Below, piece after piece: positions 1 to 64,000 of a stretch of DNA of 64,000 bases (the stretch's first letter is position 1; each line of letters starts with the position of its first letter). The position numbers and the translations under genes are program-made. Below the pieces are notes generated by a model. The model saw nothing but the letters and a program-made list of their open reading frames with translations. It did not search any database and was not told the DNA's origin. Origin of the DNA: Pseudomonadota bacterium (GTDB lineage Bacteria; Desulfobacterota; Syntrophorhabdia; Syntrophorhabdales; Syntrophorhabdaceae); NCBI GenBank assembly GCA_026388315.1, contig JAPLKA010000058.1, positions 62,001 through 126,000 on the forward strand, given 5' to 3'.

Positions 1-1
1 A

Positions 2-64
2 CAGTATGGGCAGAACAACATCTATCTTGCAACGGATGTGCTGAAACCGCGAAAGAAGGAATAG
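2..64 (+). CDS. C-terminal end of an unidentified upstream protein (partial)
   Basis: Frame 2 is open from the window edge to a TAG at 62-64 and encodes about 20 residues ending in DVLKPRKKE. The stop is 6 bases before the HPr start, and the HPr ribosome-binding site (GGGGGGA) begins at the stop codon, so the two genes are probably co-transcribed. In related bacteria a PTS component or HPr kinase often precedes HPr, but this tail is too short to identify. Confidence 0.55.
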   Translation, partial: QYGQNNIYLATDVLKPRKKE

Positions 65-70
65 GGGGGA

Positions 71-337
71 ATGCTGGAAGGTATATTTACTATAAAGAAC
101 AGGTTGGGTCTCCATGCGAGGCCGGCTGCAACCTTTGTGAAGAAGGCAAACGAATTCAAGGCCGACATATGGGTGGAGAAAGATGGAACAGAGGTAAACG
201 GAAAAAGCATCATGGGTCTTTTGATGCTTGCATGCCCGCTGGGAAGTAAAGTAATGCTGAAAGTTGACGGAGCTGATGAAGAAATGGCATTTCAGGAACT
301 TGGCCAACTCATCGATGATGGTTTTCAGGAGATATGA
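71..337 (+). CDS. ptsH: Phosphocarrier protein HPr
   Basis: 88 residues, the usual HPr length. HPr is the small cytoplasmic protein that carries phosphate from enzyme I to EIIA domains of the phosphotransferase system. The active-site motif GLHARPA is present with the phosphorylated histidine at residue 15. The regulatory serine is Ser46 in NGKSIMG, which in other bacteria is the target of HPr kinase/phosphorylase. A GGGGGGA ribosome-binding site lies just upstream of the ATG. The stop overlaps the enzyme I start (ATGA, 334-337), so the two are translationally coupled. Ser46 suggests a regulatory PTS with an HprK encoded nearby, outside the window; that part is inference. Confidence 0.96.
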   Translation: MLEGIFTIKNRLGLHARPAATFVKKANEFKADIWVEKDGTEVNGKSIMGLLMLACPLGSKVMLKVDGADEEMAFQELGQLIDDGFQEI

Positions 338-2118
338 GAGAAGAAACTTTTGTTAATAAAATGCTAAAAGGCATAGGCGTCTCATCAGGTATAACCTATG
401 GGAGAGTTCGCCTGCTCGAGAGGGGGAAAATCCCTATAAACAAACGCCCCATCAAAGAAGAGCAGGGGGATAAAGAGATTCTCAAATTCCGCCATGCAAT
501 AAGGCATGCCGTTGAAGAGTTGAATGGCATAAAACAGACTATGCCTGACGACGAAATGCGAAAGCACTCTTTCATAATTGATGCCCATATGCTTATCCTT
601 CAGGACGAATTTTTCACGAATGCTGTTATTAATACCATAAAAGAGGACAAGATAAATGCTGAGTGGGCACTTGATATCGTGGTATCGAAATTCCTGACAA
701 GCTTTGAAAAGGTGGAGGATTCATACTTACGGGAGCGCGGCCAGGACATAAAATATATCTATGACAGGCTTGTGAGAATCCTGGTAAAAGGGAAGTCATC
801 AGATATTAATGATTTTAATATAAAAGGGAAGGCGATCATAGCGGCACATGACCTTTCGCCCGCCGATACGATTCAGTTGAATCTCAATAAAATATCAGGA
901 TTTATAACAGACGTTGGCGGAAGGACATCGCATACATCAATTGTGGCGAGGGCACTTGAAATACCTGCTGTCGTTGGTGTTGGTAATATTACCAGCCTTG
1001 TTAAGAATAATGATACGATCATCATTGACGGTGATGAGGGCGTTGCTATCATTAATCCCACAAAAGAGGTAAAAAAGGACTATATTGCAAAACAAATCCA
1101 CCTTAAGGTCCAGCGGAGAGAGTTTTTAAGGATTGCAAAACTTAAGTCAGAGACCAGAGATGGTTTTAAAATGAAGGTGGGGGCAAATATAGAGCTTCTG
1201 GCAGAGATGGACATTATAGAACGGTACGGCGCTCAGGGCGTAGGCCTATACCGTACAGAATATATCTATCTGTCAAGAAAAGAGTTGCCTACCGAAACAG
1301 ACCATTATCACATCTATAAAAAGCTGGCGGAGAACAAGGCAATGGAATACATCACCATAAGAACATTGGACATTGGTGGTGATAAGTTTGTATCAAATAT
1401 TGAAATGCCAACAGAGATCAACCCTGCAATGGGTTTACGGGCAATACGCCTGTGCATTAAAGAGGTGGGATTATTTAAAGCCCAACTGAAGGGCATTCTC
1501 AGGGCAAGCGCCTACGGCCCCCTTAGGATATTGATCCCTATGATATCCGGTATAGATGAAGTCCGCAGGGCAAAGGCAATACTTGCAGAGTGTATGAATG
1601 AGCTGGCCCGGAAGAAGATTGAATTTAACAAGGACATAAAATTCGGCATTATGATAGAGGTGCCCTCTACATGCATGATTAGCGACAAGCTTGCATCGGA
1701 AGTGGATTTTTTTAGTATAGGCACGAACGACCTGATTCAGTATGCCCTCGCCATAGACAGGGTGAACGAATACGTTTCGTATCTCTATGAGCCCATGCAT
1801 CCGGCGGTATTGAAAATGATAAAGCAGACCGTTGAGAATGCACATGCGCATAATATTGAGGTTGCCTTGTGCGGAGAGATGGCTGGTGAAGCGCTCTACA
1901 TCCCTGTGCTTATGGCGTTGGAGCTTGACGAAATCAGTATGAATGCCTACTCCATACCTAAGGTAAAAAAGATTATCAGAGGGCTTGACCACAGCTATTG
2001 CAAGGAATTGCTCGATGAAATACTGAAAAGGGATTCCGGCAGGGAAGGTAATTTGCTCCTGAGAAAGGAGATGGCAAGGCTTTTTCCGAATGACTTTGTA
2101 CAATGTTATGAAGAGTAA
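334..2118 (+). CDS. ptsI: Phosphoenolpyruvate-protein phosphotransferase (PTS enzyme I)
   Basis: 594 residues, slightly longer than typical enzyme I (about 570-580). The enzyme takes phosphate from phosphoenolpyruvate and passes it to HPr His15. Visible features are the N-terminal HPr-interacting helical domain, the phospho-histidine motif GGRTSHTSI with His200, the TIM-barrel PEP-binding signature around DFFSIGTNDLIQYALAIDR, and LCGEMAGE with the C-terminal catalytic Cys513. No key residue appears to be missing. The start overlaps the HPr stop by 4 bases. No sugar-specific EIIB or EIIC gene lies downstream in this window, so the transported substrate cannot be read from here. Confidence 0.95.
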   Translation: MREETFVNKMLKGIGVSSGITYGRVRLLERGKIPINKRPIKEEQGDKEILKFRHAIRHAVEELNGIKQTMPDDEMRKHSFIIDAHMLILQDEFFTNAVINTIKEDKINAEWALDIVVSKFLTSFEKVEDSYLRERGQDIKYIYDRLVRILVKGKSSDINDFNIKGKAIIAAHDLSPADTIQLNLNKISGFITDVGGRTSHTSIVARALEIPAVVGVGNITSLVKNNDTIIIDGDEGVAIINPTKEVKKDYIAKQIHLKVQRREFLRIAKLKSETRDGFKMKVGANIELLAEMDIIERYGAQGVGLYRTEYIYLSRKELPTETDHYHIYKKLAENKAMEYITIRTLDIGGDKFVSNIEMPTEINPAMGLRAIRLCIKEVGLFKAQLKGILRASAYGPLRILIPMISGIDEVRRAKAILAECMNELARKKIEFNKDIKFGIMIEVPSTCMISDKLASEVDFFSIGTNDLIQYALAIDRVNEYVSYLYEPMHPAVLKMIKQTVENAHAHNIEVALCGEMAGEALYIPVLMALELDEISMNAYSIPKVKKIIRGLDHSYCKELLDEILKRDSGREGNLLLRKEMARLFPNDFVQCYEE

Positions 2119-2123
2119 GGAAA

Positions 2124-2213
2124 TCAGTGTTGAGTGTTGCGTTTTAAGTTTTGGGTTATAGGTTTTAAGTTTCTTAACTCAACACACAAAACTCAACACA
2201 CAAAACTTAAATT
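2124..2213. repeat. Period-7 repeat array with mirrored arms, between ptsI and metK
   Basis: The gap is built of imperfect 7-base units: TTGAGTG, TTGCGTT, TTAAGTT, TTGGGTT, then TTAAGTT, followed by units read on the other strand (ACTCAAC, ACACAAA, ACTCAAC, ACACAAA, ACTTAAA). The two halves are roughly complementary, so the RNA could fold into a hairpin. The metK ribosome-binding site (GAGGAGG) begins directly after it. The unit TTAAGTT recurs, in inverted form, upstream of dapB. Confidence 0.75.
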
Positions 2214-2231
2214 ATGAGGAGGTATTAAAAT

Positions 2232-3395
2232 ATGGGAATGAGTAGATATCTTTTTTCATCGGAATCTGTTGCAGAAGGACATCCGGACAAGGTTGCGGAT
2301 CAGATTTCGGATGCAGTGCTTGATGCCCTTATCGAACAGGACCCGAAGTCCAGGGTGGCGTGCGAGACATATGTTACTACAGGGCTTGCCCTTGTAGGCG
2401 GGGAGATTACCACGAATGGTTATGCGAATGTTCCGGACATTGTCAGGCAGACCATTAAAGAGATCGGGTACAACGATTCTTCCATGGGGTTTGACTGGGA
2501 GACATGTGCAGTGCTTACTGCTATCGATGAACAATCGCCCGATATTGCCATGGGTGTCAATGAATCGGCAGATCATGAACAGGGGGCAGGTGATCAGGGG
2601 TTGATGTTCGGCTATGCATGCACCGAAACGGCTGAATTTATGCCCATGACGATTATTTATGCCCATCGACTTGTGAGAAGGCTTGCTGAAGTCAGAAAAA
2701 GCAATATACTCAATTTCTTGAGACCTGATGGAAAAAGTCAGGTTACCGTTGAGTATATCGACAGGATTCCGGTAAGGGTTGATGCTGTTGTAATTGCCGC
2801 CCAGCATAATCCTGACGTATCGATTGCTACCATAAGAGAGGGTATCACCGAAGAGGTAATCAAGAAGGTTATCCCCCCCGAATTGATGGATGAAAAAACA
2901 AAAATCTATATCAATTCTACGGGAAGGTTTGTAGTGGGTGGGCCAAAGGGCGATTGCGGAATGACAGGCCGTAAAATTATCGTCGATACATATGGTGGCG
3001 TCGGAAGCCATGGCGGCGGCGCATTCTCCGGTAAAGACCCTTCAAAAGTGGACAGGAGCGGCGCCTATATGGCTCGGTATGTCGCAAAAAACCTTGTTGC
3101 CGCCGGACTTGCAGACAGGCTTGAGATACAGATTGCTTATACAATAGGCGTTGCTCAGCCTGTTTCTATTATGATTGATACCCAGGGTACTGCAAAGATA
3201 AACCCCGACAGGATAGCGGAGATTGTCACGGAACTATTTGACCTGAGGCCGAGGAAGATCATTGAAAAACTCAACCTGCTGAGGCCAATCTACAACAAGA
3301 CAGCCTGTGGTGGTCACTTTGGCAGGAATGATCCGGATTTCACCTGGGAAAAGCTTGATATGGTAGAAGAGATTAGAAAAAAATCAGGAATATAA
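2232..3395 (+). CDS. metK: S-adenosylmethionine synthetase
   Basis: 387 residues, the normal MetK length. It makes S-adenosylmethionine from methionine and ATP in the cytoplasm. Family motifs are visible: [18 protein letters not shown] near the N-terminus, [12 protein letters not shown], the glycine-rich [19 protein letters not shown] region (with a V-G-S-H start), and GGHFGRND near the C-terminus. A strong GAGGAGG site precedes the ATG by about 10 bases; a second ATG two codons on is possible. With ahcY just downstream it forms the core of the activated-methyl cycle. The long reading frame on the opposite strand here is a shadow. Confidence 0.97.
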
Positions 3396-3470
3396 AAACA
3401 GTGAATAGTTAATAGTGAACAGTGAATAGATTTTTACTGAATACTATTCACTAACGACTATTCACAGATT
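3396..3470. repeat. Period-7 repeat array with mirrored arms, between metK and ahcY
   Basis: Units of the type AGTGAAT, AGTTAAT, AGTGAAC, AGTGAAT follow one another with period 7. After a short T-rich centre the complementary units appear (ACTATTCACTAACGACTATTCAC), making a long imperfect hairpin. The architecture is the same as at 2124-2213 but the unit sequence differs. The ahcY ribosome-binding site AGGAGG follows. Confidence 0.78.
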
Positions 3471-3487
3471 TTTTTAGGAGGAACAAG

Positions 3488-4813
3488 ATGGACTATGACG
3501 TTAAAGACATAAATCTGGCTGATCAGGGCTATGAAAAGATCGAATGGGCTGAGAGGCGTATGCCTGTTCTGCGGATAATAAGGGAAAGGTTTTCAAAGGA
3601 GAAACCGCTCAAGGGTGTAAGGATTTCCTGTTGTCTCCATGTTACCACAGAAACCGCCAATCTCATGAGGACATTAAAAGAAGGCGGTGCCGAAGTTGCG
3701 CTTTGTGCGTCGAACCCTTTGAGCACGCAGGATGATGTGGCAGCCTCTATTGTGAAGCATTTTGGAATCCCCACCTTTTCTATTAAAGGTGAGAGCGATG
3801 ATGTATATTATGCCCATATTAAAGAGGCCCTTGCATTTAAGCCTAACGTTACTATGGATGATGGTGCAGACCTTGTGAGCGCCTTACACATGATTGCCCT
3901 TGGACGGTACGAAGCGCTTCACAGGACAGTGAAAGATTGGGTTGAAAAACTCCCTACACAGGAACGAAAAGGGCTTATCGACAGTATCGTTGGAGGATCT
4001 GAAGAAACCACGACGGGTGTTATCAGGCTCAAAAGCATGGAAAAAGAAGGAGTGCTTTGCTTCCCCATTGTTGCAGTGAATGATGCCCTCACAAAGCACA
4101 TGTTCGATAACAGGTATGGTACGGGCCAGAGTACCATTGATGGGATTCTCCGTGCCACCAATCTGCTCTTTGCCGGTGCGCAGTTTGTCTTGGCAGGGTA
4201 TGGCTGGTGTGGAAAAGGTGTTGCCATGAGGGCAAAAGGCCTTGGTGCCCGGGTGATTGTAGCAGAAGTGAATCCATTACGTGCGCTGGAAGCACTCATG
4301 GATGGGTTTGATGTGATGAGAATGGAGGATGCAGCGCCTCTGGGAGACATATTTATCACCACCACAGGTGATATCCATGTATTGAGAAAAGAGCATTTCG
4401 AACTGATGAAGGACGGAGCAATTATTGGCAATTCCGGTCACTTCAACGTTGAGATTGATATTAACGCCCTCGAGAAGATAAATGTTAAAAAGAGGAGCAT
4501 CAGAGGGTCTATGGACGAATACACCATGCCGGACGGAAACAGGATATACCTTCTCGGAGAGGGCAGGCTTGTAAACCTTGCCTGTGCGGAAGGCCACCCT
4601 TCAGAGGTAATGGACATGAGCTTTGCCAATCAGGCGCTCTGTGCAGAGCATATGTGGAAAAACGGCAAGAATCTTGAAAAGAAGGTATACGGAGTTCCCG
4701 GTGAAATAGACAGGGATGTGGCGTTCTTAAAACTCAAGTCAGCCGGAATAACGATCGATGAATTGACAGAAGAACAGAAGAATTACCTTACTTCCTGGGA
4801 GATGGGCACATGA
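3488..4813 (+). CDS. ahcY: S-adenosylhomocysteinase
   Basis: 441 residues. It splits S-adenosylhomocysteine, the by-product of methylation, into homocysteine and adenosine using bound NAD. The N-terminal substrate domain contains the [16 protein letters not shown] segment. The NAD-binding domain has the GYGWCGKG turn near residues 237-244 and the conserved stretch [16 protein letters not shown] followed by [11 protein letters not shown]. An AGGAGG ribosome-binding site lies 6 bases before the ATG. The last codons overlap the next gene (ATGA at 4810-4813), a PfkB kinase that could consume the adenosine released here. Confidence 0.95.
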
Positions 4814-5730
4814 TCAAATTACTCGTTGTCGGTACCCTTGCATACGACTCTATTGAAACACCCTTTGGCAAGGTAAAAGATGTTCTGGGGGGCTCTGCCC
4901 TCCATTTTACGAACTCTGCGAGTTTTTTTACCGATGTGGGCATCGTTGCAACAGTTGGTGAAGATTTTGAAATGAGTGAAATAGAATTCCTCAAAGAGCG
5001 AAATGTGGACATGGCCGGAATTGAGATTGATGAAGGAAAAACCTTCCGGTGGGAAGGGAAATACGGGTATGATCTGAATCAGGCGGTAACCCTTAAGACC
5101 GAACTGAACGTAATCGAGTCTTTTAAACCGAAAGTACCCGAAGATTACAGGGATGCAGATTTCATTTTCCTTGCAAATATTGACCCTGTGCTGCAGGCCT
5201 ATGTAATTGATCAGGTAAAATTTCCTAAAGCTGTGGTCCTCGATACGATGAATTTCTGGATTGAGAACAAATACAACGAACTCCTTGATGTGATAAGAAG
5301 GGTCGATATCCTTGTTATCAACGAGGCAGAACTGCGGGAGATATCTAAGGAGCACAGCCTTGTAAAGGGTGCAAAGAAAATAATGACTTTCGGCCCGACA
5401 TGTGTAGTGGCAAAGCGTGGCGAATATGGTGTCTTCATGATGAACAGGGAGGAAATCTTTCTTGCCCCTGCCTACCCCTTAGAGGATGTTTTTGACCCCA
5501 CCGGCGCCGGTGATACCTTTGCGGGCGGCTTCATGGGGTATATCGCAAATATGGGTGATACCTCATCGGGTACCTTAAAGCAGGCGATTATCATGGGGTC
5601 CGTCATGGCCTCGTTCAACGTGGAAGATTTCAGCATCAACAGGATAAAAACCCTTGATTACCAGGAGATAAGAGATCGATACAGCGCCTTTATGAGATGC
5701 ATACAGTTCGGAGACATAGAATTCAAGTGA
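4810..5730 (+). CDS. PfkB-family kinase, possibly adenosine kinase
   Basis: 306 residues of ribokinase-like fold. The C-terminal PfkB signature [16 protein letters not shown] (from residue 229) contains the catalytic aspartate, Asp235; the N-terminal glycine motif is VLGGSALHF. The family phosphorylates sugars, nucleosides or similar alcohols with ATP. The start overlaps the ahcY stop. Because ahcY releases adenosine, a nucleoside kinase would fit and would pull the reversible hydrolase reaction forward; this specificity is inferred from position, not from diagnostic residues. The next gene starts directly at the following base, so the operon continues. Confidence 0.85.
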
Positions 5731-6720
5731 ATGGAAAGATACCTTGTTGTTATTGATCCTGTTGCAAATATAAGGCGTGAGTCCATAGAAGCAGCGGGCA
5801 ATTACACCCATGATGACCTTCAGGAGACACAGGTCTTATATAATGAAGCACTTCTTTGCAGGGATGAGATTGAAGACTGGTATTATGTCGAAGCCATTGA
5901 GCAAAAGAAGCTTACCCGTAATTGCGTCTGGCAGGGATATCCGGGATGGATACGAAAAGCATCCGTGACCTTGACGGACAGACCTGTCAGGCATGATATC
6001 ACAGTAAAAAACAGCTATGCCCTCATACGAAAAGACCCTTCAATAGAATCGGTGGTTTTGCTCGTACCTCCCGTTGGTACAAGGCTTGCCGTTAAAGAAT
6101 CGACCCATGACGAATATTATCAGGTTTTGCTGGCTAATGGTCAAACCGGCTGGATTGACCGGGGCGATGTTACCAGAAGCGATATAATGCCTGCTGAGGC
6201 GATATTGAGAAAGAGTATCGTTGCCACTGCAAAGCTTTTCCTCGGTGTGCCTTATATATGGGGAGGGAGGAGCGTGCCAATAGCGGAGAGCGGAGAGCAG
6301 AAGACAGAAGACAGGGGTCAGGGTTCGGGGGTCAGCGTTAACACAAAGCGCAAAGCGCAAAGCGCAGTTCTAAAAAAATCCGAAATCCGAAATCCAAAAT
6401 CCGAAGTAACCACCGGCGTTGATTGTTCCGGCCTTATTAATCTTGTTTTCCGGGTTAACAATATCGATATTCCGCGGGATGCGCACGATCAGTGGGTGGT
6501 GGCCAAAAAAATCACCCACAATCAATTGAAGCCCGCAGATTTACTGTTTGTATCTGCTGAAGGCAGTAAAGACCAAATTACCCATGTTATGCTTTATGTT
6601 GGCAGGAAACGTTTTATAGAGGCATCAGAGACCGGCAGCGTAGTTCAGATAACTACCTTTAAGGAGAAATTCGGGATTAACAAAAAACAGATATATTTCC
6701 GGCGGGTTGTGCCCACATAA
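5731..6720 (+). CDS. NlpC/P60 family peptidase with SH3-like domains (muropeptide hydrolase type), interrupted by an in-frame repeat array
   Basis: 329 residues. An N-terminal half with SH3-like beta-rich segments (to about residue 160) precedes a C-terminal NlpC/P60 cysteine peptidase domain, as in YkfC-type enzymes that cut gamma-D-glutamyl-diaminopimelate bonds in cell-wall peptides. The domain starts with FLGVPYIWGGRS, the catalytic Cys232 is in GVDCSGLINLVF, and His285 is in ITHVMLYVG. No signal peptide is evident, which suits cytoplasmic recycling of murein peptides with the dipeptide epimerase next door (1-base overlap). Between GGRS and DCSG, where relatives have only a few residues, lie about 48 residues encoded by tandem 7-base repeats. 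Function may survive if the extra segment loops out. Confidence 0.85.
   Translation: MERYLVVIDPVANIRRESIEAAGNYTHDDLQETQVLYNEALLCRDEIEDWYYVEAIEQKKLTRNCVWQGYPGWIRKASVTLTDRPVRHDITVKNSYALIRKDPSIESVVLLVPPVGTRLAVKESTHDEYYQVLLANGQTGWIDRGDVTRSDIMPAEAILRKSIVATAKLFLGVPYIWGGRSVPIAESGEQKTEDRGQGSGVSVNTKRKAQSAVLKKSEIRNPKSEVTTGVDCSGLINLVFRVNNIDIPRDAHDQWVVAKKITHNQLKPADLLFVSAEGSKDQITHVMLYVGRKRFIEASETGSVVQITTFKEKFGINKKQIYFRRVVPT
6282..6409. repeat. Composite period-7 repeat array inside the NlpC/P60 gene
   Basis: Several 7-base families follow one another: AGCGGAG twice and AGCAGAA, GACAGAA, GACAGGG, GTCAGGG, then AAAGCGC three times, then AATCCGA, AATCCGA, AATCCAA, AATCCGA. The whole insert stays in frame and has no stop codon. 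It replaces the short linker normally found between the WGG and DCSG motifs. Confidence 0.88.
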
Positions 6721-7790
6721 TGAGCAGTATCAAGAGCATCCGTTTTTACGAAGTTGTAAGGCCCCTTAAAGTAACGTTCTCTACGGCTCTCGGGAAGAAA
6801 GATGTGATAAGAAGCATTATTGTAAAGGCAAGACTGGACAACGGTCTTTCCGGACTCGGAGAGTGCCCTACGAGTTTTGCCCTGAAGCAGGAGACCGTTC
6901 CAAGGATAAAAGAGATACTGACAGAGGCATCGCGCCTGCTCCTCAATGCGCCGATTGCCGAATACGAAGGGAAGATAAAGTACCTTCGAAAAAAATATTT
7001 TCAATATCCCATGACTATTTCGGGCCTCGAGATGGCGCTCTTCCGGGCATATCTTGCATGCAAGCATGAATTGGAATATGACCACTGGGGTGGCAGGTAT
7101 GAAGATTTAGAAACAGACATTACGGTACCTTTTATCACTGACCCTGTCCTCCTCGACAAATGGGTTGGTCACATGGCAGCGGTTGGGTTCTCTATTTTTA
7201 AACTTAAGATAAGCGGTGACATAGAGTCTGATAAAATCTACATATCCCATATTTATGAAAAACTGAAAAACGATATAAAGGGTTTTACTGTCAGGCTTGA
7301 CGGCAACCAGGGGTATACGGAAAAATCGTTTCTCCGGCTTATCGATTTTCTTACACAGAAAGACTATATGGTTGAACTGTGCGAACAGCCCCTGCCAAAA
7401 ACAAATTATAAGGGTCTCAAAGAAATAAAGAAACGCTCTCCCATGCCTGTCATCCTTGATGAAACAGTATTTACGGCTCATGACCTAATGCGGGTCATCC
7501 AGGAAGACCTTGGTCACGGAATCAACATAAAAATAGCCAAGAGTGGTATCAGCGAATCCCTCAATATTTTTTCCATGGCAAAAGCGCACAGTCTCAGACT
7601 CATGATCGGCTGCATGACAGAAACTATGACAGGACTGTCTGCCGGCATATATTTTGCCCTTGGAACCGGAGGCTTTGACTACATCGATTTAGATGCTATC
7701 CATTTTCTTCACCACAAGAACCGGTATGGCGATATACACATAGAAGGCCCTCGATATACCTATAAAAAACAAACATTTCCCTTGACATAG
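6720..7790 (+). CDS. Dipeptide epimerase (L-Ala-D/L-Glu epimerase type, enolase superfamily)
   Basis: 356 residues, muconate-lactonizing/mandelate-racemase type member of the enolase superfamily. Catalytic residues are in place: the KxK motif as Lys161 and Lys163 (FKLKISG), metal ligands Asp194 (RLDGNQGY), Glu219 (VELCEQPLP) and Asp247 (VILDETVF), and the opposite-face Lys271 (NIKIAKSG). Relatives invert the D-Glu of L-Ala-D-Glu so that the dipeptide can be degraded. The pairing with an NlpC/P60 peptidase directly upstream (one-base overlap) matches the YkfB/YkfC arrangement for muropeptide recycling. Exact dipeptide specificity cannot be fixed from the sequence. It is the last gene of the first plus-strand run. 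Confidence 0.88.
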   Translation: MSSIKSIRFYEVVRPLKVTFSTALGKKDVIRSIIVKARLDNGLSGLGECPTSFALKQETVPRIKEILTEASRLLLNAPIAEYEGKIKYLRKKYFQYPMTISGLEMALFRAYLACKHELEYDHWGGRYEDLETDITVPFITDPVLLDKWVGHMAAVGFSIFKLKISGDIESDKIYISHIYEKLKNDIKGFTVRLDGNQGYTEKSFLRLIDFLTQKDYMVELCEQPLPKTNYKGLKEIKKRSPMPVILDETVFTAHDLMRVIQEDLGHGINIKIAKSGISESLNIFSMAKAHSLRLMIGCMTETMTGLSAGIYFALGTGGFDYIDLDAIHFLHHKNRYGDIHIEGPRYTYKKQTFPLT

Positions 7791-7901
7791 AGGTGGTTTT
7801 GCTTTTTAATCTACACACAATGAACGAATTTACCCCCTACTTCGGTTTTTATTTTTACTTTAGAAACTCGCACCCGGGCATTAATTTGCTTTGAAAAGAG
7901 C

Positions 7902-7936
7902 AAAAGCCATGGGTGTAAAAGGCCCATGGCTTTTTT
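7902..7936 (+). terminator. Intrinsic terminator (first of two similar hairpins)
   Basis: AAAAGCCATGGG (7902-7913) pairs with CCCATGGCTTTT (7923-7934) around a 9-base loop, and the right arm runs into six T residues. It could end the operon from the left. The 110 bases before it (7791-7901) hold no gene that I can see. Confidence 0.8.
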
Positions 7937-7942
7937 AATGTG

Positions 7943-7973
7943 AAGGCCATGGCGTTTAACCCATGGCCTTTTT
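7943..7973 (+). terminator. Second hairpin with the same CCATGG core, 15 bases before the aminotransferase ribosome-binding site
   Basis: AAGGCCATGG (7943-7952) pairs with CCATGGCCTT (7961-7970) around an 8-base loop, followed by Ts. Its core is almost identical to the hairpin just upstream, so one left arm can pair with the other right arm. The ribosome-binding site AGGAGG follows at 7981-7986. Confidence 0.65.
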
Positions 7974-7990
7974 AGTTTTGAGGAGGAACA

Positions 7991-9175
7991 ATGATAGTCT
8001 CACATAAGATTAAAAAACAGATGGAAGAGACAGGTTGGATCAGAAGGATGTTCGAAGAGGGCATCAATATGAAAAAACGCTATGGAGATGAGAATGTGTA
8101 CGATTTCTCACTTGGCAACCCCGATGTGGAACCGCCTGAACAGCTCAAGCAATCGCTCATCGATATCCTGACCCATCCAACCGCCGGAATGCACCGGTAT
8201 ATGCCGAACAACGGGTACGAAGATGTGAGGGGAGAGATTGCAGATTATTTAAAAGACTGTTACGGCCTGCCCTTTACGTCACAACATGTCTACATGACAG
8301 CAGGTTGTGCAGGCGGTCTCAATATATTGCTGAAAAGCATGTTGAATAAGGAAGATGAGGTCATCATCCCCAAGCCATACTTCATGGAATTCAAATATTA
8401 CGTTGAAAGTCACGGAGGCGTGATTAAGCTCGTCGATACAAAAGAAGATTTTCAGCTTGACATTGAAGCTATTGAAAGGGCGATAACCACCAAGACAAGG
8501 GCGATCCTCATTAACAGCCCGAACAACCCCACGGGTGTCATTTACGGGGAGAAGACCTTGCAGGAACTGGCAGACCTTCTTTACGCACACCGGCGTGACG
8601 GTAAAAAGATATATGTAATATCCGATGATGCATACAAAAAACTTTTTTACGAGAACCTGCCGCCGCCAAATATTTTCTCAATCTATGATCTTGTCATCTC
8701 AGTCACATCCCACTCAAAGGATCTTGCATTGCCCGGAGAAAGGATAGGCTACATCACTGTTTCTCCCAAAATAGGTGAAGCGAATATGCTTATCTCTGCC
8801 CTCATGTTTTCAAGCAGAGCCCTCGGTTTCGTAAATGCCACTGCGTTATTTCAACGAGTAGTGGGCAAGTTCCAGAAAAACTCTGTAGACATACTGGAAT
8901 ACCAGAAAAAAAGGGATATCTTCTACAATGCGCTTGTTGAGGCGGGTTTCCAGTGCACAAAACCGATGGGGGCATTCTACATGTTCCCGAAATCCCCTAT
9001 TGATGATGAGCTTGAATTTGTGAAGATTTTGCAGGAAAAAGAGCACATCCTTGCGGTACCTGGCAGGGGTTTTGGCAAGGGGGGCTATTTTAGAGTTGCA
9101 TATTGTGTGCCTATCGATAAAATACTGGGCGCCCTGGATGGTTTCCGCAGAATTGGAAAAGAATACATAAAGTAA
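7991..9175 (+). CDS. PLP-dependent class I/II aminotransferase (first of tandem pair)
   Basis: 394 residues, fold-type I aminotransferase. The PLP-binding lysine is Lys243 in SHSKDLALPGERIGYI. Further family marks are the NSPNNPTGVIY segment, VISDDAYKKLFY, and a C-terminal PGRGFGKGGYFRVAYC with the substrate-carboxylate arginine. It transfers an amino group between an amino acid and a 2-oxo acid; the substrate cannot be told. GAGGAGG precedes the ATG. The next gene, 10 bases downstream, is a close paralogue with the same length and spacing of motifs, so the pair arose by tandem duplication. Confidence 0.92.
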   Translation: MIVSHKIKKQMEETGWIRRMFEEGINMKKRYGDENVYDFSLGNPDVEPPEQLKQSLIDILTHPTAGMHRYMPNNGYEDVRGEIADYLKDCYGLPFTSQHVYMTAGCAGGLNILLKSMLNKEDEVIIPKPYFMEFKYYVESHGGVIKLVDTKEDFQLDIEAIERAITTKTRAILINSPNNPTGVIYGEKTLQELADLLYAHRRDGKKIYVISDDAYKKLFYENLPPPNIFSIYDLVISVTSHSKDLALPGERIGYITVSPKIGEANMLISALMFSSRALGFVNATALFQRVVGKFQKNSVDILEYQKKRDIFYNALVEAGFQCTKPMGAFYMFPKSPIDDELEFVKILQEKEHILAVPGRGFGKGGYFRVAYCVPIDKILGALDGFRRIGKEYIK

Positions 9176-9185
9176 GGAGTAAGGT

Positions 9186-10358
9186 ATGGTTATATCAAAA
9201 AAGATTTCCGAATCAATGAAAAGCTCTTCGTGGATCAGGGCTATGTTTGAAGAAGGGGAAAAGCTGAAAAAACAATACGGGGCGGAGCACATATTCGATT
9301 TTACCCTCGGAAACCCCATAACCGAGCCCCCTAAGGAACTGAAAAAAGAGCTTATAAAGATTGTTTCCTCCGAGATGAAAGGGATGCACAGATACATGTC
9401 GAACAGCGGATATGAAGAGGTAAGAGAAGAAATTGCTCAATTTCACAGTGGGAAAACCGGAATACCCTTTACGAAAGATCATATCGTTATGACGGTAGGA
9501 TCTGCCGGAGGTATAAATGTTGTGCTGAAGTCTCTTCTTGACCCTGGCGATGAGGTGATTGTCCCCTGTCCTTATTTCGTTGAATTCAGATTTTATATAG
9601 AAAATCACGGCGGTGTAATGAGGCTCGTGGATACAAAAGACGATTTTCATCTTGATGTCGATAAAATAAAAGAGGCGATAAACAAGAATACAAAGGTAAT
9701 CATTATAAATTCACCTCACAACCCCACTGGCGTAGTATACAACGAGGATGATCTGAAAAGGCTTGCCGCTGTACTTTTGGAACGGAAAAAGAAAGGACAG
9801 AGGATATTTGTCATTTCAGATGAGGCATATAGAAAAATCATTTATGACGGCATAGAGTTTCCCAGCATGTTTCAGATCTATGAGGATACCGTGACCATTA
9901 CATCCCATTCCAAAGACCTTGCGCTGCCAGGAGAGAGGATAGGATATATTGCCATTTCACCTCTCATAAAAAACGCAAAGAATCTTATTGATGCTACGAT
10001 ATTTTCTAACAGGATACTCGGTTTCATTAATGCACCCGCCATTATGCAACGGCTTGTGGCAAGATTTCAGAAAAACAGCGTTGATATTCTGGATTACCAG
10101 AAGAAAAGGGATGCCATATACGACATTCTTGTGGATGCCGGATACGAGGTGATTAAACCGGGGGGAGCATTCTATATATTTCCCAAATCACCGGTTCAGG
10201 ATGACATAAAATTTGTGAGGAAACTTCAAAGACACCATATCCTGGCAGTTCCGGGGATCGGTTTCGGGAAACAGGGCTATTTCCGGCTTGCGTACTGTGT
10301 CGAGATGGATATCATTGAGCGGTCAAGGCCCTACTTTAAGGAAGCGTTAAACATTTGA
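9186..10358 (+). CDS. PLP-dependent class I/II aminotransferase (second of tandem pair)
   Basis: 390 residues, clearly homologous along its whole length to the preceding protein. The PLP lysine is also Lys243 (SHSKDLALPGERIGYI), NSPHNPTGVVY and VISDEAYRKIIY are kept, and the C-terminus has PGIGFGKQGYFRLAYC. AAGGAGTAAGGT before the ATG gives a ribosome-binding site. Its 3' end overlaps the convergent bioD gene by 28 bases. Differences are concentrated in surface positions and in the 120-250 range, which would allow different substrates, but this is not provable here. Confidence 0.92.
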   Translation: MVISKKISESMKSSSWIRAMFEEGEKLKKQYGAEHIFDFTLGNPITEPPKELKKELIKIVSSEMKGMHRYMSNSGYEEVREEIAQFHSGKTGIPFTKDHIVMTVGSAGGINVVLKSLLDPGDEVIVPCPYFVEFRFYIENHGGVMRLVDTKDDFHLDVDKIKEAINKNTKVIIINSPHNPTGVVYNEDDLKRLAAVLLERKKKGQRIFVISDEAYRKIIYDGIEFPSMFQIYEDTVTITSHSKDLALPGERIGYIAISPLIKNAKNLIDATIFSNRILGFINAPAIMQRLVARFQKNSVDILDYQKKRDAIYDILVDAGYEVIKPGGAFYIFPKSPVQDDIKFVRKLQRHHILAVPGIGFGKQGYFRLAYCVEMDIIERSRPYFKEALNI

Positions 10359-11062
10359 TACAATTTGTCGGTGTCTATATTTTTTTCAAAGATGCCGGCG
10401 AGCGATTCTCTGTCCATCCCCTCTTTTAACAACCCCTCGACATAAGGGAAAATACCGAGTATTGGCACATTCAGGTATCTTTTCAGCACTTCCGGGTTGG
10501 TCTGGGCAGCTAAATCGCCTGTCCCGTCATTATCATTGAGGATAACCCCGAGGACCTTTACACCTTTTGACTGGAGGAAGTTGTTCGTTAAGAGTGTATG
10601 GTTTATGGTCCCGAGGCCCAGCCTCGAAACAATAATTGTAGGCGCTTCCCACTTTTTTATAAGGTCTACGTAGAAAAAGTCTTTCTTAATTGGTACAAGC
10701 ACCCCTCCAGCACCTTCTATTATGACAACATCATGCTTTTTCATGATTTTGTGGTATATTCTGTCAACAATATCCATATCAATCTGGATGTGTTCCATGT
10801 TTGCAGCTACTTCCGGGGCGAGCGGGGCTTCGAAGGTATAGGGGCTTATATCATCGAGGTCATCGTTACTTCCTGAGGCCTCTCTCAGGCATATGGCGTC
10901 CCAGGGGAGCAGGTCTTTGTCTCTCTTGGACAGTCCGCTCTCAAAGGGCTTCATAACCCCCACGTTCAACTTTTTTCTGAGTGATAAAAAGGCAGAAAGG
11001 CTCGATGTTACTGTAGTTTTACCGACCCCGGTGTCAGTCCCTGTTATAAATACCGGCGTCAT
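10331..11062 (-). CDS. bioD: ATP-dependent dethiobiotin synthetase
   Basis: 243 residues. It closes the ureido ring of dethiobiotin from diaminopelargonic acid, CO2 and ATP, the penultimate biotin step. The P-loop GTDTGVGKT is at residues 8-16, followed by MKPFESG with a substrate-binding lysine, and VVIEGAGGVLVPI is the second conserved block. No other biotin gene is in the window. It overlaps a small membrane-protein gene by one base at its start, and converges on the aminotransferase gene at its end. Confidence 0.93.
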   Translation of the reverse strand: MTPVFITGTDTGVGKTTVTSSLSAFLSLRKKLNVGVMKPFESGLSKRDKDLLPWDAICLREASGSNDDLDDISPYTFEAPLAPEVAANMEHIQIDMDIVDRIYHKIMKKHDVVIIEGAGGVLVPIKKDFFYVDLIKKWEAPTIIVSRLGLGTINHTLLTNNFLQSKGVKVLGVILNDNDGTGDLAAQTNPEVLKRYLNVPILGIFPYVEGLLKEGMDRESLAGIFEKNIDTDKLYQMFNASLK

Positions 11063-11271
11063 TATCGAACGAGTGATGAGAGAAGGATTGCGAACCCGAT
11101 AAAAACACAGGCGCAGATAAGCGAAAGCCCGATGTGCCCTTCCTCTGAAATCTTTTTCTCAAAATCTGTAGAAAACGTTGCACCGACAATCTTTAAAGAG
11201 ACAAGGACGATTATCATATATACGGCAGAATAAACGAACATCTCGATAATATTTCCAAGTATTTTCCACAT
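11062..11271 (-). CDS. Small membrane protein, DUF350-like
   Basis: 69 residues with two hydrophobic helices (about residues 8-30 and 46-67), separated by a charged loop (STDFEKKISEEGH). The arrangement matches one DUF350 unit, a membrane domain of unknown function. It lies between rex and bioD on the same strand, 9 bases after rex and overlapping the bioD start, so the three probably share a transcript. No catalytic motif is visible. Confidence 0.68.
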   Translation of the reverse strand: MWKILGNIIEMFVYSAVYMIIVLVSLKIVGATFSTDFEKKISEEGHIGLSLICACVFIGFAILLSSLVR

Positions 11272-11280
11272 AAAAATCCC

Positions 11281-11922
11281 TTAGTTTGTAAGGTAATACA
11301 CAAGATTATCAAGAGCAGAGGTAAAGAAGAGGTTTCTTAATTTTATCTTTTCGGGTGCCCGGACAGGTGCAGGAGAAAAATTCAAAATACCTTTGACATT
11401 TGCCTCTACGAGTTGGTCAGCAACCTTCTGGGCCTCCTGAGGGGGTGTTGTGATAATCCCTATTTCTATGTTTCTGGCATCTACGACTTCTTTCAACCTG
11501 TCTATGTGAAGTATCTCTACCGGTCTCCCCATACGCTCCGAAATGTGCCCGATAACCTTCCCCGGATCAATATCGAAGGCCGCTACGATATTGTAATTCT
11601 GTTTCAGAAAATCCTTATAAACAAGGAGGGCGCTCCCCATGTTGCCGATGCCGATTACTGCAATCCGCCATTCCCTGTTAATTCCGAGTATCTCTTTTAT
11701 ATGATATTTTAGTTCCTTTACGTTGTAACCCATCCCCCTGATACCGAATTCGCCAAAATAGGCAAAATCTTTTCTCACCTGGGCTGCATTCACATTACAC
11801 ATGGAAGCGAGGAGGGCGCTGGACGATACCTTTTCATTCTTTGATTCAAGGTCTTCGAGACATTTCAGGTAGTTTGATAATCTTCTTATCGTGGCCTCAG
11901 GAATTTTTGGATATTTTCCCAT
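11281..11922 (-). CDS. rex: Redox-sensing transcriptional repressor Rex
   Basis: 213 residues. An N-terminal winged-helix domain (IPEATIRRLSNYLKCLEDL, then VNAAQVRKDFAYFGEFGIRGMGY) is followed by a Rossmann domain with GIGNMGSALL that binds NADH/NAD+. Rex represses fermentation and respiration genes when NADH is low and releases DNA when NADH is high. Typical length is 205-220. The upstream gap does not show a good copy of the usual TTGTGA-N6-TCACAA operator, so self-regulation cannot be claimed. Confidence 0.95.
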   Translation of the reverse strand: MGKYPKIPEATIRRLSNYLKCLEDLESKNEKVSSSALLASMCNVNAAQVRKDFAYFGEFGIRGMGYNVKELKYHIKEILGINREWRIAVIGIGNMGSALLVYKDFLKQNYNIVAAFDIDPGKVIGHISERMGRPVEILHIDRLKEVVDARNIEIGIITTPPQEAQKVADQLVEANVKGILNFSPAPVRAPEKIKLRNLFFTSALDNLVYYLTN

Positions 11923-11979
11923 TTTTTACACCTGTTAAATTAACGCTTTTCTGTATTTAGTAACAATAATTGGCACGGA

Positions 11980-12065
11980 TTGCAAGAGAAAAATTTATCA
12001 AGCTAAGCGCTGTTCTTACCGGATAATCGCTCTCAGGCTTCTTGCAAGAGAAAAATTTATCAAGC
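11980..12065. repeat. Perfect 24-bp direct repeat (two copies) upstream of rex
   Basis: The 24-base sequence beginning TTGCAAGAGAAAAATT and ending TATCAAGC occurs at 11980-12003 and again at 12042-12065 without a mismatch. The 38 bases between do not repeat. The copies lie in the 217-base gap between rex and the amidohydrolase gene, where the rex promoter should be. No other gene is seen in this gap. Confidence 0.85.
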
Positions 12066-12139
12066 AGACTCGAGCTCTTAGCTGATAGCTCATAGCGGCT
12101 GGTCTGTTTTTGTTCTGCCATGAGCTAATTCGCTATGGG

Positions 12140-13018
12140 CTAATCTGGAAGTTCGATGCCTTCTGTCCAGAATGGAACGTCCAGTTTCATGTTGTATGCC
12201 CTTATCGGTTCATCCGGGTTTGCAAATTTAACATACAGTTCAGGGTCACCATTTTTTGGTATGTAGATGATCCAGGTTGCCAGCGTCCGTTCTTTGCCGG
12301 GTGTACCACCGATTCTCCATATACTATCATCGGGGCCATCAGCAACATCCTCGCTGAATGTTACGAAGTCGTCAACGGTAAAACAATAAGGGTGATCGTT
12401 TAGGAGGTTCCCGATGCGGTTGAACCTCGCGAGGCTGCTTTTTCCTATTTTTTCATTTGCGTGGAGAAGTTTTTCATCCGTGTAATGATTTGTATGAAAA
12501 AGAACCCCATTTTCGGTTGTCCTGATTGAGATTTCGCCTTTTGGCGCAACTTCAATTATGGCAGTTTTTCCTTTATCAGCAATCAGATAAAAGACAGGAT
12601 GACTTTTTGTAAACATCGTTTTATTTGCAAGTACAGAGTCTACTGAGCCGTATGTGGCTAACATCTTTTTATTAAGACTCTCCATACCCGTATTTCTTTT
12701 TTTCCGCGATACACTCCCGGCGGTAGCACTTACTATTGCCAGTCCCTTTTCATTAATTCCGGCAACCAGGCCATGGTATCTGTTGTCCGGGGCAGGGAAA
12801 ATACCAAAATATTTAAAACCTGTTTCAGGGATAACAAGCCTCAACTCGTTTTGTTGGGGTGGATAATCTCTGTTTTTTGCAAGTATAACGCCTTCGCCCT
12901 CTACCTTTTCACCTGCAGCAGCCCACAGGGTACAGGCATGGGAAACTGATTGACCCTGTATTAACAAAGCCCAGACGGTGATCAACACAAGAGAAAATAC
13001 CTTAAGTTCGCGACTCAT
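12140..13018 (-). CDS. Secreted linear-amide hydrolase / acyltransferase-like Ntn hydrolase
   Basis: 292 residues. A signal peptide (hydrophobic residues about 8-26) ends in VSHA, directly followed by CTLWAA. After cleavage the cysteine would be the N-terminal nucleophile, as in Ntn hydrolases of the penicillin acylase/choloylglycine hydrolase or acyl-CoA:6-APA acyltransferase (C45) type. ILAKNRDYPP near residue 48 and GLVAGINEKGLAIVSAT match the conserved blocks of these families. It should act in the periplasm on an amide bond; the substrate is unknown. It stands alone, with repeat-filled gaps on both sides. Confidence 0.75.
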   Translation of the reverse strand: MSRELKVFSLVLITVWALLIQGQSVSHACTLWAAAGEKVEGEGVILAKNRDYPPQQNELRLVIPETGFKYFGIFPAPDNRYHGLVAGINEKGLAIVSATAGSVSRKKRNTGMESLNKKMLATYGSVDSVLANKTMFTKSHPVFYLIADKGKTAIIEVAPKGEISIRTTENGVLFHTNHYTDEKLLHANEKIGKSSLARFNRIGNLLNDHPYCFTVDDFVTFSEDVADGPDDSIWRIGGTPGKERTLATWIIYIPKNGDPELYVKFANPDEPIRAYNMKLDVPFWTEGIELPD

Positions 13019-13050
13019 CTCTTTGGTTCAAACCTGTTTTTATTTGTTTG

Positions 13051-13113
13051 ATTGGTTTCATTGGTCTTATTGGTTAAGACTAATGAAACCAATGGGATAA
13101 ACAGAACCAATAG
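13051..13113. repeat. Period-9 repeat hairpin between the amidohydrolase and dapB
   Basis: ATTGGTTTC, ATTGGTCTT and ATTGGTTAA follow each other with period 9. The complementary units then return (GACTAATGA, AACCAATGG and later AACCAATAG). Bases 13051-13069 pair with 13075-13093 with a single mismatch, leaving a 5-base loop. The rest of the 176-base gap contains CATCC/CAGCATC-type short repeats (13139-13170) and no gene. Confidence 0.82.
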
Positions 13114-13194
13114 AACATGCATTGTAGAGTAGTTTAAACCAGCATCCAACCTCTGGCATCCAGCATCAGAGACAAGGATATAACCATAACTATG

Positions 13195-13989
13195 CTACAG
13201 ACCCAGGACATCTTTCATCGAATAAATGCCATCAGGCTGTGTTGCTATCCATTTGGCTGCAACAAGGGCGCCTCGTGCAAAGTTTTCACGTGAATATGCC
13301 CTGTGGGTAACCTCCAGCCTCTCACCGATTCCGGCAAAAATTGCCGTATGTTCTCCCACCACATCACCGCCCCTTAAAGTCATGATGCCTATTTCCTCAT
13401 TCTTTCTCTCACCGGTGATGCCTTTTCTGCCAAAAACCTCAATCCAGTTTTTTTCAGGCAGTGCCTTTTGTATAACATCCTTTATTCTCATCGCTGTCCC
13501 GCTTGGGGCATCCTTTTTCCATTTATGGTGCATCTCCACGATCTCTATATCGTAATCATCGCTGAGGATTCTCGCTACTCTTTCAACCACGTCAAACATG
13601 AGATTCATACCAACGCTCATGTTGGGAGATATAACCACCCGGGCATTTTTCGAGTTGTTGATTTTATCAATGGTTGCCTGCGGGAACCCTGTGGTACCGA
13701 TAACTATAGCCTTTTTTGCGGATTTAGCAACCCTGAAATGTTCAAATGATGGTTCCGGTTGGGTAAAATCGATTACAACATCGCACATGCTGACAAGACG
13801 GGGAAGATCATCGCTTACGATAATCGGTTTTTCCATTTCACCCGGCCCCTGTGCGATGTCCTTGCCAACTAAAGGATGTCCTTTTGCCTCAGTTACCCCA
13901 ACCACTTCAAAATCTCTGTTCTTCAGCGCAAGGCCCAGTATTGCATTGCCCATCTTCCCGCCAATACCGGTTATGACTATCTTAATCAT
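13195..13989 (-). CDS. dapB: 4-hydroxy-tetrahydrodipicolinate reductase
   Basis: 264 residues. It reduces the DapA product with NAD(P)H on the way to diaminopimelate and lysine. The N-terminal nucleotide-binding motif is GIGGKMGNAI. The catalytic His-His pair and substrate loop are in EMHHKWKKDAPSGTA, and the C-terminal block has GERLEVTHRAYSRENFA. It is the last gene of a dap run (lysA, dapF, dapA, dapB in transcription order). The gap to dapA is 191 bases and repeat-rich. Confidence 0.95.
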   Translation of the reverse strand: MIKIVITGIGGKMGNAILGLALKNRDFEVVGVTEAKGHPLVGKDIAQGPGEMEKPIIVSDDLPRLVSMCDVVIDFTQPEPSFEHFRVAKSAKKAIVIGTTGFPQATIDKINNSKNARVVISPNMSVGMNLMFDVVERVARILSDDYDIEIVEMHHKWKKDAPSGTAMRIKDVIQKALPEKNWIEVFGRKGITGERKNEEIGIMTLRGGDVVGEHTAIFAGIGERLEVTHRAYSRENFARGALVAAKWIATQPDGIYSMKDVLGL

Positions 13990-14014
13990 GTCGAACTCCC
14001 TGTTATTATCCTTG

Positions 14015-14176
14015 TTACGAGGCTACGAACTTACGAGGACGAGATGACGATCTCCGAATCTGGTCCGCCAGAGAATACTTCTCTTCTGATCCTAATCTTC
14101 CTATCTTCGCAATTTCGGCTCTACCTTGCCCTTTCGCCCCGTCACTTATAACTTATAACTCAAAACTTAAAACTGA
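14015..14176. repeat. Short-period repeats in the dapA-dapB gap
   Basis: Near 14015-14038 the 8-base units TTACGAGG, CTACGAAC and TTACGAGG are in tandem. Near 14143-14173 the 7-base units TTATAAC, TTATAAC, TCAAAAC and TTAAAAC follow. No gene is seen between dapA and dapB. Confidence 0.7.
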
Positions 14177-14180
14177 ATCT

Positions 14181-15068
14181 TTAGCCCTTCACCAGTCCAT
14201 ATTTCTCCATCACCTTCCTGAGCGCCGCCTTGTTCCCCTCCGATGCCGGGCACATGGGGAGCCTGAGTTCCTCTTCTATCATGCCCATAAAATAAAGGGC
14301 CTCTTTGACCGGTATCGGGTTGGTTTCTATAAACAGAGACTGAAAAAGCGGCATAAACCGGGCATTCATATCCCTTGCCTTGAAAATATCTTTTTCAATG
14401 AAGAATGTCCTGTAGAGTTCCTGCATTTCCTTCGGGGTGATATTTGATGCAACAGATATAACTCCAACCGCCCCCGCGCTCATCATGGGTAGAAAGAGGT
14501 TATCATCTCCCGATAATATGGTAAACTTCCCGTCCGTAAGTCTGAATATTTCTGCCACCTGTATCAGCGAACCGGATGCCTCCTTAATGCCAACGATATT
14601 CGGGATTTCAGCGAGCCGCTTTATGGTCTCAGGCGTCATATTAACCCCTGTTCTTCCGGGTATGTTGTATAAAATCAAAGAGATATCCACATCTTCCGCT
14701 ATTTTTCTGTAATGTCTGTATAAACCTTCCTGTGACGGTTTGTTGTAGTAGGGTGTGGTGAGGAGGCACATGTCTGCGCCGATTTTTTTAGCGCTTTGTG
14801 TAAGTTCGATGGCCTCTTCAGTACAATTTGAACCGGTTCCTGCAATGACAGGCACAGTACCATGTGCGTGTTTTATGGTCAACTCTATTACTCTTTCGTG
14901 TTCTTCGTAACCGAGTGTTGAGGCCTCACCGGTAGAGCCGCATGGAACAAGCCCATCTACACCGCCTTCGAGCTGAAATCCTATAAGCCTTTTTAATGCC
15001 TCTTCATCCACTTTATAATCCTTAAAAGGTGTCACTAACGCCGTATATATACCTTTTAATTCCATCAC
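14181..15068 (-). CDS. dapA: 4-hydroxy-tetrahydrodipicolinate synthase
   Basis: 295 residues, the usual TIM-barrel length. It condenses pyruvate with aspartate semialdehyde, the first committed lysine/diaminopimelate step. GSTGEASTL (phosphate-like loop), the catalytic tyrosine in LILYNIPGRTGVN and the Schiff-base lysine in IVGIKEASGSL are all present. Two adjacent ATGs begin the frame; AGGAGAAG precedes them. It is separated from dapF by 68 bases that hold ATTCAGC-type heptamers. Confidence 0.95.
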   Translation of the reverse strand: MMELKGIYTALVTPFKDYKVDEEALKRLIGFQLEGGVDGLVPCGSTGEASTLGYEEHERVIELTIKHAHGTVPVIAGTGSNCTEEAIELTQSAKKIGADMCLLTTPYYNKPSQEGLYRHYRKIAEDVDISLILYNIPGRTGVNMTPETIKRLAEIPNIVGIKEASGSLIQVAEIFRLTDGKFTILSGDDNLFLPMMSAGAVGVISVASNITPKEMQELYRTFFIEKDIFKARDMNARFMPLFQSLFIETNPIPVKEALYFMGMIEEELRLPMCPASEGNKAALRKVMEKYGLVKG

Positions 15069-15101
15069 TTCTCCTTTCAGTGTTTTTAGCTCTTAGCCGC
15101 T

Positions 15102-15131
15102 ATTCAGCATTCAGCATTTATCAGCCATTAG
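15102..15131. repeat. ATTCAGC heptamers between dapF and dapA
   Basis: ATTCAGC occurs twice in tandem (15102-15115), followed by related ATTTATCAGCC and ATTAGC. It is the same style of period-7 filler as elsewhere in the window, with a different unit sequence. Confidence 0.6.
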
Positions 15132-15136
15132 CTATA

Positions 15137-15949
15137 TTACAGCAACGCTTCATCGTTGAGCAAGCCAATGTATATGATTTTCGTATCTCCCTTAAGGTAT
15201 ACCTCATCATCCACATACACCCTGAGCGTTTCCCCGCCCTTTGTCAATATATTCACGGGGCTTTCGATTAACCCCTTCTCTTTCAGAATAACACCTGATG
15301 CCACTGCCCCTGTACCACATGCATACGTTTCGGCTTCAACGCCCCGCTCGTATGTTCTCAATACCAGATTTGTTTTATCGATGACCTTCACAAAATCTAC
15401 GTTTGTTCCTTTTTCACCAAAGGCCGAATGAAACCGTACAATTCTTCCCAGTTCCTCTACCGGGACGTGGTCGATATCATCGGAAAGGAGAACTGCATGA
15501 GGCACGCCGGTATTCACGCTGTTGATAAATATCTCCTTATTTTCAAGTTTAATAGAGTAATCAAGCTTTAAATCAGTAGGGGTTGTAAGCTGGAGTTTAA
15601 CCTTCGTACCTTCCGTCTCTGCCTTTATGATGCCTGCACCGGTTTCAAAAGCCATCTTTTTACCGGCAATACCCTTTATAAAAGCAAACCTCGCTGCGCA
15701 CCTGCCTCCATTGCCACACATATCTGCCTCCGACCCGTCGGCATTAAAAAATCTCCAGCAAAAATCGGCATTCCTCGATTTTTCTATCAATATAAGTCCA
15801 TCAGCCCCCACAGAATGGCGTCTCCTGCACACCTTCGCAACAAAATCATTAATATCATTATATGTTTTGTATAATTCACCGGTCCGGTTGTCTATCAGTA
15901 TAAAATCATTACCGCTTGCGCTCATCTTAATAAATTCCAGTTTGGACAC
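15137..15949 (-). CDS. dapF: Diaminopimelate epimerase
   Basis: 270 residues. It converts LL- to meso-diaminopimelate for lysine and peptidoglycan. The two catalytic cysteines are Cys78 in DMCGNGGRC and the one in ETYACGTGAVASG. SASGNDFILID at the N-terminus is the conserved start block. The gene begins at the base after the lysA stop, so the two are tightly coupled. Confidence 0.95.
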   Translation of the reverse strand: MSKLEFIKMSASGNDFILIDNRTGELYKTYNDINDFVAKVCRRRHSVGADGLILIEKSRNADFCWRFFNADGSEADMCGNGGRCAARFAFIKGIAGKKMAFETGAGIIKAETEGTKVKLQLTTPTDLKLDYSIKLENKEIFINSVNTGVPHAVLLSDDIDHVPVEELGRIVRFHSAFGEKGTNVDFVKVIDKTNLVLRTYERGVEAETYACGTGAVASGVILKEKGLIESPVNILTKGGETLRVYVDDEVYLKGDTKIIYIGLLNDEALL

Positions 15950-17212
15950 TTACTGCACCTCCATAAATGATGGAATAGATTCTCCCTTAAGTAAATCTCT
16001 TAATGTTTCCCTCTTTTTAATGACAAAAAACTCTGCCTCCTTCACGAGGACCTCCGGTACTCTCCTTCTCGAATTATAGTTGGAAGACATGGAAAACCCG
16101 TATGCACCTGCACCCATGATGACCAGGAGTTCACCAGAGGCGAGAGGGGCAATCTCCCTGTCTTTTGCAAGGAAATCCCCCGATTCACAGACAGGCCCTA
16201 CAATGTCAACCTTTATCTTTTTACCGTTTTTGTCCTTAACGGGAACGATTTCGTGGTACGCACCGTAAAGGGACGGTCTAACGAGGTCATTCATTGCCCC
16301 GTCAACGATGTAAAAGGTTTTCCCCGGAACTTTCTTTACATACAGCAACTTTGTCACAAATATACCGCTGTTGCCGACGAGAACTCTCCCGGGCTCGAGT
16401 ATCAGAGTAAGGTCCGCGTCTTTCAGTTCCTCTTTTATTATACGTGCATAATCGTCAGGGTGTGGTGGGAGTTCATCTTTGTATGTTATACCAAGACCTC
16501 CGCCAATGTCTATGTACTTAAGCGGGATTCCATCCTTCTTGAGTTCATTAACCATATCCTTCAATGACCTTACCGCTTCCTTAAAAGGCCCGAGTTCAAG
16601 TATCTGCGACCCTATGTGCGAAGAAATACCTGCAGGGATGAGATATTTTTCCTGCTTCATCTTTTCGTAGAGTTTACAGGCGTCGTCCCGGATGACCCCG
16701 AATTTGTTCTTTTTTAGCCCTGTGGTGATATAAGGGTGGGTTTTCGGGTCAATCTGCGGGTTTACCCGTATGGAAAGGGGAACCTCTTTTCGCATCTTCC
16801 GGGCTATTTTTGCGATAGCAGACAACTCTTCCTCTGACTCTACATTTATCATAAGTATCTGCGAATGTATGGCGGCTTTTATTTCCTCTTCATTTTTCCC
16901 AACGCCTGAGAAAACTATCTTATTGCCGGGAATACGGGCAGCAAGGGCCCTGTAAAGTTCGCCACCCGATACGATATCTATGCCCCCTCCAAGCCTGCCC
17001 ATGACCCTGAGGATTGCAATATTGGAGTTTGCCTTGCATGAATAGCATACGATATGTGGTATACCCTTAAAGGCATTATCGAAAACAGTAAAATGCCTTT
17101 CAAGCGTTTTATGGCTGTATATGTAGACTGGTGAGCCCGTCTCTTTTACAATGCGTTCAACAGGCACATCCTCACAGTATAATTCACCATTTTTATATTC
17201 AAAGTAATGCAT
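15950..17212 (-). CDS. lysA: Diaminopimelate decarboxylase
   Basis: 420 residues. It decarboxylates meso-diaminopimelate to lysine. The PLP lysine is Lys60 in VCYSCKANSN. The glycine-rich phosphate loop is in DIGGGLGITY, LILEPGRVLVGNSG is the conserved arginine block, and GPVCESGDFLA holds the catalytic cysteine contributed across the dimer. It lies 45 bases downstream of a lipoprotein gene and is followed without gap by dapF. Confidence 0.95.
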   Translation of the reverse strand: MHYFEYKNGELYCEDVPVERIVKETGSPVYIYSHKTLERHFTVFDNAFKGIPHIVCYSCKANSNIAILRVMGRLGGGIDIVSGGELYRALAARIPGNKIVFSGVGKNEEEIKAAIHSQILMINVESEEELSAIAKIARKMRKEVPLSIRVNPQIDPKTHPYITTGLKKNKFGVIRDDACKLYEKMKQEKYLIPAGISSHIGSQILELGPFKEAVRSLKDMVNELKKDGIPLKYIDIGGGLGITYKDELPPHPDDYARIIKEELKDADLTLILEPGRVLVGNSGIFVTKLLYVKKVPGKTFYIVDGAMNDLVRPSLYGAYHEIVPVKDKNGKKIKVDIVGPVCESGDFLAKDREIAPLASGELLVIMGAGAYGFSMSSNYNSRRRVPEVLVKEAEFFVIKKRETLRDLLKGESIPSFMEVQ

Positions 17213-17257
17213 AATTTCTTATCCTCAGCCTTTCAGCTATCAGCCCGATCTCCATCT

Positions 17258-18280
17258 CTACTCTTTCAATATAATAATCGCTTCCCTCGACGGGTTGCTC
17301 TCATTGCCCGCTCCATCGACTGCTGTAACATAATATGACACGTACCTTATGTCAGGGGTATTGTTATCGAGAAATATATTTTCCTTCACATGCCCGATAT
17401 TAATTTTCTCAGCCTTACCTGCGCCGATTCTGTAAACATTATACCCTTCAAGGTCCTTCTCCTGGCCTGCCTTCCAGGTTATCTGAACGCCTTCAGCCAT
17501 TTTTTCTGCTTTCACTCCCAGAGGAGACGCAGGCGGTGTCGAATCCTTAGGGATGGCCTTTACCTTTAAGCCCTCACCTTCAGTGCGTAATCCGCTTTTT
17601 GTCTGTACCTTCCTGACTTCATATGAATACACCTTCCCGTTTTCAAGCCCTGAATCTACAAAATACGGCGTTGTAAGAGGGTTTTTATTAATGGGAAAAA
17701 TTGGGTAAATATCATCATCATACCTGTAAACATTATACGAGGTTCCCTCTTCCTTCCGCCATGTCAACTCAATCCTTCCATCATCCTCTTTAACAGAAAT
17801 GTCTCCGGGCACACCAGGGGGTTGCTCCCATTTTACGGTAAATGTGTTGGATGCATCTCCGCGTGTCCCCCTTTTTGTATAAGGATAGACTTTATATGCG
17901 TATTGATAGCCGTTTGCCAGGTCATCGTCGTAGACATAAGTCCTGCCTTCATATATGACATATCCCTGTGCTGCGTCGAGACTCAGATCTTTAAAGGGTT
18001 CAAATGAGGCGCCAATGCAGCTCCCGCAACTCTTGACAATCTTGAATCCCGCAAGGTCTTTTATTGCTGAGCCATCCTTGTTTTTAGCAGGTACTGAAAA
18101 GGAAAGAAACAATAATCCATCCCTCACCTCCCCCGATAAATCGTTTATGCCACTCGGTAACGGCAGCGCCCGGGGCTGAGGATCGCCCTTTTTGCCGCAG
18201 GAAACAAAAAGGAGAACCAAGGCAATGCTAATAATTGCAATATATCTTCTCTCTCTCAATCGCCCTGTCAACCTCTTCAA
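17258..18280 (-). CDS. Lipoprotein with fibronectin type III-like repeats
   Basis: About 340 residues. A short basic N-terminus and hydrophobic helix end in LLFVSC-GKKGD, a usable lipobox, so the mature protein should be lipid-anchored. The rest shows at least two beta-sandwich segments with fibronectin III hallmarks (EGTSYNVYRYDD and KDLEGYNVYRIG, and ISYYVTAVDGAGNES near the end). No ATG precedes the lipobox; TTG codons at 18280 or 18259 are the candidate starts, both inside the argH 3' end. Lipoproteins of this size beside lysA and argH are seen in related anaerobes; the role is unknown. Confidence 0.75.
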   Translation of the reverse strand: MKRLTGRLRERRYIAIISIALVLLFVSCGKKGDPQPRALPLPSGINDLSGEVRDGLLFLSFSVPAKNKDGSAIKDLAGFKIVKSCGSCIGASFEPFKDLSLDAAQGYVIYEGRTYVYDDDLANGYQYAYKVYPYTKRGTRGDASNTFTVKWEQPPGVPGDISVKEDDGRIELTWRKEEGTSYNVYRYDDDIYPIFPINKNPLTTPYFVDSGLENGKVYSYEVRKVQTKSGLRTEGEGLKVKAIPKDSTPPASPLGVKAEKMAEGVQITWKAGQEKDLEGYNVYRIGAGKAEKINIGHVKENIFLDNNTPDIRYVSYYVTAVDGAGNESNPSREAIIILKE

Positions 18281-19601
18281 AAGAGGCAGCTCCTGTTGTT
18301 TTTCTGTTTTTTACTATGTTATGAGGGTCTATATAATTGTAGACATCTTCACCGAAAATATCTGCATGTTCCCTCATATCAACAAGCTTAATCTCGCTTA
18401 AGGTTATCTCTTTATCCTCACAGTATTTTACCATTTTTCCTACTATCGCATGGGCCTCCCTGAAAGGCAATCCCTTGAGGGTCAGGTATTCGGTCATCTC
18501 TACGGCGGGCATAAAGCTCTCCCTGACTGCGCTTTCCATCTTCTCCCTGTTGAGGCTCAGCCCCTTTATGCACAATTCCATAATGGCAAGCACATCTTTT
18601 ACAGTATGTACTGCATGGAAAAGAGGTTCCTTGTCCTCCTGGAGGTCCCTGTTGTATGTCATGGGGAGTCCTTTCAGCATAGCGAAGAGACTGAAAAGGT
18701 CACCAATAACACGGGATGCCCTTCCCCGTGTTAGTTCAAGGGCGTCGGGATTTTTCTTGTGAGGCATGAGGCTGCTCCCTGTGCACAACTCATCTGGCAG
18801 CGAAATAAAGGAAAATTCCTGAGTGGAGAACATGATGAGGTCTTCTGCCAGCCTTGACATATGCATCATGATCATGGCAATGGAATAAACGGCATCAAGA
18901 ACAAAATCCCTATCTGAAACACTATCCATGCTATTTTCTGAAACCCTTGAAAAACCTAAGGCTTCGCTTACAAACTCCCTGTCAAGAGGAATTGTAGAGC
19001 CCGCGATGGCCCCGCTCCCCAGGGGCATTATGTCGATGTGTTTCAATGCCTGTTGTATCCGCCCCCGGTCTCTTTTAAACATATAAAAATAGGCCATCAG
19101 ATAATGGGCAAAGGTAACGATCTGAGCACGTTGCATGTGGGTATATCCGGGCATAATTACATCCCTTTCTTTCTCCGCCCTTTCTATGAGGGTTTTCAGG
19201 AACGCGAGAATCGCACCATCAATCAGGGCGAACTCAGTCTTTAAGAACATCCTCATATCAAGGGAGACCTGATCGTTCCTGCTTCTTCCTGTATGGAGCT
19301 TTTTCCCGAGGTCCCCTGTCTTTTCAATAAGGCGTGTTTCAACGTGCATGTGAATATCTTCCAGTGTATCGGAGAAGGCGAGCTTACCTTCTCTGATTTC
19401 TGTTTTTATCTCTTCAAGGGCAATAACAATAGTATTTGTTTCATCTTCATTTAATATGCCGATCTTCCGGAGCATCCATGCATGTGCCTTACTCCCCTCT
19501 ATGTCATGCTCATAGAGTACCCAATCGGATTGGATGGAGGCGCTGAAGCGCTCCATGAGCGGGTCTGTCCTGCCTTTAAACCTCCCACCCCATAGTTTCA
19601 T
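18228..19601 (-). CDS. argH: Argininosuccinate lyase
   Basis: 457 residues. It splits argininosuccinate to arginine and fumarate. The superfamily signature GSSLMPHKKNPD contains the catalytic serine; TGRSRNDQ, HMQRAQ and SDRDFVLD are the other conserved blocks. Its start overlaps the yggS stop by 4 bases, and its 3' end overlaps the lipoprotein gene. No other arginine gene is in the window. Confidence 0.95.
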   Translation of the reverse strand: MKLWGGRFKGRTDPLMERFSASIQSDWVLYEHDIEGSKAHAWMLRKIGILNEDETNTIVIALEEIKTEIREGKLAFSDTLEDIHMHVETRLIEKTGDLGKKLHTGRSRNDQVSLDMRMFLKTEFALIDGAILAFLKTLIERAEKERDVIMPGYTHMQRAQIVTFAHYLMAYFYMFKRDRGRIQQALKHIDIMPLGSGAIAGSTIPLDREFVSEALGFSRVSENSMDSVSDRDFVLDAVYSIAMIMMHMSRLAEDLIMFSTQEFSFISLPDELCTGSSLMPHKKNPDALELTRGRASRVIGDLFSLFAMLKGLPMTYNRDLQEDKEPLFHAVHTVKDVLAIMELCIKGLSLNREKMESAVRESFMPAVEMTEYLTLKGLPFREAHAIVGKMVKYCEDKEITLSEIKLVDMREHADIFGEDVYNYIDPHNIVKNRKTTGAASFEEVDRAIEREKIYCNY

Positions 19602-20275
19602 GATCTTTCTCCGAAAATAGCGGTTCCCACCCTTACCATAGTTGCACCCTCCTCTATGGCTACCTCAAAATCAGAAGACATTCCCATGGATAGTTCAGTC
19701 ATGTTTAACAAAAACTCTCTGTTTGCCTCATGCATTGTCTCCCTGAGTCCCTTGAACACGCCCCTTACCTCCTCCGGGTCATCTACAAACGGGGCCATCG
19801 TCATGAGTCCGACAGGCTTGATGTTCTTCAACTGATTTACCCTTTCAAGCATCTTTTTCAGGTTATCCACGATAGTGCCCTGTTTGGTGGCTTCGCCTGA
19901 GAGGTTCAATTCGAATAACACCATGATTTCTTTATTGTATTTGTCAAGCAGTTCAAGGATCTCATATCGGTCAACAGAGTGGATATAACCGAACAATCCC
20001 GGCAGATATTTTATCTTATTCGTCTGTATATGGCCAATCATGTGCCAGTTGACCTCTTCGCAAGGGGCAATTTCTTCGATCTTCCTTTTTGCTTCCTGGA
20101 TATAATTTTCACCAAAATCTTTCAAACCGCAGGCCATAGCTTCCTTTATTCTACCAATATCAACTCTTTTTGTCACACCAATTAAACGTACTTCAGACAA
20201 AGGCCTTCCCGATCTGATACAGGCCTTTTCAACCCTTTCCAGTACTGCTTTTATTGCATCGCTAATGTTCCGCAT
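19598..20275 (-). CDS. yggS: PLP homeostasis protein (YggS/PROSC family)
   Basis: 225 residues from the ATG at 20275 (MRNISDAIKAV), the usual length of this PLP-binding alanine-racemase-like family. The PLP lysine is in VRLIGVTKRVD, and HMIGHIQTNKIKYL plus LSMGMSSDFEVAIEEGATMVRVGTAIFG are signature stretches. An open frame extends 20 residues further upstream, but that piece (rich in K, Q and E) is encoded by 9-base GTTTCT-type repeats, so I reject it as the true start. It overlaps argH by 4 bases. Confidence 0.92.
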   Translation of the reverse strand: MRNISDAIKAVLERVEKACIRSGRPLSEVRLIGVTKRVDIGRIKEAMACGLKDFGENYIQEAKRKIEEIAPCEEVNWHMIGHIQTNKIKYLPGLFGYIHSVDRYEILELLDKYNKEIMVLFELNLSGEATKQGTIVDNLKKMLERVNQLKNIKPVGLMTMAPFVDDPEEVRGVFKGLRETMHEANREFLLNMTELSMGMSSDFEVAIEEGATMVRVGTAIFGERS

Positions 20276-20346
20276 TTTATGTTTCTCTGGTTTCTTTTGT
20301 TTCTCTTGTTTCTGACTTAATCCAGTATCCAGCATCCAGCATCATT
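20276..20346. repeat. Period-9 and period-7 repeats between maf and yggS
   Basis: GTTTCTCTG, GTTTCTTTT, GTTTCTCTT and GTTTCTGAC are four tandem 9-base units (about 20281-20316). ATCCAGT, ATCCAGC, ATCCAGC, ATCATTT are 7-base units (about 20321-20346). They create a spurious N-terminal extension of YggS. Confidence 0.8.
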
Positions 20347-20355
20347 TTCTATTTT

Positions 20356-20946
20356 TCACGACAGCACACCTAATGACAGCAGTGCCTCTGCAACCTCGCA
20401 TATGGGCAGACCGACAACGTTTGCGTAGGATCCTTTTATCTCTTTTACCATGTAGCCACCCTTGCCCTGGACGGCGTATGAACCGGCCTTATCAAAAGGC
20501 TCGGATGTTTTAATGTAGCGCTTGATTTCATCGTCAGACAAACCCCTTACATAAACCCTTGTCTCAACTGCATCCCTGTATGTTATGTTTCTGGATATGT
20601 TAAGGACACAATAGCCTGTAATGACCCGGTGCCACTTTCCGCTCAGAATCTTAAGCATATTAAATGCATCGCTGTCATTCTTCGGTTTTCCCAGTATCTT
20701 GCCCTTCAATACCACTACCGTATCAGCACCGATAACCCACTTATCAGGAAAGAGATTCCCAACTTTATGTGCCTTTTCATAAGATACCCTTAGCACGAAA
20801 TCCTTCGGCAGTTCATCCTTCCTTCTTCGCTCATCGATGTTCGGGGGTATAATGGAGAATGATATGCCCAGGGTCCTTAAAATATCGACCCTACGGGTTG
20901 ACTCGCTCGCCAGTATGATTGAATCTCCTTCCTTCACTTGAAACAT
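20356..20946 (-). CDS. maf: Maf-like nucleotide pyrophosphatase
   Basis: 196 residues. Family members hydrolyse dTTP/UTP or modified nucleotides to monophosphates. LASESTRRVDIL is the N-terminal loop (LASxSxRR), followed by VIGADTVVVLKGKILGKPKN and HRVITGYCVL, the conserved core. The spacing and length are normal. It is the first gene of the minus-strand run that goes through yggS to lysA and dapB. Confidence 0.93.
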   Translation of the reverse strand: MFQVKEGDSIILASESTRRVDILRTLGISFSIIPPNIDERRRKDELPKDFVLRVSYEKAHKVGNLFPDKWVIGADTVVVLKGKILGKPKNDSDAFNMLKILSGKWHRVITGYCVLNISRNITYRDAVETRVYVRGLSDDEIKRYIKTSEPFDKAGSYAVQGKGGYMVKEIKGSYANVVGLPICEVAEALLSLGVLS

Positions 20947-21263
20947 ATTCCTCTCCTATCGTAGAATAGTAAAAATATATGAAACTCTCTTTGATTTCAA
21001 GTTAAATATGAAGAGCGTTGATAGCTCATGGCGAATTAGCTCATGGATGTATTTGTTTAAAACCAGTCTTATTGGTTACAACCAACAAGACTGGTCATGT
21101 AAAAAGCCGCTGGTAGTCGCAGGCCTGTCCTGCCAAGGTGTTGTTGTAGTTCTTGGCCAGGGCTTTAGCCTGCGTGTTGTTATGATGCTGCTTTAATCAA
21201 GGATCGAATATCAAGTATCCAGAAACCAGTATCAAGGTCAATCTGGATATAAAACTGGAGGGT
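20947..21263. other. Intergenic region with two dyad structures (no gene seen)
   Basis: Divergent gap between maf and cutA. At 21062-21095 ACCAGTCTT and AAGACTGGT frame an almost perfect inverted repeat of TTGGTT units, another of the mirrored short-period elements. At 21117-21176 the blocks CGCAGGC...GCCTGCG and CCAAG...CTTGG are nested, allowing a branched hairpin. At 21200-21243 heptamers of the ATCAAGT/ATCCAGA/AACCAGT/ATCAAGG type occur. No credible reading frame. Confidence 0.6.
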
Positions 21264-21596
21264 ATGATGAGCGAAATCATCAAAATTATTATCACAGCAG
21301 ATAGCAAGGAAACTGCTGAAAAGATTGGCAGGGACCTTGTAGGGAGGAGGCTTGCCTCGTGTGCCCAGATTAGTGGGCCGATTAAAAGTATTTACTGGTG
21401 GAAAGGGAAGATTGAGGCGGCTGAAGAATGGGTGTGCACCTTAAAAAGCAGGAAGGGACTTTATAAAACAATTGAAAGGGAAATACGGGTACTCCACCCC
21501 TACGAACTCCCGCAAATCATAGCTATTGACATCCCCCATGTACTGCCTGAGTATGCAGACTGGATACAAAATGAAACAGTGAAAGGTGAAAAGTGA
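21264..21596 (+). CDS. cutA: Divalent cation tolerance protein CutA
   Basis: 110 residues, the typical CutA1 length. This small trimeric protein is linked to metal tolerance in enterobacteria; its molecular role is not settled. ITADSKETAEKIGRDLV, RLASCAQI, SIYWWKGKIE and HPYELPQIIAIDI are family blocks. GGAGGGT precedes the ATG. The last codons (ETVKGEK) fall in AGTGAAA/GGTGAAA heptamers, so the C-terminal tail was shaped by a repeat array running to about 21612. Confidence 0.93.
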   Translation: MMSEIIKIIITADSKETAEKIGRDLVGRRLASCAQISGPIKSIYWWKGKIEAAEEWVCTLKSRKGLYKTIEREIRVLHPYELPQIIAIDIPHVLPEYADWIQNETVKGEK

Positions 21597-21702
21597 AAAG
21601 AAAAAGGTGGAAAAAGAAAGACCGCAAAGGAAAAGAGTACAGTTCACATTTCACTATGAAAAGCTGTGAACTGTGAACAGACTGATATAGGAGGTTGTGG
21701 AC

Positions 21703-22458
21703 ATGAAATTAAAAGGAAAAGTAGCCTTCCTTACGGCGGCGGCGGGTGCAGGGATCGGCCAGGCAGTGGCACGGACGTTCGCCAGGGAAGGGGCACATGT
21801 CGTTATTACTGATGTACACAAAGAGAGGGCAATTGCAGTAGCAGAGGCGATACACAGAGAATACGGGACAGAAACCCTTGGCATGGGATGTGATGTAGCA
21901 GACCGGGACGATATTAAACATGCAGTGAGCGAAACCCTTGAACGGTTCGGCCGTATAGACATCCTTTTTAACAACGCCGGTACAAACCGTCCTTCCCGGA
22001 TAGTGGATATGAGTGATGAAGACTGGGAACTTGTTATCAATGTGTCGCTGCGGGGGGTCTTTTATTGTTGCAGGGCAGTTCTGCCTGTTATGATGAAACA
22101 AAAATACGGCCGCATTGTGAGTATAACGTCTGTTGCGGGTTTCAGGGGTCTTAAGGCTGGCCATGCCCACTATGCTGCAGCAAAGGCCGGCGTCATGGCC
22201 TTTACACGCTGCCTTGCCATGGAAGCGGCGCCTTACTATATTACAGCCAATACCGTTGCCCCGAGCTTTATCTATAACGAATTTATACCGCACATCTATC
22301 CGGAAGAAGAGATCGAAAGAATGTACGAAGAGATCCCCTATCCCAGGAAAGGAACACCACGGGATATTGCCAATACAGTCCTGTTCCTCGTTTCTGACGA
22401 AGGCGAATATGTCACAGGCCAGACCATCTGCGTAACGGGCGGGAGTTGGATGAGGTGA
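21703..22458 (+). CDS. Short-chain dehydrogenase/reductase
   Basis: About 251 residues, classical SDR. The nucleotide motif is AAAGAGIGQAVAR (TGxxxGxG type with Thr replaced by Ala), NNAG follows at about residue 88, the catalytic serine is in SITSVAG and the Tyr-Lys pair is in YAAAKAG. The family reduces or oxidises alcohols, ketones or 3-oxoacyl chains with NAD(P). I use the ATG at 21703 because the site TAGGAGG is 8 bases before it; a GTG two codons earlier is too close. Substrate unknown. TTGAACTGTGAA-type repeats precede it. Confidence 0.9.
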   Translation: MKLKGKVAFLTAAAGAGIGQAVARTFAREGAHVVITDVHKERAIAVAEAIHREYGTETLGMGCDVADRDDIKHAVSETLERFGRIDILFNNAGTNRPSRIVDMSDEDWELVINVSLRGVFYCCRAVLPVMMKQKYGRIVSITSVAGFRGLKAGHAHYAAAKAGVMAFTRCLAMEAAPYYITANTVAPSFIYNEFIPHIYPEEEIERMYEEIPYPRKGTPRDIANTVLFLVSDEGEYVTGQTICVTGGSWMR

Positions 22459-22497
22459 AAACATAGAAGTTGGGAAGATAAGAAGGCAGGAAGGTGC

Positions 22498-22508
22498 GGG
22501 GGGGGGGG
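22498..22508 (+). repeat. Eleven-G homopolymer upstream of the exopolysaccharide promoter
   Basis: A run of 11 consecutive G residues ends 9 bases before a -35-like TTGACT. G tracts of this length are prone to slippage during replication. Confidence 0.85.
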
Positions 22509-22517
22509 AGAAATATC

Positions 22518-22547
22518 TTGACTTTTATTGGTAGAGAAACAGATAAT
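22518..22547 (+). promoter_or_regulatory. Sigma70-type promoter of the polysaccharide export genes
   Basis: TTGACT (22518-22523), an 18-base spacer and GATAAT (22542-22547), close to the consensus. Transcription would start near 22554, about 50 bases before the TTG start of the chain-length gene. The next 50 bases are A/T-rich with no stem-loop that I recognise. Confidence 0.7.
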
Positions 22548-22605
22548 ATATGTTTAATTCAGGATATATCGATAAAATAAATAATATATTGAGAGGGGGA
22601 AATAT

Positions 22606-23865
22606 TTGGAGGAAAATCCCAATAAAACTGAATATACCGATAATGATGAAGAAATCAACCTGTTAGATTATCTGATTGTTCTCGTAAAGAGGAAAAGGCT
22701 TATTGCGTATATAACGCTTGGAGCTATGCTGATAACTGCAATTTATAGCCTTACCCAGCCGTCTGTGTATAGGGCTGAAACAAGGATTATGCCGCCCCAA
22801 CAGTCAAGCCAGGGTTCAATGTCTCAGCTTTTGGGTCAGTTGGGGGGCGCTACGGGGTTTGTCGGTATGGCATCAGGCGCCTCAAAGACCCCAGGTGACC
22901 TCTATATTGCCTTATTAAAAACCAATAATATCTTAGACCGTATTATTGATAGATTTGATCTCGTGAAGCTTTACAAAGCCAAATCGAAAGCAGGGCCAAG
23001 GGGTGCTCTTTCGGGTGCCGTCGAAGCAAAAGAAGACAGGAAAAGCGGCATTATAACAATCGCTGTTATGGATAAAGACCCGAAAAGGGCTGCGCTGTTT
23101 GCAAACGCCTTTGTTGAGGAGCTGAAGGCTATGAACAAAGGACTTGCTGTTGGCGAGGCAAGTCAGAGGAGATTATTCTTTGAAGAACAGCTTGAGGATG
23201 TAAAAAAGGCTTTGGTGGCATCAGAAGAGGACATAAAGGGTTTTCAGGAAAAGACTGGCGTTTTGAGTAAAGATCAGGTTCAGTTGGCAATTGGGGCTAT
23301 TGCAGGCATGAAGGCAGGAATTGCCGCAAAAGAAATAGAATTGAGGGTGTTGAAAACATATTCAACGCCAAGCAACCCGGATGTAAAAAAGGTAGAAGAA
23401 GCGATAAAAGGCATGAAGGCTGAAGTGAATAATCAGCAAACAAAAAATAAAATAGAATATGACCCTCTAATGCCATTACAAGAAGCGCCTCAAACTGGAA
23501 TGGAATATGTGAGAAAGTTAAGGAATTTTAAGTTTTATGAGACCCTGAACGAGCTCCTCATCAAACAGTATGAGGCGGCAAAGATTGATGAAGCCAAGGA
23601 TGCAACTATCGTTCAGGTGATTGATAAGGCCGAGCCGCCGGAGAAGAGAATTAAGCCAGAAAGAAGAAAGATGGTAATGACTGCCGGTGTTGTCGGTTTC
23701 TTCCTTTCAATATTTGTTGTTTTTATTATGGAATATGCAGAAAAGTCCTCTTCCAATCCGGAGAACAAAGAAAGGATTGATGAAATAAAAAAGCTTTTTC
23801 CTTCTGGTCTTTTTCGCAAGGCAAAGAACATTTTAACTAATTTAACTAATAATAAAGTTAAATGA
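22606..23865 (+). CDS. Wzz/GNVR-type polysaccharide chain-length determinant
   Basis: 419 residues from a TTG start preceded by GAGAGGGGG. The topology is that of polysaccharide co-polymerases: an N-terminal cytoplasmic stretch, a first membrane helix at about 33-50, a long periplasmic coiled-coil-rich region, and a second helix near 357-377 preceded by PEKRIKPERRK (the proline-rich PxxP-type motif). These inner-membrane proteins set the length of exported polysaccharide with the polymerase. No tyrosine-kinase domain is attached. The stop (23863-23865) overlaps a possible earlier ATG of the next gene. Confidence 0.9.
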   Translation: MEENPNKTEYTDNDEEINLLDYLIVLVKRKRLIAYITLGAMLITAIYSLTQPSVYRAETRIMPPQQSSQGSMSQLLGQLGGATGFVGMASGASKTPGDLYIALLKTNNILDRIIDRFDLVKLYKAKSKAGPRGALSGAVEAKEDRKSGIITIAVMDKDPKRAALFANAFVEELKAMNKGLAVGEASQRRLFFEEQLEDVKKALVASEEDIKGFQEKTGVLSKDQVQLAIGAIAGMKAGIAAKEIELRVLKTYSTPSNPDVKKVEEAIKGMKAEVNNQQTKNKIEYDPLMPLQEAPQTGMEYVRKLRNFKFYETLNELLIKQYEAAKIDEAKDATIVQVIDKAEPPEKRIKPERRKMVMTAGVVGFFLSIFVVFIMEYAEKSSSNPENKERIDEIKKLFPSGLFRKAKNILTNLTNNKVK

Positions 23866-23885
23866 AACATAACAAGGAGCAAAGT

Positions 23886-26396
23886 ATGACAAGATTCAAA
23901 CAGGCTTCGGTAATCTTTTTTTTCATACTAATAATGTGCTGCGGCAGTGTTTTTGCCCAGCAACCTTCGTCTGCATCATCTCCCCAACAATACCAGCCCC
24001 AAATGAATCAGGCTAACCCTTACGGAGGTGGGCAACCTTCCGCAACAGGACAGACAGGACAGCAGTTTAATTACCAGCAACTTCCGCCGATGCCAGCTCA
24101 ACCGTTCCAACAATATCTTCAGCAACCTCGGAGCCCCGCCGAAGAAAAACTGTCAGGGTTTGAACGCTATATAAGCGATAAGGTTATCGAGGTCAATGAG
24201 TTCCAGTTTGATATTGTCAAAAGGCTGGACGGGATTACTTTCCTCTATTCTGACAGGGGACTCATCAAAGGAACAATAGCTGTACCTGTTAAAATTATAA
24301 AGATAACAAAGAAGATGGAAACCATAGGCGGCAACGAGGAATTGAAAAAAACAGAGAAGAGGGAGTCGTCCCAAACCTTTAAAGAGCTGGAGGTTACCGA
24401 TAAACCTATTCTTATCGATGCCGGTTTTATTATTGGAACCGTTGATGCAATCACAAGGGCATTTACGCTGCTGGGTTTGCGACTGCCATTTATTATATCA
24501 ACCGACATCAAGCAATATGGATATGACCTTTTCAGGCAGCCGATTTCTTCGTTTGTACCTGATGCCGGTGTACCTGTTGGACCGGATTATGTACTGGGGC
24601 CGGGCGATGAAGTAAAGATTATCATATGGGGCCATATTGAGGCTATCTGGAATGTATTTGTGGATAATCATGGCAATATATCACTTCCCAAGGTGGGCGC
24701 ATTGAACGTTGCCGGGCTGAACTACCAGGAACTGAAGGAAATGATACATAGAGCGCTATCAAAGAATTTCACCGGGTTTGAGATGAATGTAAGCATGGGG
24801 CAGTTACGTACGATGACGGTTTTTGTCGTTGGAAATGCCGAAAGGCCTGGGAGCTATACTGTTTCATCATTTTCATCGGTTATAAATGCACTTTTTGCGG
24901 CAGGCGGTCCGAGTAAGACCGGGACAATGAGGGATATACAGGTGAAAAGACTTGGAAAGACTATCGTTCACTTTGACCTGTATGACTTTTTGCTTAAAGG
25001 TAATAAAGCACAGGATATACGTCTACTCCCCGAGGACGTGGTGTTCATCCCGCCTATTGGCACACTCGTTGCCATAACAGGGAGCGTGAATAACCCTGCT
25101 ATATACGAACTCAAAGAGGATGCCACCATAACCCAGCTTATCGAGATGGCGGGCGGACTGGATACTGTTGCCTACAAAGGCAGGGTGCAGATAGAGAGGA
25201 TCGTTGGCAACAACAGACAGATTGTCTATGAATCGGACCTTACAAGCTTAAAAGAGAAGGATGTTAAGCTACATCCTGGGGATGTGCTTAAAATCTTTCA
25301 GGTTGTGCAGGAAAAACGTGTCGTCAAGCTCTCCGGCGCTGTCCAGAGAGAAGGAAGCTATGGTTTGAAACCGGGCATGACTGTGAAGGACATGATTCTG
25401 TTAGCGGGAGGGCTTAAATATTTTGCGTATTTAAAAGAAGCCGAGTTGACGAGGTATTCTGTGACAGAGGAAGGTCCGAAGACGGAAAAGATGCTTTTCA
25501 GCCTTGAAAAGGCCATGACAGGCGATCCGGAGAGTAATCTTGCATTGAAAGAAGAGGACTATCTCTTTATCAGGACTATCCCGAACTGGCAGCCGCAGCA
25601 GATGGTTACCATTAATGGTGAAGTGCGTTTCCCAGGTACATACCCGATCAGTAGGGGGGAGCGGCTTTCATCAATAATCGAAAGGGCAGGGGGCTACAGC
25701 GAATATGCATACTTGAGGGGAGCGGTTTTTATAAGGGAGAGATTAAAGGAAGTCCAACAGAGGAATATGGAGGAAATTATAACGAGACTGGAAAGGGAGC
25801 TGCTGTCTGCAAGCTCTGCCCAGACTGCCACTGCAACGTCATCGGAGGGAGTAACGGCAAGCAAGGCTGAAGCCGAGCAAAAGCAGAAATTCCTTGAATC
25901 GTTGAAAAAGCTTAAGGCAACCGGCAGATTGACGATATATTTAGCCCATTTGAGGCTATTAAAGGGGAGTGGATTTGACATTGAACTTGAAGGTGGAGAC
26001 AGTCTATATATACCCGTATCGAACAACTTTGTGAATGTGGCCGGATCAGTGATGACCCAGGGAAGCTTCATATATTCCAATACATTAAGCAGCAAAGATT
26101 ACATTGAGCTTGCCGGTGGGGCTTCGAGATGGGCGGACACCGGTAATATGTATATAATGAAAGTGGACGGCAGCGCTATGAAGGTTGCAACCGGATTATT
26201 CAGTTGGAATTCGGCGCGGTCGAGATGGGAAACGGCTTCATTCGGAGAGCCGATAAAAGAAGTAGAACCCGGAGATACCATAGTTGTGCCGGAAAAGGTA
26301 GAACGGATTGCCTGGATGAGAGAGATCAAGGATATTGCCCAGATCGTTGCCAATATAGCTGTCAGCGCAGGCGTGGTAAAAGCCCTGTATCAGTAA
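23886..26396 (+). CDS. Outer-membrane polysaccharide export protein with SLBB domains (Wza-like)
   Basis: 836 residues. I take the ATG at 23886, after AAGGAGC, because it gives a clean signal peptide (MTRFKQASVIFFFILIM to VFAQQ). After a Q/P-rich stretch comes the poly-export domain (VPVGPDYVLGPGDEVKIIIWG) and then several SLBB repeats (such as MTVFVVGNAERPGSYTVSS, VAITGSVNNPAIYELKE, VVKLSGAVQREGSYGLKPG and TINGEVRFPGTYPIS). It should form the outer-membrane channel for the polysaccharide made by the cluster to the right. It is longer than Wza (about 380), typical of multi-SLBB exporters. Confidence 0.92.
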   Translation: MTRFKQASVIFFFILIMCCGSVFAQQPSSASSPQQYQPQMNQANPYGGGQPSATGQTGQQFNYQQLPPMPAQPFQQYLQQPRSPAEEKLSGFERYISDKVIEVNEFQFDIVKRLDGITFLYSDRGLIKGTIAVPVKIIKITKKMETIGGNEELKKTEKRESSQTFKELEVTDKPILIDAGFIIGTVDAITRAFTLLGLRLPFIISTDIKQYGYDLFRQPISSFVPDAGVPVGPDYVLGPGDEVKIIIWGHIEAIWNVFVDNHGNISLPKVGALNVAGLNYQELKEMIHRALSKNFTGFEMNVSMGQLRTMTVFVVGNAERPGSYTVSSFSSVINALFAAGGPSKTGTMRDIQVKRLGKTIVHFDLYDFLLKGNKAQDIRLLPEDVVFIPPIGTLVAITGSVNNPAIYELKEDATITQLIEMAGGLDTVAYKGRVQIERIVGNNRQIVYESDLTSLKEKDVKLHPGDVLKIFQVVQEKRVVKLSGAVQREGSYGLKPGMTVKDMILLAGGLKYFAYLKEAELTRYSVTEEGPKTEKMLFSLEKAMTGDPESNLALKEEDYLFIRTIPNWQPQQMVTINGEVRFPGTYPISRGERLSSIIERAGGYSEYAYLRGAVFIRERLKEVQQRNMEEIITRLERELLSASSAQTATATSSEGVTASKAEAEQKQKFLESLKKLKATGRLTIYLAHLRLLKGSGFDIELEGGDSLYIPVSNNFVNVAGSVMTQGSFIYSNTLSSKDYIELAGGASRWADTGNMYIMKVDGSAMKVATGLFSWNSARSRWETASFGEPIKEVEPGDTIVVPEKVERIAWMREIKDIAQIVANIAVSAGVVKALYQ

Positions 26397-26402
26397 CAGC
26401 TG

Positions 26403-26429
26403 AGTGAGTTAAGTAAGTTGAGTGAGTTG
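26403..26429. repeat. Period-9 array between the SLBB gene and the first four-helix-bundle gene
   Basis: AGTGAGTTA, AGTAAGTTG and AGTGAGTTG are three tandem 9-base units. The only in-frame start codons (TTG at 26418 and 26427) of the next gene lie inside them. The same family flanks the second four-helix-bundle gene near 31.1 and 31.5 kb. Confidence 0.82.
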
Positions 26430-26813
26430 GATAATAATGAGGCTAAATCTACTTTTGAAACGCTGGAGGTTTGGAAGGCAGGTAGAAGGCCGAGGAAGCA
26501 GATACCAGAGGCGGTTAAAGATTTGCCAGCTATTGAACAATATAGATCAGTCGATCAGATTGTAAGGCCATCAATATCTGTTACGGCAAATATTACGGAA
26601 GGGTATGGCAGGTATTATTACCAGGAGAATATCCAATACTGCCGTCAAGCACGAGGCTCACTTTTTGAATTGTTGGATCATTTGTATGTGGCTTTGGACG
26701 AACAATATATACTTTTGAATTTATTTAATGATTTTAAGGCTGAAACCTTCAGGGTTATCAAAATATTAAATGGTTACATAAACCATTTAAAAAAACAAAA
26801 AACAATCTGTTGA
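26418..26813 (+). CDS. Four-helix-bundle protein (S23 / 23S rRNA intervening-sequence family)
   Basis: 131 residues from a TTG codon. The family pattern is FETLEVWKAGR at the N-terminus, SVTANITEGYGRYYYQENIQYCRQARGSLFELLDHL in the middle, and amphipathic helices throughout. Members were first noticed in intervening sequences of 23S rRNA genes and are common as small free-standing genes; their function is unknown. This one sits between two polysaccharide-export genes and overlaps the next start by 4 bases. No ATG is available: the probable start is within the upstream 9-base repeats. It is clearly homologous to the protein at 31129-31536. Confidence 0.85.
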   Translation: MSELDNNEAKSTFETLEVWKAGRRPRKQIPEAVKDLPAIEQYRSVDQIVRPSISVTANITEGYGRYYYQENIQYCRQARGSLFELLDHLYVALDEQYILLNLFNDFKAETFRVIKILNGYINHLKKQKTIC

Positions 26814-28942
26814 TCATCCCAAGGACACACAACTATCTTGTCTTTACTTTTTTTCTTTTATCATTTCTTCTCTTATTTCGATTAAATCCATTATCGTGTA
26901 TCTATCCGTTCAACCTACTCAACCGCTCAACCGTTGCTTACGCTTCTGACGAACCCTTTACCGGTCCGGCAAACTGGGGGGGGACGGGTCTCATGGAAAT
27001 CCCAACAGCAAGGGTTATGAATGAAGGTAGCTACAGGATTGGCGCAAGCAAGATTGACCCATACCAACATTATTATATTACTGTGAGTCCCTTTAAAAGA
27101 TTTGAAATAAATGGAAGGTTTACAGAGGTTCTTGGTTTTGCTCCAGGTGAAGGATTTTCCGGTTCCTATGGGAACTTTAAAGATAAGTCATTTAACTTCA
27201 AATACAAGCTTGTAGAAGAAGGCAGATATTCGCCTGCACTTTCCATTGGAATCATGGACCCATTCGGGACAAGAGTATATTCGTCACAGCTCATTGTGGC
27301 AAGCAAGCAGATATACCCCTTTGACTTTACCTTGGGTTTTGGCAATGGGAGGTTTGGAAAAACCCCGCTTCCAGCACAGAAGGAAGGTTTTAAGGTTGAA
27401 ATGTTCAGCGATACAAAAGAATGGCTAAAAGACTCGGAATTTTTTTGGGGTATCCAGTTTGCGCCATCAGAAAAATTTGCCCTGATGATGGAATACAGTC
27501 CGATAAAATATGAAAAACAGACGAGAGACCCTGCTCAGATGAAATACTTTCAGGACCCGGTTCCTTCGCAATTTAATTATGGCATAAGGCTGAAGCCCTT
27601 TAAGTGGACTGACATCGATTTTACCTATCAGAGGGGGAACCAGTATGGTGTGAACCTTTCAATGGCGTTTGACATTGGTAATCCAATCATACCCATCTAT
27701 GACAAGCCATACGTTGAAAAACTACAAATGAAATCAGATCCTCTCAGTGACAGGATAACGGAGGCCTTGCACGCATCCGGATTCAGCAATATCGGCGTTA
27801 AGCTTGAAGGCAATGAGCTATGGATAGAGGCTCAAAACGGAAAATATTTCTATGACACAAGAGCGCTGGGTGTAATCTTAAAAATACTCTATGACCTGAA
27901 ACCTGTCCGTGTTGATAAAGTCAACATCGTTCTGCATGACAACGGCGTACCTCTGATTCAATTTAATACAACGTTTGTTGATATATATGAACTGTATAAT
28001 GAAAAAATTTCACTCCGGGAATTTCTCCGTTTATCGGAGATGAGAGCCTTGGATGTTACAGAATATCCCGATATCAAAAAGCGTTACAAGAAACTGTTCG
28101 ATTATGGTTTAAAGCCGGACTTCAAAACCTTTCTCAATGACCCTTCCGGTTTTTTTCAATACCGGTTTGGAGTTGTAGGATGGGCGAGCTACAACCTGTG
28201 GTCTGGCGGTTCCTTTATAGCCGAAATCGACACATATCCTATTAACACGATTTCAGCATCTCAAGGAACTTCATCATCGAGACCAGTACGGAGTGATATT
28301 GTACCATATTTGCAGCAAAAATTTATATTGGGGAGATTAATGTATCAGCAAATCCTCAATTTTGATAAAGGTTATTATGGAAGAGTTGCCGGAGGCATAC
28401 TGGAAACGGAATACGCCGGTCTTGATGGTGAATTGGCAAAACCCATTTTGGATGGAAGGTTATATGTCGGCCTGAGTGGTAGTGTTGTACGAAAAAGGGC
28501 GGTGGACGAACCCTTTCAATTAAAAAGCGATGACTGGAAAGAGTACTATAATACCTGTTTTTTAAATGCGCGCCTCAATATCCCTGAAATAGAAACTTCA
28601 ATTGAGGTTAATGCCGGGCAGTTCCTGGCAGGCGACAGGGGCGCGCGCATAACAGTGTCAAAATTTATCAAGGGTGTTACTCTTGTTGCATGGTATAGTT
28701 TTACAGATACATCAATTTTTACTGACAGCATGAATAGAGGTTACAATGATATGGGTGTAGGCATAAAGATACCAATGAGACTTTTCGAAGGCACTGATTC
28801 CAGAACAGTTTACAATTTCTTTATTTCACCATGGACAAGGGATGTTGCCCAGGACATAGATCACTCTATGACGCTTTTTGATTTTTTTGGGAGAAACTCA
28901 AAAAAATATATTGACAAAGACAGAGTATACATGTATAAATAG
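26810..28942 (+). CDS. YjbH-family outer-membrane exopolysaccharide protein
   Basis: 710 residues. A long hydrophobic N-terminus ending in VAYA precedes EPFTGPANWGGTGLMEIPTARVMNEGSYRIG, the hallmark of the YjbH domain. The rest is rich in alternating beta-strand segments and ends with an outer-membrane-like stretch. In E. coli, YjbH belongs to the yjbEFGH operon for an extracellular polysaccharide. The TTG start at 26810 overlaps the preceding stop. The signal-peptide region contains TCAACC three times at spacings of 9 and 8, another trace of short repeats. The linkage to an SLBB exporter supports a role in export. Confidence 0.85.
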   Translation: MIIPRTHNYLVFTFFLLSFLLLFRLNPLSCIYPFNLLNRSTVAYASDEPFTGPANWGGTGLMEIPTARVMNEGSYRIGASKIDPYQHYYITVSPFKRFEINGRFTEVLGFAPGEGFSGSYGNFKDKSFNFKYKLVEEGRYSPALSIGIMDPFGTRVYSSQLIVASKQIYPFDFTLGFGNGRFGKTPLPAQKEGFKVEMFSDTKEWLKDSEFFWGIQFAPSEKFALMMEYSPIKYEKQTRDPAQMKYFQDPVPSQFNYGIRLKPFKWTDIDFTYQRGNQYGVNLSMAFDIGNPIIPIYDKPYVEKLQMKSDPLSDRITEALHASGFSNIGVKLEGNELWIEAQNGKYFYDTRALGVILKILYDLKPVRVDKVNIVLHDNGVPLIQFNTTFVDIYELYNEKISLREFLRLSEMRALDVTEYPDIKKRYKKLFDYGLKPDFKTFLNDPSGFFQYRFGVVGWASYNLWSGGSFIAEIDTYPINTISASQGTSSSRPVRSDIVPYLQQKFILGRLMYQQILNFDKGYYGRVAGGILETEYAGLDGELAKPILDGRLYVGLSGSVVRKRAVDEPFQLKSDDWKEYYNTCFLNARLNIPEIETSIEVNAGQFLAGDRGARITVSKFIKGVTLVAWYSFTDTSIFTDSMNRGYNDMGVGIKIPMRLFEGTDSRTVYNFFISPWTRDVAQDIDHSMTLFDFFGRNSKKYIDKDRVYMYK

Positions 28943-28981
28943 CGGTATGTTTAAAATCCAAATGAAACGGGGGAATACTTT

Positions 28982-29263
28982 ATGAACAGATTTAAAAAGG
29001 CAGTGAAATTGATGACAGTTGTATTATTTGTTGCAATGGTTTGCCTGCCGACAGTAACGTATGCACAGGCTCCAGCAGTAGCTCCAGCTCCAGCTCCAGC
29101 AGCAGGTGCAGCAGGTGGAGCAGCAGGTGCAGCAGTAGGTGCAGGTGTTGGTGTAGGAACAATCGCACTTGGTGCAGCGGTAGTTGCAGCAGGTCTTGCA
29201 GTCGTAGGTGCCTCGTCCGGTAGCAGCAGCACTACTACTACTCACACAGCTGTAAGTCACTGA
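28982..29263 (+). CDS. Small secreted Ala/Gly-rich protein with Thr tail, YjbE-like
   Basis: 93 residues. A signal peptide (about 1-28, ending in TYAQA) is followed by Ala/Pro then Ala/Gly-rich repeats, a hydrophobic glycine-zipper-like helix (GTIALGAAVVAAGLAVVG) and SSGSSSTTTTHT. YjbE and GfcA of E. coli are also tiny exported proteins with a Gly-rich part and a Thr tail, encoded with YjbH-family genes; the resemblance here is in composition and position, not alignable sequence. GGGGGAA precedes the ATG. A strong terminator follows. Confidence 0.7.
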   Translation: MNRFKKAVKLMTVVLFVAMVCLPTVTYAQAPAVAPAPAPAAGAAGGAAGAAVGAGVGVGTIALGAAVVAAGLAVVGASSGSSSTTTTHTAVSH

Positions 29264-29285
29264 AAGCAAGTATTCTTTAAAAATA

Positions 29286-29329
29286 AAAATATCAGCTTGG
29301 GAAAACCCAATTTCCAAAGCTGATATTTT
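29286..29329 (+). terminator. Intrinsic terminator of the export operon
   Basis: AAAATATCAGCTT (29286-29298) pairs with AAGCTGATATTTT (29317-29329), with further GGAAA/TTTCC pairs inside. It lies 23 bases after the YjbE-like stop and should end the exopolysaccharide export transcript. Confidence 0.85.
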
Positions 29330-29342
29330 ATTAAAACACTGT

Positions 29343-29362
29343 CACTCCGGCGGAAGCCGGAG
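29343..29362. repeat. REP-like palindrome
   Basis: ACTCCGGC, a GGAA loop and GCCGGAGT form an 8-bp stem followed by CCAG. Elements with this CCGGC..AAGCCGG core followed by TCCAG are scattered in many proteobacterial genomes as repetitive extragenic palindromes. Only one copy is in this window. Confidence 0.65.
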
Positions 29363-29409
29363 TCCAGAACTATTTAAGTGATTTATAGTAACCGGGTAAT
29401 TAATTACAA

Positions 29410-29961
29410 ATGCGAAAAATATCTACAAATATCTACAAATATCTACAAGTTACTGCAAATTACCTTTCCTTTTTCTACATAATAATAGCTCTATTCATTA
29501 CAACAGTTCCAGCTTATACACAAAACACCGGAGACCAACTCAATGCAGTATTGACACCAGCAGAATCATTCTTTAAGAGCCTTAAGGGAAAAGACTACAC
29601 AAAAATATGGACACTGCTTTCACAAAAATCACAAGAAACAATTGTTGATGAAGTATTCAAAGAGATCCTTAAGAACCAATCCTCACAAACAACTGTTGTG
29701 GAATACTCGAAGGAGCAGATACTCTCGGATTTTAAAATTGGGGGATTAATCTCAAGGTCATACTGGAATGGTTTCCTTGAGTACTTTAACCCTGATTTAG
29801 TTCTGGATCAAAGTAAATGGGATATTGGAACAGTAAAAAAGGACAAAGCTGAAATATCCATACAATATAAAAAATCAGACAACCCTGCCATGCTAAAAAT
29901 GTTCAAAGAAAACAACGCATGGAAAGTAGGCCTTGTCGAAACCTTCTGGACGCATAAATAG
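29410..29961 (+). CDS. Secreted protein of unknown function, N-terminus formed by tandem repeats
   Basis: 183 residues. A hydrophobic segment (YLSFFYIIIALFITTVPAYTQ) suggests export, and the remainder (PAESFFKSLKGKDYTKIWTLLSQKSQ and a C-terminal beta stretch NNAWKVGLVETFW) resembles small NTF2-like or DUF4878-type secreted proteins, but I cannot assign a family. The first 17 codons lie in three 10-base AAATATCTAC units, so either the start was recruited from repeats or the true start is downstream. It is transcribed separately from the operon upstream, which ends in a terminator. Confidence 0.6.
   Translation: MRKISTNIYKYLQVTANYLSFFYIIIALFITTVPAYTQNTGDQLNAVLTPAESFFKSLKGKDYTKIWTLLSQKSQETIVDEVFKEILKNQSSQTTVVEYSKEQILSDFKIGGLISRSYWNGFLEYFNPDLVLDQSKWDIGTVKKDKAEISIQYKKSDNPAMLKMFKENNAWKVGLVETFWTHK
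29414..29460. repeat. Period-10 tandem repeats at the start of the secreted unknown
   Basis: AAATATCTAC occurs three times in tandem, followed by AAGTTACTGC and AAATTACC. They encode the first residues (IYKYLQVTANYL) of the protein in the same frame. Confidence 0.8.
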
Positions 29962-30042
29962 TAAAAATCCTTATTTAGCCGCAGACAAGAGCGGACGAAG
30001 TCATGACAGAATCATTATTTTTATAGCCGGTGACATTGCCGG

Positions 30043-30432
30043 TTATAAACCCTCATGCCCTTCGGGCAGGGTAAAGACTATCCTTTTAATCTCTGCTTTT
30101 GCATGTTTAAAGTTTACCAGAAGACCTGCCTGTATCCCTGTTGCCTTTAAATAATTGATAAGTTGTGCTTCATGGATTTTATCAATCCGTTCTACGGTTT
30201 TCAGTTCGACGATTACCTTATTTTCAACAAGTAAATCTGCAACATATTCCCCTGCTGGTTCATCTTTATAAAAAACATTTACAGGTACCTGTGCATCAGC
30301 CTTTAGACCTTGTTTTCTTAATTCAATTAATAATGCATTTTCATATACCTTTTCAAGGAACCCAGGGCCAAGAACTCTGTTTACTTCAAAGACAGCGCCA
30401 TTGATAATATAGGTAATATCGTTTATATCCAT
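30043..30432 (-). CDS. GxxExxY protein (PD-(D/E)XK nuclease-like fold)
   Basis: 129 residues. The name-giving motif is GPGFLEKVYENAL near residue 22, and the nuclease-like core shows VADLLVENKVIVELKTVE (Asp and Glu-x-Lys positions of the PD-(D/E)XK superfamily). The cellular role of this common small family is not known. It lies in the region between the export operon and the glycan cluster, with no partner on the same transcript. Its 3' end is beside the hairpin-like GCCGGTGACATTGCCGG. Confidence 0.82.
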   Translation of the reverse strand: MDINDITYIINGAVFEVNRVLGPGFLEKVYENALLIELRKQGLKADAQVPVNVFYKDEPAGEYVADLLVENKVIVELKTVERIDKIHEAQLINYLKATGIQAGLLVNFKHAKAEIKRIVFTLPEGHEGL

Positions 30433-30545
30433 AATTTATTTTCACGAAGTGAATGAAATTTTCTTGCAGGCAAGTCGCCTGCACGAAAGGCTGTGTAAGT
30501 CCGCATTTGTCGAGCGATAGCGGGCGGCAAAAACTTCATAGCCTC

Positions 30546-31058
30546 CTATTTTTTGCATGCTGTTATAAATCTGTCTACAAGCCCATCCACAGCGTTTTTG
30601 ATAACACCAAGAGTACCGATATTCGCCACTCCTGTTATGTTAATTGACCATGTACTTGCCAATGTTTTGATGGACGGGTTTGCCTCCAGAGATACAACCT
30701 GTTTTAATTCCAACCAGACATTATAGGCATACCAATATTTTTCGGTTTCGTGCGTATTGATATTTACATACAGTACAGGTCTGCCCGGCGTTTTTAGCCA
30801 TTCATCCTTGGTTAATACTTTAATCCCATTGGATTTCAGCTTTGTCTCAACATCTTTTTGTATTTGCTCTTTTGCAATGCCTGCCCTTTGAGCATACTTC
30901 TGGACATTCGGCTGGATATCCTCCACTATTACATTTACCCCCTCCAGCCCTTTAATTGTCTGGCGGGTAAGTTCAGCATCAACCCCAAACGCCGGCAATC
31001 CGGTTATGAGTATAAAAAAAGTAAGCAGAAAGATTTTGAATATTGGATTTTTAATCAT
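30546..31058 (-). CDS. Secreted protein of unknown function
   Basis: 170 residues from ATG 31058, chosen over an ATG four codons upstream because GGGGGT gives it a ribosome-binding site. A signal peptide (IFKIFLLTFFILITGLPAFG) is followed by a compact domain with VNVIVEDIQPNVQ, AKEQIQKDVETKLKSNGIKV and PGRPVLYVNINTHE, the pattern of a widespread uncharacterised family of periplasmic proteins in environmental bacteria. Repeats and poor-coding sequence (30433-30545) separate it from the GxxExxY gene. Confidence 0.68.
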   Translation of the reverse strand: MIKNPIFKIFLLTFFILITGLPAFGVDAELTRQTIKGLEGVNVIVEDIQPNVQKYAQRAGIAKEQIQKDVETKLKSNGIKVLTKDEWLKTPGRPVLYVNINTHETEKYWYAYNVWLELKQVVSLEANPSIKTLASTWSINITGVANIGTLGVIKNAVDGLVDRFITACKK

Positions 31059-31128
31059 AAATACCCCCATTATTATTCTATTTTAGCTACAGACGGGCGC
31101 AGACGAACCACGAAATGTCTCTCGCCCG

Positions 31129-31536
31129 CTACCTTTCGGTAAGTTGAGTTAGTTGAGTAGTTTCCTTTTGGTTTTTAAGATAGTTAATGTAACCATTAAT
31201 AACCTTTATATTTTCAAAAAACATTTTACGCAGATTTTCATGAACCTTCTGCTCAATATAGTCTTCATCCAATACAACAGTAATATAGTCTAACATTTCA
31301 TACAGAGAACCTCTTGCCTGACGACAAAATTGAATATTTTCCTGGCAATGATACCTTCCGTTGCCCTCGGCAATATTTGCGGTTATATATCTTGACGCCC
31401 TTATCATCTGATCGACTAATCTGAATTTTTCTTCCTGAGGGAATGTTTTTACCGGTCTTGCTATTCCCTTTCTCAAATTTCTCGCCATTTTCCATGCTTC
31501 CAATGTTTCAATTGTCGACCTCGTTTCGTACTTCAT
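31129..31536 (-). CDS. Four-helix-bundle protein (S23 family), second copy
   Basis: 135 residues beginning MKYETRSTIETLEAWK. It shares with the copy at 26418-26813 the blocks ITANIAEGNGRYHCQENIQFCRQARGSLYEMLD and LDEDYIEQKVHE; about half the residues are identical by eye. The last residues (TTQLTQLTER) are encoded by 9-base AAGTTGAGT-type units, and another array of the same family lies directly upstream of the start. The dehydratase gene ends inside that upstream array, so all three share a repeat-scarred transcript. Confidence 0.88.
   Translation of the reverse strand: MKYETRSTIETLEAWKMARNLRKGIARPVKTFPQEEKFRLVDQMIRASRYITANIAEGNGRYHCQENIQFCRQARGSLYEMLDYITVVLDEDYIEQKVHENLRKMFFENIKVINGYINYLKNQKETTQLTQLTER
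31141..31158. repeat. Period-9 units at the 3' end of the second four-helix-bundle gene
   Basis: AAGTTGAGT and TAGTTGAGT are tandem 9-base units inside the coding end; they give the protein tail QLTQLT. Confidence 0.72.
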
Positions 31537-31543
31537 GTTCCTT

Positions 31544-31579
31544 ACTCAACTCACTCTACTTACTTTACTCACTCTACTG
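31544..31579. repeat. Period-9 array upstream of the second four-helix-bundle gene
   Basis: ACTCAACTC, ACTCTACTT, ACTTTACTC and ACTCTACTG are four tandem 9-base units (the complement of the family at 26403-26429). The stop codon of the dehydratase gene (31574-31576) lies in the array. Confidence 0.82.
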
Positions 31580-33487
31580 GTTCGCTGTTTCTTCATAGTG
31601 TTTCACATATTTCTTAAGCAGTTCCTTCACTTTCCCATCATTCCCTATTGAAGATTCTGATATCAGTTCCCTGAATTCCTTCAAAATTCCTTCAATTTTC
31701 TCTATGGAATACTTTTCACTGTTTTTTGCGATAAAGACCTTTTCGTGCTTACTCGCCATTGTTCCTTCTTCGGCGGTAAGAATCTCTTCAAAGAGCTTTT
31801 CTCCAGGCCTTAAACCTATGAATGTGATATCAATATCCTTGTTTGGTTCCAAGCCGTGGATTCTTATCAGTTCCTCTGCAATATCGATAATCTTCACAGG
31901 TTCACCCATATCGAGGACAAATACCTCTCCGCCTTCACCCATGGTAGATGCCTGAAGCACCAATGATACTGCTTCTGGAATAGTCATGAAATATCTCTTC
32001 ATGTCCTTATGGGTTACCGTTAACGGGCCTCCGTGTTTCAATTGATCAAGAAAAAGTGGCAGCACGCTCCCCCTGCTCCCCAGCACATTACCAAACCTAA
32101 CAGAAATGAACCGGGTTGAGTGGTTAATTGTTTCATCCTGACCCCTAACCCCTGACCCCTGACCCCTATCGTCGTTAAACGCTTTACAAACATATTCCGC
32201 CATCCTCTTTGTTGCGCCCATAATGCTTGTTGGTCTTACTGCTTTATCGGTAGATATCATGATAAATTTCTCTACACCATAATCAACTGCAACTCTGGCA
32301 AGATTGTATGTGCCGAAAATATTTACTTTTACAGCCTCTTTCGGGTTAAACTCCATCATAGGCACATGTTTGTATGCAGCGGCGTGGAATATAATCTGTG
32401 GCTTAAATGCTTCAAAAACCTCTTTTAATCTCATTTCATCCCTTACATCACCGGTTATGTAATGTATCTGCCCGGACAAATGAGGGAATAGTCTGTTGAG
32501 TTTAAGACCAAGGTTATGTAATTCTGTCTCATCAATATCAAAAAGGATTACCTCTTCAGGATGAAAAACGCATACCTGCATTACAATCTCCGAACCTATT
32601 GAACCCCCTGCACCTGTCAGTAAAACTGTTTTTCCTAATACAAAATTACCTATTTCTTGGTAATCCACCGACACTTGTTCTCTGCCGATAACATCCTCTA
32701 TATTAATCTCTCTGATGTCAGCAAGCGTAACACTGCAATTTTCAATAATTCTTCGTATATCAGGAACAACTTTTATATCCTTTATTTCGGTTTTTCTTAC
32801 GATTGCCATTATTCTTCTCATTTCCTTACTTGTTGCCGAAGGGATGGCAATCAATATTGATTCAACATTAAACTCATTGGTAAGTTTTGGTATATCTGCA
32901 GTCGTTCCAAGTACTTTAATTCCCTGGATAGAACTCCCCTTTTTATTTATATTGTCATCTACAAAACCAATTGGAGTATATTGGCTCTTACTGTGTCGAC
33001 GCATATCCCTCGCAATTAGCTCACCAGCGCTGCCTGCACCGATAACCAACATTCCCTTTCCATCTCTTGAATATTCATTAATAATGTGGAAATAAACCCT
33101 TTTAGAAAATCTGAATGAACACACAAACAATAAAGACAATATAAAATCAAACAGCACTAAAGACAGTGAAAGTTTTTCATAGGCATTACCAGGATTGACT
33201 AAAAAATTAACAAGTAAAACACACAGCGTGCTTAAAAATAAGGCCTTAACAATATCAATGGTTTCATGGGTGCTGATAAATCTCCACGAGATCGTGTAAA
33301 GCCTGAAAATAAAAAACAGTGTAACTTTTATTAGTAAAAAAATAGGGATATACAAAAGCAGGTTGTATTGTGACGGGATGGTCCAATCGTATTTAATTAA
33401 AAATGAGAGGAAGAATGCCAACATAAAAAAGAAGATATCTCCTGCCATATAAAAAGCTACTCGTTTGTAAAAAGTCTTTTTTATCAT
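31574..33487 (-). CDS. Membrane nucleotide-sugar epimerase/4,6-dehydratase (CapD/FlaA1/PglF-like), with an in-frame repeat insert
   Basis: About 637 residues from ATG 33487 (TTG at 33520 is possible). Four N-terminal membrane helices precede a CoA-binding-like domain (VIGAGSAGELIARDM) and an SDR domain with LLTGAGGSIGSEIV, ISTDKAVRPTSIMGATKRMAEYV and RFGNVLGSRGSV. The family turns UDP-GlcNAc into the 4-keto-6-deoxy intermediate for amino sugars; like other FlaA1/PglF proteins it has Met instead of the usual SDR Tyr. At about residues 440-452, DRGQGSGVRGQDE is encoded by GGGTCAG heptamers, where relatives have a short loop before the RFGNVLGSRGSV block. It likely supplies 2,4,6-trideoxy sugar precursors for the cluster. 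Confidence 0.9.
   Translation of the reverse strand: MIKKTFYKRVAFYMAGDIFFFMLAFFLSFLIKYDWTIPSQYNLLLYIPIFLLIKVTLFFIFRLYTISWRFISTHETIDIVKALFLSTLCVLLVNFLVNPGNAYEKLSLSLVLFDFILSLLFVCSFRFSKRVYFHIINEYSRDGKGMLVIGAGSAGELIARDMRRHSKSQYTPIGFVDDNINKKGSSIQGIKVLGTTADIPKLTNEFNVESILIAIPSATSKEMRRIMAIVRKTEIKDIKVVPDIRRIIENCSVTLADIREINIEDVIGREQVSVDYQEIGNFVLGKTVLLTGAGGSIGSEIVMQVCVFHPEEVILFDIDETELHNLGLKLNRLFPHLSGQIHYITGDVRDEMRLKEVFEAFKPQIIFHAAAYKHVPMMEFNPKEAVKVNIFGTYNLARVAVDYGVEKFIMISTDKAVRPTSIMGATKRMAEYVCKAFNDDRGQGSGVRGQDETINHSTRFISVRFGNVLGSRGSVLPLFLDQLKHGGPLTVTHKDMKRYFMTIPEAVSLVLQASTMGEGGEVFVLDMGEPVKIIDIAEELIRIHGLEPNKDIDITFIGLRPGEKLFEEILTAEEGTMASKHEKVFIAKNSEKYSIEKIEGILKEFRELISESSIGNDGKVKELLKKYVKHYEETANQ
32137..32169. 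repeat. Period-7 GGGTCAG array inside the dehydratase gene
   Basis: On the coding strand the units are GGGTCAG, GGGTCAG, GGGTTAG and GGGTCAG. They are the same unit as in the NlpC/P60 insert (6310-6340) and are read in the same frame, giving RGQGSGV in both proteins. Confidence 0.85.
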
Positions 33488-33500
33488 TTTGAAATCAGAT

Positions 33501-34874
33501 TTACCTCGCTCCTTTACCAAATAAGACTACCCGAACAGTGCGCAGCAAAATATGAAAATCAAGAAATGGGGAGAGGTTCTTGATATAGAAGAGGTCGTAT
33601 TTGAGCTTCTCCAGGGCATCTTTCACCGTAGCCCCGTGCGGGTAGTTCACTTGTGCCCAACCCGTGACACCGGGCTTCACAGAATGCCTGATTGAAAAGT
33701 ACGGGACTTTTTTCTCGAATTCCTCCACCTCCTGCATCATCAGCGCCCTGGGGCCTATCAAGTTCATCTCTCCTTTAAGCACGTTCCACATCTGAGGCAT
33801 TTCGTCAATCCTGGCAACTCTTATTATCTGCCCCACTCTTGTAATACGAGGGTCATCCTTTCTTCCTGCAAATTCCCTGTCATTTTCGGTACCAATTTTC
33901 ATAGTTCTGAATTTGACTACTTCAAAAAGGCTTCCGTTCAAGCCAACCCTTTTCTGTCTGTAAAAAACAGGACCCTTTGAATCAAGTTTTATGGCAATCA
34001 TAGCCAACAGAAATAAAGGCAAGCCTATTATAAGAAACAAGGATGAAAAGGACATACTGATCAGCCTTATAATCCTTCTGTTGTAAAGGTTCTTTCTAAC
34101 ACCGTATATAGGCATATTAAGAATCCATAAATCGTTTAAATATTCGATCTGTATTTTACCGAGAACCTCCTCATAAAACGACGGCACATCATATACATGT
34201 ATTCCATTTAATTTGCAATTTAAAACATTTTTCAAAAGGTCGACATTTTTCAAATTTTTTATTGCAATAACTATATTGTCGACATGCTCGTCCCTGATAA
34301 TTCTGTTTATCGCCGTACAATCGCCCAATACCCTGATTGAGTTATACAAACCCTGCTTATCGGGATCATCGTCAATAAAACCGACTATCCTGTACGAAAG
34401 ATCATTTTTTAATATCTTATAAATATTATTTCCTGTCTTTCCCGCGCCAACAATCAGAAATCTTTTTTGTCCGGCAGGGACATATTTCTTGAATGCTATC
34501 TCAAATACCAATCTCCACAAATAGGTCAGAATACAGATCAATATTGCGTTTATAATAAAAACTTCTCTACTCAGTTCAGTCTTCGGGAAAAAGAAAAAAA
34601 TAATCAGCACTACCCATGTCGCAATAACTGTGCTTGTTAAAAATATAAATATATATCTGGCGCCTCTAAATCTGCTATCAAAATTATAAAGGTCTGCTAT
34701 GTAAAAGCAGAATATGTATGCAAAAACAATTACCAGAATTTCACTCGATGATTGGAGTGGTTCAAACACAAAAACATGGAAGCGTATTAAAGGCGCCAAA
34801 AAATAGGCACAGTAGATAAGTAAAATATCTCCCACGAGCAACAAAAACTTCTTTTTTGGAATATGTTTCAGCAT
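33501..34874 (-). CDS. Polyprenyl-phosphate sugar phosphotransferase (exopolysaccharide initiation)
   Basis: 457 residues. N-terminal membrane helices (four or five) and a nucleotide-binding-like middle region (LIVGAGKTGNNIYKILK) precede the catalytic bacterial sugar transferase domain: VFYRQKRVGLNGSLFEVVKFRTM, ARIDEMPQMWNVLKGEMNLIGPR and the C-terminal GVTGWAQVNY. It transfers a sugar-1-phosphate to undecaprenyl phosphate to start the repeat unit, at the inner membrane. The stop overlaps the alternative TTG start of the dehydratase gene. It is of the WbaP/EPS type with an N-terminal extension. Confidence 0.92.
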   Translation of the reverse strand: MLKHIPKKKFLLLVGDILLIYCAYFLAPLIRFHVFVFEPLQSSSEILVIVFAYIFCFYIADLYNFDSRFRGARYIFIFLTSTVIATWVVLIIFFFFPKTELSREVFIINAILICILTYLWRLVFEIAFKKYVPAGQKRFLIVGAGKTGNNIYKILKNDLSYRIVGFIDDDPDKQGLYNSIRVLGDCTAINRIIRDEHVDNIVIAIKNLKNVDLLKNVLNCKLNGIHVYDVPSFYEEVLGKIQIEYLNDLWILNMPIYGVRKNLYNRRIIRLISMSFSSLFLIIGLPLFLLAMIAIKLDSKGPVFYRQKRVGLNGSLFEVVKFRTMKIGTENDREFAGRKDDPRITRVGQIIRVARIDEMPQMWNVLKGEMNLIGPRALMMQEVEEFEKKVPYFSIRHSVKPGVTGWAQVNYPHGATVKDALEKLKYDLFYIKNLSPFLDFHILLRTVRVVLFGKGAR

Positions 34875-34979
34875 ATTTCTAAAATGTTAAAAAAATCGGC
34901 TATCGGCAGACTTCAAATAATTGTCTTTGCTATAATCATGTTCCTAATCAGGAAATGCTACTGATTAATTTCTAAAATT

Positions 34980-36107
34980 TCAAAAAGAAATGGTTTTTTC
35001 TATAAGTTCTTGATAATATTTTATCACGATCTTTTCATCAAATTCATTTTTTACTTTTTCTCTGCTGCTCTGACCCATCTTTTTTCTCTCTGACTCACCA
35101 ATCTCAATCATTTTCATTATAGCATCTGCAAGACCCTTAACGTCTCTAACGGGTACCAAAAAACCATTTTTCCCATTTTCTGTAGTTTCTCTACAACCTG
35201 CTACATCTGTTGTAATAATGGGTTTTTCTAAAGCCATAGCCTCAAGCAACACCTTGGATAATCCTTCCCTGTATGAAGGCAACACTACAACATCAGAGCT
35301 ATTCATAAAAGGTCTTACATCGTCAGTTTCTCGAAAATAATTAATAATACCTTCTTCGTGCCAGCTTTTTATTAAGCTTTCTGGTATACAAGAAGAATTA
35401 CTATTGTCACATGCACCAAGCAATACAAACCTTGCATCAAAGTGCTTCTGTTTAACAAGTCGTGCCGCTTCAACAAATTCAATCACACCCTTGTCGTATA
35501 ACATCCTTGAAGCCATAAGAAAAACAACCCCATCTTTTTTCACAAGTTGATTCTTAGAGAAGTCGGGTGCAAAAAAATCTGTATTTACACCTGAACCTTC
35601 AATGAGTATTGCTTTCTCTTTCTTTACAATATTCTTCTTCAAGAAAATATTTTTATCTTCATCGTTTTGAAACACAACAAATTGTGAAAAAGAACATATT
35701 ATTTTATATAAAAACCTAACAAATACTTGGAGTAACGAGTCCTTTATAAATACATACCCTAAACCCGTAATTACATTAATATACTTAGTTCTGTTTAAAA
35801 GAGCAGATATGCTGCCATATATATTCGGTTTAATTGTAAAATGAATAATCAGATCGGGTTTTTCTCTTTTGTATATCGCATAAAATTCAAGAAAAAGTTT
35901 GAAATCTTTTAATGGATTTGTACCTCTTCCAACTAAGTGTTTTATGACAATGAGTTTGAAGTTTTCGGTTTCAACCTTTCTGGAAAAGCCATCTTCCGGT
36001 GCTATGGCTACTACATCAAAACCACTATTCTTTAGTGACTTCAATAATCCTAATCTAAAATTATATATCGACCAACTTGTATTTGAAACAATTAAAATTT
36101 TTTTCAT
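34980..36107 (-). CDS. Glycosyltransferase (GT4-like)
   Basis: 375 residues, GT-B fold. N-terminal SNTSWSIYNFRLGLLKSLKNSGFDV and a C-terminal domain with FLMASRMLYDKGVIEFVEAA, SYREGLSKVLLEAMALEKPII and TDVAGCRETTENGKNGFLV are typical family 4 marks, including the EGLSKVLLEAMA nucleotide-sugar block. It adds a sugar to the lipid-linked repeat unit. AT-rich, with 105 bases of plain intergenic sequence on its upstream side. Confidence 0.9.
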   Translation of the reverse strand: MKKILIVSNTSWSIYNFRLGLLKSLKNSGFDVVAIAPEDGFSRKVETENFKLIVIKHLVGRGTNPLKDFKLFLEFYAIYKREKPDLIIHFTIKPNIYGSISALLNRTKYINVITGLGYVFIKDSLLQVFVRFLYKIICSFSQFVVFQNDEDKNIFLKKNIVKKEKAILIEGSGVNTDFFAPDFSKNQLVKKDGVVFLMASRMLYDKGVIEFVEAARLVKQKHFDARFVLLGACDNSNSSCIPESLIKSWHEEGIINYFRETDDVRPFMNSSDVVVLPSYREGLSKVLLEAMALEKPIITTDVAGCRETTENGKNGFLVPVRDVKGLADAIMKMIEIGESERKKMGQSSREKVKNEFDEKIVIKYYQELIEKTISF

Positions 36108-36132
36108 ATAAAGTAATCGAAAGACTTGCTGT

Positions 36133-37989
36133 TCACAACCAACCTTTCATGTAATTGTATGCAATCGCCGCGTATTCGTATGCAATCGCCTTGATCTGAT
36201 CCACAGTAGCACTCCACCGTGGATTGCTTGGCGGGGTATCCATAACAGCCGGTGCTAGGACGGCGATATCCGGGGCTTGTTTTCTCCACAGCCAGAGCGC
36301 TCGACGGCCGTGGTAGGGTGAGGTTAAAAAGAGTATTGAGCGTGCGCCCTGAGATTTAAGCATTTGGCTCACCATGACCACATTCTGATAGGTGCTGCTG
36401 GGGTACTTGTCGAGTACATGGATGGCGGAGTGCGGAACGCCCTTGTCAACCAGGAACAAACGGATCACTTCTACTTCGGAAATGGTTTGTTCCTTGCCTG
36501 ATGAAAGGAAAATGATTGGTGCATAACCTTGCTTGTAGAAACGTGCTGCATCAAGCGCCCTGCGTTGGTAGCTGGCGTTGAGATAGGTCGATTCACCATC
36601 GCCGCTGAACACCACGATACTATCGACTGGTTGAGGCGTGTGCTTAACGACCAACTGGTCCCCAGCAAACCAAACCAGAGGAGTATGGAAGATAAGTAGA
36701 TACAGGCAAACGACAAATGCTGTTCGAATCAACCAACGGGCACGAGAGCGGCGGTAGTATTTGATCAAGCTTTCTTTCCAACTGGCCGGTGCTTGTGACT
36801 TTAGGAGAAGGTGCTTGTCAAGAACATCCATAATCCCCGCAAAACGCTTATCCCATGTGTTCTCCTCGGCAACAGCTATACGCTTATCGCGCATTGACTG
36901 TGACTGAATCTGCGGATCGTCCAGAGCCAGCTTGACTTTAGCGATGAAGTCAGCACTATCTTGACCTATCGTAACCACATCGAGAAACTGCTCTGCGAAT
37001 GCTCGGACTTCACGTATGTTGGTTGAAACAACGGGAACACCCATCGCCAAATATTCGTTTAACTTGCATGAGTAAACACTTTCTGTAAAAGATGTCCGAA
37101 GATAAGGGATCAAAGCGACATCGAACCCCTTAATATAGGCGGGTATCTGATCATGTGACCGTGCGCCGAGCAATTTGATGTTGGAAAAAGTTCCTAGACG
37201 GCTGACATCAGTGTACGGTGGGCCTACCAACGCAAATGTCACTGAAGGCATCTGCGTCGCCATTTCCAGCAGGAGATCTTGATCCAGCACACCGCTCAAT
37301 GCCCCGACATAGCCGACAACGGGGCGAGGTAGTGAAGCCATATCATCGGGAGTAGATGCTCGCTTTATAGCGGTAGCAAACTTTACAAAATCAACCCCGC
37401 TTGGAAACACATGCACATCTTGGGCATGTATCGCCGCTCTTTCGCGTATGGCTTCAGAAGTGACAAACACCAGATTAGCCCGGCTAAAGAGCAAATCCTC
37501 CCATGGGCGCAGCTTGTACACGGCGGACGAGGAACCCGCCATGTTATCCACACAGTAATAAATGACCAATGCAGGATCAACATCGTGAACCAGTGCCTGA
37601 GCCAGAGGCGTAGGCAGGAAAGTAAACACAACCGGGTCATGAAAACGTGCAATACGCATCCATTTGCTGACCGACCTGGAGAGCATGAACCTGTTAATCC
37701 AACCGGCAAGACGGGAGTAAGGAAATGGCAGGAAAAGTGGAAAAAAAACCGTCAGATCGGGTTGAATTTCTCTAAAACCCCGCGCACTTTTAAACCAATT
37801 GATTATCCGCTCACGGACGCGGCCAATATCCTCAAACCTTGGGCCACGCACCCCGGTATTCTCAACGAAGAGCACCCGATTACCAGCAGCGACCAAAGAA
37901 GTTGCCAACTGTTGGTGCATCTGCCAATGGGTTGCCCAGTCGATTGATGAAATAATGATGACGTTGCGATTTATCATTTTCTTGTCCAC
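36133..37989 (-). CDS. Fusion of a GT-B glycosyltransferase and a membrane-anchored DUF218/YdcF domain
   Basis: 618 residues. The first about 390 residues form a glycosyltransferase (SSIDWATHWQMHQQLATSL, FPSGVDFVKF, PVVGYVGALSG and YSCKLNEYLAMGVPVVSTNIREVRA). A membrane helix (about 425-443, FVVCLYLLIFHTPLVW) leads to a C-terminal DUF218 domain (DSIVVFSGDGES, FYKQGYAPIIFLSSGKEQ, SSTYQNVVMVSQML, FLTSPYHGRRALWL), related to YdcF/SanA proteins of cell-envelope biogenesis. The fusion puts the DUF218 part outside and the transferase inside, presumably. Its richer G+C than the neighbouring genes suggests a separate origin. GTG 37989 or ATG 37977 could start it. Confidence 0.88.
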   Translation of the reverse strand: MDKKMINRNVIIISSIDWATHWQMHQQLATSLVAAGNRVLFVENTGVRGPRFEDIGRVRERIINWFKSARGFREIQPDLTVFFPLFLPFPYSRLAGWINRFMLSRSVSKWMRIARFHDPVVFTFLPTPLAQALVHDVDPALVIYYCVDNMAGSSSAVYKLRPWEDLLFSRANLVFVTSEAIRERAAIHAQDVHVFPSGVDFVKFATAIKRASTPDDMASLPRPVVGYVGALSGVLDQDLLLEMATQMPSVTFALVGPPYTDVSRLGTFSNIKLLGARSHDQIPAYIKGFDVALIPYLRTSFTESVYSCKLNEYLAMGVPVVSTNIREVRAFAEQFLDVVTIGQDSADFIAKVKLALDDPQIQSQSMRDKRIAVAEENTWDKRFAGIMDVLDKHLLLKSQAPASWKESLIKYYRRSRARWLIRTAFVVCLYLLIFHTPLVWFAGDQLVVKHTPQPVDSIVVFSGDGESTYLNASYQRRALDAARFYKQGYAPIIFLSSGKEQTISEVEVIRLFLVDKGVPHSAIHVLDKYPSSTYQNVVMVSQMLKSQGARSILFLTSPYHGRRALWLWRKQAPDIAVLAPAVMDTPPSNPRWSATVDQIKAIAYEYAAIAYNYMKGWL

Positions 37990-38106
37990 AACAGTGGTTG
38001 ACCCATTAATCTCTCGTCAAAATCAAGTAATTTTTCTGCTATCCTCTCCTCCAGGATGTTCCATAACAGCAAACGCAGATACACCACTTTCATATGATTA
38101 CCATCG

Positions 38107-39528
38107 TTATTCAAAGGCATTAGACACCCCTCTAATTATTCCTTCTTTTTTATGAGTTCGCTTATAAAATGATCTGGGTTCACATCGGGGTGAAGGACTT
38201 CCCTGATTGTCATTTTCATGCGGCTCCGCAATATTAGATGCGCTCAATAATAACGCTCCCAACAGCCAAAAAGAGCGTATGGATAATATATCGACAAAAA
38301 ACCCCGTTATAAGATAACCTATAAATCCCCAAAAAAAATATGTACTTATAGTTTTCCAGGTCGAAGCGCACGATTTGTTGATCAATATCCATGCTGTCCT
38401 CAACAGCAAAGTTAAGAACAAGCAGATTGCCGCAAGGCCCAGCAGACCTGTTTCAGCCAGTGCACCGAAATACACAGAATGAGGGTCTATCCCCGGGATG
38501 ATGTGATCGTTTATCATTGAAGTGTTTTTCGCGACCGAGAGGTCAACATAATGTTTTACCTCGTCAGTGAAAACTCCCTGACCCACGCCGAAGAGCGGGT
38601 ATTTTAGAGCCATATTAACCGCGGCGGTCCCAAGGAAAGCTCGTATGTCATAGGACGTGTGAATATTTACGGTTAGCAATTCTGCGGTTGTATCTTTGGA
38701 TACCGTGACCGGATAGATTGTCCATATTGAAGCTATAACGGCCGATATCAATAGAAATACCGCAAATGCAGCGGTTATGATTTTGAAAGGCAGCAAATAA
38801 CGAACTGTTTTTTTCAGGAAAAGCATCGACGAGAAAGCAAAGAAAAGCCCTGCCAAAGACCTGGAGTACGCGATGATTGCGGCTATTAAAATTATGCCTA
38901 TGCCAAGGATGATGGCGGCCGTCCATTTTCTATCTTTATTTATTTCGAAGAACGCCATTCCCGAAACCAAGCCGAGCTGAGAAAAGATTATGAACATTTC
39001 CGGCGAGACGAGGGTAGAGCTTATTCTCTGGAACGGTATCATGGAAGCTTTGGACGGCGCATACAAAAGAAATTTCATAGCCCAGGAGCAGTTGTATATT
39101 GTAAACGCGGCGAAGCTTGCCAGCCCGAACATGGACACAGCCGCAGAGACGATAAAGATAAGCCGGATACAATTTTCAAAAACTTTCTTTTCACATAGGA
39201 TCGAAGAAGCGGTTATAAAAAGCGCCGATAAATATATTAAGCCGATAAAATCAGGCATGCTTGTAATTATCTTCTTTGAAAATACGCAGGAAAATAAGTT
39301 AAACATAATCAATAAACCAAGCGCAATAAGGATTTTAGCGTCAGGCAAGCGCGCTTTTTTAAAGGTCAGTGCATAGAATGACCACAAAAGGAAAAGAATT
39401 GCAAATACGATATCGGCATATTGTATCTTATTGCCTAGGGGGAATGGTCTTGGCAGACACATGAGGGGCAAGAGCAATAGATACAAAAAAAACAATGAAG
39501 TTATTATTTTCTTTAGCTTATTTTCCAT
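38107..39528 (-). CDS. O-antigen ligase / polymerase-like membrane protein
   Basis: About 473 residues from ATG 39528 (GTG 39555 is an alternative). Some 10-12 hydrophobic helices, with a large extracytoplasmic loop between two late helices. DPHSVYFGALAETGLLGLAAICLFL matches the conserved PHSxxxxxxxETG motif of WaaL/Wzy-type ligases and polymerases. It either polymerises the repeat unit or joins the chain to a lipid or protein. The C-terminal 40 residues (SNIAEPHENDNQG and after) are hydrophilic and unlike the family. Confidence 0.83.
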   Translation of the reverse strand: MENKLKKIITSLFFLYLLLLPLMCLPRPFPLGNKIQYADIVFAILFLLWSFYALTFKKARLPDAKILIALGLLIMFNLFSCVFSKKIITSMPDFIGLIYLSALFITASSILCEKKVFENCIRLIFIVSAAVSMFGLASFAAFTIYNCSWAMKFLLYAPSKASMIPFQRISSTLVSPEMFIIFSQLGLVSGMAFFEINKDRKWTAAIILGIGIILIAAIIAYSRSLAGLFFAFSSMLFLKKTVRYLLPFKIITAAFAVFLLISAVIASIWTIYPVTVSKDTTAELLTVNIHTSYDIRAFLGTAAVNMALKYPLFGVGQGVFTDEVKHYVDLSVAKNTSMINDHIIPGIDPHSVYFGALAETGLLGLAAICLFLTLLLRTAWILINKSCASTWKTISTYFFWGFIGYLITGFFVDILSIRSFWLLGALLLSASNIAEPHENDNQGSPSPRCEPRSFYKRTHKKEGIIRGVSNAFE

Positions 39529-39838
39529 TGTAATGATATTCAGAATTTTACGCACAAAATACTATATCGCTACCCAAATGCGGGGTGCTTACCCTGTCAT
39601 CGCTCACCGCAATTAAAACAGATATTTGCCAACCAATTGAGCTTTTTATAATAGCATTTGGTTTGTATATCCTGAGAATGAGAGAACGTAGCAAAAACCA
39701 TTATCTCCTGCCAACGCTATGACGACGAGGAGACCTTCGCTATGAAGCTCTATAAAACATGTTGTTTGAGCAACAGGCCGTTGACATTTGACATTATTAA
39801 TCACGCAAATTATATGCTTGCATTTAAAAAATTGAATT
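39529..39838. other. Intergenic region, no gene seen
   Basis: About 310 bases between the ligase-like gene and the B12-binding radical SAM gene. It contains short low-complexity AT stretches (ATTTGACATTATTAATCACGC near 39786). I see no reading frame, tandem repeat or clear terminator. Confidence 0.5.
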
Positions 39839-41272
39839 TCAACGCCCAGTTCGTTTATCCTTGTCCTTAGTAACCATCAATAAACGATATGCCCCTTTCA
39901 ACTTGAAACAAAAATCTTTGAAACTAACAAGTTTGAAAACCTGCTTGAATACATATGCCGGCCTGAAATAGAACTTTCTATATGCCTCGTTTAACAACTT
40001 GTACATCTCTTCGGAGCTCAAGTTATCTTCACACAATGGAGGATTGAACTCAGGCTGTGGATTTAATGCAAATTTTTTCCATACATCTTCTTTAAGCAAA
40101 CCGCTACTCAGCATATTTTTATATATTTCTGTATAAGGATATGGAACCAATACATGAAACTCAACAAATGTTGGGTTCAGCGAATATGCAAATCTAAACG
40201 TAGCGTCCATTTCTTCTCTTGTCTCAGTTGGTGCGCCAATAATGAAGTTACCCACCGTCTCAATTCCTACCTTATGACAAAGCTCAAAGACATTTCGTAT
40301 GTCCTGAAGTTCAACTCCCTTTTTGAATATTTTCAGTACTCGTTCAGTGCCAGATTCAACTCCAAAGTGTATTCTGTTACAGCCTGCCTCTTTGCACGAA
40401 CGAAGCACTTCTTCATCGAGAAAATTTATCCTCCCGCGGAAGCTCCATATAATCTTAAAAGGAAGACTCTTAATAGCTTCACACATTTCTGACAAACGTT
40501 GCTTGTTCAAATTAAAGAGATCATCAAAGAAAAAGAATTCATTAATGCCAAATTCTTCATAGCACTGTTTGATTTCTGCGACAACATTCTGTGCAGAACG
40601 CAGACGATATTGTTTATACGGGCTGTTACAGAAAGTGCAGGGGAACGGACAGCCCCGACTAGAGCAAATACTGGTTATCCCTGCACCTCTTGCTACAGCA
40701 GATTTAACCCTTTCCATTGAAGACAAATGCCTAGGAGGGAAAGGCGGTTCGTCCAGGTTTTCCACTTGCCAAGGCTCATTAAGCACCGTATTTTCCAAAT
40801 CCTTATATCCGACGCCTCGAACATCTTTCCAGCTTTTGTTATCACGTACTCGACGACAAAGTTCACGAAAAGAATATTCTCCATCACCACGTATCACGCA
40901 GTCCACCGGAAATGTATTCAGAGTTTCATTTGGGTAGGCTTCTACATGGGGCCCGCCTATGCAAATAACAATCCTGGAGGCTTCTTTTCGTACTGCGTCG
41001 ACCAAAACCTTCAAGTCATAGAGACAATCCGTATAAGAAGAAAATCCTACCACCTGGGGTTGGAAATCTTTGATAAGGTCAGCCAAGTCCTTTTCGTCAG
41101 TCTTCTCCAGTGCCATATCGAGCAACTTTACTTCAAACTCTTTATTTTGTTGAAGCATGGCCGCAATATACATAAGCCCCAAATGGGGGAAAACTCCCAT
41201 ATCATCGGCTTTCAAAGGATGTGGCCCCTTTATCTCATGGACAGCAGGTGGATTTACTAAAAGAACTTTCAT
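39839..41272 (-). CDS. B12-binding radical SAM protein
   Basis: 477 residues. The N-terminus is a cobalamin-binding-like Rossmann domain (MKVLLVNPPAVHE, VGFSSYTDCLYDL, ICIGGPHVEAYPN, CVIRGDGEYSF). The radical SAM CxxxCxxC motif is in CSSRGCPFPCTFCNSPYKQ, followed by FFFDDLFNLNK and GVESGTERVLKIFKKG. Enzymes of this layout perform methylations, ring changes or other radical steps. Its position in the glycan cluster suggests a modified sugar, but no substrate can be read. Start overlaps the previous gene by 4 bases. Confidence 0.9.
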   Translation of the reverse strand: MKVLLVNPPAVHEIKGPHPLKADDMGVFPHLGLMYIAAMLQQNKEFEVKLLDMALEKTDEKDLADLIKDFQPQVVGFSSYTDCLYDLKVLVDAVRKEASRIVICIGGPHVEAYPNETLNTFPVDCVIRGDGEYSFRELCRRVRDNKSWKDVRGVGYKDLENTVLNEPWQVENLDEPPFPPRHLSSMERVKSAVARGAGITSICSSRGCPFPCTFCNSPYKQYRLRSAQNVVAEIKQCYEEFGINEFFFFDDLFNLNKQRLSEMCEAIKSLPFKIIWSFRGRINFLDEEVLRSCKEAGCNRIHFGVESGTERVLKIFKKGVELQDIRNVFELCHKVGIETVGNFIIGAPTETREEMDATFRFAYSLNPTFVEFHVLVPYPYTEIYKNMLSSGLLKEDVWKKFALNPQPEFNPPLCEDNLSSEEMYKLLNEAYRKFYFRPAYVFKQVFKLVSFKDFCFKLKGAYRLLMVTKDKDKRTGR

Positions 41273-42969
41273 TTTACACTCTCCGTGTCAAAATTCTTGT
41301 CAGAACGGAGATTGTTAACCTTCTTGCAAATAAATAACCTCACGTCTCCCAGAGCGAAAGGAAACACACAGGATTTCGGAAGATACTTCGATACAAACAT
41401 ACCCACGCTGCGCACAAAAGGATTCATGTTTTTCATTACTCCCTTTAGCGCATATGGAAGAGAAGCGTAATGAGTATGATTAAAACTACCCAGCAATTCG
41501 AAACCGTGCCTCTGAAGAATATCAACAATAACTCGCTCACTAAAGTAGGTTAGGTGCATTGGAAGAATCCAGTGCCACCTTTTTTTCAATAGTTTGGCTA
41601 TTTGAGAGTCTATCATAATCGTTGAGAACACAAATATTCTGCCATCTTCCAATATAAAACTAATCTCTCTAATAAAATCATCCGGATTTTCCAAATGTTC
41701 TATAACATCCCATGATGTCACTATATCGAAACCCATACCTGAGAACTGTGAACCTTTAGAAAATATATCAGTTATTACATTATGCCCCAAAACTTCACTC
41801 GAATATCTTGCAGCAACTCTTGATGGCTCAACGCCAACAACGGTATGCCCTTCAGATTTTGCAACTTCTATAAAAGCACCATAATATGATCCTATATCAA
41901 GAATTTTCAGTTTCTTTTTAGGTAAATATCTGGATATTTTTTTAAAGGCACTTTTAAAGGTTAACATCTTTACATTGAAATTTTCCAAATACGTCTCATC
42001 ATCTGTATCAAAATAAAAGTCACTTACCGCAGAACCGTAGGTTGCAGGGGGAATCTGTATCAATCCGCAAGAGAGACATTCTTGTAGAACTGGACGCTTA
42101 GATCCGGTCTGAACGCTGGAACATTTAAAATTATCGGATGTCAATTCGTCAAAACGTTCATCTCGTCCATCTTGCCAGATTGGAAGCAACGAATACTCTC
42201 CACAAGATCTGCAGTACGAAAATCTCATTTTTGTCAAAGAAGGTCTTAATGGTTTCTCATTTCGTCTAAGTGCCAAGCTAACTAAATCTACAAAGCTTTT
42301 TATGACTTGACTTTTTGGTATCTTTGACACATCATTTTTTCGGTCTTTGAAATATATAGGAACCTCCAGTAGCCGAACTCCAATTTTCTCCATAAGACTG
42401 ACAGTTTCTACGAAATATGAATATCCGTTGCTGTTTAATCGATAAATAGATGCTGTTTTAAGGGTATCCACATCAAACACGCGGAACGATGTAGTCAATT
42501 CGTGCAACTTAATCCCCAACATAATTCTAGCCAGCTTATTTCCAATGCGTGAAACCATCTTCCTGAAGCCAACGTAATCTGATTTTCCTCCAATTGTATA
42601 ACGTGAACCAATTACAAAAACATTTTCTCCAGAATGGGCAAGCAATGATGGGATCTCCTCCGGTCTATGAGACAGATCAGCATCCATAGTTACTAGATAT
42701 TTGTAATTATTTACGATGGCATATATTTTCATCATCTTATGCGCCGATCCGAGACCATTTTTAAATCGGCGTGTAATCAAATGAACATGTGAATCTGAAG
42801 CCTTTATTTGACGAATAATATCAGAAGTTCCATCTGGCGAATTATCATCAATAATTAGCATGTCTTGCGATTCACCTAAAGTAAGCCTTACACGTTCAAT
42901 AAATTCACTAATATTCCTGGCTTCATTGTATGTAGCCGTTGCAACCAGCACTTTTTTATTATCCGTCAT
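41269..42969 (-). CDS. Fusion of a GT2 glycosyltransferase (dolichol-phosphate-mannose synthase-like) and a SAM methyltransferase
   Basis: 566 residues from ATG 42969 (GTG 42978 possible). Residues about 1-240 are a family 2 transferase: VATATYNEARNISEFI, IIDDNSPDGTSDII and VTMDADLSHRPEEIPSLL. After a linker, a zinc-finger-like stretch (CRSCGEYSLLP and CLSCGLIQIPPAT) starts a class I methyltransferase with ILDIGSYYGAFIEVAKSEGHTVVGVEPS and FDIVTSWDVIEHLENPDDFI. The second half resembles C-methyltransferases of deoxysugars (a CxxC pair followed by the Rossmann domain). The two activities in one chain suggest coupled transfer and methylation of one sugar. It ends overlapping the B12 radical SAM gene. 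Confidence 0.85.
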   Translation of the reverse strand: MTDNKKVLVATATYNEARNISEFIERVRLTLGESQDMLIIDDNSPDGTSDIIRQIKASDSHVHLITRRFKNGLGSAHKMMKIYAIVNNYKYLVTMDADLSHRPEEIPSLLAHSGENVFVIGSRYTIGGKSDYVGFRKMVSRIGNKLARIMLGIKLHELTTSFRVFDVDTLKTASIYRLNSNGYSYFVETVSLMEKIGVRLLEVPIYFKDRKNDVSKIPKSQVIKSFVDLVSLALRRNEKPLRPSLTKMRFSYCRSCGEYSLLPIWQDGRDERFDELTSDNFKCSSVQTGSKRPVLQECLSCGLIQIPPATYGSAVSDFYFDTDDETYLENFNVKMLTFKSAFKKISRYLPKKKLKILDIGSYYGAFIEVAKSEGHTVVGVEPSRVAARYSSEVLGHNVITDIFSKGSQFSGMGFDIVTSWDVIEHLENPDDFIREISFILEDGRIFVFSTIMIDSQIAKLLKKRWHWILPMHLTYFSERVIVDILQRHGFELLGSFNHTHYASLPYALKGVMKNMNPFVRSVGMFVSKYLPKSCVFPFALGDVRLFICKKVNNLRSDKNFDTESVK

Positions 42970-42994
42970 TTTGAGCACTTGTTCTTATTCTATA

Positions 42995-43014
42995 GTGTCC
43001 ACTAAAAGCATCTT
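42995..43014. repeat. 20-bp direct repeat, left copy (pair with 63186-63205)
   Basis: GTGTCCACTAAAAGCATCTT is identical to 63186-63205, 20 kb away, in the same orientation; the match extends three more bases (CAT) after one mismatch. The right copy is at the end of an IS3-type remnant, so this may be the scar of a lost element. Confidence 0.78.
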
Positions 43015-43027
43015 GCATATCTTCGCT

Positions 43028-43810
43028 TCATTGCTGCATTGACAGGTATTGTCGCCAATGACACCAGTCCCAATCCCCGTGCAATTTCTGCCTGAAGATG
43101 CGAACGGAATCTGATTCGAGAATGCAGGTACGGCATAGCATGAGACAATTTTGTGATGAATGGTTTATATTAAAAATACTTGAAGCTCCGATCTTATAAC
43201 CTACGTTCGCAGCAGCATCAATAACACGTTGGTTGACGCGACCATGAGGATAGGAAATAGACACAATTTCTTTTCCTGTTAGATCTTCTAGATAATGTTT
43301 GCTTGATTCAAGTTCATCCCGTAATTTCTCCTGACTACATTCTGTAAGGGGTGCGTGGGAAACACCGTGGGAGCCAATGGTTACATTCGGTTTTTCTGAC
43401 AGCATACGCACTTCTGCTTCGCTCAGATATGGATGGGTACGGCTTCTTCGGATATAGGCGGTTGAGATAAATACGGTGAAGGGTACCTGATACCTTTCCA
43501 ATATGGGAGCGGCAATGGTGAGGTTGTCCCTGTAACCGTCGTCGAAGGTAACGGCAACCCCATGCTTTTGTTTTGTATTAAGAGTATCAGTCAGTCCGAT
43601 AATGGAAGTTTCTTTATATTGAGAAAGCTCTGCCATATGAGTTTCAAACAATTCCGGCGAAATACTAAACAAATTCCGAAAATCTTCTTTGATGGGTGTC
43701 CCAACGGCATGATAAAGCAAGATTCTGAATCCGTTTCGAGACTCCGAAGATTTACGGCAAAGTGCAAATATCTCAGATATGCCGCAGGCGATAACTCTAT
43801 GCCAATTCAT
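43028..43810 (-). CDS. Polysaccharide deacetylase-type protein
   Basis: 260 residues from ATG 43810, which overlaps the preceding stop by ATGA. VTFDDGYRDNLTIAAPILE is the metal-binding/catalytic first motif, IGSHGVSHAPLTECS the second (two His), and ISYPHGRVN the third (in place of the usual RxPxG). Such NodB-type enzymes remove N-acetyl groups from amino-sugar chains. The longer open frame upstream lies inside the FemAB gene and is not used. Confidence 0.86.
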   Translation of the reverse strand: MNWHRVIACGISEIFALCRKSSESRNGFRILLYHAVGTPIKEDFRNLFSISPELFETHMAELSQYKETSIIGLTDTLNTKQKHGVAVTFDDGYRDNLTIAAPILERYQVPFTVFISTAYIRRSRTHPYLSEAEVRMLSEKPNVTIGSHGVSHAPLTECSQEKLRDELESSKHYLEDLTGKEIVSISYPHGRVNQRVIDAAANVGYKIGASSIFNINHSSQNCLMLCRTCILESDSVRIFRQKLHGDWDWCHWRQYLSMQQ

Positions 43811-44832
43811 AATTTTCCGGCTTTGTATCGAATAGCCCAGTTTATAGCGTAACGCATCATATCGAAAGATGCCCATTCCCATTCACCAATATACTCAACC
43901 AAGTTACCGCCGAACCCCCTTTTAAAATGATTTACACCCTCTGCCGAAGAGTTTTCGGGATCAATCCCACCAAAATCAAAATCAGAAATGCCCATTTCTC
44001 TTAGAATGACAATCATTCTGTTAAACATAGCATAAGCAGCGCTGATTTCCCTCCCCCTTGCATTCGTTGCGGCGTTCATGTAAAATGCTTTTTGGCCGAA
44101 TATCAGGATGAGACAGGAGGTTACAGCATCTCCATTAATGTAACCGTTCAGGATTAGAACTTGTTCTCTGAGTGATGCACACATATCTTCAACGTCTTTG
44201 CGATTCTTTGATAGAGATTGAAAGATCTTCCCCTTGACCATGTCGCTATGGGTTTTCAGGAAATCAGAAATATCCTTATCTCCGTTTCCGACTTTCCAGT
44301 CAAGGTTCTCTGCAGTTGCTTTTTTTAAATAGTATCGGTGCTTGGATGCCATCTGCGGGAATAAATTCTCGTTTTCTGCAGGAATCTCCAGTGTAATCGA
44401 ATAGCCACTGTTTATTTTGAATATCGGCCTCGTCAAATGACGATTGAGGCTATAGGAAAAGAAAGCTTGTGTTGGCATAAGGCTGTAAAAACGGACCGTT
44501 GAAATTCCTGTAGATTTTTTTATGGTGAGCAAGAGAGATTCAATAATGTTTGAAATATTTTTAATATTTGTTCCTGGAAAAACAAGAACGGGTCCACCTG
44601 GAGCCCAACCAAATCTAATGCCGGGAAATGGTGATTTCATCATGATCTGAGCCATTGCGACGCGAGATCCTGATTTGTCAATGGCGGCGTATCTTAGTGG
44701 CGTCCATCCGGACCTTCGTTTGAATTCTCCCCAATTATAAGATTGAAAGATATTATAATCTTTGCTTTTGAGAAGCTCATGATCCCACTCTCCAGAATGA
44801 TCTTTATCCGTGCGTTGTATCCATTCTACCAT
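43807..44832 (-). CDS. FemAB/BioF2-type peptidyl or acyl transferase
   Basis: 341 residues. The paired GNAT-like pattern is seen in YNIFQSYNWGEFKRRSGW, RFGWAPGGPVLVFPG and the C-terminal FDFGGIDPENSSAEGVNHFKRGFGG. FemAB relatives attach amino acids to peptidoglycan or acyl groups to sugars. In a polysaccharide cluster such a protein usually modifies an amino sugar with an amino acid or acyl residue. Overlaps its upstream neighbour by a few bases. Confidence 0.84.
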   Translation of the reverse strand: MVEWIQRTDKDHSGEWDHELLKSKDYNIFQSYNWGEFKRRSGWTPLRYAAIDKSGSRVAMAQIMMKSPFPGIRFGWAPGGPVLVFPGTNIKNISNIIESLLLTIKKSTGISTVRFYSLMPTQAFFSYSLNRHLTRPIFKINSGYSITLEIPAENENLFPQMASKHRYYLKKATAENLDWKVGNGDKDISDFLKTHSDMVKGKIFQSLSKNRKDVEDMCASLREQVLILNGYINGDAVTSCLILIFGQKAFYMNAATNARGREISAAYAMFNRMIVILREMGISDFDFGGIDPENSSAEGVNHFKRGFGGNLVEYIGEWEWASFDMMRYAINWAIRYKAGKL

Positions 44833-45896
44833 GAGAAACCTATTATTCGGATATTTTTGAACCAGTTAGGAGCTGTTGGAATCACATCCTCCGGCAACTC
44901 CGGCCATGAAAAGCATTCCAGGTCGAGTTTCTCCAGGACCTCCTTTACTTCGTCGATCTGGTTTCCCGAAGTATAAAAAGGGTAGGCATAAGGAACCACA
45001 TGCTCCGGGAGAGAGGCGAAGACCGGTTCAAAACCGTTCCGTCTCATAACAGAATCAAGCAAACGATACAATTCACAGCGACGCGATATTTCCTGTTCCG
45101 CATCCAGATGATCAAGAAAATACTGGAGTTCTATACAGGGTGCGGCGTTTCCCGGCAAGCGAAATTCCGCATCGGGTGCTGAAGGCGCTATTCTATTCCC
45201 GGACGTGATTTTTCTTGCCGTTCGTATGATGGAAGTGAGAAACCGGATCATTCGGAGATCAATAAACCGTTGAGATTTATGTATAAGACGCTTCACGCGA
45301 AAGGAAATAGAAATCCCTGCTGCGGAGGGAACGATCTGTGGTTTGATCGTATAGCTCTTATCGTGGGCGTTGATCACCATGGCTGCACCATTCGGGAGCA
45401 TCAACGTTTTCCTTAAACTGAAAATTCCTATATCACCCCGGGTGCCGAGCGCTTGCCCTTCTTCATCACGACTCAGGAAGCCATGGGCATTGTCCTCAAT
45501 GATGACAGCTTCGGTCCTTGCTGCATATCGTTGGAAGGGCTCCAAGCTTTGCGGAAAACCGAAGTAGTTAACGGCCAAGATGGTCTTTGCAAACGGCAGG
45601 GCATCGGGCAGTTCCGCGAGCTGCAGGTCTTTATCCACATGGTAATAAACGGGGACAGCACCGATTGTATTGATCGCAGATAAGAGCTCCCGGCAAATGA
45701 AAGCCGGGAGAAGCACGCTATCGCCTTTCGCACAGCCGATAACCCTCAGGGCTTCGTATAAGGCGTGACGGCCATAACTGAAATACCGAACGGAACGGTG
45801 ATTGACGAATGCATCGAAACTCCAGTCGCCACTGTTTTCTGTCGGGAAGCATAGATGACTGATACGCTCTGCATTTGCTTTCTGAAGAGTGTTCAT
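44826..45896 (-). CDS. DegT/DnrJ/EryC1/StrS-type aminotransferase
   Basis: 356 residues. Fold-type I PLP enzyme of sugar aminotransferases: SYGRHALYEALRVIGCAKGDSVLLPAFICRE, VIIEDNAHGFLS and FSLRKTLMLPNGA, the last with the PLP lysine in the usual place (SLRK). The N-terminus is longer than in most members. It would install an amino group on a keto sugar, such as one made by the dehydratase near 32 kb. Its start overlaps the stop of the small gene before it by 4 bases. Confidence 0.87.
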   Translation of the reverse strand: MNTLQKANAERISHLCFPTENSGDWSFDAFVNHRSVRYFSYGRHALYEALRVIGCAKGDSVLLPAFICRELLSAINTIGAVPVYYHVDKDLQLAELPDALPFAKTILAVNYFGFPQSLEPFQRYAARTEAVIIEDNAHGFLSRDEEGQALGTRGDIGIFSLRKTLMLPNGAAMVINAHDKSYTIKPQIVPSAAGISISFRVKRLIHKSQRFIDLRMIRFLTSIIRTARKITSGNRIAPSAPDAEFRLPGNAAPCIELQYFLDHLDAEQEISRRCELYRLLDSVMRRNGFEPVFASLPEHVVPYAYPFYTSGNQIDEVKEVLEKLDLECFSWPELPEDVIPTAPNWFKNIRIIGFSW

Positions 45897-46132
45897 CCCT
45901 TTATTGCCGATGATTCAATACAAATGACATTTTGCCTGGCAATGAGGGACGCTGCTCCCGGTAAATGCTCCGTCATGAATTGCTCCAGCTTGACGGGGTA
46001 AGGATCGGGCCTCATATGAAAATCCGGATGGAAAAAAAGCTCCGAATAGCTAACATGGATGCGGACTTGACCGGTGCGGAACGGTTTCCATATGCCGATC
46101 CACTCCGATTCGCACAGTCGTTGCAATTCCAT
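45893..46132 (-). CDS. Small protein of unknown function, possible gene fragment
   Basis: 79 residues without a recognisable family, transmembrane helix or signal. It contains RIHVSYSELFFHPDFHMRPDPYP and ends GAASLIARQNVICIES. Tight spacing (7 bases after the glycosyltransferase stop, 4-base overlap with the aminotransferase) makes it look like a cistron. Because neighbours include clear fragments, it may be the end of a larger lost gene. Confidence 0.4.
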   Translation of the reverse strand: MELQRLCESEWIGIWKPFRTGQVRIHVSYSELFFHPDFHMRPDPYPVKLEQFMTEHLPGAASLIARQNVICIESSAIKG

Positions 46133-46139
46133 TTAAAAA

Positions 46140-47060
46140 TCACGATTTTATTCTTGCCGCATTCAAGAACATAAATACCCAGGATTTCCAGTTAAACAGG
46201 TCACAATTTAAAGCAGTCAAAAAATATTGGTGAGCCGTCTTATGATTACCTGACCGCATAAAGGCGCGACCTCCGCCACGAATAATGTCAGCCCGACGTT
46301 TGCGCATGAGATATTTATATAGAGATGTCTTGGGTTGCCACCCTTGAAAATGGGCATTAACCACATTGAGGTTATGCTGGCAGTGTTCCCCTATTTTGGC
46401 TGTGATTCCCTGACCGAACATACGATAAACACCAAGGATAACATTTATGTATGCAATGCTGCAATTGATCCTTGCCAGACGCAGCCAGAAATCATAGTCT
46501 TCAACACCGTTAAAAGACGGGTCTTCAGAAAACCCGCCTGCTGCCAAAATCTTTTCCCTTTTTACAACTGTAGCTGAAGTGGAGATGGCATTTCCTTTAT
46601 ATAAAAGATCTCGATATGATTTATGAGGGCCGCAACATTTACGTCTTATTCGCCGACCGATTTCTTCGATCCATATATCATGGCATACAATATCCAGGTT
46701 GGGTGATTTTTTGAAGCGCTGTATGACATTTTCAAGTTTCGGCTCCAGCCAGACATCATCGGCATCCAGGAAGGCGATGTAACTGCCCGAAGACGAATTT
46801 ATACCCGTATTTCTCGCTCCCCCGATGCCCTTATTTTCCTGGCAGACGATTTTCACATGAATGGCCGGATGTGCATTCGCCCAATCCTTGACCCTGTCAT
46901 ATGTACCATCTGTTGATCCATCATCTACAACAACGATCTCGTAATCCGATACAGATTGCCGACAAATTGAATTCAAAGCATCTTCAATAAACAACTCAGC
47001 ATTATATGCGGGAACCACGACGCTGATAAGGGGTGTGGGTGTCGACAATCTATCTCTCAT
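46140..47060 (-). CDS. GT2 glycosyltransferase
   Basis: 306 residues. ISVVVPAYNAELFIEDALNSICRQS, VVVDDGSTDGT, GGARNTGINSSSGSYIAFLDADDVW and the late EDYDFWLRLAR motif are typical of inverting family 2 enzymes with a DxD metal site. The C-terminus is positively charged and may touch the membrane. Overlaps the CgeB-like fragment by 11 bases. Confidence 0.92.
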   Translation of the reverse strand: MRDRLSTPTPLISVVVPAYNAELFIEDALNSICRQSVSDYEIVVVDDGSTDGTYDRVKDWANAHPAIHVKIVCQENKGIGGARNTGINSSSGSYIAFLDADDVWLEPKLENVIQRFKKSPNLDIVCHDIWIEEIGRRIRRKCCGPHKSYRDLLYKGNAISTSATVVKREKILAAGGFSEDPSFNGVEDYDFWLRLARINCSIAYINVILGVYRMFGQGITAKIGEHCQHNLNVVNAHFQGWQPKTSLYKYLMRKRRADIIRGGGRAFMRSGNHKTAHQYFLTALNCDLFNWKSWVFMFLNAARIKS

Positions 47061-47322
47061 ATCTCTTGTTATCGCTTGGACAAGATAAGATTTTGAACTT
47101 GTGCTGCAATTCTTTGGAAAGGTAGTGCCGGAGCGGCGGCATGAAAATGGGCTTCGCCAGGGGGATTTTTATGGTCAGGCGCCTGTCGATCTTTCCCTGA
47201 AGGGTGGACTCTGTGCGATAAATTTTCAGTATGGCATTGAATCCGCAGTGAACCCGGGATTCCTGAATGGCTTCATCAATACCATAAAACCGGGGTGCGC
47301 TAATCAGGATTTTCTTTTGCAT
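47050..47322 (-). pseudogene. N-terminal fragment of a CgeB-like glycosyltransferase
   Basis: About 90 residues from ATG 47322 (MQKKILISAPRFYGIDEA). The start resembles CgeB-type or GT-B transferases, which begin KxLLISPxFYG, but all remaining domains are absent and the gene stops inside the start of the next. I read it as a remnant. Confidence 0.45.
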
Positions 47323-47507
47323 TGTTCCAGGCAATCTTTCATGGCATGCGGAATTCCGGAGTCTACGATCATCTTCTCCGTCTTCAGTTTCAATTCTCCA
47401 TAATAATTGATGGGTTCGGCAGGGTCTTCCTCGCTGTACGGCGCCTTTTCTCCGTCATAAATACCATTTGATGATATGAAGATGAGCTTCGAATCATACT
47501 TCTCACA
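47304..47507 (-). pseudogene. Internal fragment of a RmlD-type NAD-dependent epimerase/reductase
   Basis: An open stretch without start codon between TGA 47508-47510 and TGA 47304-47306 encodes SKLIFISSNGIYDGEK, DPAEPINYYGELK and a short tail. The YGELK is the Tyr-x-x-x-Lys of the SDR active site and the first part the strand that precedes it (RmlD pattern STDYVFDG...DPxxPxxxYGxSK). Everything before and after is gone. It overlaps the start of the CgeB-like fragment in a different frame. Confidence 0.72.
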
Positions 47508-48738
47508 TCAGGGGTGAATTCCACCGGAATGGCGCTATTTTTTGCAATGGCGGCAAATTGATGAGTTCAAGGTATTTACCCACCTGGGCGTCGAGGGTGA
47601 ATTTCTCCACAAAGCGCTGGTAAGCACTGGCCCCCATGTGCCCTAAGGTTTCTGGCTTATCCAGCAACTGCTTCCAGATTTCAGATAGTTCAACCGGGGC
47701 TGCACCCTTCAGCAGATACCCTGTCCGAAAGTGCTCTATGAGTTCCGGCACCCCTCCAACGGTGGTTGCAATGACCGCGCGCCCTGCACGCATAGCTTCG
47801 AGAACACACATGGGCATTCCTTCCACAATGGAAGTCAGCAGGATGGCGTCGTGTTGCAGGTACATTCCTTCGATGTCCCTGACAAAGCCCGTAAAACTAA
47901 TCTGGTCGGAAACTCCAAGCTGTTTCGCCAGCTCGGTCAGTTCGTGCATATAGCCTTTTTCCGCCTCCTCTCCGACAAATGTAATCCGAATGTCTTTGAA
48001 ACCCTGTCTGGCAAGAATCGCCAGGGCAAGAATAGAGAATTTCTGATTTTTTTCCTGACACAAATAACCTACCTGCAGGAATTCAAGCGGTTTTCCACAT
48101 AGCGGGGGTAATGGGGGTGGAGCAATTGGCAAGCCATTATATATCGTTACCACATTGGCCTTTAGCTTACGGAGTTGAATTAGCGATCCTGCGACTGCAT
48201 CCGATACAGCGACAAAACACCCCCGCCGTTCAATAATTCGGTCAATGAGCCATTCCAGGAGAAAGAACGGTTTTTGTGGAAGAGTTGCCAAACTGTGAAC
48301 GAGATGAATTATCCTTATACCACCATGTGCTACAGCAGCAGCAACAGCCATGCGGCAAGCTTCGCCGCCTGGATAGCCACCGTTATTTATAAAAAGAATA
48401 TCTGGCCTGTTTTTTCGAAAATAATTGAAAAAGCGCAGGAAAAGCAGCACCATCACAGGGAACCGCAGCAGTACGGAAAGAATTCTCCGTGGCAATATCA
48501 TTACGGCCGAGGCAGTGCTGATGGCCCAATTACCTATGCTCGCTGGAGTTGTCCATGAATATTTACGCAGACTTACATTGGCCGGAAGGGGTTGATTCAG
48601 CAGGATGCTGGTGTTCAGATTGGTGTTGACCAGCAATTCAATGCGCAGACTCTGGAAATGTGGCAGGAGTTGGGCCAACACACGATCAGCGCCACCGGCA
48701 ATATAGCCCTCCACCACTACAGTCATCAGCCTCGACAT
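47503..48738 (-). CDS. GT4 glycosyltransferase
   Basis: 411 residues, GT-B. GYIAGGADRVLAQLLPHF at the start, RIIHLVHSL, VAVSDAVAGSL, TIYNGLP, and the C-terminal FLQVGYLCQEKNQKFSILALA, SIVEGMPMCVLEAMRAGRAVIAT and VGGVPELIEHFRTGYLL. All are standard family 4 marks with the EGMPMCVLEAM nucleotide-sugar site. The last 20 residues are encoded in sequence that abuts the RmlD fragment, so its end may be a junction. Confidence 0.9.
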   Translation of the reverse strand: MSRLMTVVVEGYIAGGADRVLAQLLPHFQSLRIELLVNTNLNTSILLNQPLPANVSLRKYSWTTPASIGNWAISTASAVMILPRRILSVLLRFPVMVLLFLRFFNYFRKNRPDILFINNGGYPGGEACRMAVAAAVAHGGIRIIHLVHSLATLPQKPFFLLEWLIDRIIERRGCFVAVSDAVAGSLIQLRKLKANVVTIYNGLPIAPPPLPPLCGKPLEFLQVGYLCQEKNQKFSILALAILARQGFKDIRITFVGEEAEKGYMHELTELAKQLGVSDQISFTGFVRDIEGMYLQHDAILLTSIVEGMPMCVLEAMRAGRAVIATTVGGVPELIEHFRTGYLLKGAAPVELSEIWKQLLDKPETLGHMGASAYQRFVEKFTLDAQVGKYLELINLPPLQKIAPFRWNSPLM

Positions 48739-48932
48739 CTGTCCACCCGTTCGACAATATGAGCAGGCACACCAACTCCCACGAATTCAGGATGTGTGGA
48801 GCGCGCTCCAGTTTCTAACTTAAGGTTCCTGCCATAGTATTTCAGGTCTGTTTTGAGGCACTGGGTTTCGGAATAAGGGACCAGACGACGGATTAGCATA
48901 GCGATAGAACTAATGGACTTCCATATAATCAT
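48726..48932 (-). pseudogene. Internally deleted hexapeptide acyltransferase remnant
   Basis: 68 residues starting with MIIWKSISSIAMLI at ATG 48932, overlapping the methyltransferase stop (ATGA). The first 40 residues (...KYYGRNLKLETGAR) look like the N-terminus of left-handed beta-helix acyltransferases, and the end VGVGVPAHIVERV looks like the C-terminal GVPAKII block of the same family, but the hexapeptide repeats between them are missing. This is inference from pattern. Confidence 0.45.
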
Positions 48933-49798
48933 GTGCATTTTTTTCCAACATATAGAAGATTCGGGCTGAACCAAGCCGTTTCCATTCCCCCCTCCCTGAA
49001 AACAAGCCGAAAAACCACATTCAGCGCCATCTGCGCCACAATCATTATTCGCATTAAGAATTTTAAAATCAACCCAGGATTTTCAGCGGTGAATAGCCAG
49101 AAACTGAAGGTACCGGTGTATCCACTCCATTGTTCCTGTAATTTTCCCGACTCAAAGAGTTTTCGGAACTCTTTCAGCAGCATAATATTTAGATTGTGGA
49201 GCGGCAGCTGTGGTTTGTTGAAAAAATATGTCCACAACCAGTAAATACCCCGGAGGTTCGGGATCGAAATTACCAAGTGGCCACCGGGCTTGAGGAGAGA
49301 TACATGGGCATTAACAATTTCCTCCGGGTTTTCGAAGTGTTCGATAAATCCTCTGGAAACCACCACATCGTATTTTTCGGAATGCCGGGATTGAAACTCC
49401 AAGGAAAGGAAGTCGGCAAAATGCACATTTTCCGAGTCATATCCTTGGCGTTCAAAATTAGCCTTGCAGATTTTTGCGCCGGAAGGTGTGTATTCAACCC
49501 CATGGGGCGTCAGACCAAATACCACGGCCATTTTCATGATGTGAGTCCCGGGGGCGCAGCCGATTTCCATGGCGTTCATCCCTTTACCCACATCCGACAG
49601 GCATCTTTCCAGGACTATGTCGAACAGCAGGTATTCATCATAGGATGTTGTGGCCATGCGGGTGACTTTTTCGCCGACCAATTTTTTGGTCAGGTCAGCA
49701 GCGCGCCTGTACAAGCTGTTCCTGTTATTATCTGTGCCGACGTTTAGGAATTCGTCCTTGTATCCCTTTTCCCAGTATTCCCGATCGGTAAGCCTCAT
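48929..49798 (-). CDS. SAM-dependent methyltransferase
   Basis: 289 residues, class I. AMEIGCAPGTHIMKMAVVFGLTPHGVEYTPSG is motif I, FADFLSLEFQ motif II, YDVVVSRGFIEHFENPEEI motif IV and LLKPGGHLVISIPNLRG motif V. A C-terminal hydrophobic stretch (LILKFLMRIMIVAQMALNVVFRLVF) suggests membrane contact. It probably methylates a glycan or lipid carrier; the acceptor is unknown. The start overlaps the broken methyltransferase. Confidence 0.9.
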   Translation of the reverse strand: MRLTDREYWEKGYKDEFLNVGTDNNRNSLYRRAADLTKKLVGEKVTRMATTSYDEYLLFDIVLERCLSDVGKGMNAMEIGCAPGTHIMKMAVVFGLTPHGVEYTPSGAKICKANFERQGYDSENVHFADFLSLEFQSRHSEKYDVVVSRGFIEHFENPEEIVNAHVSLLKPGGHLVISIPNLRGIYWLWTYFFNKPQLPLHNLNIMLLKEFRKLFESGKLQEQWSGYTGTFSFWLFTAENPGLILKFLMRIMIVAQMALNVVFRLVFREGGMETAWFSPNLLYVGKKCT

Positions 49799-50420
49799 CG
49801 GGGAATCCTTAAAAGCAGGCCGCGATAGCCTGCGGCATGGAATTGATATACGTGGTGGCGAGTGTCATTTCGATTTCTCAAGGCAGAACGCCGACCCTTG
49901 AATGATGTATGGAGCCCTACCCACGGCATCAACCTCTTGCGCATAGCAAAATTTCTCAATACATCAAACAGGTTTATCTCTATAGGAATGTTGTAGGCGA
50001 TATTTGTGGTGTACTTGTTGAGCATCGCAGTAAACTGCTCGTGCCTCTCGATATGTTCGATGACATCAATCATAAGCACTATGTCGAAAAAACCTATCAT
50101 CGCCTATCTGATCCAGTGCTCCCAACGTAGCACGTTGTAATATATGGGTTGTTTTTCTTCTGGGTGTTAACCATTTCTTCGGCGACATCCAGAACACTTG
50201 CAGAAACAGTATGCTCTCTGGCGACAAACCACTCACAGACCAGCATTCCCAGCACGCCAGCACCACCACCAATGTCGAGAATTTTTATGTGTGCTTGTTT
50301 GCTGTCGATAGTTTCGAAAAGTCTGGCAAGATAGTGCATCTTGTACGCACTATCTTCAGCATGAAGGTTCGGGTTTAATCTAGTGTACGTGCCGTCTGAA
50401 TAAATTGTCTTGCTGCTCAT
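49795..50420 (-). pseudogene. Second class I methyltransferase, broken by frameshifts
   Basis: The upstream piece (50097-50420) encodes KILDIGGGAGVLGMLVCEW (SAM motif I) and ends abruptly; the downstream piece (49795-50100) resumes with GFFDIVLMIDVIEHIERHEQF (motif IV). A middle stretch (LDQIGDDRFF) is found in the third frame, so two shifts are needed, one near a TTTTTT run at about 50087-50092. The ends overlap as ATGA, which may mimic a coupled pair. Either a decayed gene or sequencing error at the T run. Confidence 0.75.
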
Positions 50421-52267
50421 TTCGCAAGCTGGTGTATTTTTGCATGCGTAGTTAGCAACCGTTTCATCGTCCGGACCGGAGTTTTTTCCGTCCTGGCATA
50501 TTGGTCGCAGAACGTCTTACGTGCATCCTGCACTGTCTCACTTTCCCACCATTCACTAATATTATCCCAATGCAAAGAAACCATTTCTGCCGCCTGCTCA
50601 GGGGTATCAGCAAGGATGCCGGCGTTTTTCAGCGACTCATAGTAAGGTTTTGCGCTGGGCAAAAGATGGTCCAGCCCGCCATGCCAGAAGCACATTGTAG
50701 GGATGTTTAAGGCAAGGGTCTCAAGGATGCCTGCCGAATTATAAGAATGGACGACCACGCGACTTCGTGCAACCAGCTTACGGATAGGGGCATCACCGGT
50801 CTCAATGCGCATATGTGGACTAAAATCCTTCCAACGCTGCTCATCAGACCAGCGTAATTTTTTGTATACATGGTGGAGACGTACTGTCAGTTTTTGTTGG
50901 ATGGTCTCTGGCAGCGCCGCAACAAAACGGAACTGCTCCTCTTGATAGATGCCGAATTCTAAATAGTCATCCCATAGGAGTTCGCATGAGACTAATAGTA
51001 TCGGTGGGTGTAACTCAACCAACAATAAACCACCATCGGATAACCAATTTTGCGGTTTGCGACCAGCCACTGTGAAGACAAAGGCCGGAATGTTCCTATG
51101 GTTCCCGTTCGTCCATCCCCAGGTAAAAAACTTGTCACAAGTTACAATCTCCGGCCAATTTTGGCTTCCAAGCGATGTTCCGTAACCGGCACCATGCTGG
51201 CCTGTAAAATACGGACGACCTTCTTCGACCTTCAACGCGGTCCAGACTTTGAATATTTCGTCGGTATCAAAGTTATTCGAGGTAAGAATAAATCTCGGTT
51301 CCGCCGGCCAAGGCAAAGATTTGACCTGTTGAACCAGATAATCATAGCCTTCCAGATAACAGCTTGGGATAATTTCAGACAATTGGCAACGAACAAACCG
51401 CTCAAACCCTGTATAGTTTTTTGCATCAATACTAAAGCGCCGACGCGTTCCCGGATCAGGGACGAATTTCTCCAGCGTTGGGCTTTGCCATAATTGCGGA
51501 CATTGTACAAATCCAAGTTGCAGCATAACTTCTTCTTTGAACGGCAGATAGCTATTAACAATAAAGGCGTCACGTTTCCTGCTGAATTTGGGCAGAATAT
51601 ATTTGGCTGTGTTTAAAATAAAACGCTTAGCACTTTGTTTCCACGCAACTTTGATATTTCCTTCTTGTACAAAACCACTTATGCCCTGGAGAGACACAGA
51701 ATCAATATCTGTCTTTACATTCCCTAAAAAGTTTATAATTTTCGCGTAAAGAACATGATTCCATATATCATCACTACAGGCCCAGACGAAGGATAGTGAA
51801 TCGTTTGTGGCAAGACTATAACCGGCGAAATCAAAAACCGTGGTGCCTGACACCCCATGATCCTTCAATACCTGCTTCAGCGTAAAATAGCGATTGAAAG
51901 TGACGGCAGCATACCTTTGAAGCCACTTGCCAAGCACAATGTTCCAATATCGTTCACTGTGCTGAGTCTTGTGAAACGTATTAAGTGCTTCTGTCACCTC
52001 TGCCAGAAGTTGCCTCGACAACTTATGAAAATAGGAGAGATCGCCCTCTCTCTGTCCAGGTTGGAAACCGTAAGGTTTAGCTACAACAGCATCCATGTTT
52101 GACCAGACATGCTTGCGATCATAAAATCGGCACCACTCGCCGAGGAACAACACAGGGCGATCAAACTTCCAGGAGCGTTCGTCGGCCGTGGTCACAAGGA
52201 AGCGTTTTGCGATTCTCATTTCTGTATCGGTATTATTCATCTCTGGATGCCGTGAGCTGATCCACAC
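50417..52267 (-). CDS. LIC12162-type putative transferase
   Basis: 616 residues, typical of this large family of unknown biochemistry found in surface-glycan loci of Leptospira and others. FLVTTADERSWKFDRPVLFLGEWCRFYDRK is the family N-terminus, GQHGAGYGTSLG and the late NIPTMCFWHGGLD block are GT-B like. ATGs at 52240 or 52219 are better starts than 52267. Its stop overlaps the broken methyltransferase start. Confidence 0.86.
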   Translation of the reverse strand: MWISSRHPEMNNTDTEMRIAKRFLVTTADERSWKFDRPVLFLGEWCRFYDRKHVWSNMDAVVAKPYGFQPGQREGDLSYFHKLSRQLLAEVTEALNTFHKTQHSERYWNIVLGKWLQRYAAVTFNRYFTLKQVLKDHGVSGTTVFDFAGYSLATNDSLSFVWACSDDIWNHVLYAKIINFLGNVKTDIDSVSLQGISGFVQEGNIKVAWKQSAKRFILNTAKYILPKFSRKRDAFIVNSYLPFKEEVMLQLGFVQCPQLWQSPTLEKFVPDPGTRRRFSIDAKNYTGFERFVRCQLSEIIPSCYLEGYDYLVQQVKSLPWPAEPRFILTSNNFDTDEIFKVWTALKVEEGRPYFTGQHGAGYGTSLGSQNWPEIVTCDKFFTWGWTNGNHRNIPAFVFTVAGRKPQNWLSDGGLLLVELHPPILLVSCELLWDDYLEFGIYQEEQFRFVAALPETIQQKLTVRLHHVYKKLRWSDEQRWKDFSPHMRIETGDAPIRKLVARSRVVVHSYNSAGILETLALNIPTMCFWHGGLDHLLPSAKPYYESLKNAGILADTPEQAAEMVSLHWDNISEWWESETVQDARKTFCDQYARTEKTPVRTMKRLLTTHAKIHQLAK

Positions 52268-52287
52268 CGCTCACCTATTGCTATGAC

Positions 52288-53334
52288 TTAATTGTGGGTA
52301 ACCTTCAAGAAGGAGGGTATCTGGGGCTGCTGTATATTCAACAAAGATAATATTCGCTGCATTGCCCTGCCATCTACGATGCCGCGCGAGGCTTCAAATA
52401 TAGACTGACGACTACTTCTGTTTTGTATATACAAATCAAGAGCTGCCTTTATTGCAGCGGGGCTCATTTTATCATTCCAAAGACCGATATCTATGCTACC
52501 TGTGAGCCGGGCATATTCGGCTGAGGTTTTTTTTTCGTGATCAATCGAAGGCACAACAATAACCGGCCGGCCCAGATAAGCGCATTCATAAAGCGTTCGG
52601 CCACCAGAGGTTATGATAATATCTTGCGATCCTACAAGTCCAAGAAAATCAGGAGGATTATTATATATCTGTCTTAAATTGTTTGAGCGTAATGTATTGT
52701 ATAATTCTTTATACTCAACGAAAGTAGGCCCCAGTACAACGTTAAGCTTATAGTTAAGATCGTGTTCCAATAAGCAACTGACAATTTTTACGGTAAGCCC
52801 TGCGGGGTCGGATCCCCCCATGGTAATCATTACATTATGAACACTTTCTTTTATTGGCTCTACCTCCGGACAACGCTCCATAAGAAAATAGTCCGGACCC
52901 AATGCCAATTTTACATTTTTTGTGATATGTGGATATTTCTTAAATTCATCGACAAACGAGTCGTTAATCAATACATCCGGATAGCCAATGCATGACCCAA
53001 CGATGTCGAATACGATCGTTTGTATGCGCTTAGACCGTGCATAGTCAAAAAAATCCGTATAGGGCGTTTCCTTGAGGTCGAATATCACCTTAACAGGAGA
53101 GTATTTTTCACTCAATTTAATTAACCGATCATTACTATCATCATCGATATCGATAATTTCAACTTCCATACCTTGATTTCGTACATACTCAATTCCGTCC
53201 TTATAGTCTTTCATAAGATAAATTATTTTGTATTCGTTCTCAAGTTGCGATGACAAAATGAGCGAACGCCTTACATGTCCCATTGAAACACCCCATACTC
53301 TCCCACCATCAACCCTGAACAGCACTGTTTTCAT
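52288..53334 (-). CDS. PseG-like nucleotide-sugar hydrolase / glycosyltransferase
   Basis: 348 residues. VDGGRVWGVSMGHVRRSLILSSQL corresponds to the RxDxxxxxGxGHxxRC motif of PseG, the enzyme that removes UDP from 2,4-diacetamido-trideoxyaltropyranose, and ITSGGRTLYECAYLGRPVIVVP to the C-terminal nucleotide-binding loop. GT28/MurG proteins share the fold, so a transferase is possible. It lies 3 bases after the NeuB-like gene, which supports the PseG role in nonulosonic acid synthesis. Confidence 0.75.
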   Translation of the reverse strand: MKTVLFRVDGGRVWGVSMGHVRRSLILSSQLENEYKIIYLMKDYKDGIEYVRNQGMEVEIIDIDDDSNDRLIKLSEKYSPVKVIFDLKETPYTDFFDYARSKRIQTIVFDIVGSCIGYPDVLINDSFVDEFKKYPHITKNVKLALGPDYFLMERCPEVEPIKESVHNVMITMGGSDPAGLTVKIVSCLLEHDLNYKLNVVLGPTFVEYKELYNTLRSNNLRQIYNNPPDFLGLVGSQDIIITSGGRTLYECAYLGRPVIVVPSIDHEKKTSAEYARLTGSIDIGLWNDKMSPAAIKAALDLYIQNRSSRQSIFEASRGIVDGRAMQRILSLLNIQQPQIPSFLKVTHN

Positions 53335-53337
53335 GTT

Positions 53338-54348
53338 TCAATAAATATCATCAAGTGTAATTAAATCCATTCGCATGATATCTCTTTTTAATTTCCGGCC
53401 ATTAATTATTGGCCAATCGGTGACCCTGCTCTGGGCCGTTGAAGGGGCATAAAACACAACACCGTTTTCCTTCAATACGGTTCCGGCTTTAATATCTACT
53501 GCGGCATATATTCCTCGACGCTTAAAGAGTCGCGGCTGTGCTTCCTCAGGTGCAGGTTCTTTATGACCATGGCCAAATGCCTTTTCCAAATCGCGAATAT
53601 TACTGACCAGCATTTTCAGACCAAGTGGGTCCATTGAACACTTTTGATCGGGACCGGGCAAAGACTTATCGATAGTAAAATGTTTCTCTATTACATTTGC
53701 ACCCAATGCAACTGCTGCAAAAGGGATATGGATTCCTTCCGTGTGGTCCGAATATCCGACCGGACAGTCCAGTAACGTCTTCATAGTCTTGATTGCCATA
53801 AGATTACAGGCTTGCGGAGGGGTTGGGTAGCACGATACGCAATGCAACACAACGTAATCTCTGTTCCCTGACTCTTCTACCCATCTGACCGTCTGCAGCA
53901 CCTCCTCAAGGTCGCTCATTCCCGAGGAAAGGATTATGGGCTTTTGTAGGGACGCCGCTCCTTGTATAAGGTCTTTGTAATTGAAGTCCATCGCGGCTAT
54001 TTTTATAAGCTGCGGATTCTGTTTCCGTATGAACTCAAGGCTTATGAATTCTTCCGGAGTCGAGAACAAATTTATATCCCTCTGCCGTGCAAAATCCCAA
54101 ATCTCCTGTTCCTTTTCCTGAGAAATCTCCGCATCGATGTCGTATTGGAAACCGGGATGGCTCGGATGCAGAAACTCTCGTGTGACAAAGGTTTGAATCT
54201 TGACAGCATCCGCGCCCGACTCCCATGCAGCAGCGACCATCTCCTTGGCAAGAGTCACATCGCCGTTGTGATTTATGCCTATCTCAGCGATTATATAGAC
54301 GGGCTGCCCGTCACCGACGATCTTATTTCCTATGCGCATCGTTCTCAT
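53338..54348 (-). CDS. NeuB/PseI-type nonulosonic acid synthase
   Basis: 336 residues. IIAEIGINHNGDVTLAKEMV, DAVKIQTF, STPEEFISLEFI, SSGMSDLEEV, VGYSDHT and EKHFTIDKSLPGPDQKCSMDP are the signature of enzymes condensing phosphoenolpyruvate with N-acetyl hexosamines to sialic, legionaminic or pseudaminic acid. A C-terminal SAF (antifreeze-like) domain (AAVDIKAGTVL to NGRKLKRDI) is intact. Which acid is made cannot be decided by eye. Confidence 0.92.
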   Translation of the reverse strand: MRTMRIGNKIVGDGQPVYIIAEIGINHNGDVTLAKEMVAAAWESGADAVKIQTFVTREFLHPSHPGFQYDIDAEISQEKEQEIWDFARQRDINLFSTPEEFISLEFIRKQNPQLIKIAAMDFNYKDLIQGAASLQKPIILSSGMSDLEEVLQTVRWVEESGNRDYVVLHCVSCYPTPPQACNLMAIKTMKTLLDCPVGYSDHTEGIHIPFAAVALGANVIEKHFTIDKSLPGPDQKCSMDPLGLKMLVSNIRDLEKAFGHGHKEPAPEEAQPRLFKRRGIYAAVDIKAGTVLKENGVVFYAPSTAQSRVTDWPIINGRKLKRDIMRMDLITLDDIY

Positions 54349-54392
54349 TTTCTCCTCGACGAACTTTTTAAAAAAAGTAAAGTTTTTTTATG

Positions 54393-54433
54393 TAACCGGA
54401 CATTACTGATTTTTACTCAGCATTGTCCGGTTA
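54393..54433. terminator. Hairpin between the NeuB-like and radical SAM genes
   Basis: TAACCGGACA (54393-54402) and TGTCCGGTTA (54424-54433) form a 10-bp stem with a 21-base loop. T-rich sequence lies inside the loop and upstream (TTTTTTTA, 54383-54390 on the plus strand). The long loop makes it a weak terminator; it may instead be a protein-binding or attenuator site. Confidence 0.5.
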
Positions 54434-54478
54434 GAAACTTGCATGTAATGAACAATTTATGTTCAAGAAGCACCTGCA

Positions 54479-55432
54479 TTAGTATTTCTCGTTCAGTTCT
54501 CGAATTAGTGCCGGGATATCATATCGGTTCATGTCGCAGTCATTACACAACTTCAGGTCGATGAAGTTTCTTTCTGCGACGTTTTGTCGGATGCGGTTTA
54601 TGATGTCGTTGTTCCATAAACTCCGCAATTTTCCCTTTTCATATTTCCCGTAGGTCATATTCATGGAGAAGTCGATGCAGCAAGCAGTTAGGTTCCCATT
54701 CCACGCGACCACAATTCGCGTCCACGGATTAGGACATGTAATGTTTTTCCTGTGTCGTGAAAGAAGAGTCTGCAGCTCCGTGGGCGCAAGGTGCTTTGCG
54801 TCGACCTGAGCGCCCTGGTTCATCACGAAGGAGATTTCGATTTCGTCCACATAGGGGCGAAACAGGTTCTTGAAATCATCCACATAGCGTTCGTTGATGT
54901 TCATCATGGTGTAAAGAACGGAAAGTCTCATTTTAGATTTCTTCTGTTTTTTAATTCGATCGACTGCAAGTACGTTATTATACACCTGTTTGAAATGTCC
55001 TCCGCATCGGATTTGAGAGTATATTTCCTCGTTATGGGCATCAATGGAAAACTTCAGGCTGTCGAGGCCAGCATCAATGATGCGTGAAACCATGCTCTCA
55101 TTAAGTGTGTTTCCGTTTACATCCATGTAGGTGTATAAACCACCGGTTTGCTTTGAATGAATTATGAAATCCACTATATGAGGGTGCAGAATGGGTTCGC
55201 CTGTCGTGTGCAGTCCCACTTGATTTACGCCAAGCTCAATCGCCTCTGGCAAGATGTCTTTAAAAATATCGATGTCCATGAATCCTCTTGGTGTATCCAT
55301 CGACTTGTTTGGGCACATCACGCACCGTAAGTTACATATATTGGTTGTCTCAACGTTTAAAGTGGTTGGATAAGCTTCTATCGATTCTTTAAAAAAAAAA
55401 TTATCTAAGTTCCTCTTTACTATTTCTTTCAT
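54479..55432 (-). CDS. Radical SAM/SPASM protein
   Basis: 317 residues. The cluster-binding CxxxCxxC is in TTNICNLRCVMCPNKSM, GLHTTGEPILHP follows, and the C-terminal SPASM-like cysteines are in ITCPNPW, TACCIDF and LCNDCDMNRYD. Such enzymes modify peptides or sugars by radical chemistry. It is one of four related genes within 5.3 kb. It is followed by 130 bases with a hairpin. Confidence 0.88.
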   Translation of the reverse strand: MKEIVKRNLDNFFFKESIEAYPTTLNVETTNICNLRCVMCPNKSMDTPRGFMDIDIFKDILPEAIELGVNQVGLHTTGEPILHPHIVDFIIHSKQTGGLYTYMDVNGNTLNESMVSRIIDAGLDSLKFSIDAHNEEIYSQIRCGGHFKQVYNNVLAVDRIKKQKKSKMRLSVLYTMMNINERYVDDFKNLFRPYVDEIEISFVMNQGAQVDAKHLAPTELQTLLSRHRKNITCPNPWTRIVVAWNGNLTACCIDFSMNMTYGKYEKGKLRSLWNNDIINRIRQNVAERNFIDLKLCNDCDMNRYDIPALIRELNEKY

Positions 55433-55485
55433 GTATTTCCTCGTTGGGTTTTATTCTTGCGTCTGATATAAAAGCACTAACATTT

Positions 55486-55514
55486 TGACAACTATATTTT
55501 CAAAAAAGTTGTCA
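55486..55514. other. Small inverted repeat upstream of the radical SAM gene
   Basis: TGACAACT (55486-55493) and AGTTGTCA (55507-55514) form an 8-bp stem with an A/T-rich 13-base loop. It lies 54 bases before the ATG of the radical SAM gene at 54479-55432 and beside a duplicated gene fragment. Confidence 0.5.
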
Positions 55515-55520
55515 GCGACT

Positions 55521-55563
55521 GCCACATCTTGCAACAAGGTATTGCCATCCGCTTTCTGTCCAA
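55521..55563 (-). repeat. Duplicated 43-bp fragment of the radical SAM gene end (pair with 56950-56992)
   Basis: 40 of 43 bases match 56950-56992, where they encode DRKRMTIPCCKMC of a SPASM domain. Here the same strand reads LDRKRMAIPCCKMW, but it stands alone in a gap. It marks a deletion or duplication joint. Confidence 0.82.
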
Positions 55564-55574
55564 TGGAGTATCCC

Positions 55575-56903
55575 TTAAACAGCCTCATTTTCATTGACAT
55601 GTTTCGCTGTATGATTTGCCCGAGACACTTCCCTCAAAATATATTTCTTCCATTCTACAAGCTTCTCTGAGGGATACTTAGTAAGATTTATATTAATGCT
55701 ATCTTGAAGTTTCAATTTCTCTATATACTCTATTTCATTCCGAATAATACCCTTTTCAATGCAGTCTATATAAAGTTTAGTACCGGGATATGGAGTTACA
55801 AAAAAACAGCTGATAATTTGTTGTAAACCCATTTTTAAGAAGAAAGTTTTTTGTCATTTCTATTGTCATGTTATCTTCGCTTGGCATTCCAATTATAAAA
55901 GTTGCATTAGATTTGATGCCACGTCTTCTAAGAGAATCAAAAAGATTTTCTGTCTTATCAAGGTCAATTCTCTTATTCATCTCATTTAAAATTACTGGAC
56001 TGCCAGACTCCATCCCTACGCTTACACCAACCAGACCAGCGCCTTGTAATTCATCTATCATCTTTTCATCAAAAGAGTTAATAAATGCTTGAAATCTAAA
56101 TTTTATATCTAAATTACACACTTTCTCGCAAAATTCATGTGTCCATCTTTTGTTTATTCCAAAATTATCATCCTCAAATGAAAATCTATCTATTTTATAA
56201 GTGTCTTTAATTAATCTTATTTCCTTAACCACTTCGTCGACCAGTCTATATCGAACTTTATTCCCTGAGATTCGGTAACAATATGCACACGAATTAGGGC
56301 ATCCTTTAGAAGAATATATTTAAAAGCTACGCCCTGACTTCTTATAAAAATCAGTATAAATATGCATTGGGAATAATTCATAACAAGGCCGAGGTGTTTT
56401 AGTAATATCTGGGGATGAAGAATAAGAAGTAAAAAAATATCGTCATCTTCTTTTATTTTAATTCCTGAAACATTTCGTAAAGATGTTTCTGACTGTATAG
56501 CCTCTAACAATAACTCGATTGTTTTATCTCCTTCGCCGATAACAAAAATGTCAACACTCAGTTTTTTTAGAACAGAATCCGGGGCAGTCGTCGCAAGGCT
56601 GCCACCAAGAATTACTATGCAATCAGGTATTATAGATTTAACCATTTCGCTCAACTGAAGGATTCTTCCATAACTTGTAATCATTCCAGTGAGAAGAACT
56701 ATATTAGACTTAGGCGTTATTCGATCAAGCAGTTTTATTTTATAATCATCGCCTAACCTTTCCGCATCAAAATCGACTACTTGCACATTGTGTCCCAACT
56801 GTTTAATTATTGATACAATAGTTGCAAGCCCCAGGGGAAAAGACAGAAAGAATTCATCGTGCCATTGTGGATTAATCGCGATACAGTTGAGTGAAGATAT
56901 CAT
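55575..56903 (-). pseudogene. B12-binding radical SAM gene, broken by two frameshifts and a stop
   Basis: From 56903 a cobalamin-binding domain reads well (FPLGLATIVSIIKQLGHNVQVVDFD, VILGGSLATTAPD, FVIGEGDKTIELLLEA). At a TTTTTTT run near 56433 the frame shifts; the next piece (PMHIYTDFYKKSGRSF) meets a TAA at 56320-56322 and then continues with the CPNSCAYC radical SAM motif. A second TTTTTTT run near 55800 shifts the frame again before VTPYPGTKLY. The parts together match one protein of about 440 residues. The in-frame stop argues for decay rather than phase variation. Confidence 0.82.
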
Positions 56904-57916
56904 TTTCTTCCTTCAGGTTTGTCGCCAAGCTGTTCTATAGAGGGCCGATGGCACATCTTGCAACACGGTATTGTCATCCGCTTTCTGTCCAACTGTATCG
57001 CCCGGTATTTCTCCATCGGCTCACCCAGCCATATTTCCTTTATGGTCTGGTTGTTTAAATCACCTATTTTTGTGTGAAGGTTCCAGTCAGAAATGCATAA
57101 GGGTATTTCGCCATTCCACGTTACGGTAATCCTCTGCCAAGGGTATTGGCAAATAAACTCATGATCCTGTGGTACTTCCCTCAACGAATAGTCGTTTTCA
57201 GGGTCAAAATTAATCTTGTCGGTAAAATCCTTGAAATGATAATAGTATGCTTCAGGGTCATCCTTGATGTATGACCAAATCGCCTGAATCTTCATCAACG
57301 GTAATCCGTTTCCAACCAGATTTTTCAGATTATAAAATGCCTGTAGTTTTTCTGTTATGGATTTAAAAGTGCTTGGCGCCCGCAGACGATCGTAATGTAT
57401 TTCTAATCCATCTACTGAAACGGTCAGGTAGTCGAGGCCGGCTCGTATTAAACCCTCCGCCAGTTCACCTTCCAACAGCCGACCATTTGTGATAAAGGAA
57501 ACCTCTTTGATACCTCTTTTTTTTGCGTACGCTATCATATCCACGAGTTTCGGGTTGAGTGTCGATTCGCCCCTCCAGCTTAATCTAATAGAATAGAGCT
57601 CGTTTTCCGCACACTCATCAATTCCCTTCTTGTACAACTCAAAATCCATGTCCCCGTAATTTTTGGAATTGATATAAGGGCGAAAACACATCGGGCAATT
57701 CAAGTTACATCGAAAACTGGCCTCGAAGTCCACATGTAGCGGAAAAGGTGCAACATAATGCCATTTTGGATAACTAAACCATTGATAACGATTAACGCAA
57801 TAATCTTTGAAAAAACGGCGGCGTTCTTCCCATAATCGCTCGCGATCGAAAGAATCCAAAGAAAACTGGTGATGGTTGATTTTCATTTCCTGTTCAGTTG
57901 TCAATATTTTCTCCAA
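56900..57916 (-). CDS. Radical SAM/SPASM protein
   Basis: 338 residues (ATG 57886 would remove 10). CxxxCxxC is in SFRCNLNCPMCFRPYINSK, WRGESTLNPKL and the C-terminal SPASM cysteines (FICQYPW, PLCISDWN, IPCCKMCHRP) are intact. The GDLNNQTIKEIWLG block matches the SPASM proteins at 58745 and, in part, 54479. A 43-base piece of its 3' region is duplicated near 55.5 kb. Overlaps the broken gene by 4 bases and the cytidylyltransferase by 23. Confidence 0.88.
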   Translation of the reverse strand: MEKILTTEQEMKINHHQFSLDSFDRERLWEERRRFFKDYCVNRYQWFSYPKWHYVAPFPLHVDFEASFRCNLNCPMCFRPYINSKNYGDMDFELYKKGIDECAENELYSIRLSWRGESTLNPKLVDMIAYAKKRGIKEVSFITNGRLLEGELAEGLIRAGLDYLTVSVDGLEIHYDRLRAPSTFKSITEKLQAFYNLKNLVGNGLPLMKIQAIWSYIKDDPEAYYYHFKDFTDKINFDPENDYSLREVPQDHEFICQYPWQRITVTWNGEIPLCISDWNLHTKIGDLNNQTIKEIWLGEPMEKYRAIQLDRKRMTIPCCKMCHRPSIEQLGDKPEGRK

Positions 57917-58628
57917 ATGTGCAATTTAATTTTTCGATCAGTTGCTTCAAATTGAAACCGAAGGGCAGGCTCCAATCATGAAAGAGGGTTCGTATATAAT
58001 CCAAATCAGACCGAGTATCGATGGAAAGTTTAAATCGTGAGTAGTCCATTCCTAAACCATGATTATAATATCGAATTCGATACTGATCGTCCCTTTGAAG
58101 GAAATAATAATTAATATGCTCTTTCTCCCTTTGAAGAGATGCGAATTGAGCAGCCTCATGCAAAATTTTATAACTTAAAATTTCAATATCCATTCCCTCG
58201 GGGAAATTTGTGTGTTGCCTGTTACTTAGATAATCAATGTAGTCTTTATTCGCTATATAGTAACTGATCATATCATCAACAATCTGAGGATCTATGAGAG
58301 GACAATCAGAGGTAATCCTGACGATCACATCAAGATTAAATTTCCGTGATGCCTGATAAAAACGATCGAGGCAATCCGCCTCACTTCCTCGATAATATAG
58401 ATACCCATTATCTTGTAGCCACTGTTCAAGGATATCGTCCTGGGGATTTATGGTTGTTGCAACAATAATTTTATGGGCATATTTGCATGCTGAAAGCCTG
58501 TCGAGCAGATAACCCAGGACACTCTTACCATCAATGAGTTCCATCATTACCTTTCCCGGCAATCGTGTGGAACCCATACGGGCTTGAACTATTATCCCGG
58601 ATACCTGTTTAATATCTTGTGCAGACAT
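57894..58628 (-). CDS. SpsF/NeuA-type cytidylyltransferase
   Basis: 244 residues. VSGIIVQARMGSTRLPGKVMMELIDGKSVLGYLLDRL is the nucleotidyltransferase start (variant LxxxxGSTRLPGK), VIVRITSDCPLIDPQIVDDMI the metal-binding block. SpsF-like enzymes are relatives of CMP-Kdo and CMP-sialic acid synthetases. With NeuB and PseG-like genes nearby it may activate the nonulosonic acid with CMP. Activity on another sugar acid is also possible. Confidence 0.86.
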   Translation of the reverse strand: MSAQDIKQVSGIIVQARMGSTRLPGKVMMELIDGKSVLGYLLDRLSACKYAHKIIVATTINPQDDILEQWLQDNGYLYYRGSEADCLDRFYQASRKFNLDVIVRITSDCPLIDPQIVDDMISYYIANKDYIDYLSNRQHTNFPEGMDIEILSYKILHEAAQFASLQREKEHINYYFLQRDDQYRIRYYNHGLGMDYSRFKLSIDTRSDLDYIRTLFHDWSLPFGFNLKQLIEKLNCTFGENIDN

Positions 58629-58744
58629 CTATTACGATTTCACCTCTTATGAGAGAACGAATATCTCCTTTGATTAGCGAATTCTTTATAATACCAAAAA
58701 CCTCAAACCTGTTTGAGTTGAAATTCATTGCATTGATTTCCTCA

Positions 58745-59779
58745 CTAAAGGTAAAATTCCTTTTTCTCTGTTAGCCAGTCCGTTAAATCTCCTATAGATA
58801 CCCAGACAACACAACTTTTACAAACTTCATACTTGTCATATTGCTTTTCTATTTGCGATCTTCTCGCATCTTTGACTTTGTTAGAATTCCATATCCCATT
58901 GATAGTTTGTTTATTTAAATCACCTACATTTATTTCTGTATTCCAATCAACGGAACAGAGGGTTGCCTCTCCATTCCAATTAATTACCAGGGCATACCAC
59001 ATGATTACACAGGGGTATCTCACCGGAGACGTTTCGTCCGTGACTGTCAAGCTTTTGATCTCACCGCTCCAGTTATGAATTCCTGTAACCTGAACCATAT
59101 CAGCTATTCCTTGCCACTTATTAAAAAAATCCTTAATTTCTTCCTCTGATATATCACCGAACTCCATAATTTTAACTCTTACAAATGGATGACTGAGTCC
59201 CAGTTGCTTACGTCTTTCGTAAAATCGCCGAATTCTCGCCTCAACCTTTTCAAGACAATCGATGCCTTTATGTTTTTTATATGTCTCTTTCCATGCAGCA
59301 TCCAAGCTAATGGTTATGTCATCAATTCCAGAATCCAGCAATTCATCGATAACCTTATCGGTCCAGCATAATGCATTTGTATTTACGTGTATTACTTTAG
59401 CCACATCTCTCTTCTTTGCATAACGGACCATATCCATAAACCGGGGATGAAGAAATGATTCCCCATCCTTATGGAAATTAAGCATCATTAGCTGATCATA
59501 ATTAGAGATCTCATCAATAATGCGGGTGTACATTTCCCATGTCATAGAGCCAATTCCTTTGGTTGCCCTTTCACGAGGGCAATAAAAACATTTCAAGTTA
59601 CATCTATTTGTTGGCTCAATATTTATAACATTGGGAAAGTTAGTATTAACGATACACTTAATCGTTTCAGGCTTGAGGCAAGTCAGCGTACCCCTTATAT
59701 AATTATCGTTTAATACTCGATAATAGTCTTCAGTTGGTCCTCTTCCCGTATTGTCTCCGATATTATTTATGATAACATA
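58745..59779 (-). CDS. Radical SAM/SPASM protein without an evident start codon
   Basis: Coding sequence is clear from INIEPTNRCNLKCFYCPRER (the radical SAM CxxxCxxC) to the C-terminal SPASM cysteines (RYPCVIMW, TLCSVDWN, EVCKSCVVW). The same frame is open upstream without a stop to 59779, directly after the carbamoyltransferase TAA, and gives plausible protein (KPETIKCIVNTNFPNVINIEP). The first usable codon is TTG 59596, after the first two residues of the CxxxCxxC have begun, so translation from there would lose the first cysteine. Either a rare start (GTT, ATA or ATT near 59776-59765) is used or the start was mutated. Confidence 0.75.
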   Translation of the reverse strand, partial: YVIINNIGDNTGRGPTEDYYRVLNDNYIRGTLTCLKPETIKCIVNTNFPNVINIEPTNRCNLKCFYCPRERATKGIGSMTWEMYTRIIDEISNYDQLMMLNFHKDGESFLHPRFMDMVRYAKKRDVAKVIHVNTNALCWTDKVIDELLDSGIDDITISLDAAWKETYKKHKGIDCLEKVEARIRRFYERRKQLGLSHPFVRVKIMEFGDISEEEIKDFFNKWQGIADMVQVTGIHNWSGEIKSLTVTDETSPVRYPCVIMWYALVINWNGEATLCSVDWNTEINVGDLNKQTINGIWNSNKVKDARRSQIEKQYDKYEVCKSCVVWVSIGDLTDWLTEKKEFYL

Positions 59780-61483
59780 TTAAGATTTCGGTGATTTGAC
59801 AATGCGATAATTACCCATGTAAAGCTCGTGTATCCCCGTTCCAAAAAAAGTTCTTATAGCATCTTTAGGGGTACAAACGATGGGCTCATCGTTATCATTG
59901 AATGATGTGTTCAACACAGCAGCAACCCCCGTGATCTTGCGAAATTCATCAATTAATTTCCAATAACGTAGATTGCTTGACCTTGTAACCGTTTGAATTC
60001 TTCCAGTACCGTCATTATGTACAACAGCAGGTATTATGTGATGTTTATCAATTTTTACCGGATATACCTTTTGCATGAACGGGCTTGGGGAATCTGAATA
60101 GAAATAATCCATCTGATATTCCGCCATGACTGATGGAGCAAATGGTCTATACCACTCACGATGTTTAATCAGGCGGTTAATTTTATTTTTCATATCCGGG
60201 TCACGCGGGTCAGCCAAAATTGAGCGGTTCCCTAAGGCACGTTGTCCAAACTCCATCCTTCCCTGGAACCATCCAATCACCTTATTCTCCGATATCGATT
60301 TCGCCGCTTCTCTTTCCGGATTCTCCAGATACTCATACGATACGAGTGAATCATCGAGGGCGGCTTTAATCTCAGGGTCAGAAAAACCTGGTCCCCAATA
60401 ATCATGTTCCATTACGAAGCAACGTTCTTTACCCATAACGTGGTGCCAATAATAATAACATGCCCCCATTGAACAACCCGCATCGTCAGCGCTTGATTTC
60501 ACCCATACCTTAGAAAATGGCGATTCAAAAAGTATTCTACCATTCATCTTGCTGTTCATAGCGACACCACCAGCCAAGCATAGCGTATCCAAACCCGTTA
60601 GACTTGCAAGATACTCACACATTTCGAGGAGAACATCTTCGACACGCTTCTGGAAACTGTTCGCAATATTAATATGTTTCTGGGTAATTTCTTCATCAGG
60701 ATACCGTTCGGGACCAAATAAATCAATAAATTCATCAGAATATCGCCTTGGACTCCATATATAATATGTGAAATAATCCAGATCAATGCGCAATTCACCT
60801 TTTTTCTTATCAAACCTGATAATCTTTTTAAACTGATCATAGTACTCTGGCTCACCATAGGCTGCAAGCCCCATCACTTTCCATTCATCACTATTGGCCC
60901 TGAATCCTAAATATTGTGTGATCGCCGCAAATACCTGCCCCATAGAATGTGGGAAAAGAGTCCTTCCTATTGAGCGTAATCGGTTTCCTTCACCGATAAA
61001 AAATTGATGTGTTATATCATCGCCATAAGCGTCTATTGTCAAAACAGCGGCCTTTTCGTAAGGGGATGTGAAAAAAGCACCGGCTGCATGAGACGAATGG
61101 TGTGGAGCGAAATGTATATTAATTTCCCCCTCAATAAAAGCAACTTTTTCTTCCATATAAGTGATTCGTTTATTACTCTTGTTCCCTCCGACATGGCGCA
61201 AAAGATTGTTTGGAATGTAGTGGAGAAAATTTTTGTGGTACCTTACTGCTGCAGAGGAATCCTGGGGTTCAAGTTCATGGCCGGGATTCCATGCAAAGAC
61301 CACGCATCCGATATCCTTCAAACCTACACCTGCAGCTTTTAAACAATAATTCACGGCCCTTGTCGGGTATGCATCGGAAAACTTAATTCTGTCGAACCGT
61401 TCCTCGCGTGCAGCCGCAATTAACTGCCCATCTTTAATGATTGCCGCAGCAGAGTTGGAGTCATTTAAACCGAGAATGAACAT
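59780..61483 (-). CDS. Carbamoyltransferase (NodU/TobZ/CmcH family)
   Basis: 567 residues. The N-terminal kinase-like domain has MFILGLNDSNSAAAIIKDG, HFAPHHSSHAAGAFF and TIDAYGDD; LAGGVAMNSKMNGRI, and the C-terminal GWFQGRMEFGQRALGNRSILADPRDPDMK and HREWYRPFAPSV are the YrdC-like transfer signatures. These enzymes attach a carbamoyl group to a sugar or antibiotic. It predicts a carbamoylated glycan. It ends beside the start-less radical SAM gene. Confidence 0.93.
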   Translation of the reverse strand: MFILGLNDSNSAAAIIKDGQLIAAAREERFDRIKFSDAYPTRAVNYCLKAAGVGLKDIGCVVFAWNPGHELEPQDSSAAVRYHKNFLHYIPNNLLRHVGGNKSNKRITYMEEKVAFIEGEINIHFAPHHSSHAAGAFFTSPYEKAAVLTIDAYGDDITHQFFIGEGNRLRSIGRTLFPHSMGQVFAAITQYLGFRANSDEWKVMGLAAYGEPEYYDQFKKIIRFDKKKGELRIDLDYFTYYIWSPRRYSDEFIDLFGPERYPDEEITQKHINIANSFQKRVEDVLLEMCEYLASLTGLDTLCLAGGVAMNSKMNGRILFESPFSKVWVKSSADDAGCSMGACYYYWHHVMGKERCFVMEHDYWGPGFSDPEIKAALDDSLVSYEYLENPEREAAKSISENKVIGWFQGRMEFGQRALGNRSILADPRDPDMKNKINRLIKHREWYRPFAPSVMAEYQMDYFYSDSPSPFMQKVYPVKIDKHHIIPAVVHNDGTGRIQTVTRSSNLRYWKLIDEFRKITGVAAVLNTSFNDNDEPIVCTPKDAIRTFFGTGIHELYMGNYRIVKSPKS

Positions 61484-61486
61484 AGC

Positions 61487-62197
61487 CTAACCTTCCTCTC
61501 TTTTTCCTTGTCCCTTGATTGTTTCTAAGCTTTTCTCACCACAATTAAAAAGCAAATCAAGGGTAGACATATAGGGGGTGAATTTTTGGCATAACTGATT
61601 ATAGTTAGGTGTTACATAATCAAGCCATTCGATATAAACACCTTTCTCTTGAAAATCTTCCTGTCTCAGATAATCTCTGCCAGAATATCCGCATAAATAT
61701 ATATATGCATGTTCTAAAATACATATCTGTAAAATCAATTCGGAAGCCTTGTATTCATCAACGTTCAACTGTGAAGAGTAAATCATGGGGGTCATAATTC
61801 CCAATGCGTCTCTGAAGAATTCTATCATTGCCATATTAAAATCAATAAGATACCCATAGTCCTTTGCACTAACAATGTTTTCCATCTGATTATAATAGTT
61901 TTTGAAGTAGGGGGCTTTACTGTAATTACGAACGATATTCTTTAGAAGTTTTTCTTTCCATTTCTGCGTATTGTCAATTTCAACATCTTTAATTGCCTGG
62001 GTATACCTGCCTTTCGAAACAACGGGAACACCGATAAATGATATTTCTCCATTAGGGGAAACAATCCGGTTACGGTTTTCAAAATACCGTTTTTTAAATT
62101 GCACATGATCAAATACAACATAAAGGTCTGCCAAGACCATCTTATTGAAAAACCCAAGCCATGGTAGAAATTCAGGCTGATGAATGGCTAATTTCAT
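61487..62197 (-). CDS. WbqC-family protein
   Basis: 236 residues. KLAIHQPEFLPWLGFFNKMVLADLYVVFDHVQFKKRYFENRNRI is the family N-terminus (Q-P-x-F-L/I-PW). WbqC proteins occur in O-antigen clusters and are suspected N-acyl or formyl transferases, but their reaction is unproven. It lies 3 bases after the carbamoyltransferase start (upstream in transcription) and 12 bases after the deacetylase gene. Confidence 0.9.
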   Translation of the reverse strand: MKLAIHQPEFLPWLGFFNKMVLADLYVVFDHVQFKKRYFENRNRIVSPNGEISFIGVPVVSKGRYTQAIKDVEIDNTQKWKEKLLKNIVRNYSKAPYFKNYYNQMENIVSAKDYGYLIDFNMAMIEFFRDALGIMTPMIYSSQLNVDEYKASELILQICILEHAYIYLCGYSGRDYLRQEDFQEKGVYIEWLDYVTPNYNQLCQKFTPYMSTLDLLFNCGEKSLETIKGQGKREEG

Positions 62198-62209
62198 AAA
62201 GATAACATT

Positions 62210-62839
62210 CTATTTCCAAAACATTTTCACAATTCGAAATGTTTCTGCGTACATCACGTTTACCTTAGCGCCAGAGGCCATATTCTGCCTTTTTACAAAA
62301 TCTATCCATGAATAGTTGACGTTCTTCATCTCAGATTCAAACAATTCTAAAAGCTCAACCTTCTGTTCGATATAATCGGATATGTCAGAATAGTAATTGT
62401 CATCCTGGGTATTATCCATAATATACCAGTTACTTCGATATAAAAATACTTCGTCACACTTCCTGCATGCACGCATGGAAACAAACCCTATCGCAGCGTG
62501 GTCTGCATGACTATCGTTGGGTTGATGAGTGTAAACACGGTCAGGCTTTAGTCTGTCTACGATCTCTTCAATCTCCTGAACAAGTTTTTCGGTAGAAACT
62601 AAAGTAATTGGTTCTTTGTCACAACAGATTAATGTGGCCCCTAAAACGTGGGCACTCCTTTTACCCTCTGCTCTTGCAACTGCCTTCTCTCTGTTTAAAC
62701 CTTTCGTAGAACTCTCATAGGCAGAATGGGTAACAACGAGAAGATAAATCTCGTCACCTTTTTCTCTATGCTTAATGAGTGTCCCGCCGCAACCCAATTC
62801 TATGTCGTCAAAATGTGCACCAATAGCTAATATCTTCAT
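62210..62839 (-). CDS. PIG-L/LmbE-type deacetylase
   Basis: 210 residues from ATG 62839 (another ATG is two codons earlier). ILAIGAHFDDIELGCGGTLIKHREKGDEI gives the AHxDDxE zinc motif, and the third metal His is in HQPNDSHADHAAIG. The family removes N-acetyl groups from GlcNAc-linked substrates. Its neighbours suggest modification of an amino sugar in the same glycan. Confidence 0.9.
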   Translation of the reverse strand: MKILAIGAHFDDIELGCGGTLIKHREKGDEIYLLVVTHSAYESSTKGLNREKAVARAEGKRSAHVLGATLICCDKEPITLVSTEKLVQEIEEIVDRLKPDRVYTHQPNDSHADHAAIGFVSMRACRKCDEVFLYRSNWYIMDNTQDDNYYSDISDYIEQKVELLELFESEMKNVNYSWIDFVKRQNMASGAKVNVMYAETFRIVKMFWK

Positions 62840-62845
62840 AAGCAA

Positions 62846-63148
62846 TCACTCCATTGTTAATGACCACCGCCTGAGGTGGTGGCATGGATTATGTCCTGAA
62901 AGGTACCATGGGTTTGTTGTCTCACGCTTCAGGCGGGTAAGCTCCATTTCCTCTCCGATAACCGGTCTTTGTTTCCTGTTGGTATTTAATGTACCTTCCT
63001 TCGCTATCTTAACCCAATGAGCTAAAGTTAACTTGGGGATTGATAATCTGCGCCCAATCTCCGGTATGGTCAATTGGCCCTCCGTAACCATTTTCACTGC
63101 TTCCTCTTTGAACTCCTTTGTGAATACACTTTTTGGAACCCTTTCCAT
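62846..63148 (-). mobile_element. Truncated IS3-family transposase OrfA
   Basis: 100 residues. The first 76 (VFTKEFKEEAVKMVTEGQLTIPEIGRRLSIPKLTLAHWVK) form the helix-turn-helix domain typical of IS3-family OrfA, ending LTRLKRE. The usual continuation with the leucine-zipper and OrfB is absent; the last 24 residues are unrelated. Only the left end of the element survives, with its terminal sequence near 63186-63205. Confidence 0.82.
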
Positions 63149-63185
63149 TCTGACACCTCCGTCTTTTTACTGTACATCGACTTTG

Positions 63186-63205
63186 GTGTCCACTAAAAGC
63201 ATCTT
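63186..63205. repeat. 20-bp direct repeat, right copy at the IS3 remnant end
   Basis: GTGTCCACTAAAAGCATCTT is identical to 42995-43014. It lies just beyond the OrfA start, where the terminal inverted repeat of the element is expected (the complement contains TTAGTGGACAC). The glycosyltransferase-like gene to the right ends at 63209. Confidence 0.78.
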
Positions 63206-63208
63206 ACA

Positions 63209-64000
63209 TCACATCTTGCAGGAATCGACCCTGTAAAAACAATCGCTGACTTGATTTTCTTTCATGTATTTATCAACAGCCGCCTGTAATGCAGCATCAA
63301 CATTATGATGTGAACTTATTTCATCGATAAAATCTTCGATAAAAGACCCAACCCGGCTTGATGCATTGAAATCATCGAAATAATTATATAACTTTCTCCA
63401 TCGGGAAAAATCTCCTATAGCGGCGTCTCCTTCACTGGCCCTTATAATCGCCGCCTCAACTTCATCAAGGTTTCGGAAGATAAATTTTTGTTCCCTGTCT
63501 TTATAAAATGGATGATTATGCCACCCCGCGCAATCCCAGTGGATAGTTTTATAGCCATGCACGGCAGCGATGATTCCCGCGGAATTCAAACCATAACAGA
63601 CCGACAGATCGGCTTGGGATGCGGCCGTAACGGGAGAAGTTGAGGACGGCAGCACTCGCGCCCTGTCCGATGCCATTAGATGTTTTATTTTTTGCACAAT
63701 CAGATTGCCAGCAGGAAGATTTTCTAAACCATCTACACCCCAGTCCTTACTTTTCACGATGAGTCCCCAGGATGGTTGTTTTTCCAACAACTCAAGGATA
63801 CGCAGATACAAGAGCGATAACGTCTCCTCTGTCTGATGGATATTATAGGCTGCTGCTGAGTCAAACAGGGTAATTATGAAATCAACCTCTCTGGGGAACG
63901 ATTTAATTCCTGCATCATTGTCATCGCCAACAATCCACAGCCCGGAGGGCAGGATGTATTTACAAGTATGCCCCCCTTCTTGAATAACGGAATAAAGAGC
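63209..64000 (-). CDS. Surface-carbohydrate glycosyltransferase-like protein (partial, 5' end beyond window)
   Basis: 263 residues are visible and the frame runs open through 64000 (GLWIVGDDNDAGIKSFPRE further upstream). The C-terminal half resembles GT-B proteins of capsule or teichoic type, with SQADLSVCYGLNSAGIIAAVHGYKTIHWDCAG standing for the SxGSSAxEAxxxGxxxI pattern. I cannot name the family. The last codons (KM) abut the repeat at 63186-63205. Confidence 0.6.
   Translation of the reverse strand, partial: ALYSVIQEGGHTCKYILPSGLWIVGDDNDAGIKSFPREVDFIITLFDSAAAYNIHQTEETLSLLYLRILELLEKQPSWGLIVKSKDWGVDGLENLPAGNLIVQKIKHLMASDRARVLPSSTSPVTAASQADLSVCYGLNSAGIIAAVHGYKTIHWDCAGWHNHPFYKDREQKFIFRNLDEVEAAIIRASEGDAAIGDFSRWRKLYNYFDDFNASSRVGSFIEDFIDEISSHHNVDAALQAAVDKYMKENQVSDCFYRVDSCKM

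Follow-up and report, generated by a model that had tools for sequence, protein, structure and literature searches.

A YkfC-type peptidase with an expanded active-site loop

The DNA stretch analysed here comprises 64,000 nucleotides (hereafter the window) and carries a 329-codon reading frame, open throughout, for a peptidase of YkfC type (Table 1). The gene order is AdoHcyase-like, PfkB-like, peptidase, MR/MLE-superfamily enzyme and aminotransferase, with size-matched reading frames in the sister species. Judged from this context, the MR/MLE enzyme is likely a YkfB-like dipeptide epimerase, and the locus looks as if it includes peptidoglycan-peptide recycling.

Table 1. Positions of the genes, repeats and residues discussed (window coordinates unless a contig is given).
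Feature	Position	Strand	Remarks
YkfC-type peptidase gene	5731..6720	+	329 aa, two SH3b domains plus NlpC/P60
Expanded loop of the peptidase	6268..6420	+	51 codons, residues 180-230, between Trp177-Gly-Gly and Asp231-Cys232-Ser-Gly
Heptamer family AGCGGAG	6282..6298	+	TRF; reads SGERRAE
Heptamer family CAGAAGA	6298..6314	+	TRF; reads QKTEDRR
Heptamer family CAGGGGT	6312..6335	+	TRF; reads QGSGVRG; reverse contains a stop
Heptamer family CAAAGCG	6344..6366	+	TRF; reads QSAKRKA
Heptamer family AAATCCG	6376..6405	+	TRF; reads KSEIRNP
Catalytic Cys232 codon	6424..6426	+	invariant column; aligns with Cys238 of BcYkfC (PMC2954226)
Catalytic His285 codon	6583..6585	+	invariant column; aligns with His291 of BcYkfC (PMC2954226)
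MR/MLE-superfamily enzyme gene	6720..7790	+	MR_MLE_C E 3e-28; overlaps the peptidase stop codon by one base
CapD/PseB-like nucleotide-sugar dehydratase gene	31574-33520	-	PF02719 E 4.2e-116, residues 299-599
Heptamer array GGTCAGG, second in-frame array of the window	32137..32167	-	TRF; dehydratase residues 452-462, inside the catalytic domain
54-bp palindrome, copy in the window's genome	G000:C58:54418-54476		

The peptidase matches PF00877 above the curated cut-off (E 3.6e-19, residues 227-314; 69.1 bits against a cut-off of 23), and its top structural match is YkfC of B. cereus (BcYkfC, PDB 3h41; Foldseek E 4.7e-15, 301 columns, TM 0.62/0.67). This match supports a shared SH3b-SH3b-NlpC/P60 architecture; SH3 Pfam matches were below cut-off, and NCBIfam returned no equivalog above cut-off. 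Residues of the S1/S2 pocket, including Tyr118 of SH3b1 and Asp256, have been described for BcYkfC (PMC2954226), and in the alignment to 3h41 the pocket is mostly kept (Y70, Y175, W177, D231, C232, S233, R249, D250 and H285). Ala229 of BcYkfC is replaced by glycine and Ser257 by alanine, the latter at a position that varies in other enzymes of YkfC type too (PMC2954226), and His290 aligns with Thr284. Cys232 and His285 are both retained, as the original prediction had stated. The third catalytic position, also invariant in our alignment, is Glu297, whereas BcYkfC has His303 there; we therefore name the enzyme YkfC-type rather than a proven YkfC. Its predicted activity falls into the class of the gamma-D-Glu-diamino acid endopeptidases, and the protein is presumably made and active.

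The enzyme differs from BcYkfC in the spacing of the pocket residues Trp177 and Asp231 (Trp228 and Asp237 of BcYkfC), with 54 positions between them compared with 9 in BcYkfC. The insert between them is encoded by five adjacent period-7 arrays with 2-4 copies of each heptamer family, some of them impure (TRF). Self-comparison of positions 6275-6412 gives an identity of 0.65 at lag 7 and of 0.50 at lag 14, twice the period, whereas lags 3-6 and 8-13 give 0.16-0.32. When the surrounding DNA is simulated with a first-order Markov model, chance yields about 1-2 period-7 matches per 124-140 kb. The in-frame 7-base tandem array that had been proposed for this NlpC/P60 loop is thus real, and so are its several distinct families, which however number five and not four. 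The insert, which contains the segment SGEQKTEDRGQGS, has a hydrophilic composition with many charged residues. AlphaFold, run on a shallow alignment of ten sequences, assigned pLDDT values below 50 to residues 178-229, indicating disorder; other such values were confined to short stretches within residues 12-32 and to residues 64-68, the remainder lying mostly at 70-95.

The same loop in related genomes

No second strain of the window's species turned up for comparison. In relatives lacking significant arrays, the length of the NlpC/P60 loop ranges over 7-41 residues; most have 7-27, and 14-17 is typical. The loop of the window is therefore longer than in these relatives, as predicted, with 51 residues between the WGG and DCSG motifs, but the "about six" residues expected elsewhere were an underestimate. 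A significant array was detected by the lag-7 test in 5 of 25 loops. One of these belongs to the sister species (G002/L033), which carries a loop of 81 residues at the same place, in frame and with a heptamer array. It opens with families common to the window's loop (AGCGGAG, CAGAAGA and GGGGTCA) and then diverges. According to the protein alignment, the shared start is longer in the sister by seven residues, equal to three AGCGGAG units (21 nt); the DNA alignment divides the repeat difference otherwise, as is usual for tandem repeats. In total the two loops differ by 90 nt, which is divisible by three. Identity between the two species is 54% across 48 aligned loop codons and 93% in the flanks.

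Heptamer arrays of different families occupy this loop in two further genera, one represented by L005 and L007 and the other by L010. A tree from which the loop was left out requires at least three changes of array state, and the minimum numbers of changes on the trees of the loop families are 3 and 5. It had been suggested that the same segment in homologues from unrelated genomes would speak against an invasion; the shared segment is confined to the genus, and the other genera have different arrays at this place, an observation in favour of a loop that tolerates insertions.

Because the genomes are fragmented, that of the sister having been assembled from a metagenome, and repeats assemble badly, an assembly or binning artefact has to be considered. 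It is, however, barely credible, since in-frame arrays of different sequence stand at the same codon position in the assemblies of two species and in several other genera. Equally implausible, in our view, is a removal or skipping event at the level of the RNA or the ribosome that would give a protein without the insert. Harm might be expected from an insert beside the active site, yet direct evidence of such an event was not found, and the arrays inspected in the NlpC/P60 loop, and in the RluD and KdsB loops described below, are all in frame and stop-free, and skipping would relax both constraints. Moreover, the window's array folds no better than its shuffles (z 0.48), and no stable hairpin is predicted in it.

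Palindromic elements adjoining and entering the arrays

The sister loop holds a palindrome of 54 bp (G002:C162:7165-7229; fold z -3.05). It is genus-specific: 16 copies were found in the sister, including the one in the loop, and 6 in the window's genome, compared with 0 copies in 19 other relatives. The copy listed in Table 1 lies 13 kb upstream of the window's peptidase gene, is intergenic and heptamer-flanked, and has the same right-hand flank. The 54-bp palindrome often adjoins heptamer arrays. A 25-base palindromic motif, TGCCCTCGANNGNNTCTATCGGGGG, is likewise set in heptamer arrays (G002:C28:18101-18125 and G000:C110:108433-108457) and occurs in frame in two genes, NadE in the sister and a CzcA/CusA-like pump gene in the window's genome. 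Given the palindromes inside the sister loop, NadE and the pump gene, dispersed non-coding elements do enter coding loops. A search against Rfam returned only sub-threshold miRNA matches, on a sister-species stretch outside the peptidase gene. Across genomes, the count of Y1 transposases (PF01797) correlated weakly with heptamer density (rho 0.44, p 0.04), a relation confounded by kinship; Y1 transposases could possibly be linked to the spread of the palindromes.

A genome-wide population of heptamer arrays

The arrays of the peptidase loop belong to a large population. In 264 kb of the window's genome, 68 period-7 arrays were observed where about 3 were expected. The scanned stretches amount to about 731 kb of the window's genome, with 113 arrays, and 593 kb of the sister, with 161. 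The arrays are strongly biased to intergenic DNA, and a limited heptamer repertoire that includes all five loop families dominates among them. Further, mostly intergenic arrays of the window lie at 2141-2207, 3380-3429, 12073-12096, 14144-14174, 15102-15118 and 21568-21678. A relation between the heptamer load of a genome and the presence of loop arrays looked significant at first but faded when the loops were masked (rho 0.43, p 0.09; 0.33, p 0.15) and is therefore not claimed.

Arrays in other enzymes

Evidence from other genes was limited to proteins with clear domain matches, as many of the array-overlapping reading frames in the scan are probably spurious. In RluD, the loop that immediately precedes the catalytic HRLDK motif holds a significant array in 16 of 28 relatives, made up of many different heptamers, and a loop of KdsB does so in 4 of 25; these rates, and those for other enzymes, are biased because the enzymes were picked for arrays in the window's or the sister genome. 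Among the RluD loci of relatives (L154-L183), most members of the family have different arrays in this loop; within one genus the loop stays near 34 residues (32-39) though its units change. All inspected RluD loops are open, including two more loci missed by the search pattern. The gap between two RluD matches at the loop site is 12-33 nt in 14 genomes of other families, so among the genomes searched only this lineage shows the expansion. In-frame arrays in single genomes were found in NadE and CobB of the sister and in the CapD-like dehydratase of the window. The CzcA/CusA-like pump and a UvrD-like helicase appear to be similarly hit, by sequence resemblance.

These observations bear on the possibility that the array is a phase-variation switch, in which adding or losing a single 7-base unit ahead of the catalytic cysteine would shift the frame and silence the enzyme, as happens in neuO. 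A 7-base unit does break the frame unless it changes in threes, the array does lie upstream of the catalytic residues, and the coding heptanucleotide AAGACTC of neuO in E. coli K1, present in 3-53 copies, is ON at copy numbers divisible by 3 (PMC13001214). However, the peptidase has short, partly impure runs of five families instead of many copies of a single unit, arrays also occur in the housekeeping enzymes RluD, KdsB and NadE, and all inspected relatives are open-frame, whereas 66% of the K1 neuO genomes are OFF (PMC13001214). We consider a switch of this kind improbable.

Probable selection on reading frame and content

The stop-free, more hydrophilic orientation lies on the coding strand in 33 of 39 loop units, compared with 43 of 101 intergenic arrays whose neighbouring genes run in the same direction. 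The combined Fisher test gave p 1.4e-4 for arrays that are not independent of each other, and the two halves of the data were borderline (p 0.067 and 0.073). The openness of any single array is weak evidence because intergenic arrays of at least 60 nt are open in 30% of their frames. For the peptidase we obtained a dN/dS ratio of 0.40 across the flanks and of 0.23 for the part that follows the insert. Together, the orientation bias, dN/dS and low pLDDT suggest that the insert is translated, tolerated and disordered. We further infer that it is neutral or nearly so.

The loop could instead have been recruited as a charged, disordered lid or tether beside the S1/S2 pocket, either changing how substrates gain access or binding to wall polymers. 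Its position between two pocket residues, its hydrophilic, charge-rich composition and its retention in two species would fit such a role. On the other hand, it is far less conserved between the two species than its flanks, relatives manage with 7-18 residues, and the same kind of insert is present in unrelated enzymes. Recruitment is accordingly unlikely, although less so than a switch, and the original suggestion that the loop is used for something new found no positive support.

Discussion

The other suggestion of the original prediction, that repeats invaded the gene at a tolerated loop, is upheld by the dispersed families, the different in-frame arrays of relatives, the disordered insert and the many cases in the lineage. 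Our preferred reading, to which we assign a probability of roughly 78%, is that selfish or neutral repeats are still spreading into permissive loops, where they are translated through under purifying selection on frame and solubility. Genome-wide 7-base tandem arrays and small palindromic elements would colonise a permissive surface loop of the YkfC-type peptidase, and translation would proceed through the arrays. Selection would then purge insertions and expansions with a broken frame, stops or hydrophobic peptides, leaving as survivors hydrophilic, disordered insertions with continuing turnover of units. Spread probably proceeds by slippage plus copying between arrays; at a new locus, arrays might arise by slippage from short seeds, be copied from other arrays or be carried in by the palindromic elements. 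More speculatively, heptamers and small palindromes may keep remodelling the same enzyme loops in frame throughout the family, as a steady source of disordered segments beside active sites, some of which are maybe functional; we put this broader idea forward as a tentative one that is rather doubtful at present.

To our knowledge, Rickettsia provides most of the known cases of selfish DNA lying in frame in bacterial proteins. The invaders here are 7-base arrays, which break the frame unless gained in threes and yet recur in the loops of housekeeping enzymes in many genera. In the open-access literature searched, with incomplete coverage, we found no account of heptamers repeatedly colonising the same enzyme loops. 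The system lets one measure the entry of repeats into genes, the tolerance of different protein sites and whether insertions gain a use, and it offers a natural test, in an uncultured bacterial lineage, of how repetitive DNA becomes new protein sequence.

Three known systems allow a comparison. The Rickettsia palindromic elements (RPEs) are dispersed palindromes of about 150 bp that lie in frame in unrelated genes (Ogata et al. 2000/2002; PMC10969869). Similarly, the repeats described here are dispersed and in frame in unrelated genes (RluD, KdsB, NadE, CobB, the CapD-like dehydratase and the NlpC/P60 peptidase), are apparently tolerated, and in the sister's loop include a dispersed palindrome. 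Unlike an RPE, the window's insert consists of composite heptamer arrays without a hairpin, the sister's palindrome is only about 54 bp long, and in our case the units turn over and arrays recur in one and the same loop in different genera. The cyanobacterial STRRs and the heptameric repeats of Xanthomonas, Nostoc and Beggiatoaceae are reported to be under-represented in coding regions (PMC4692102, PMC4679880). They share with our case the dispersed 7-base tandem units in many, mainly intergenic copies, but here there are many families, some of them in frame inside enzyme domains. The heptanucleotide repeat of neuO, finally, is also translated in frame, but it is one long uniform repeat near the 5' end that serves phase variation, whereas the arrays reported here are short, mixed, internal and spread over many genes. 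The present case therefore combines features of the RPEs and of the heptameric repeats, without the long single-unit repeat of neuO.
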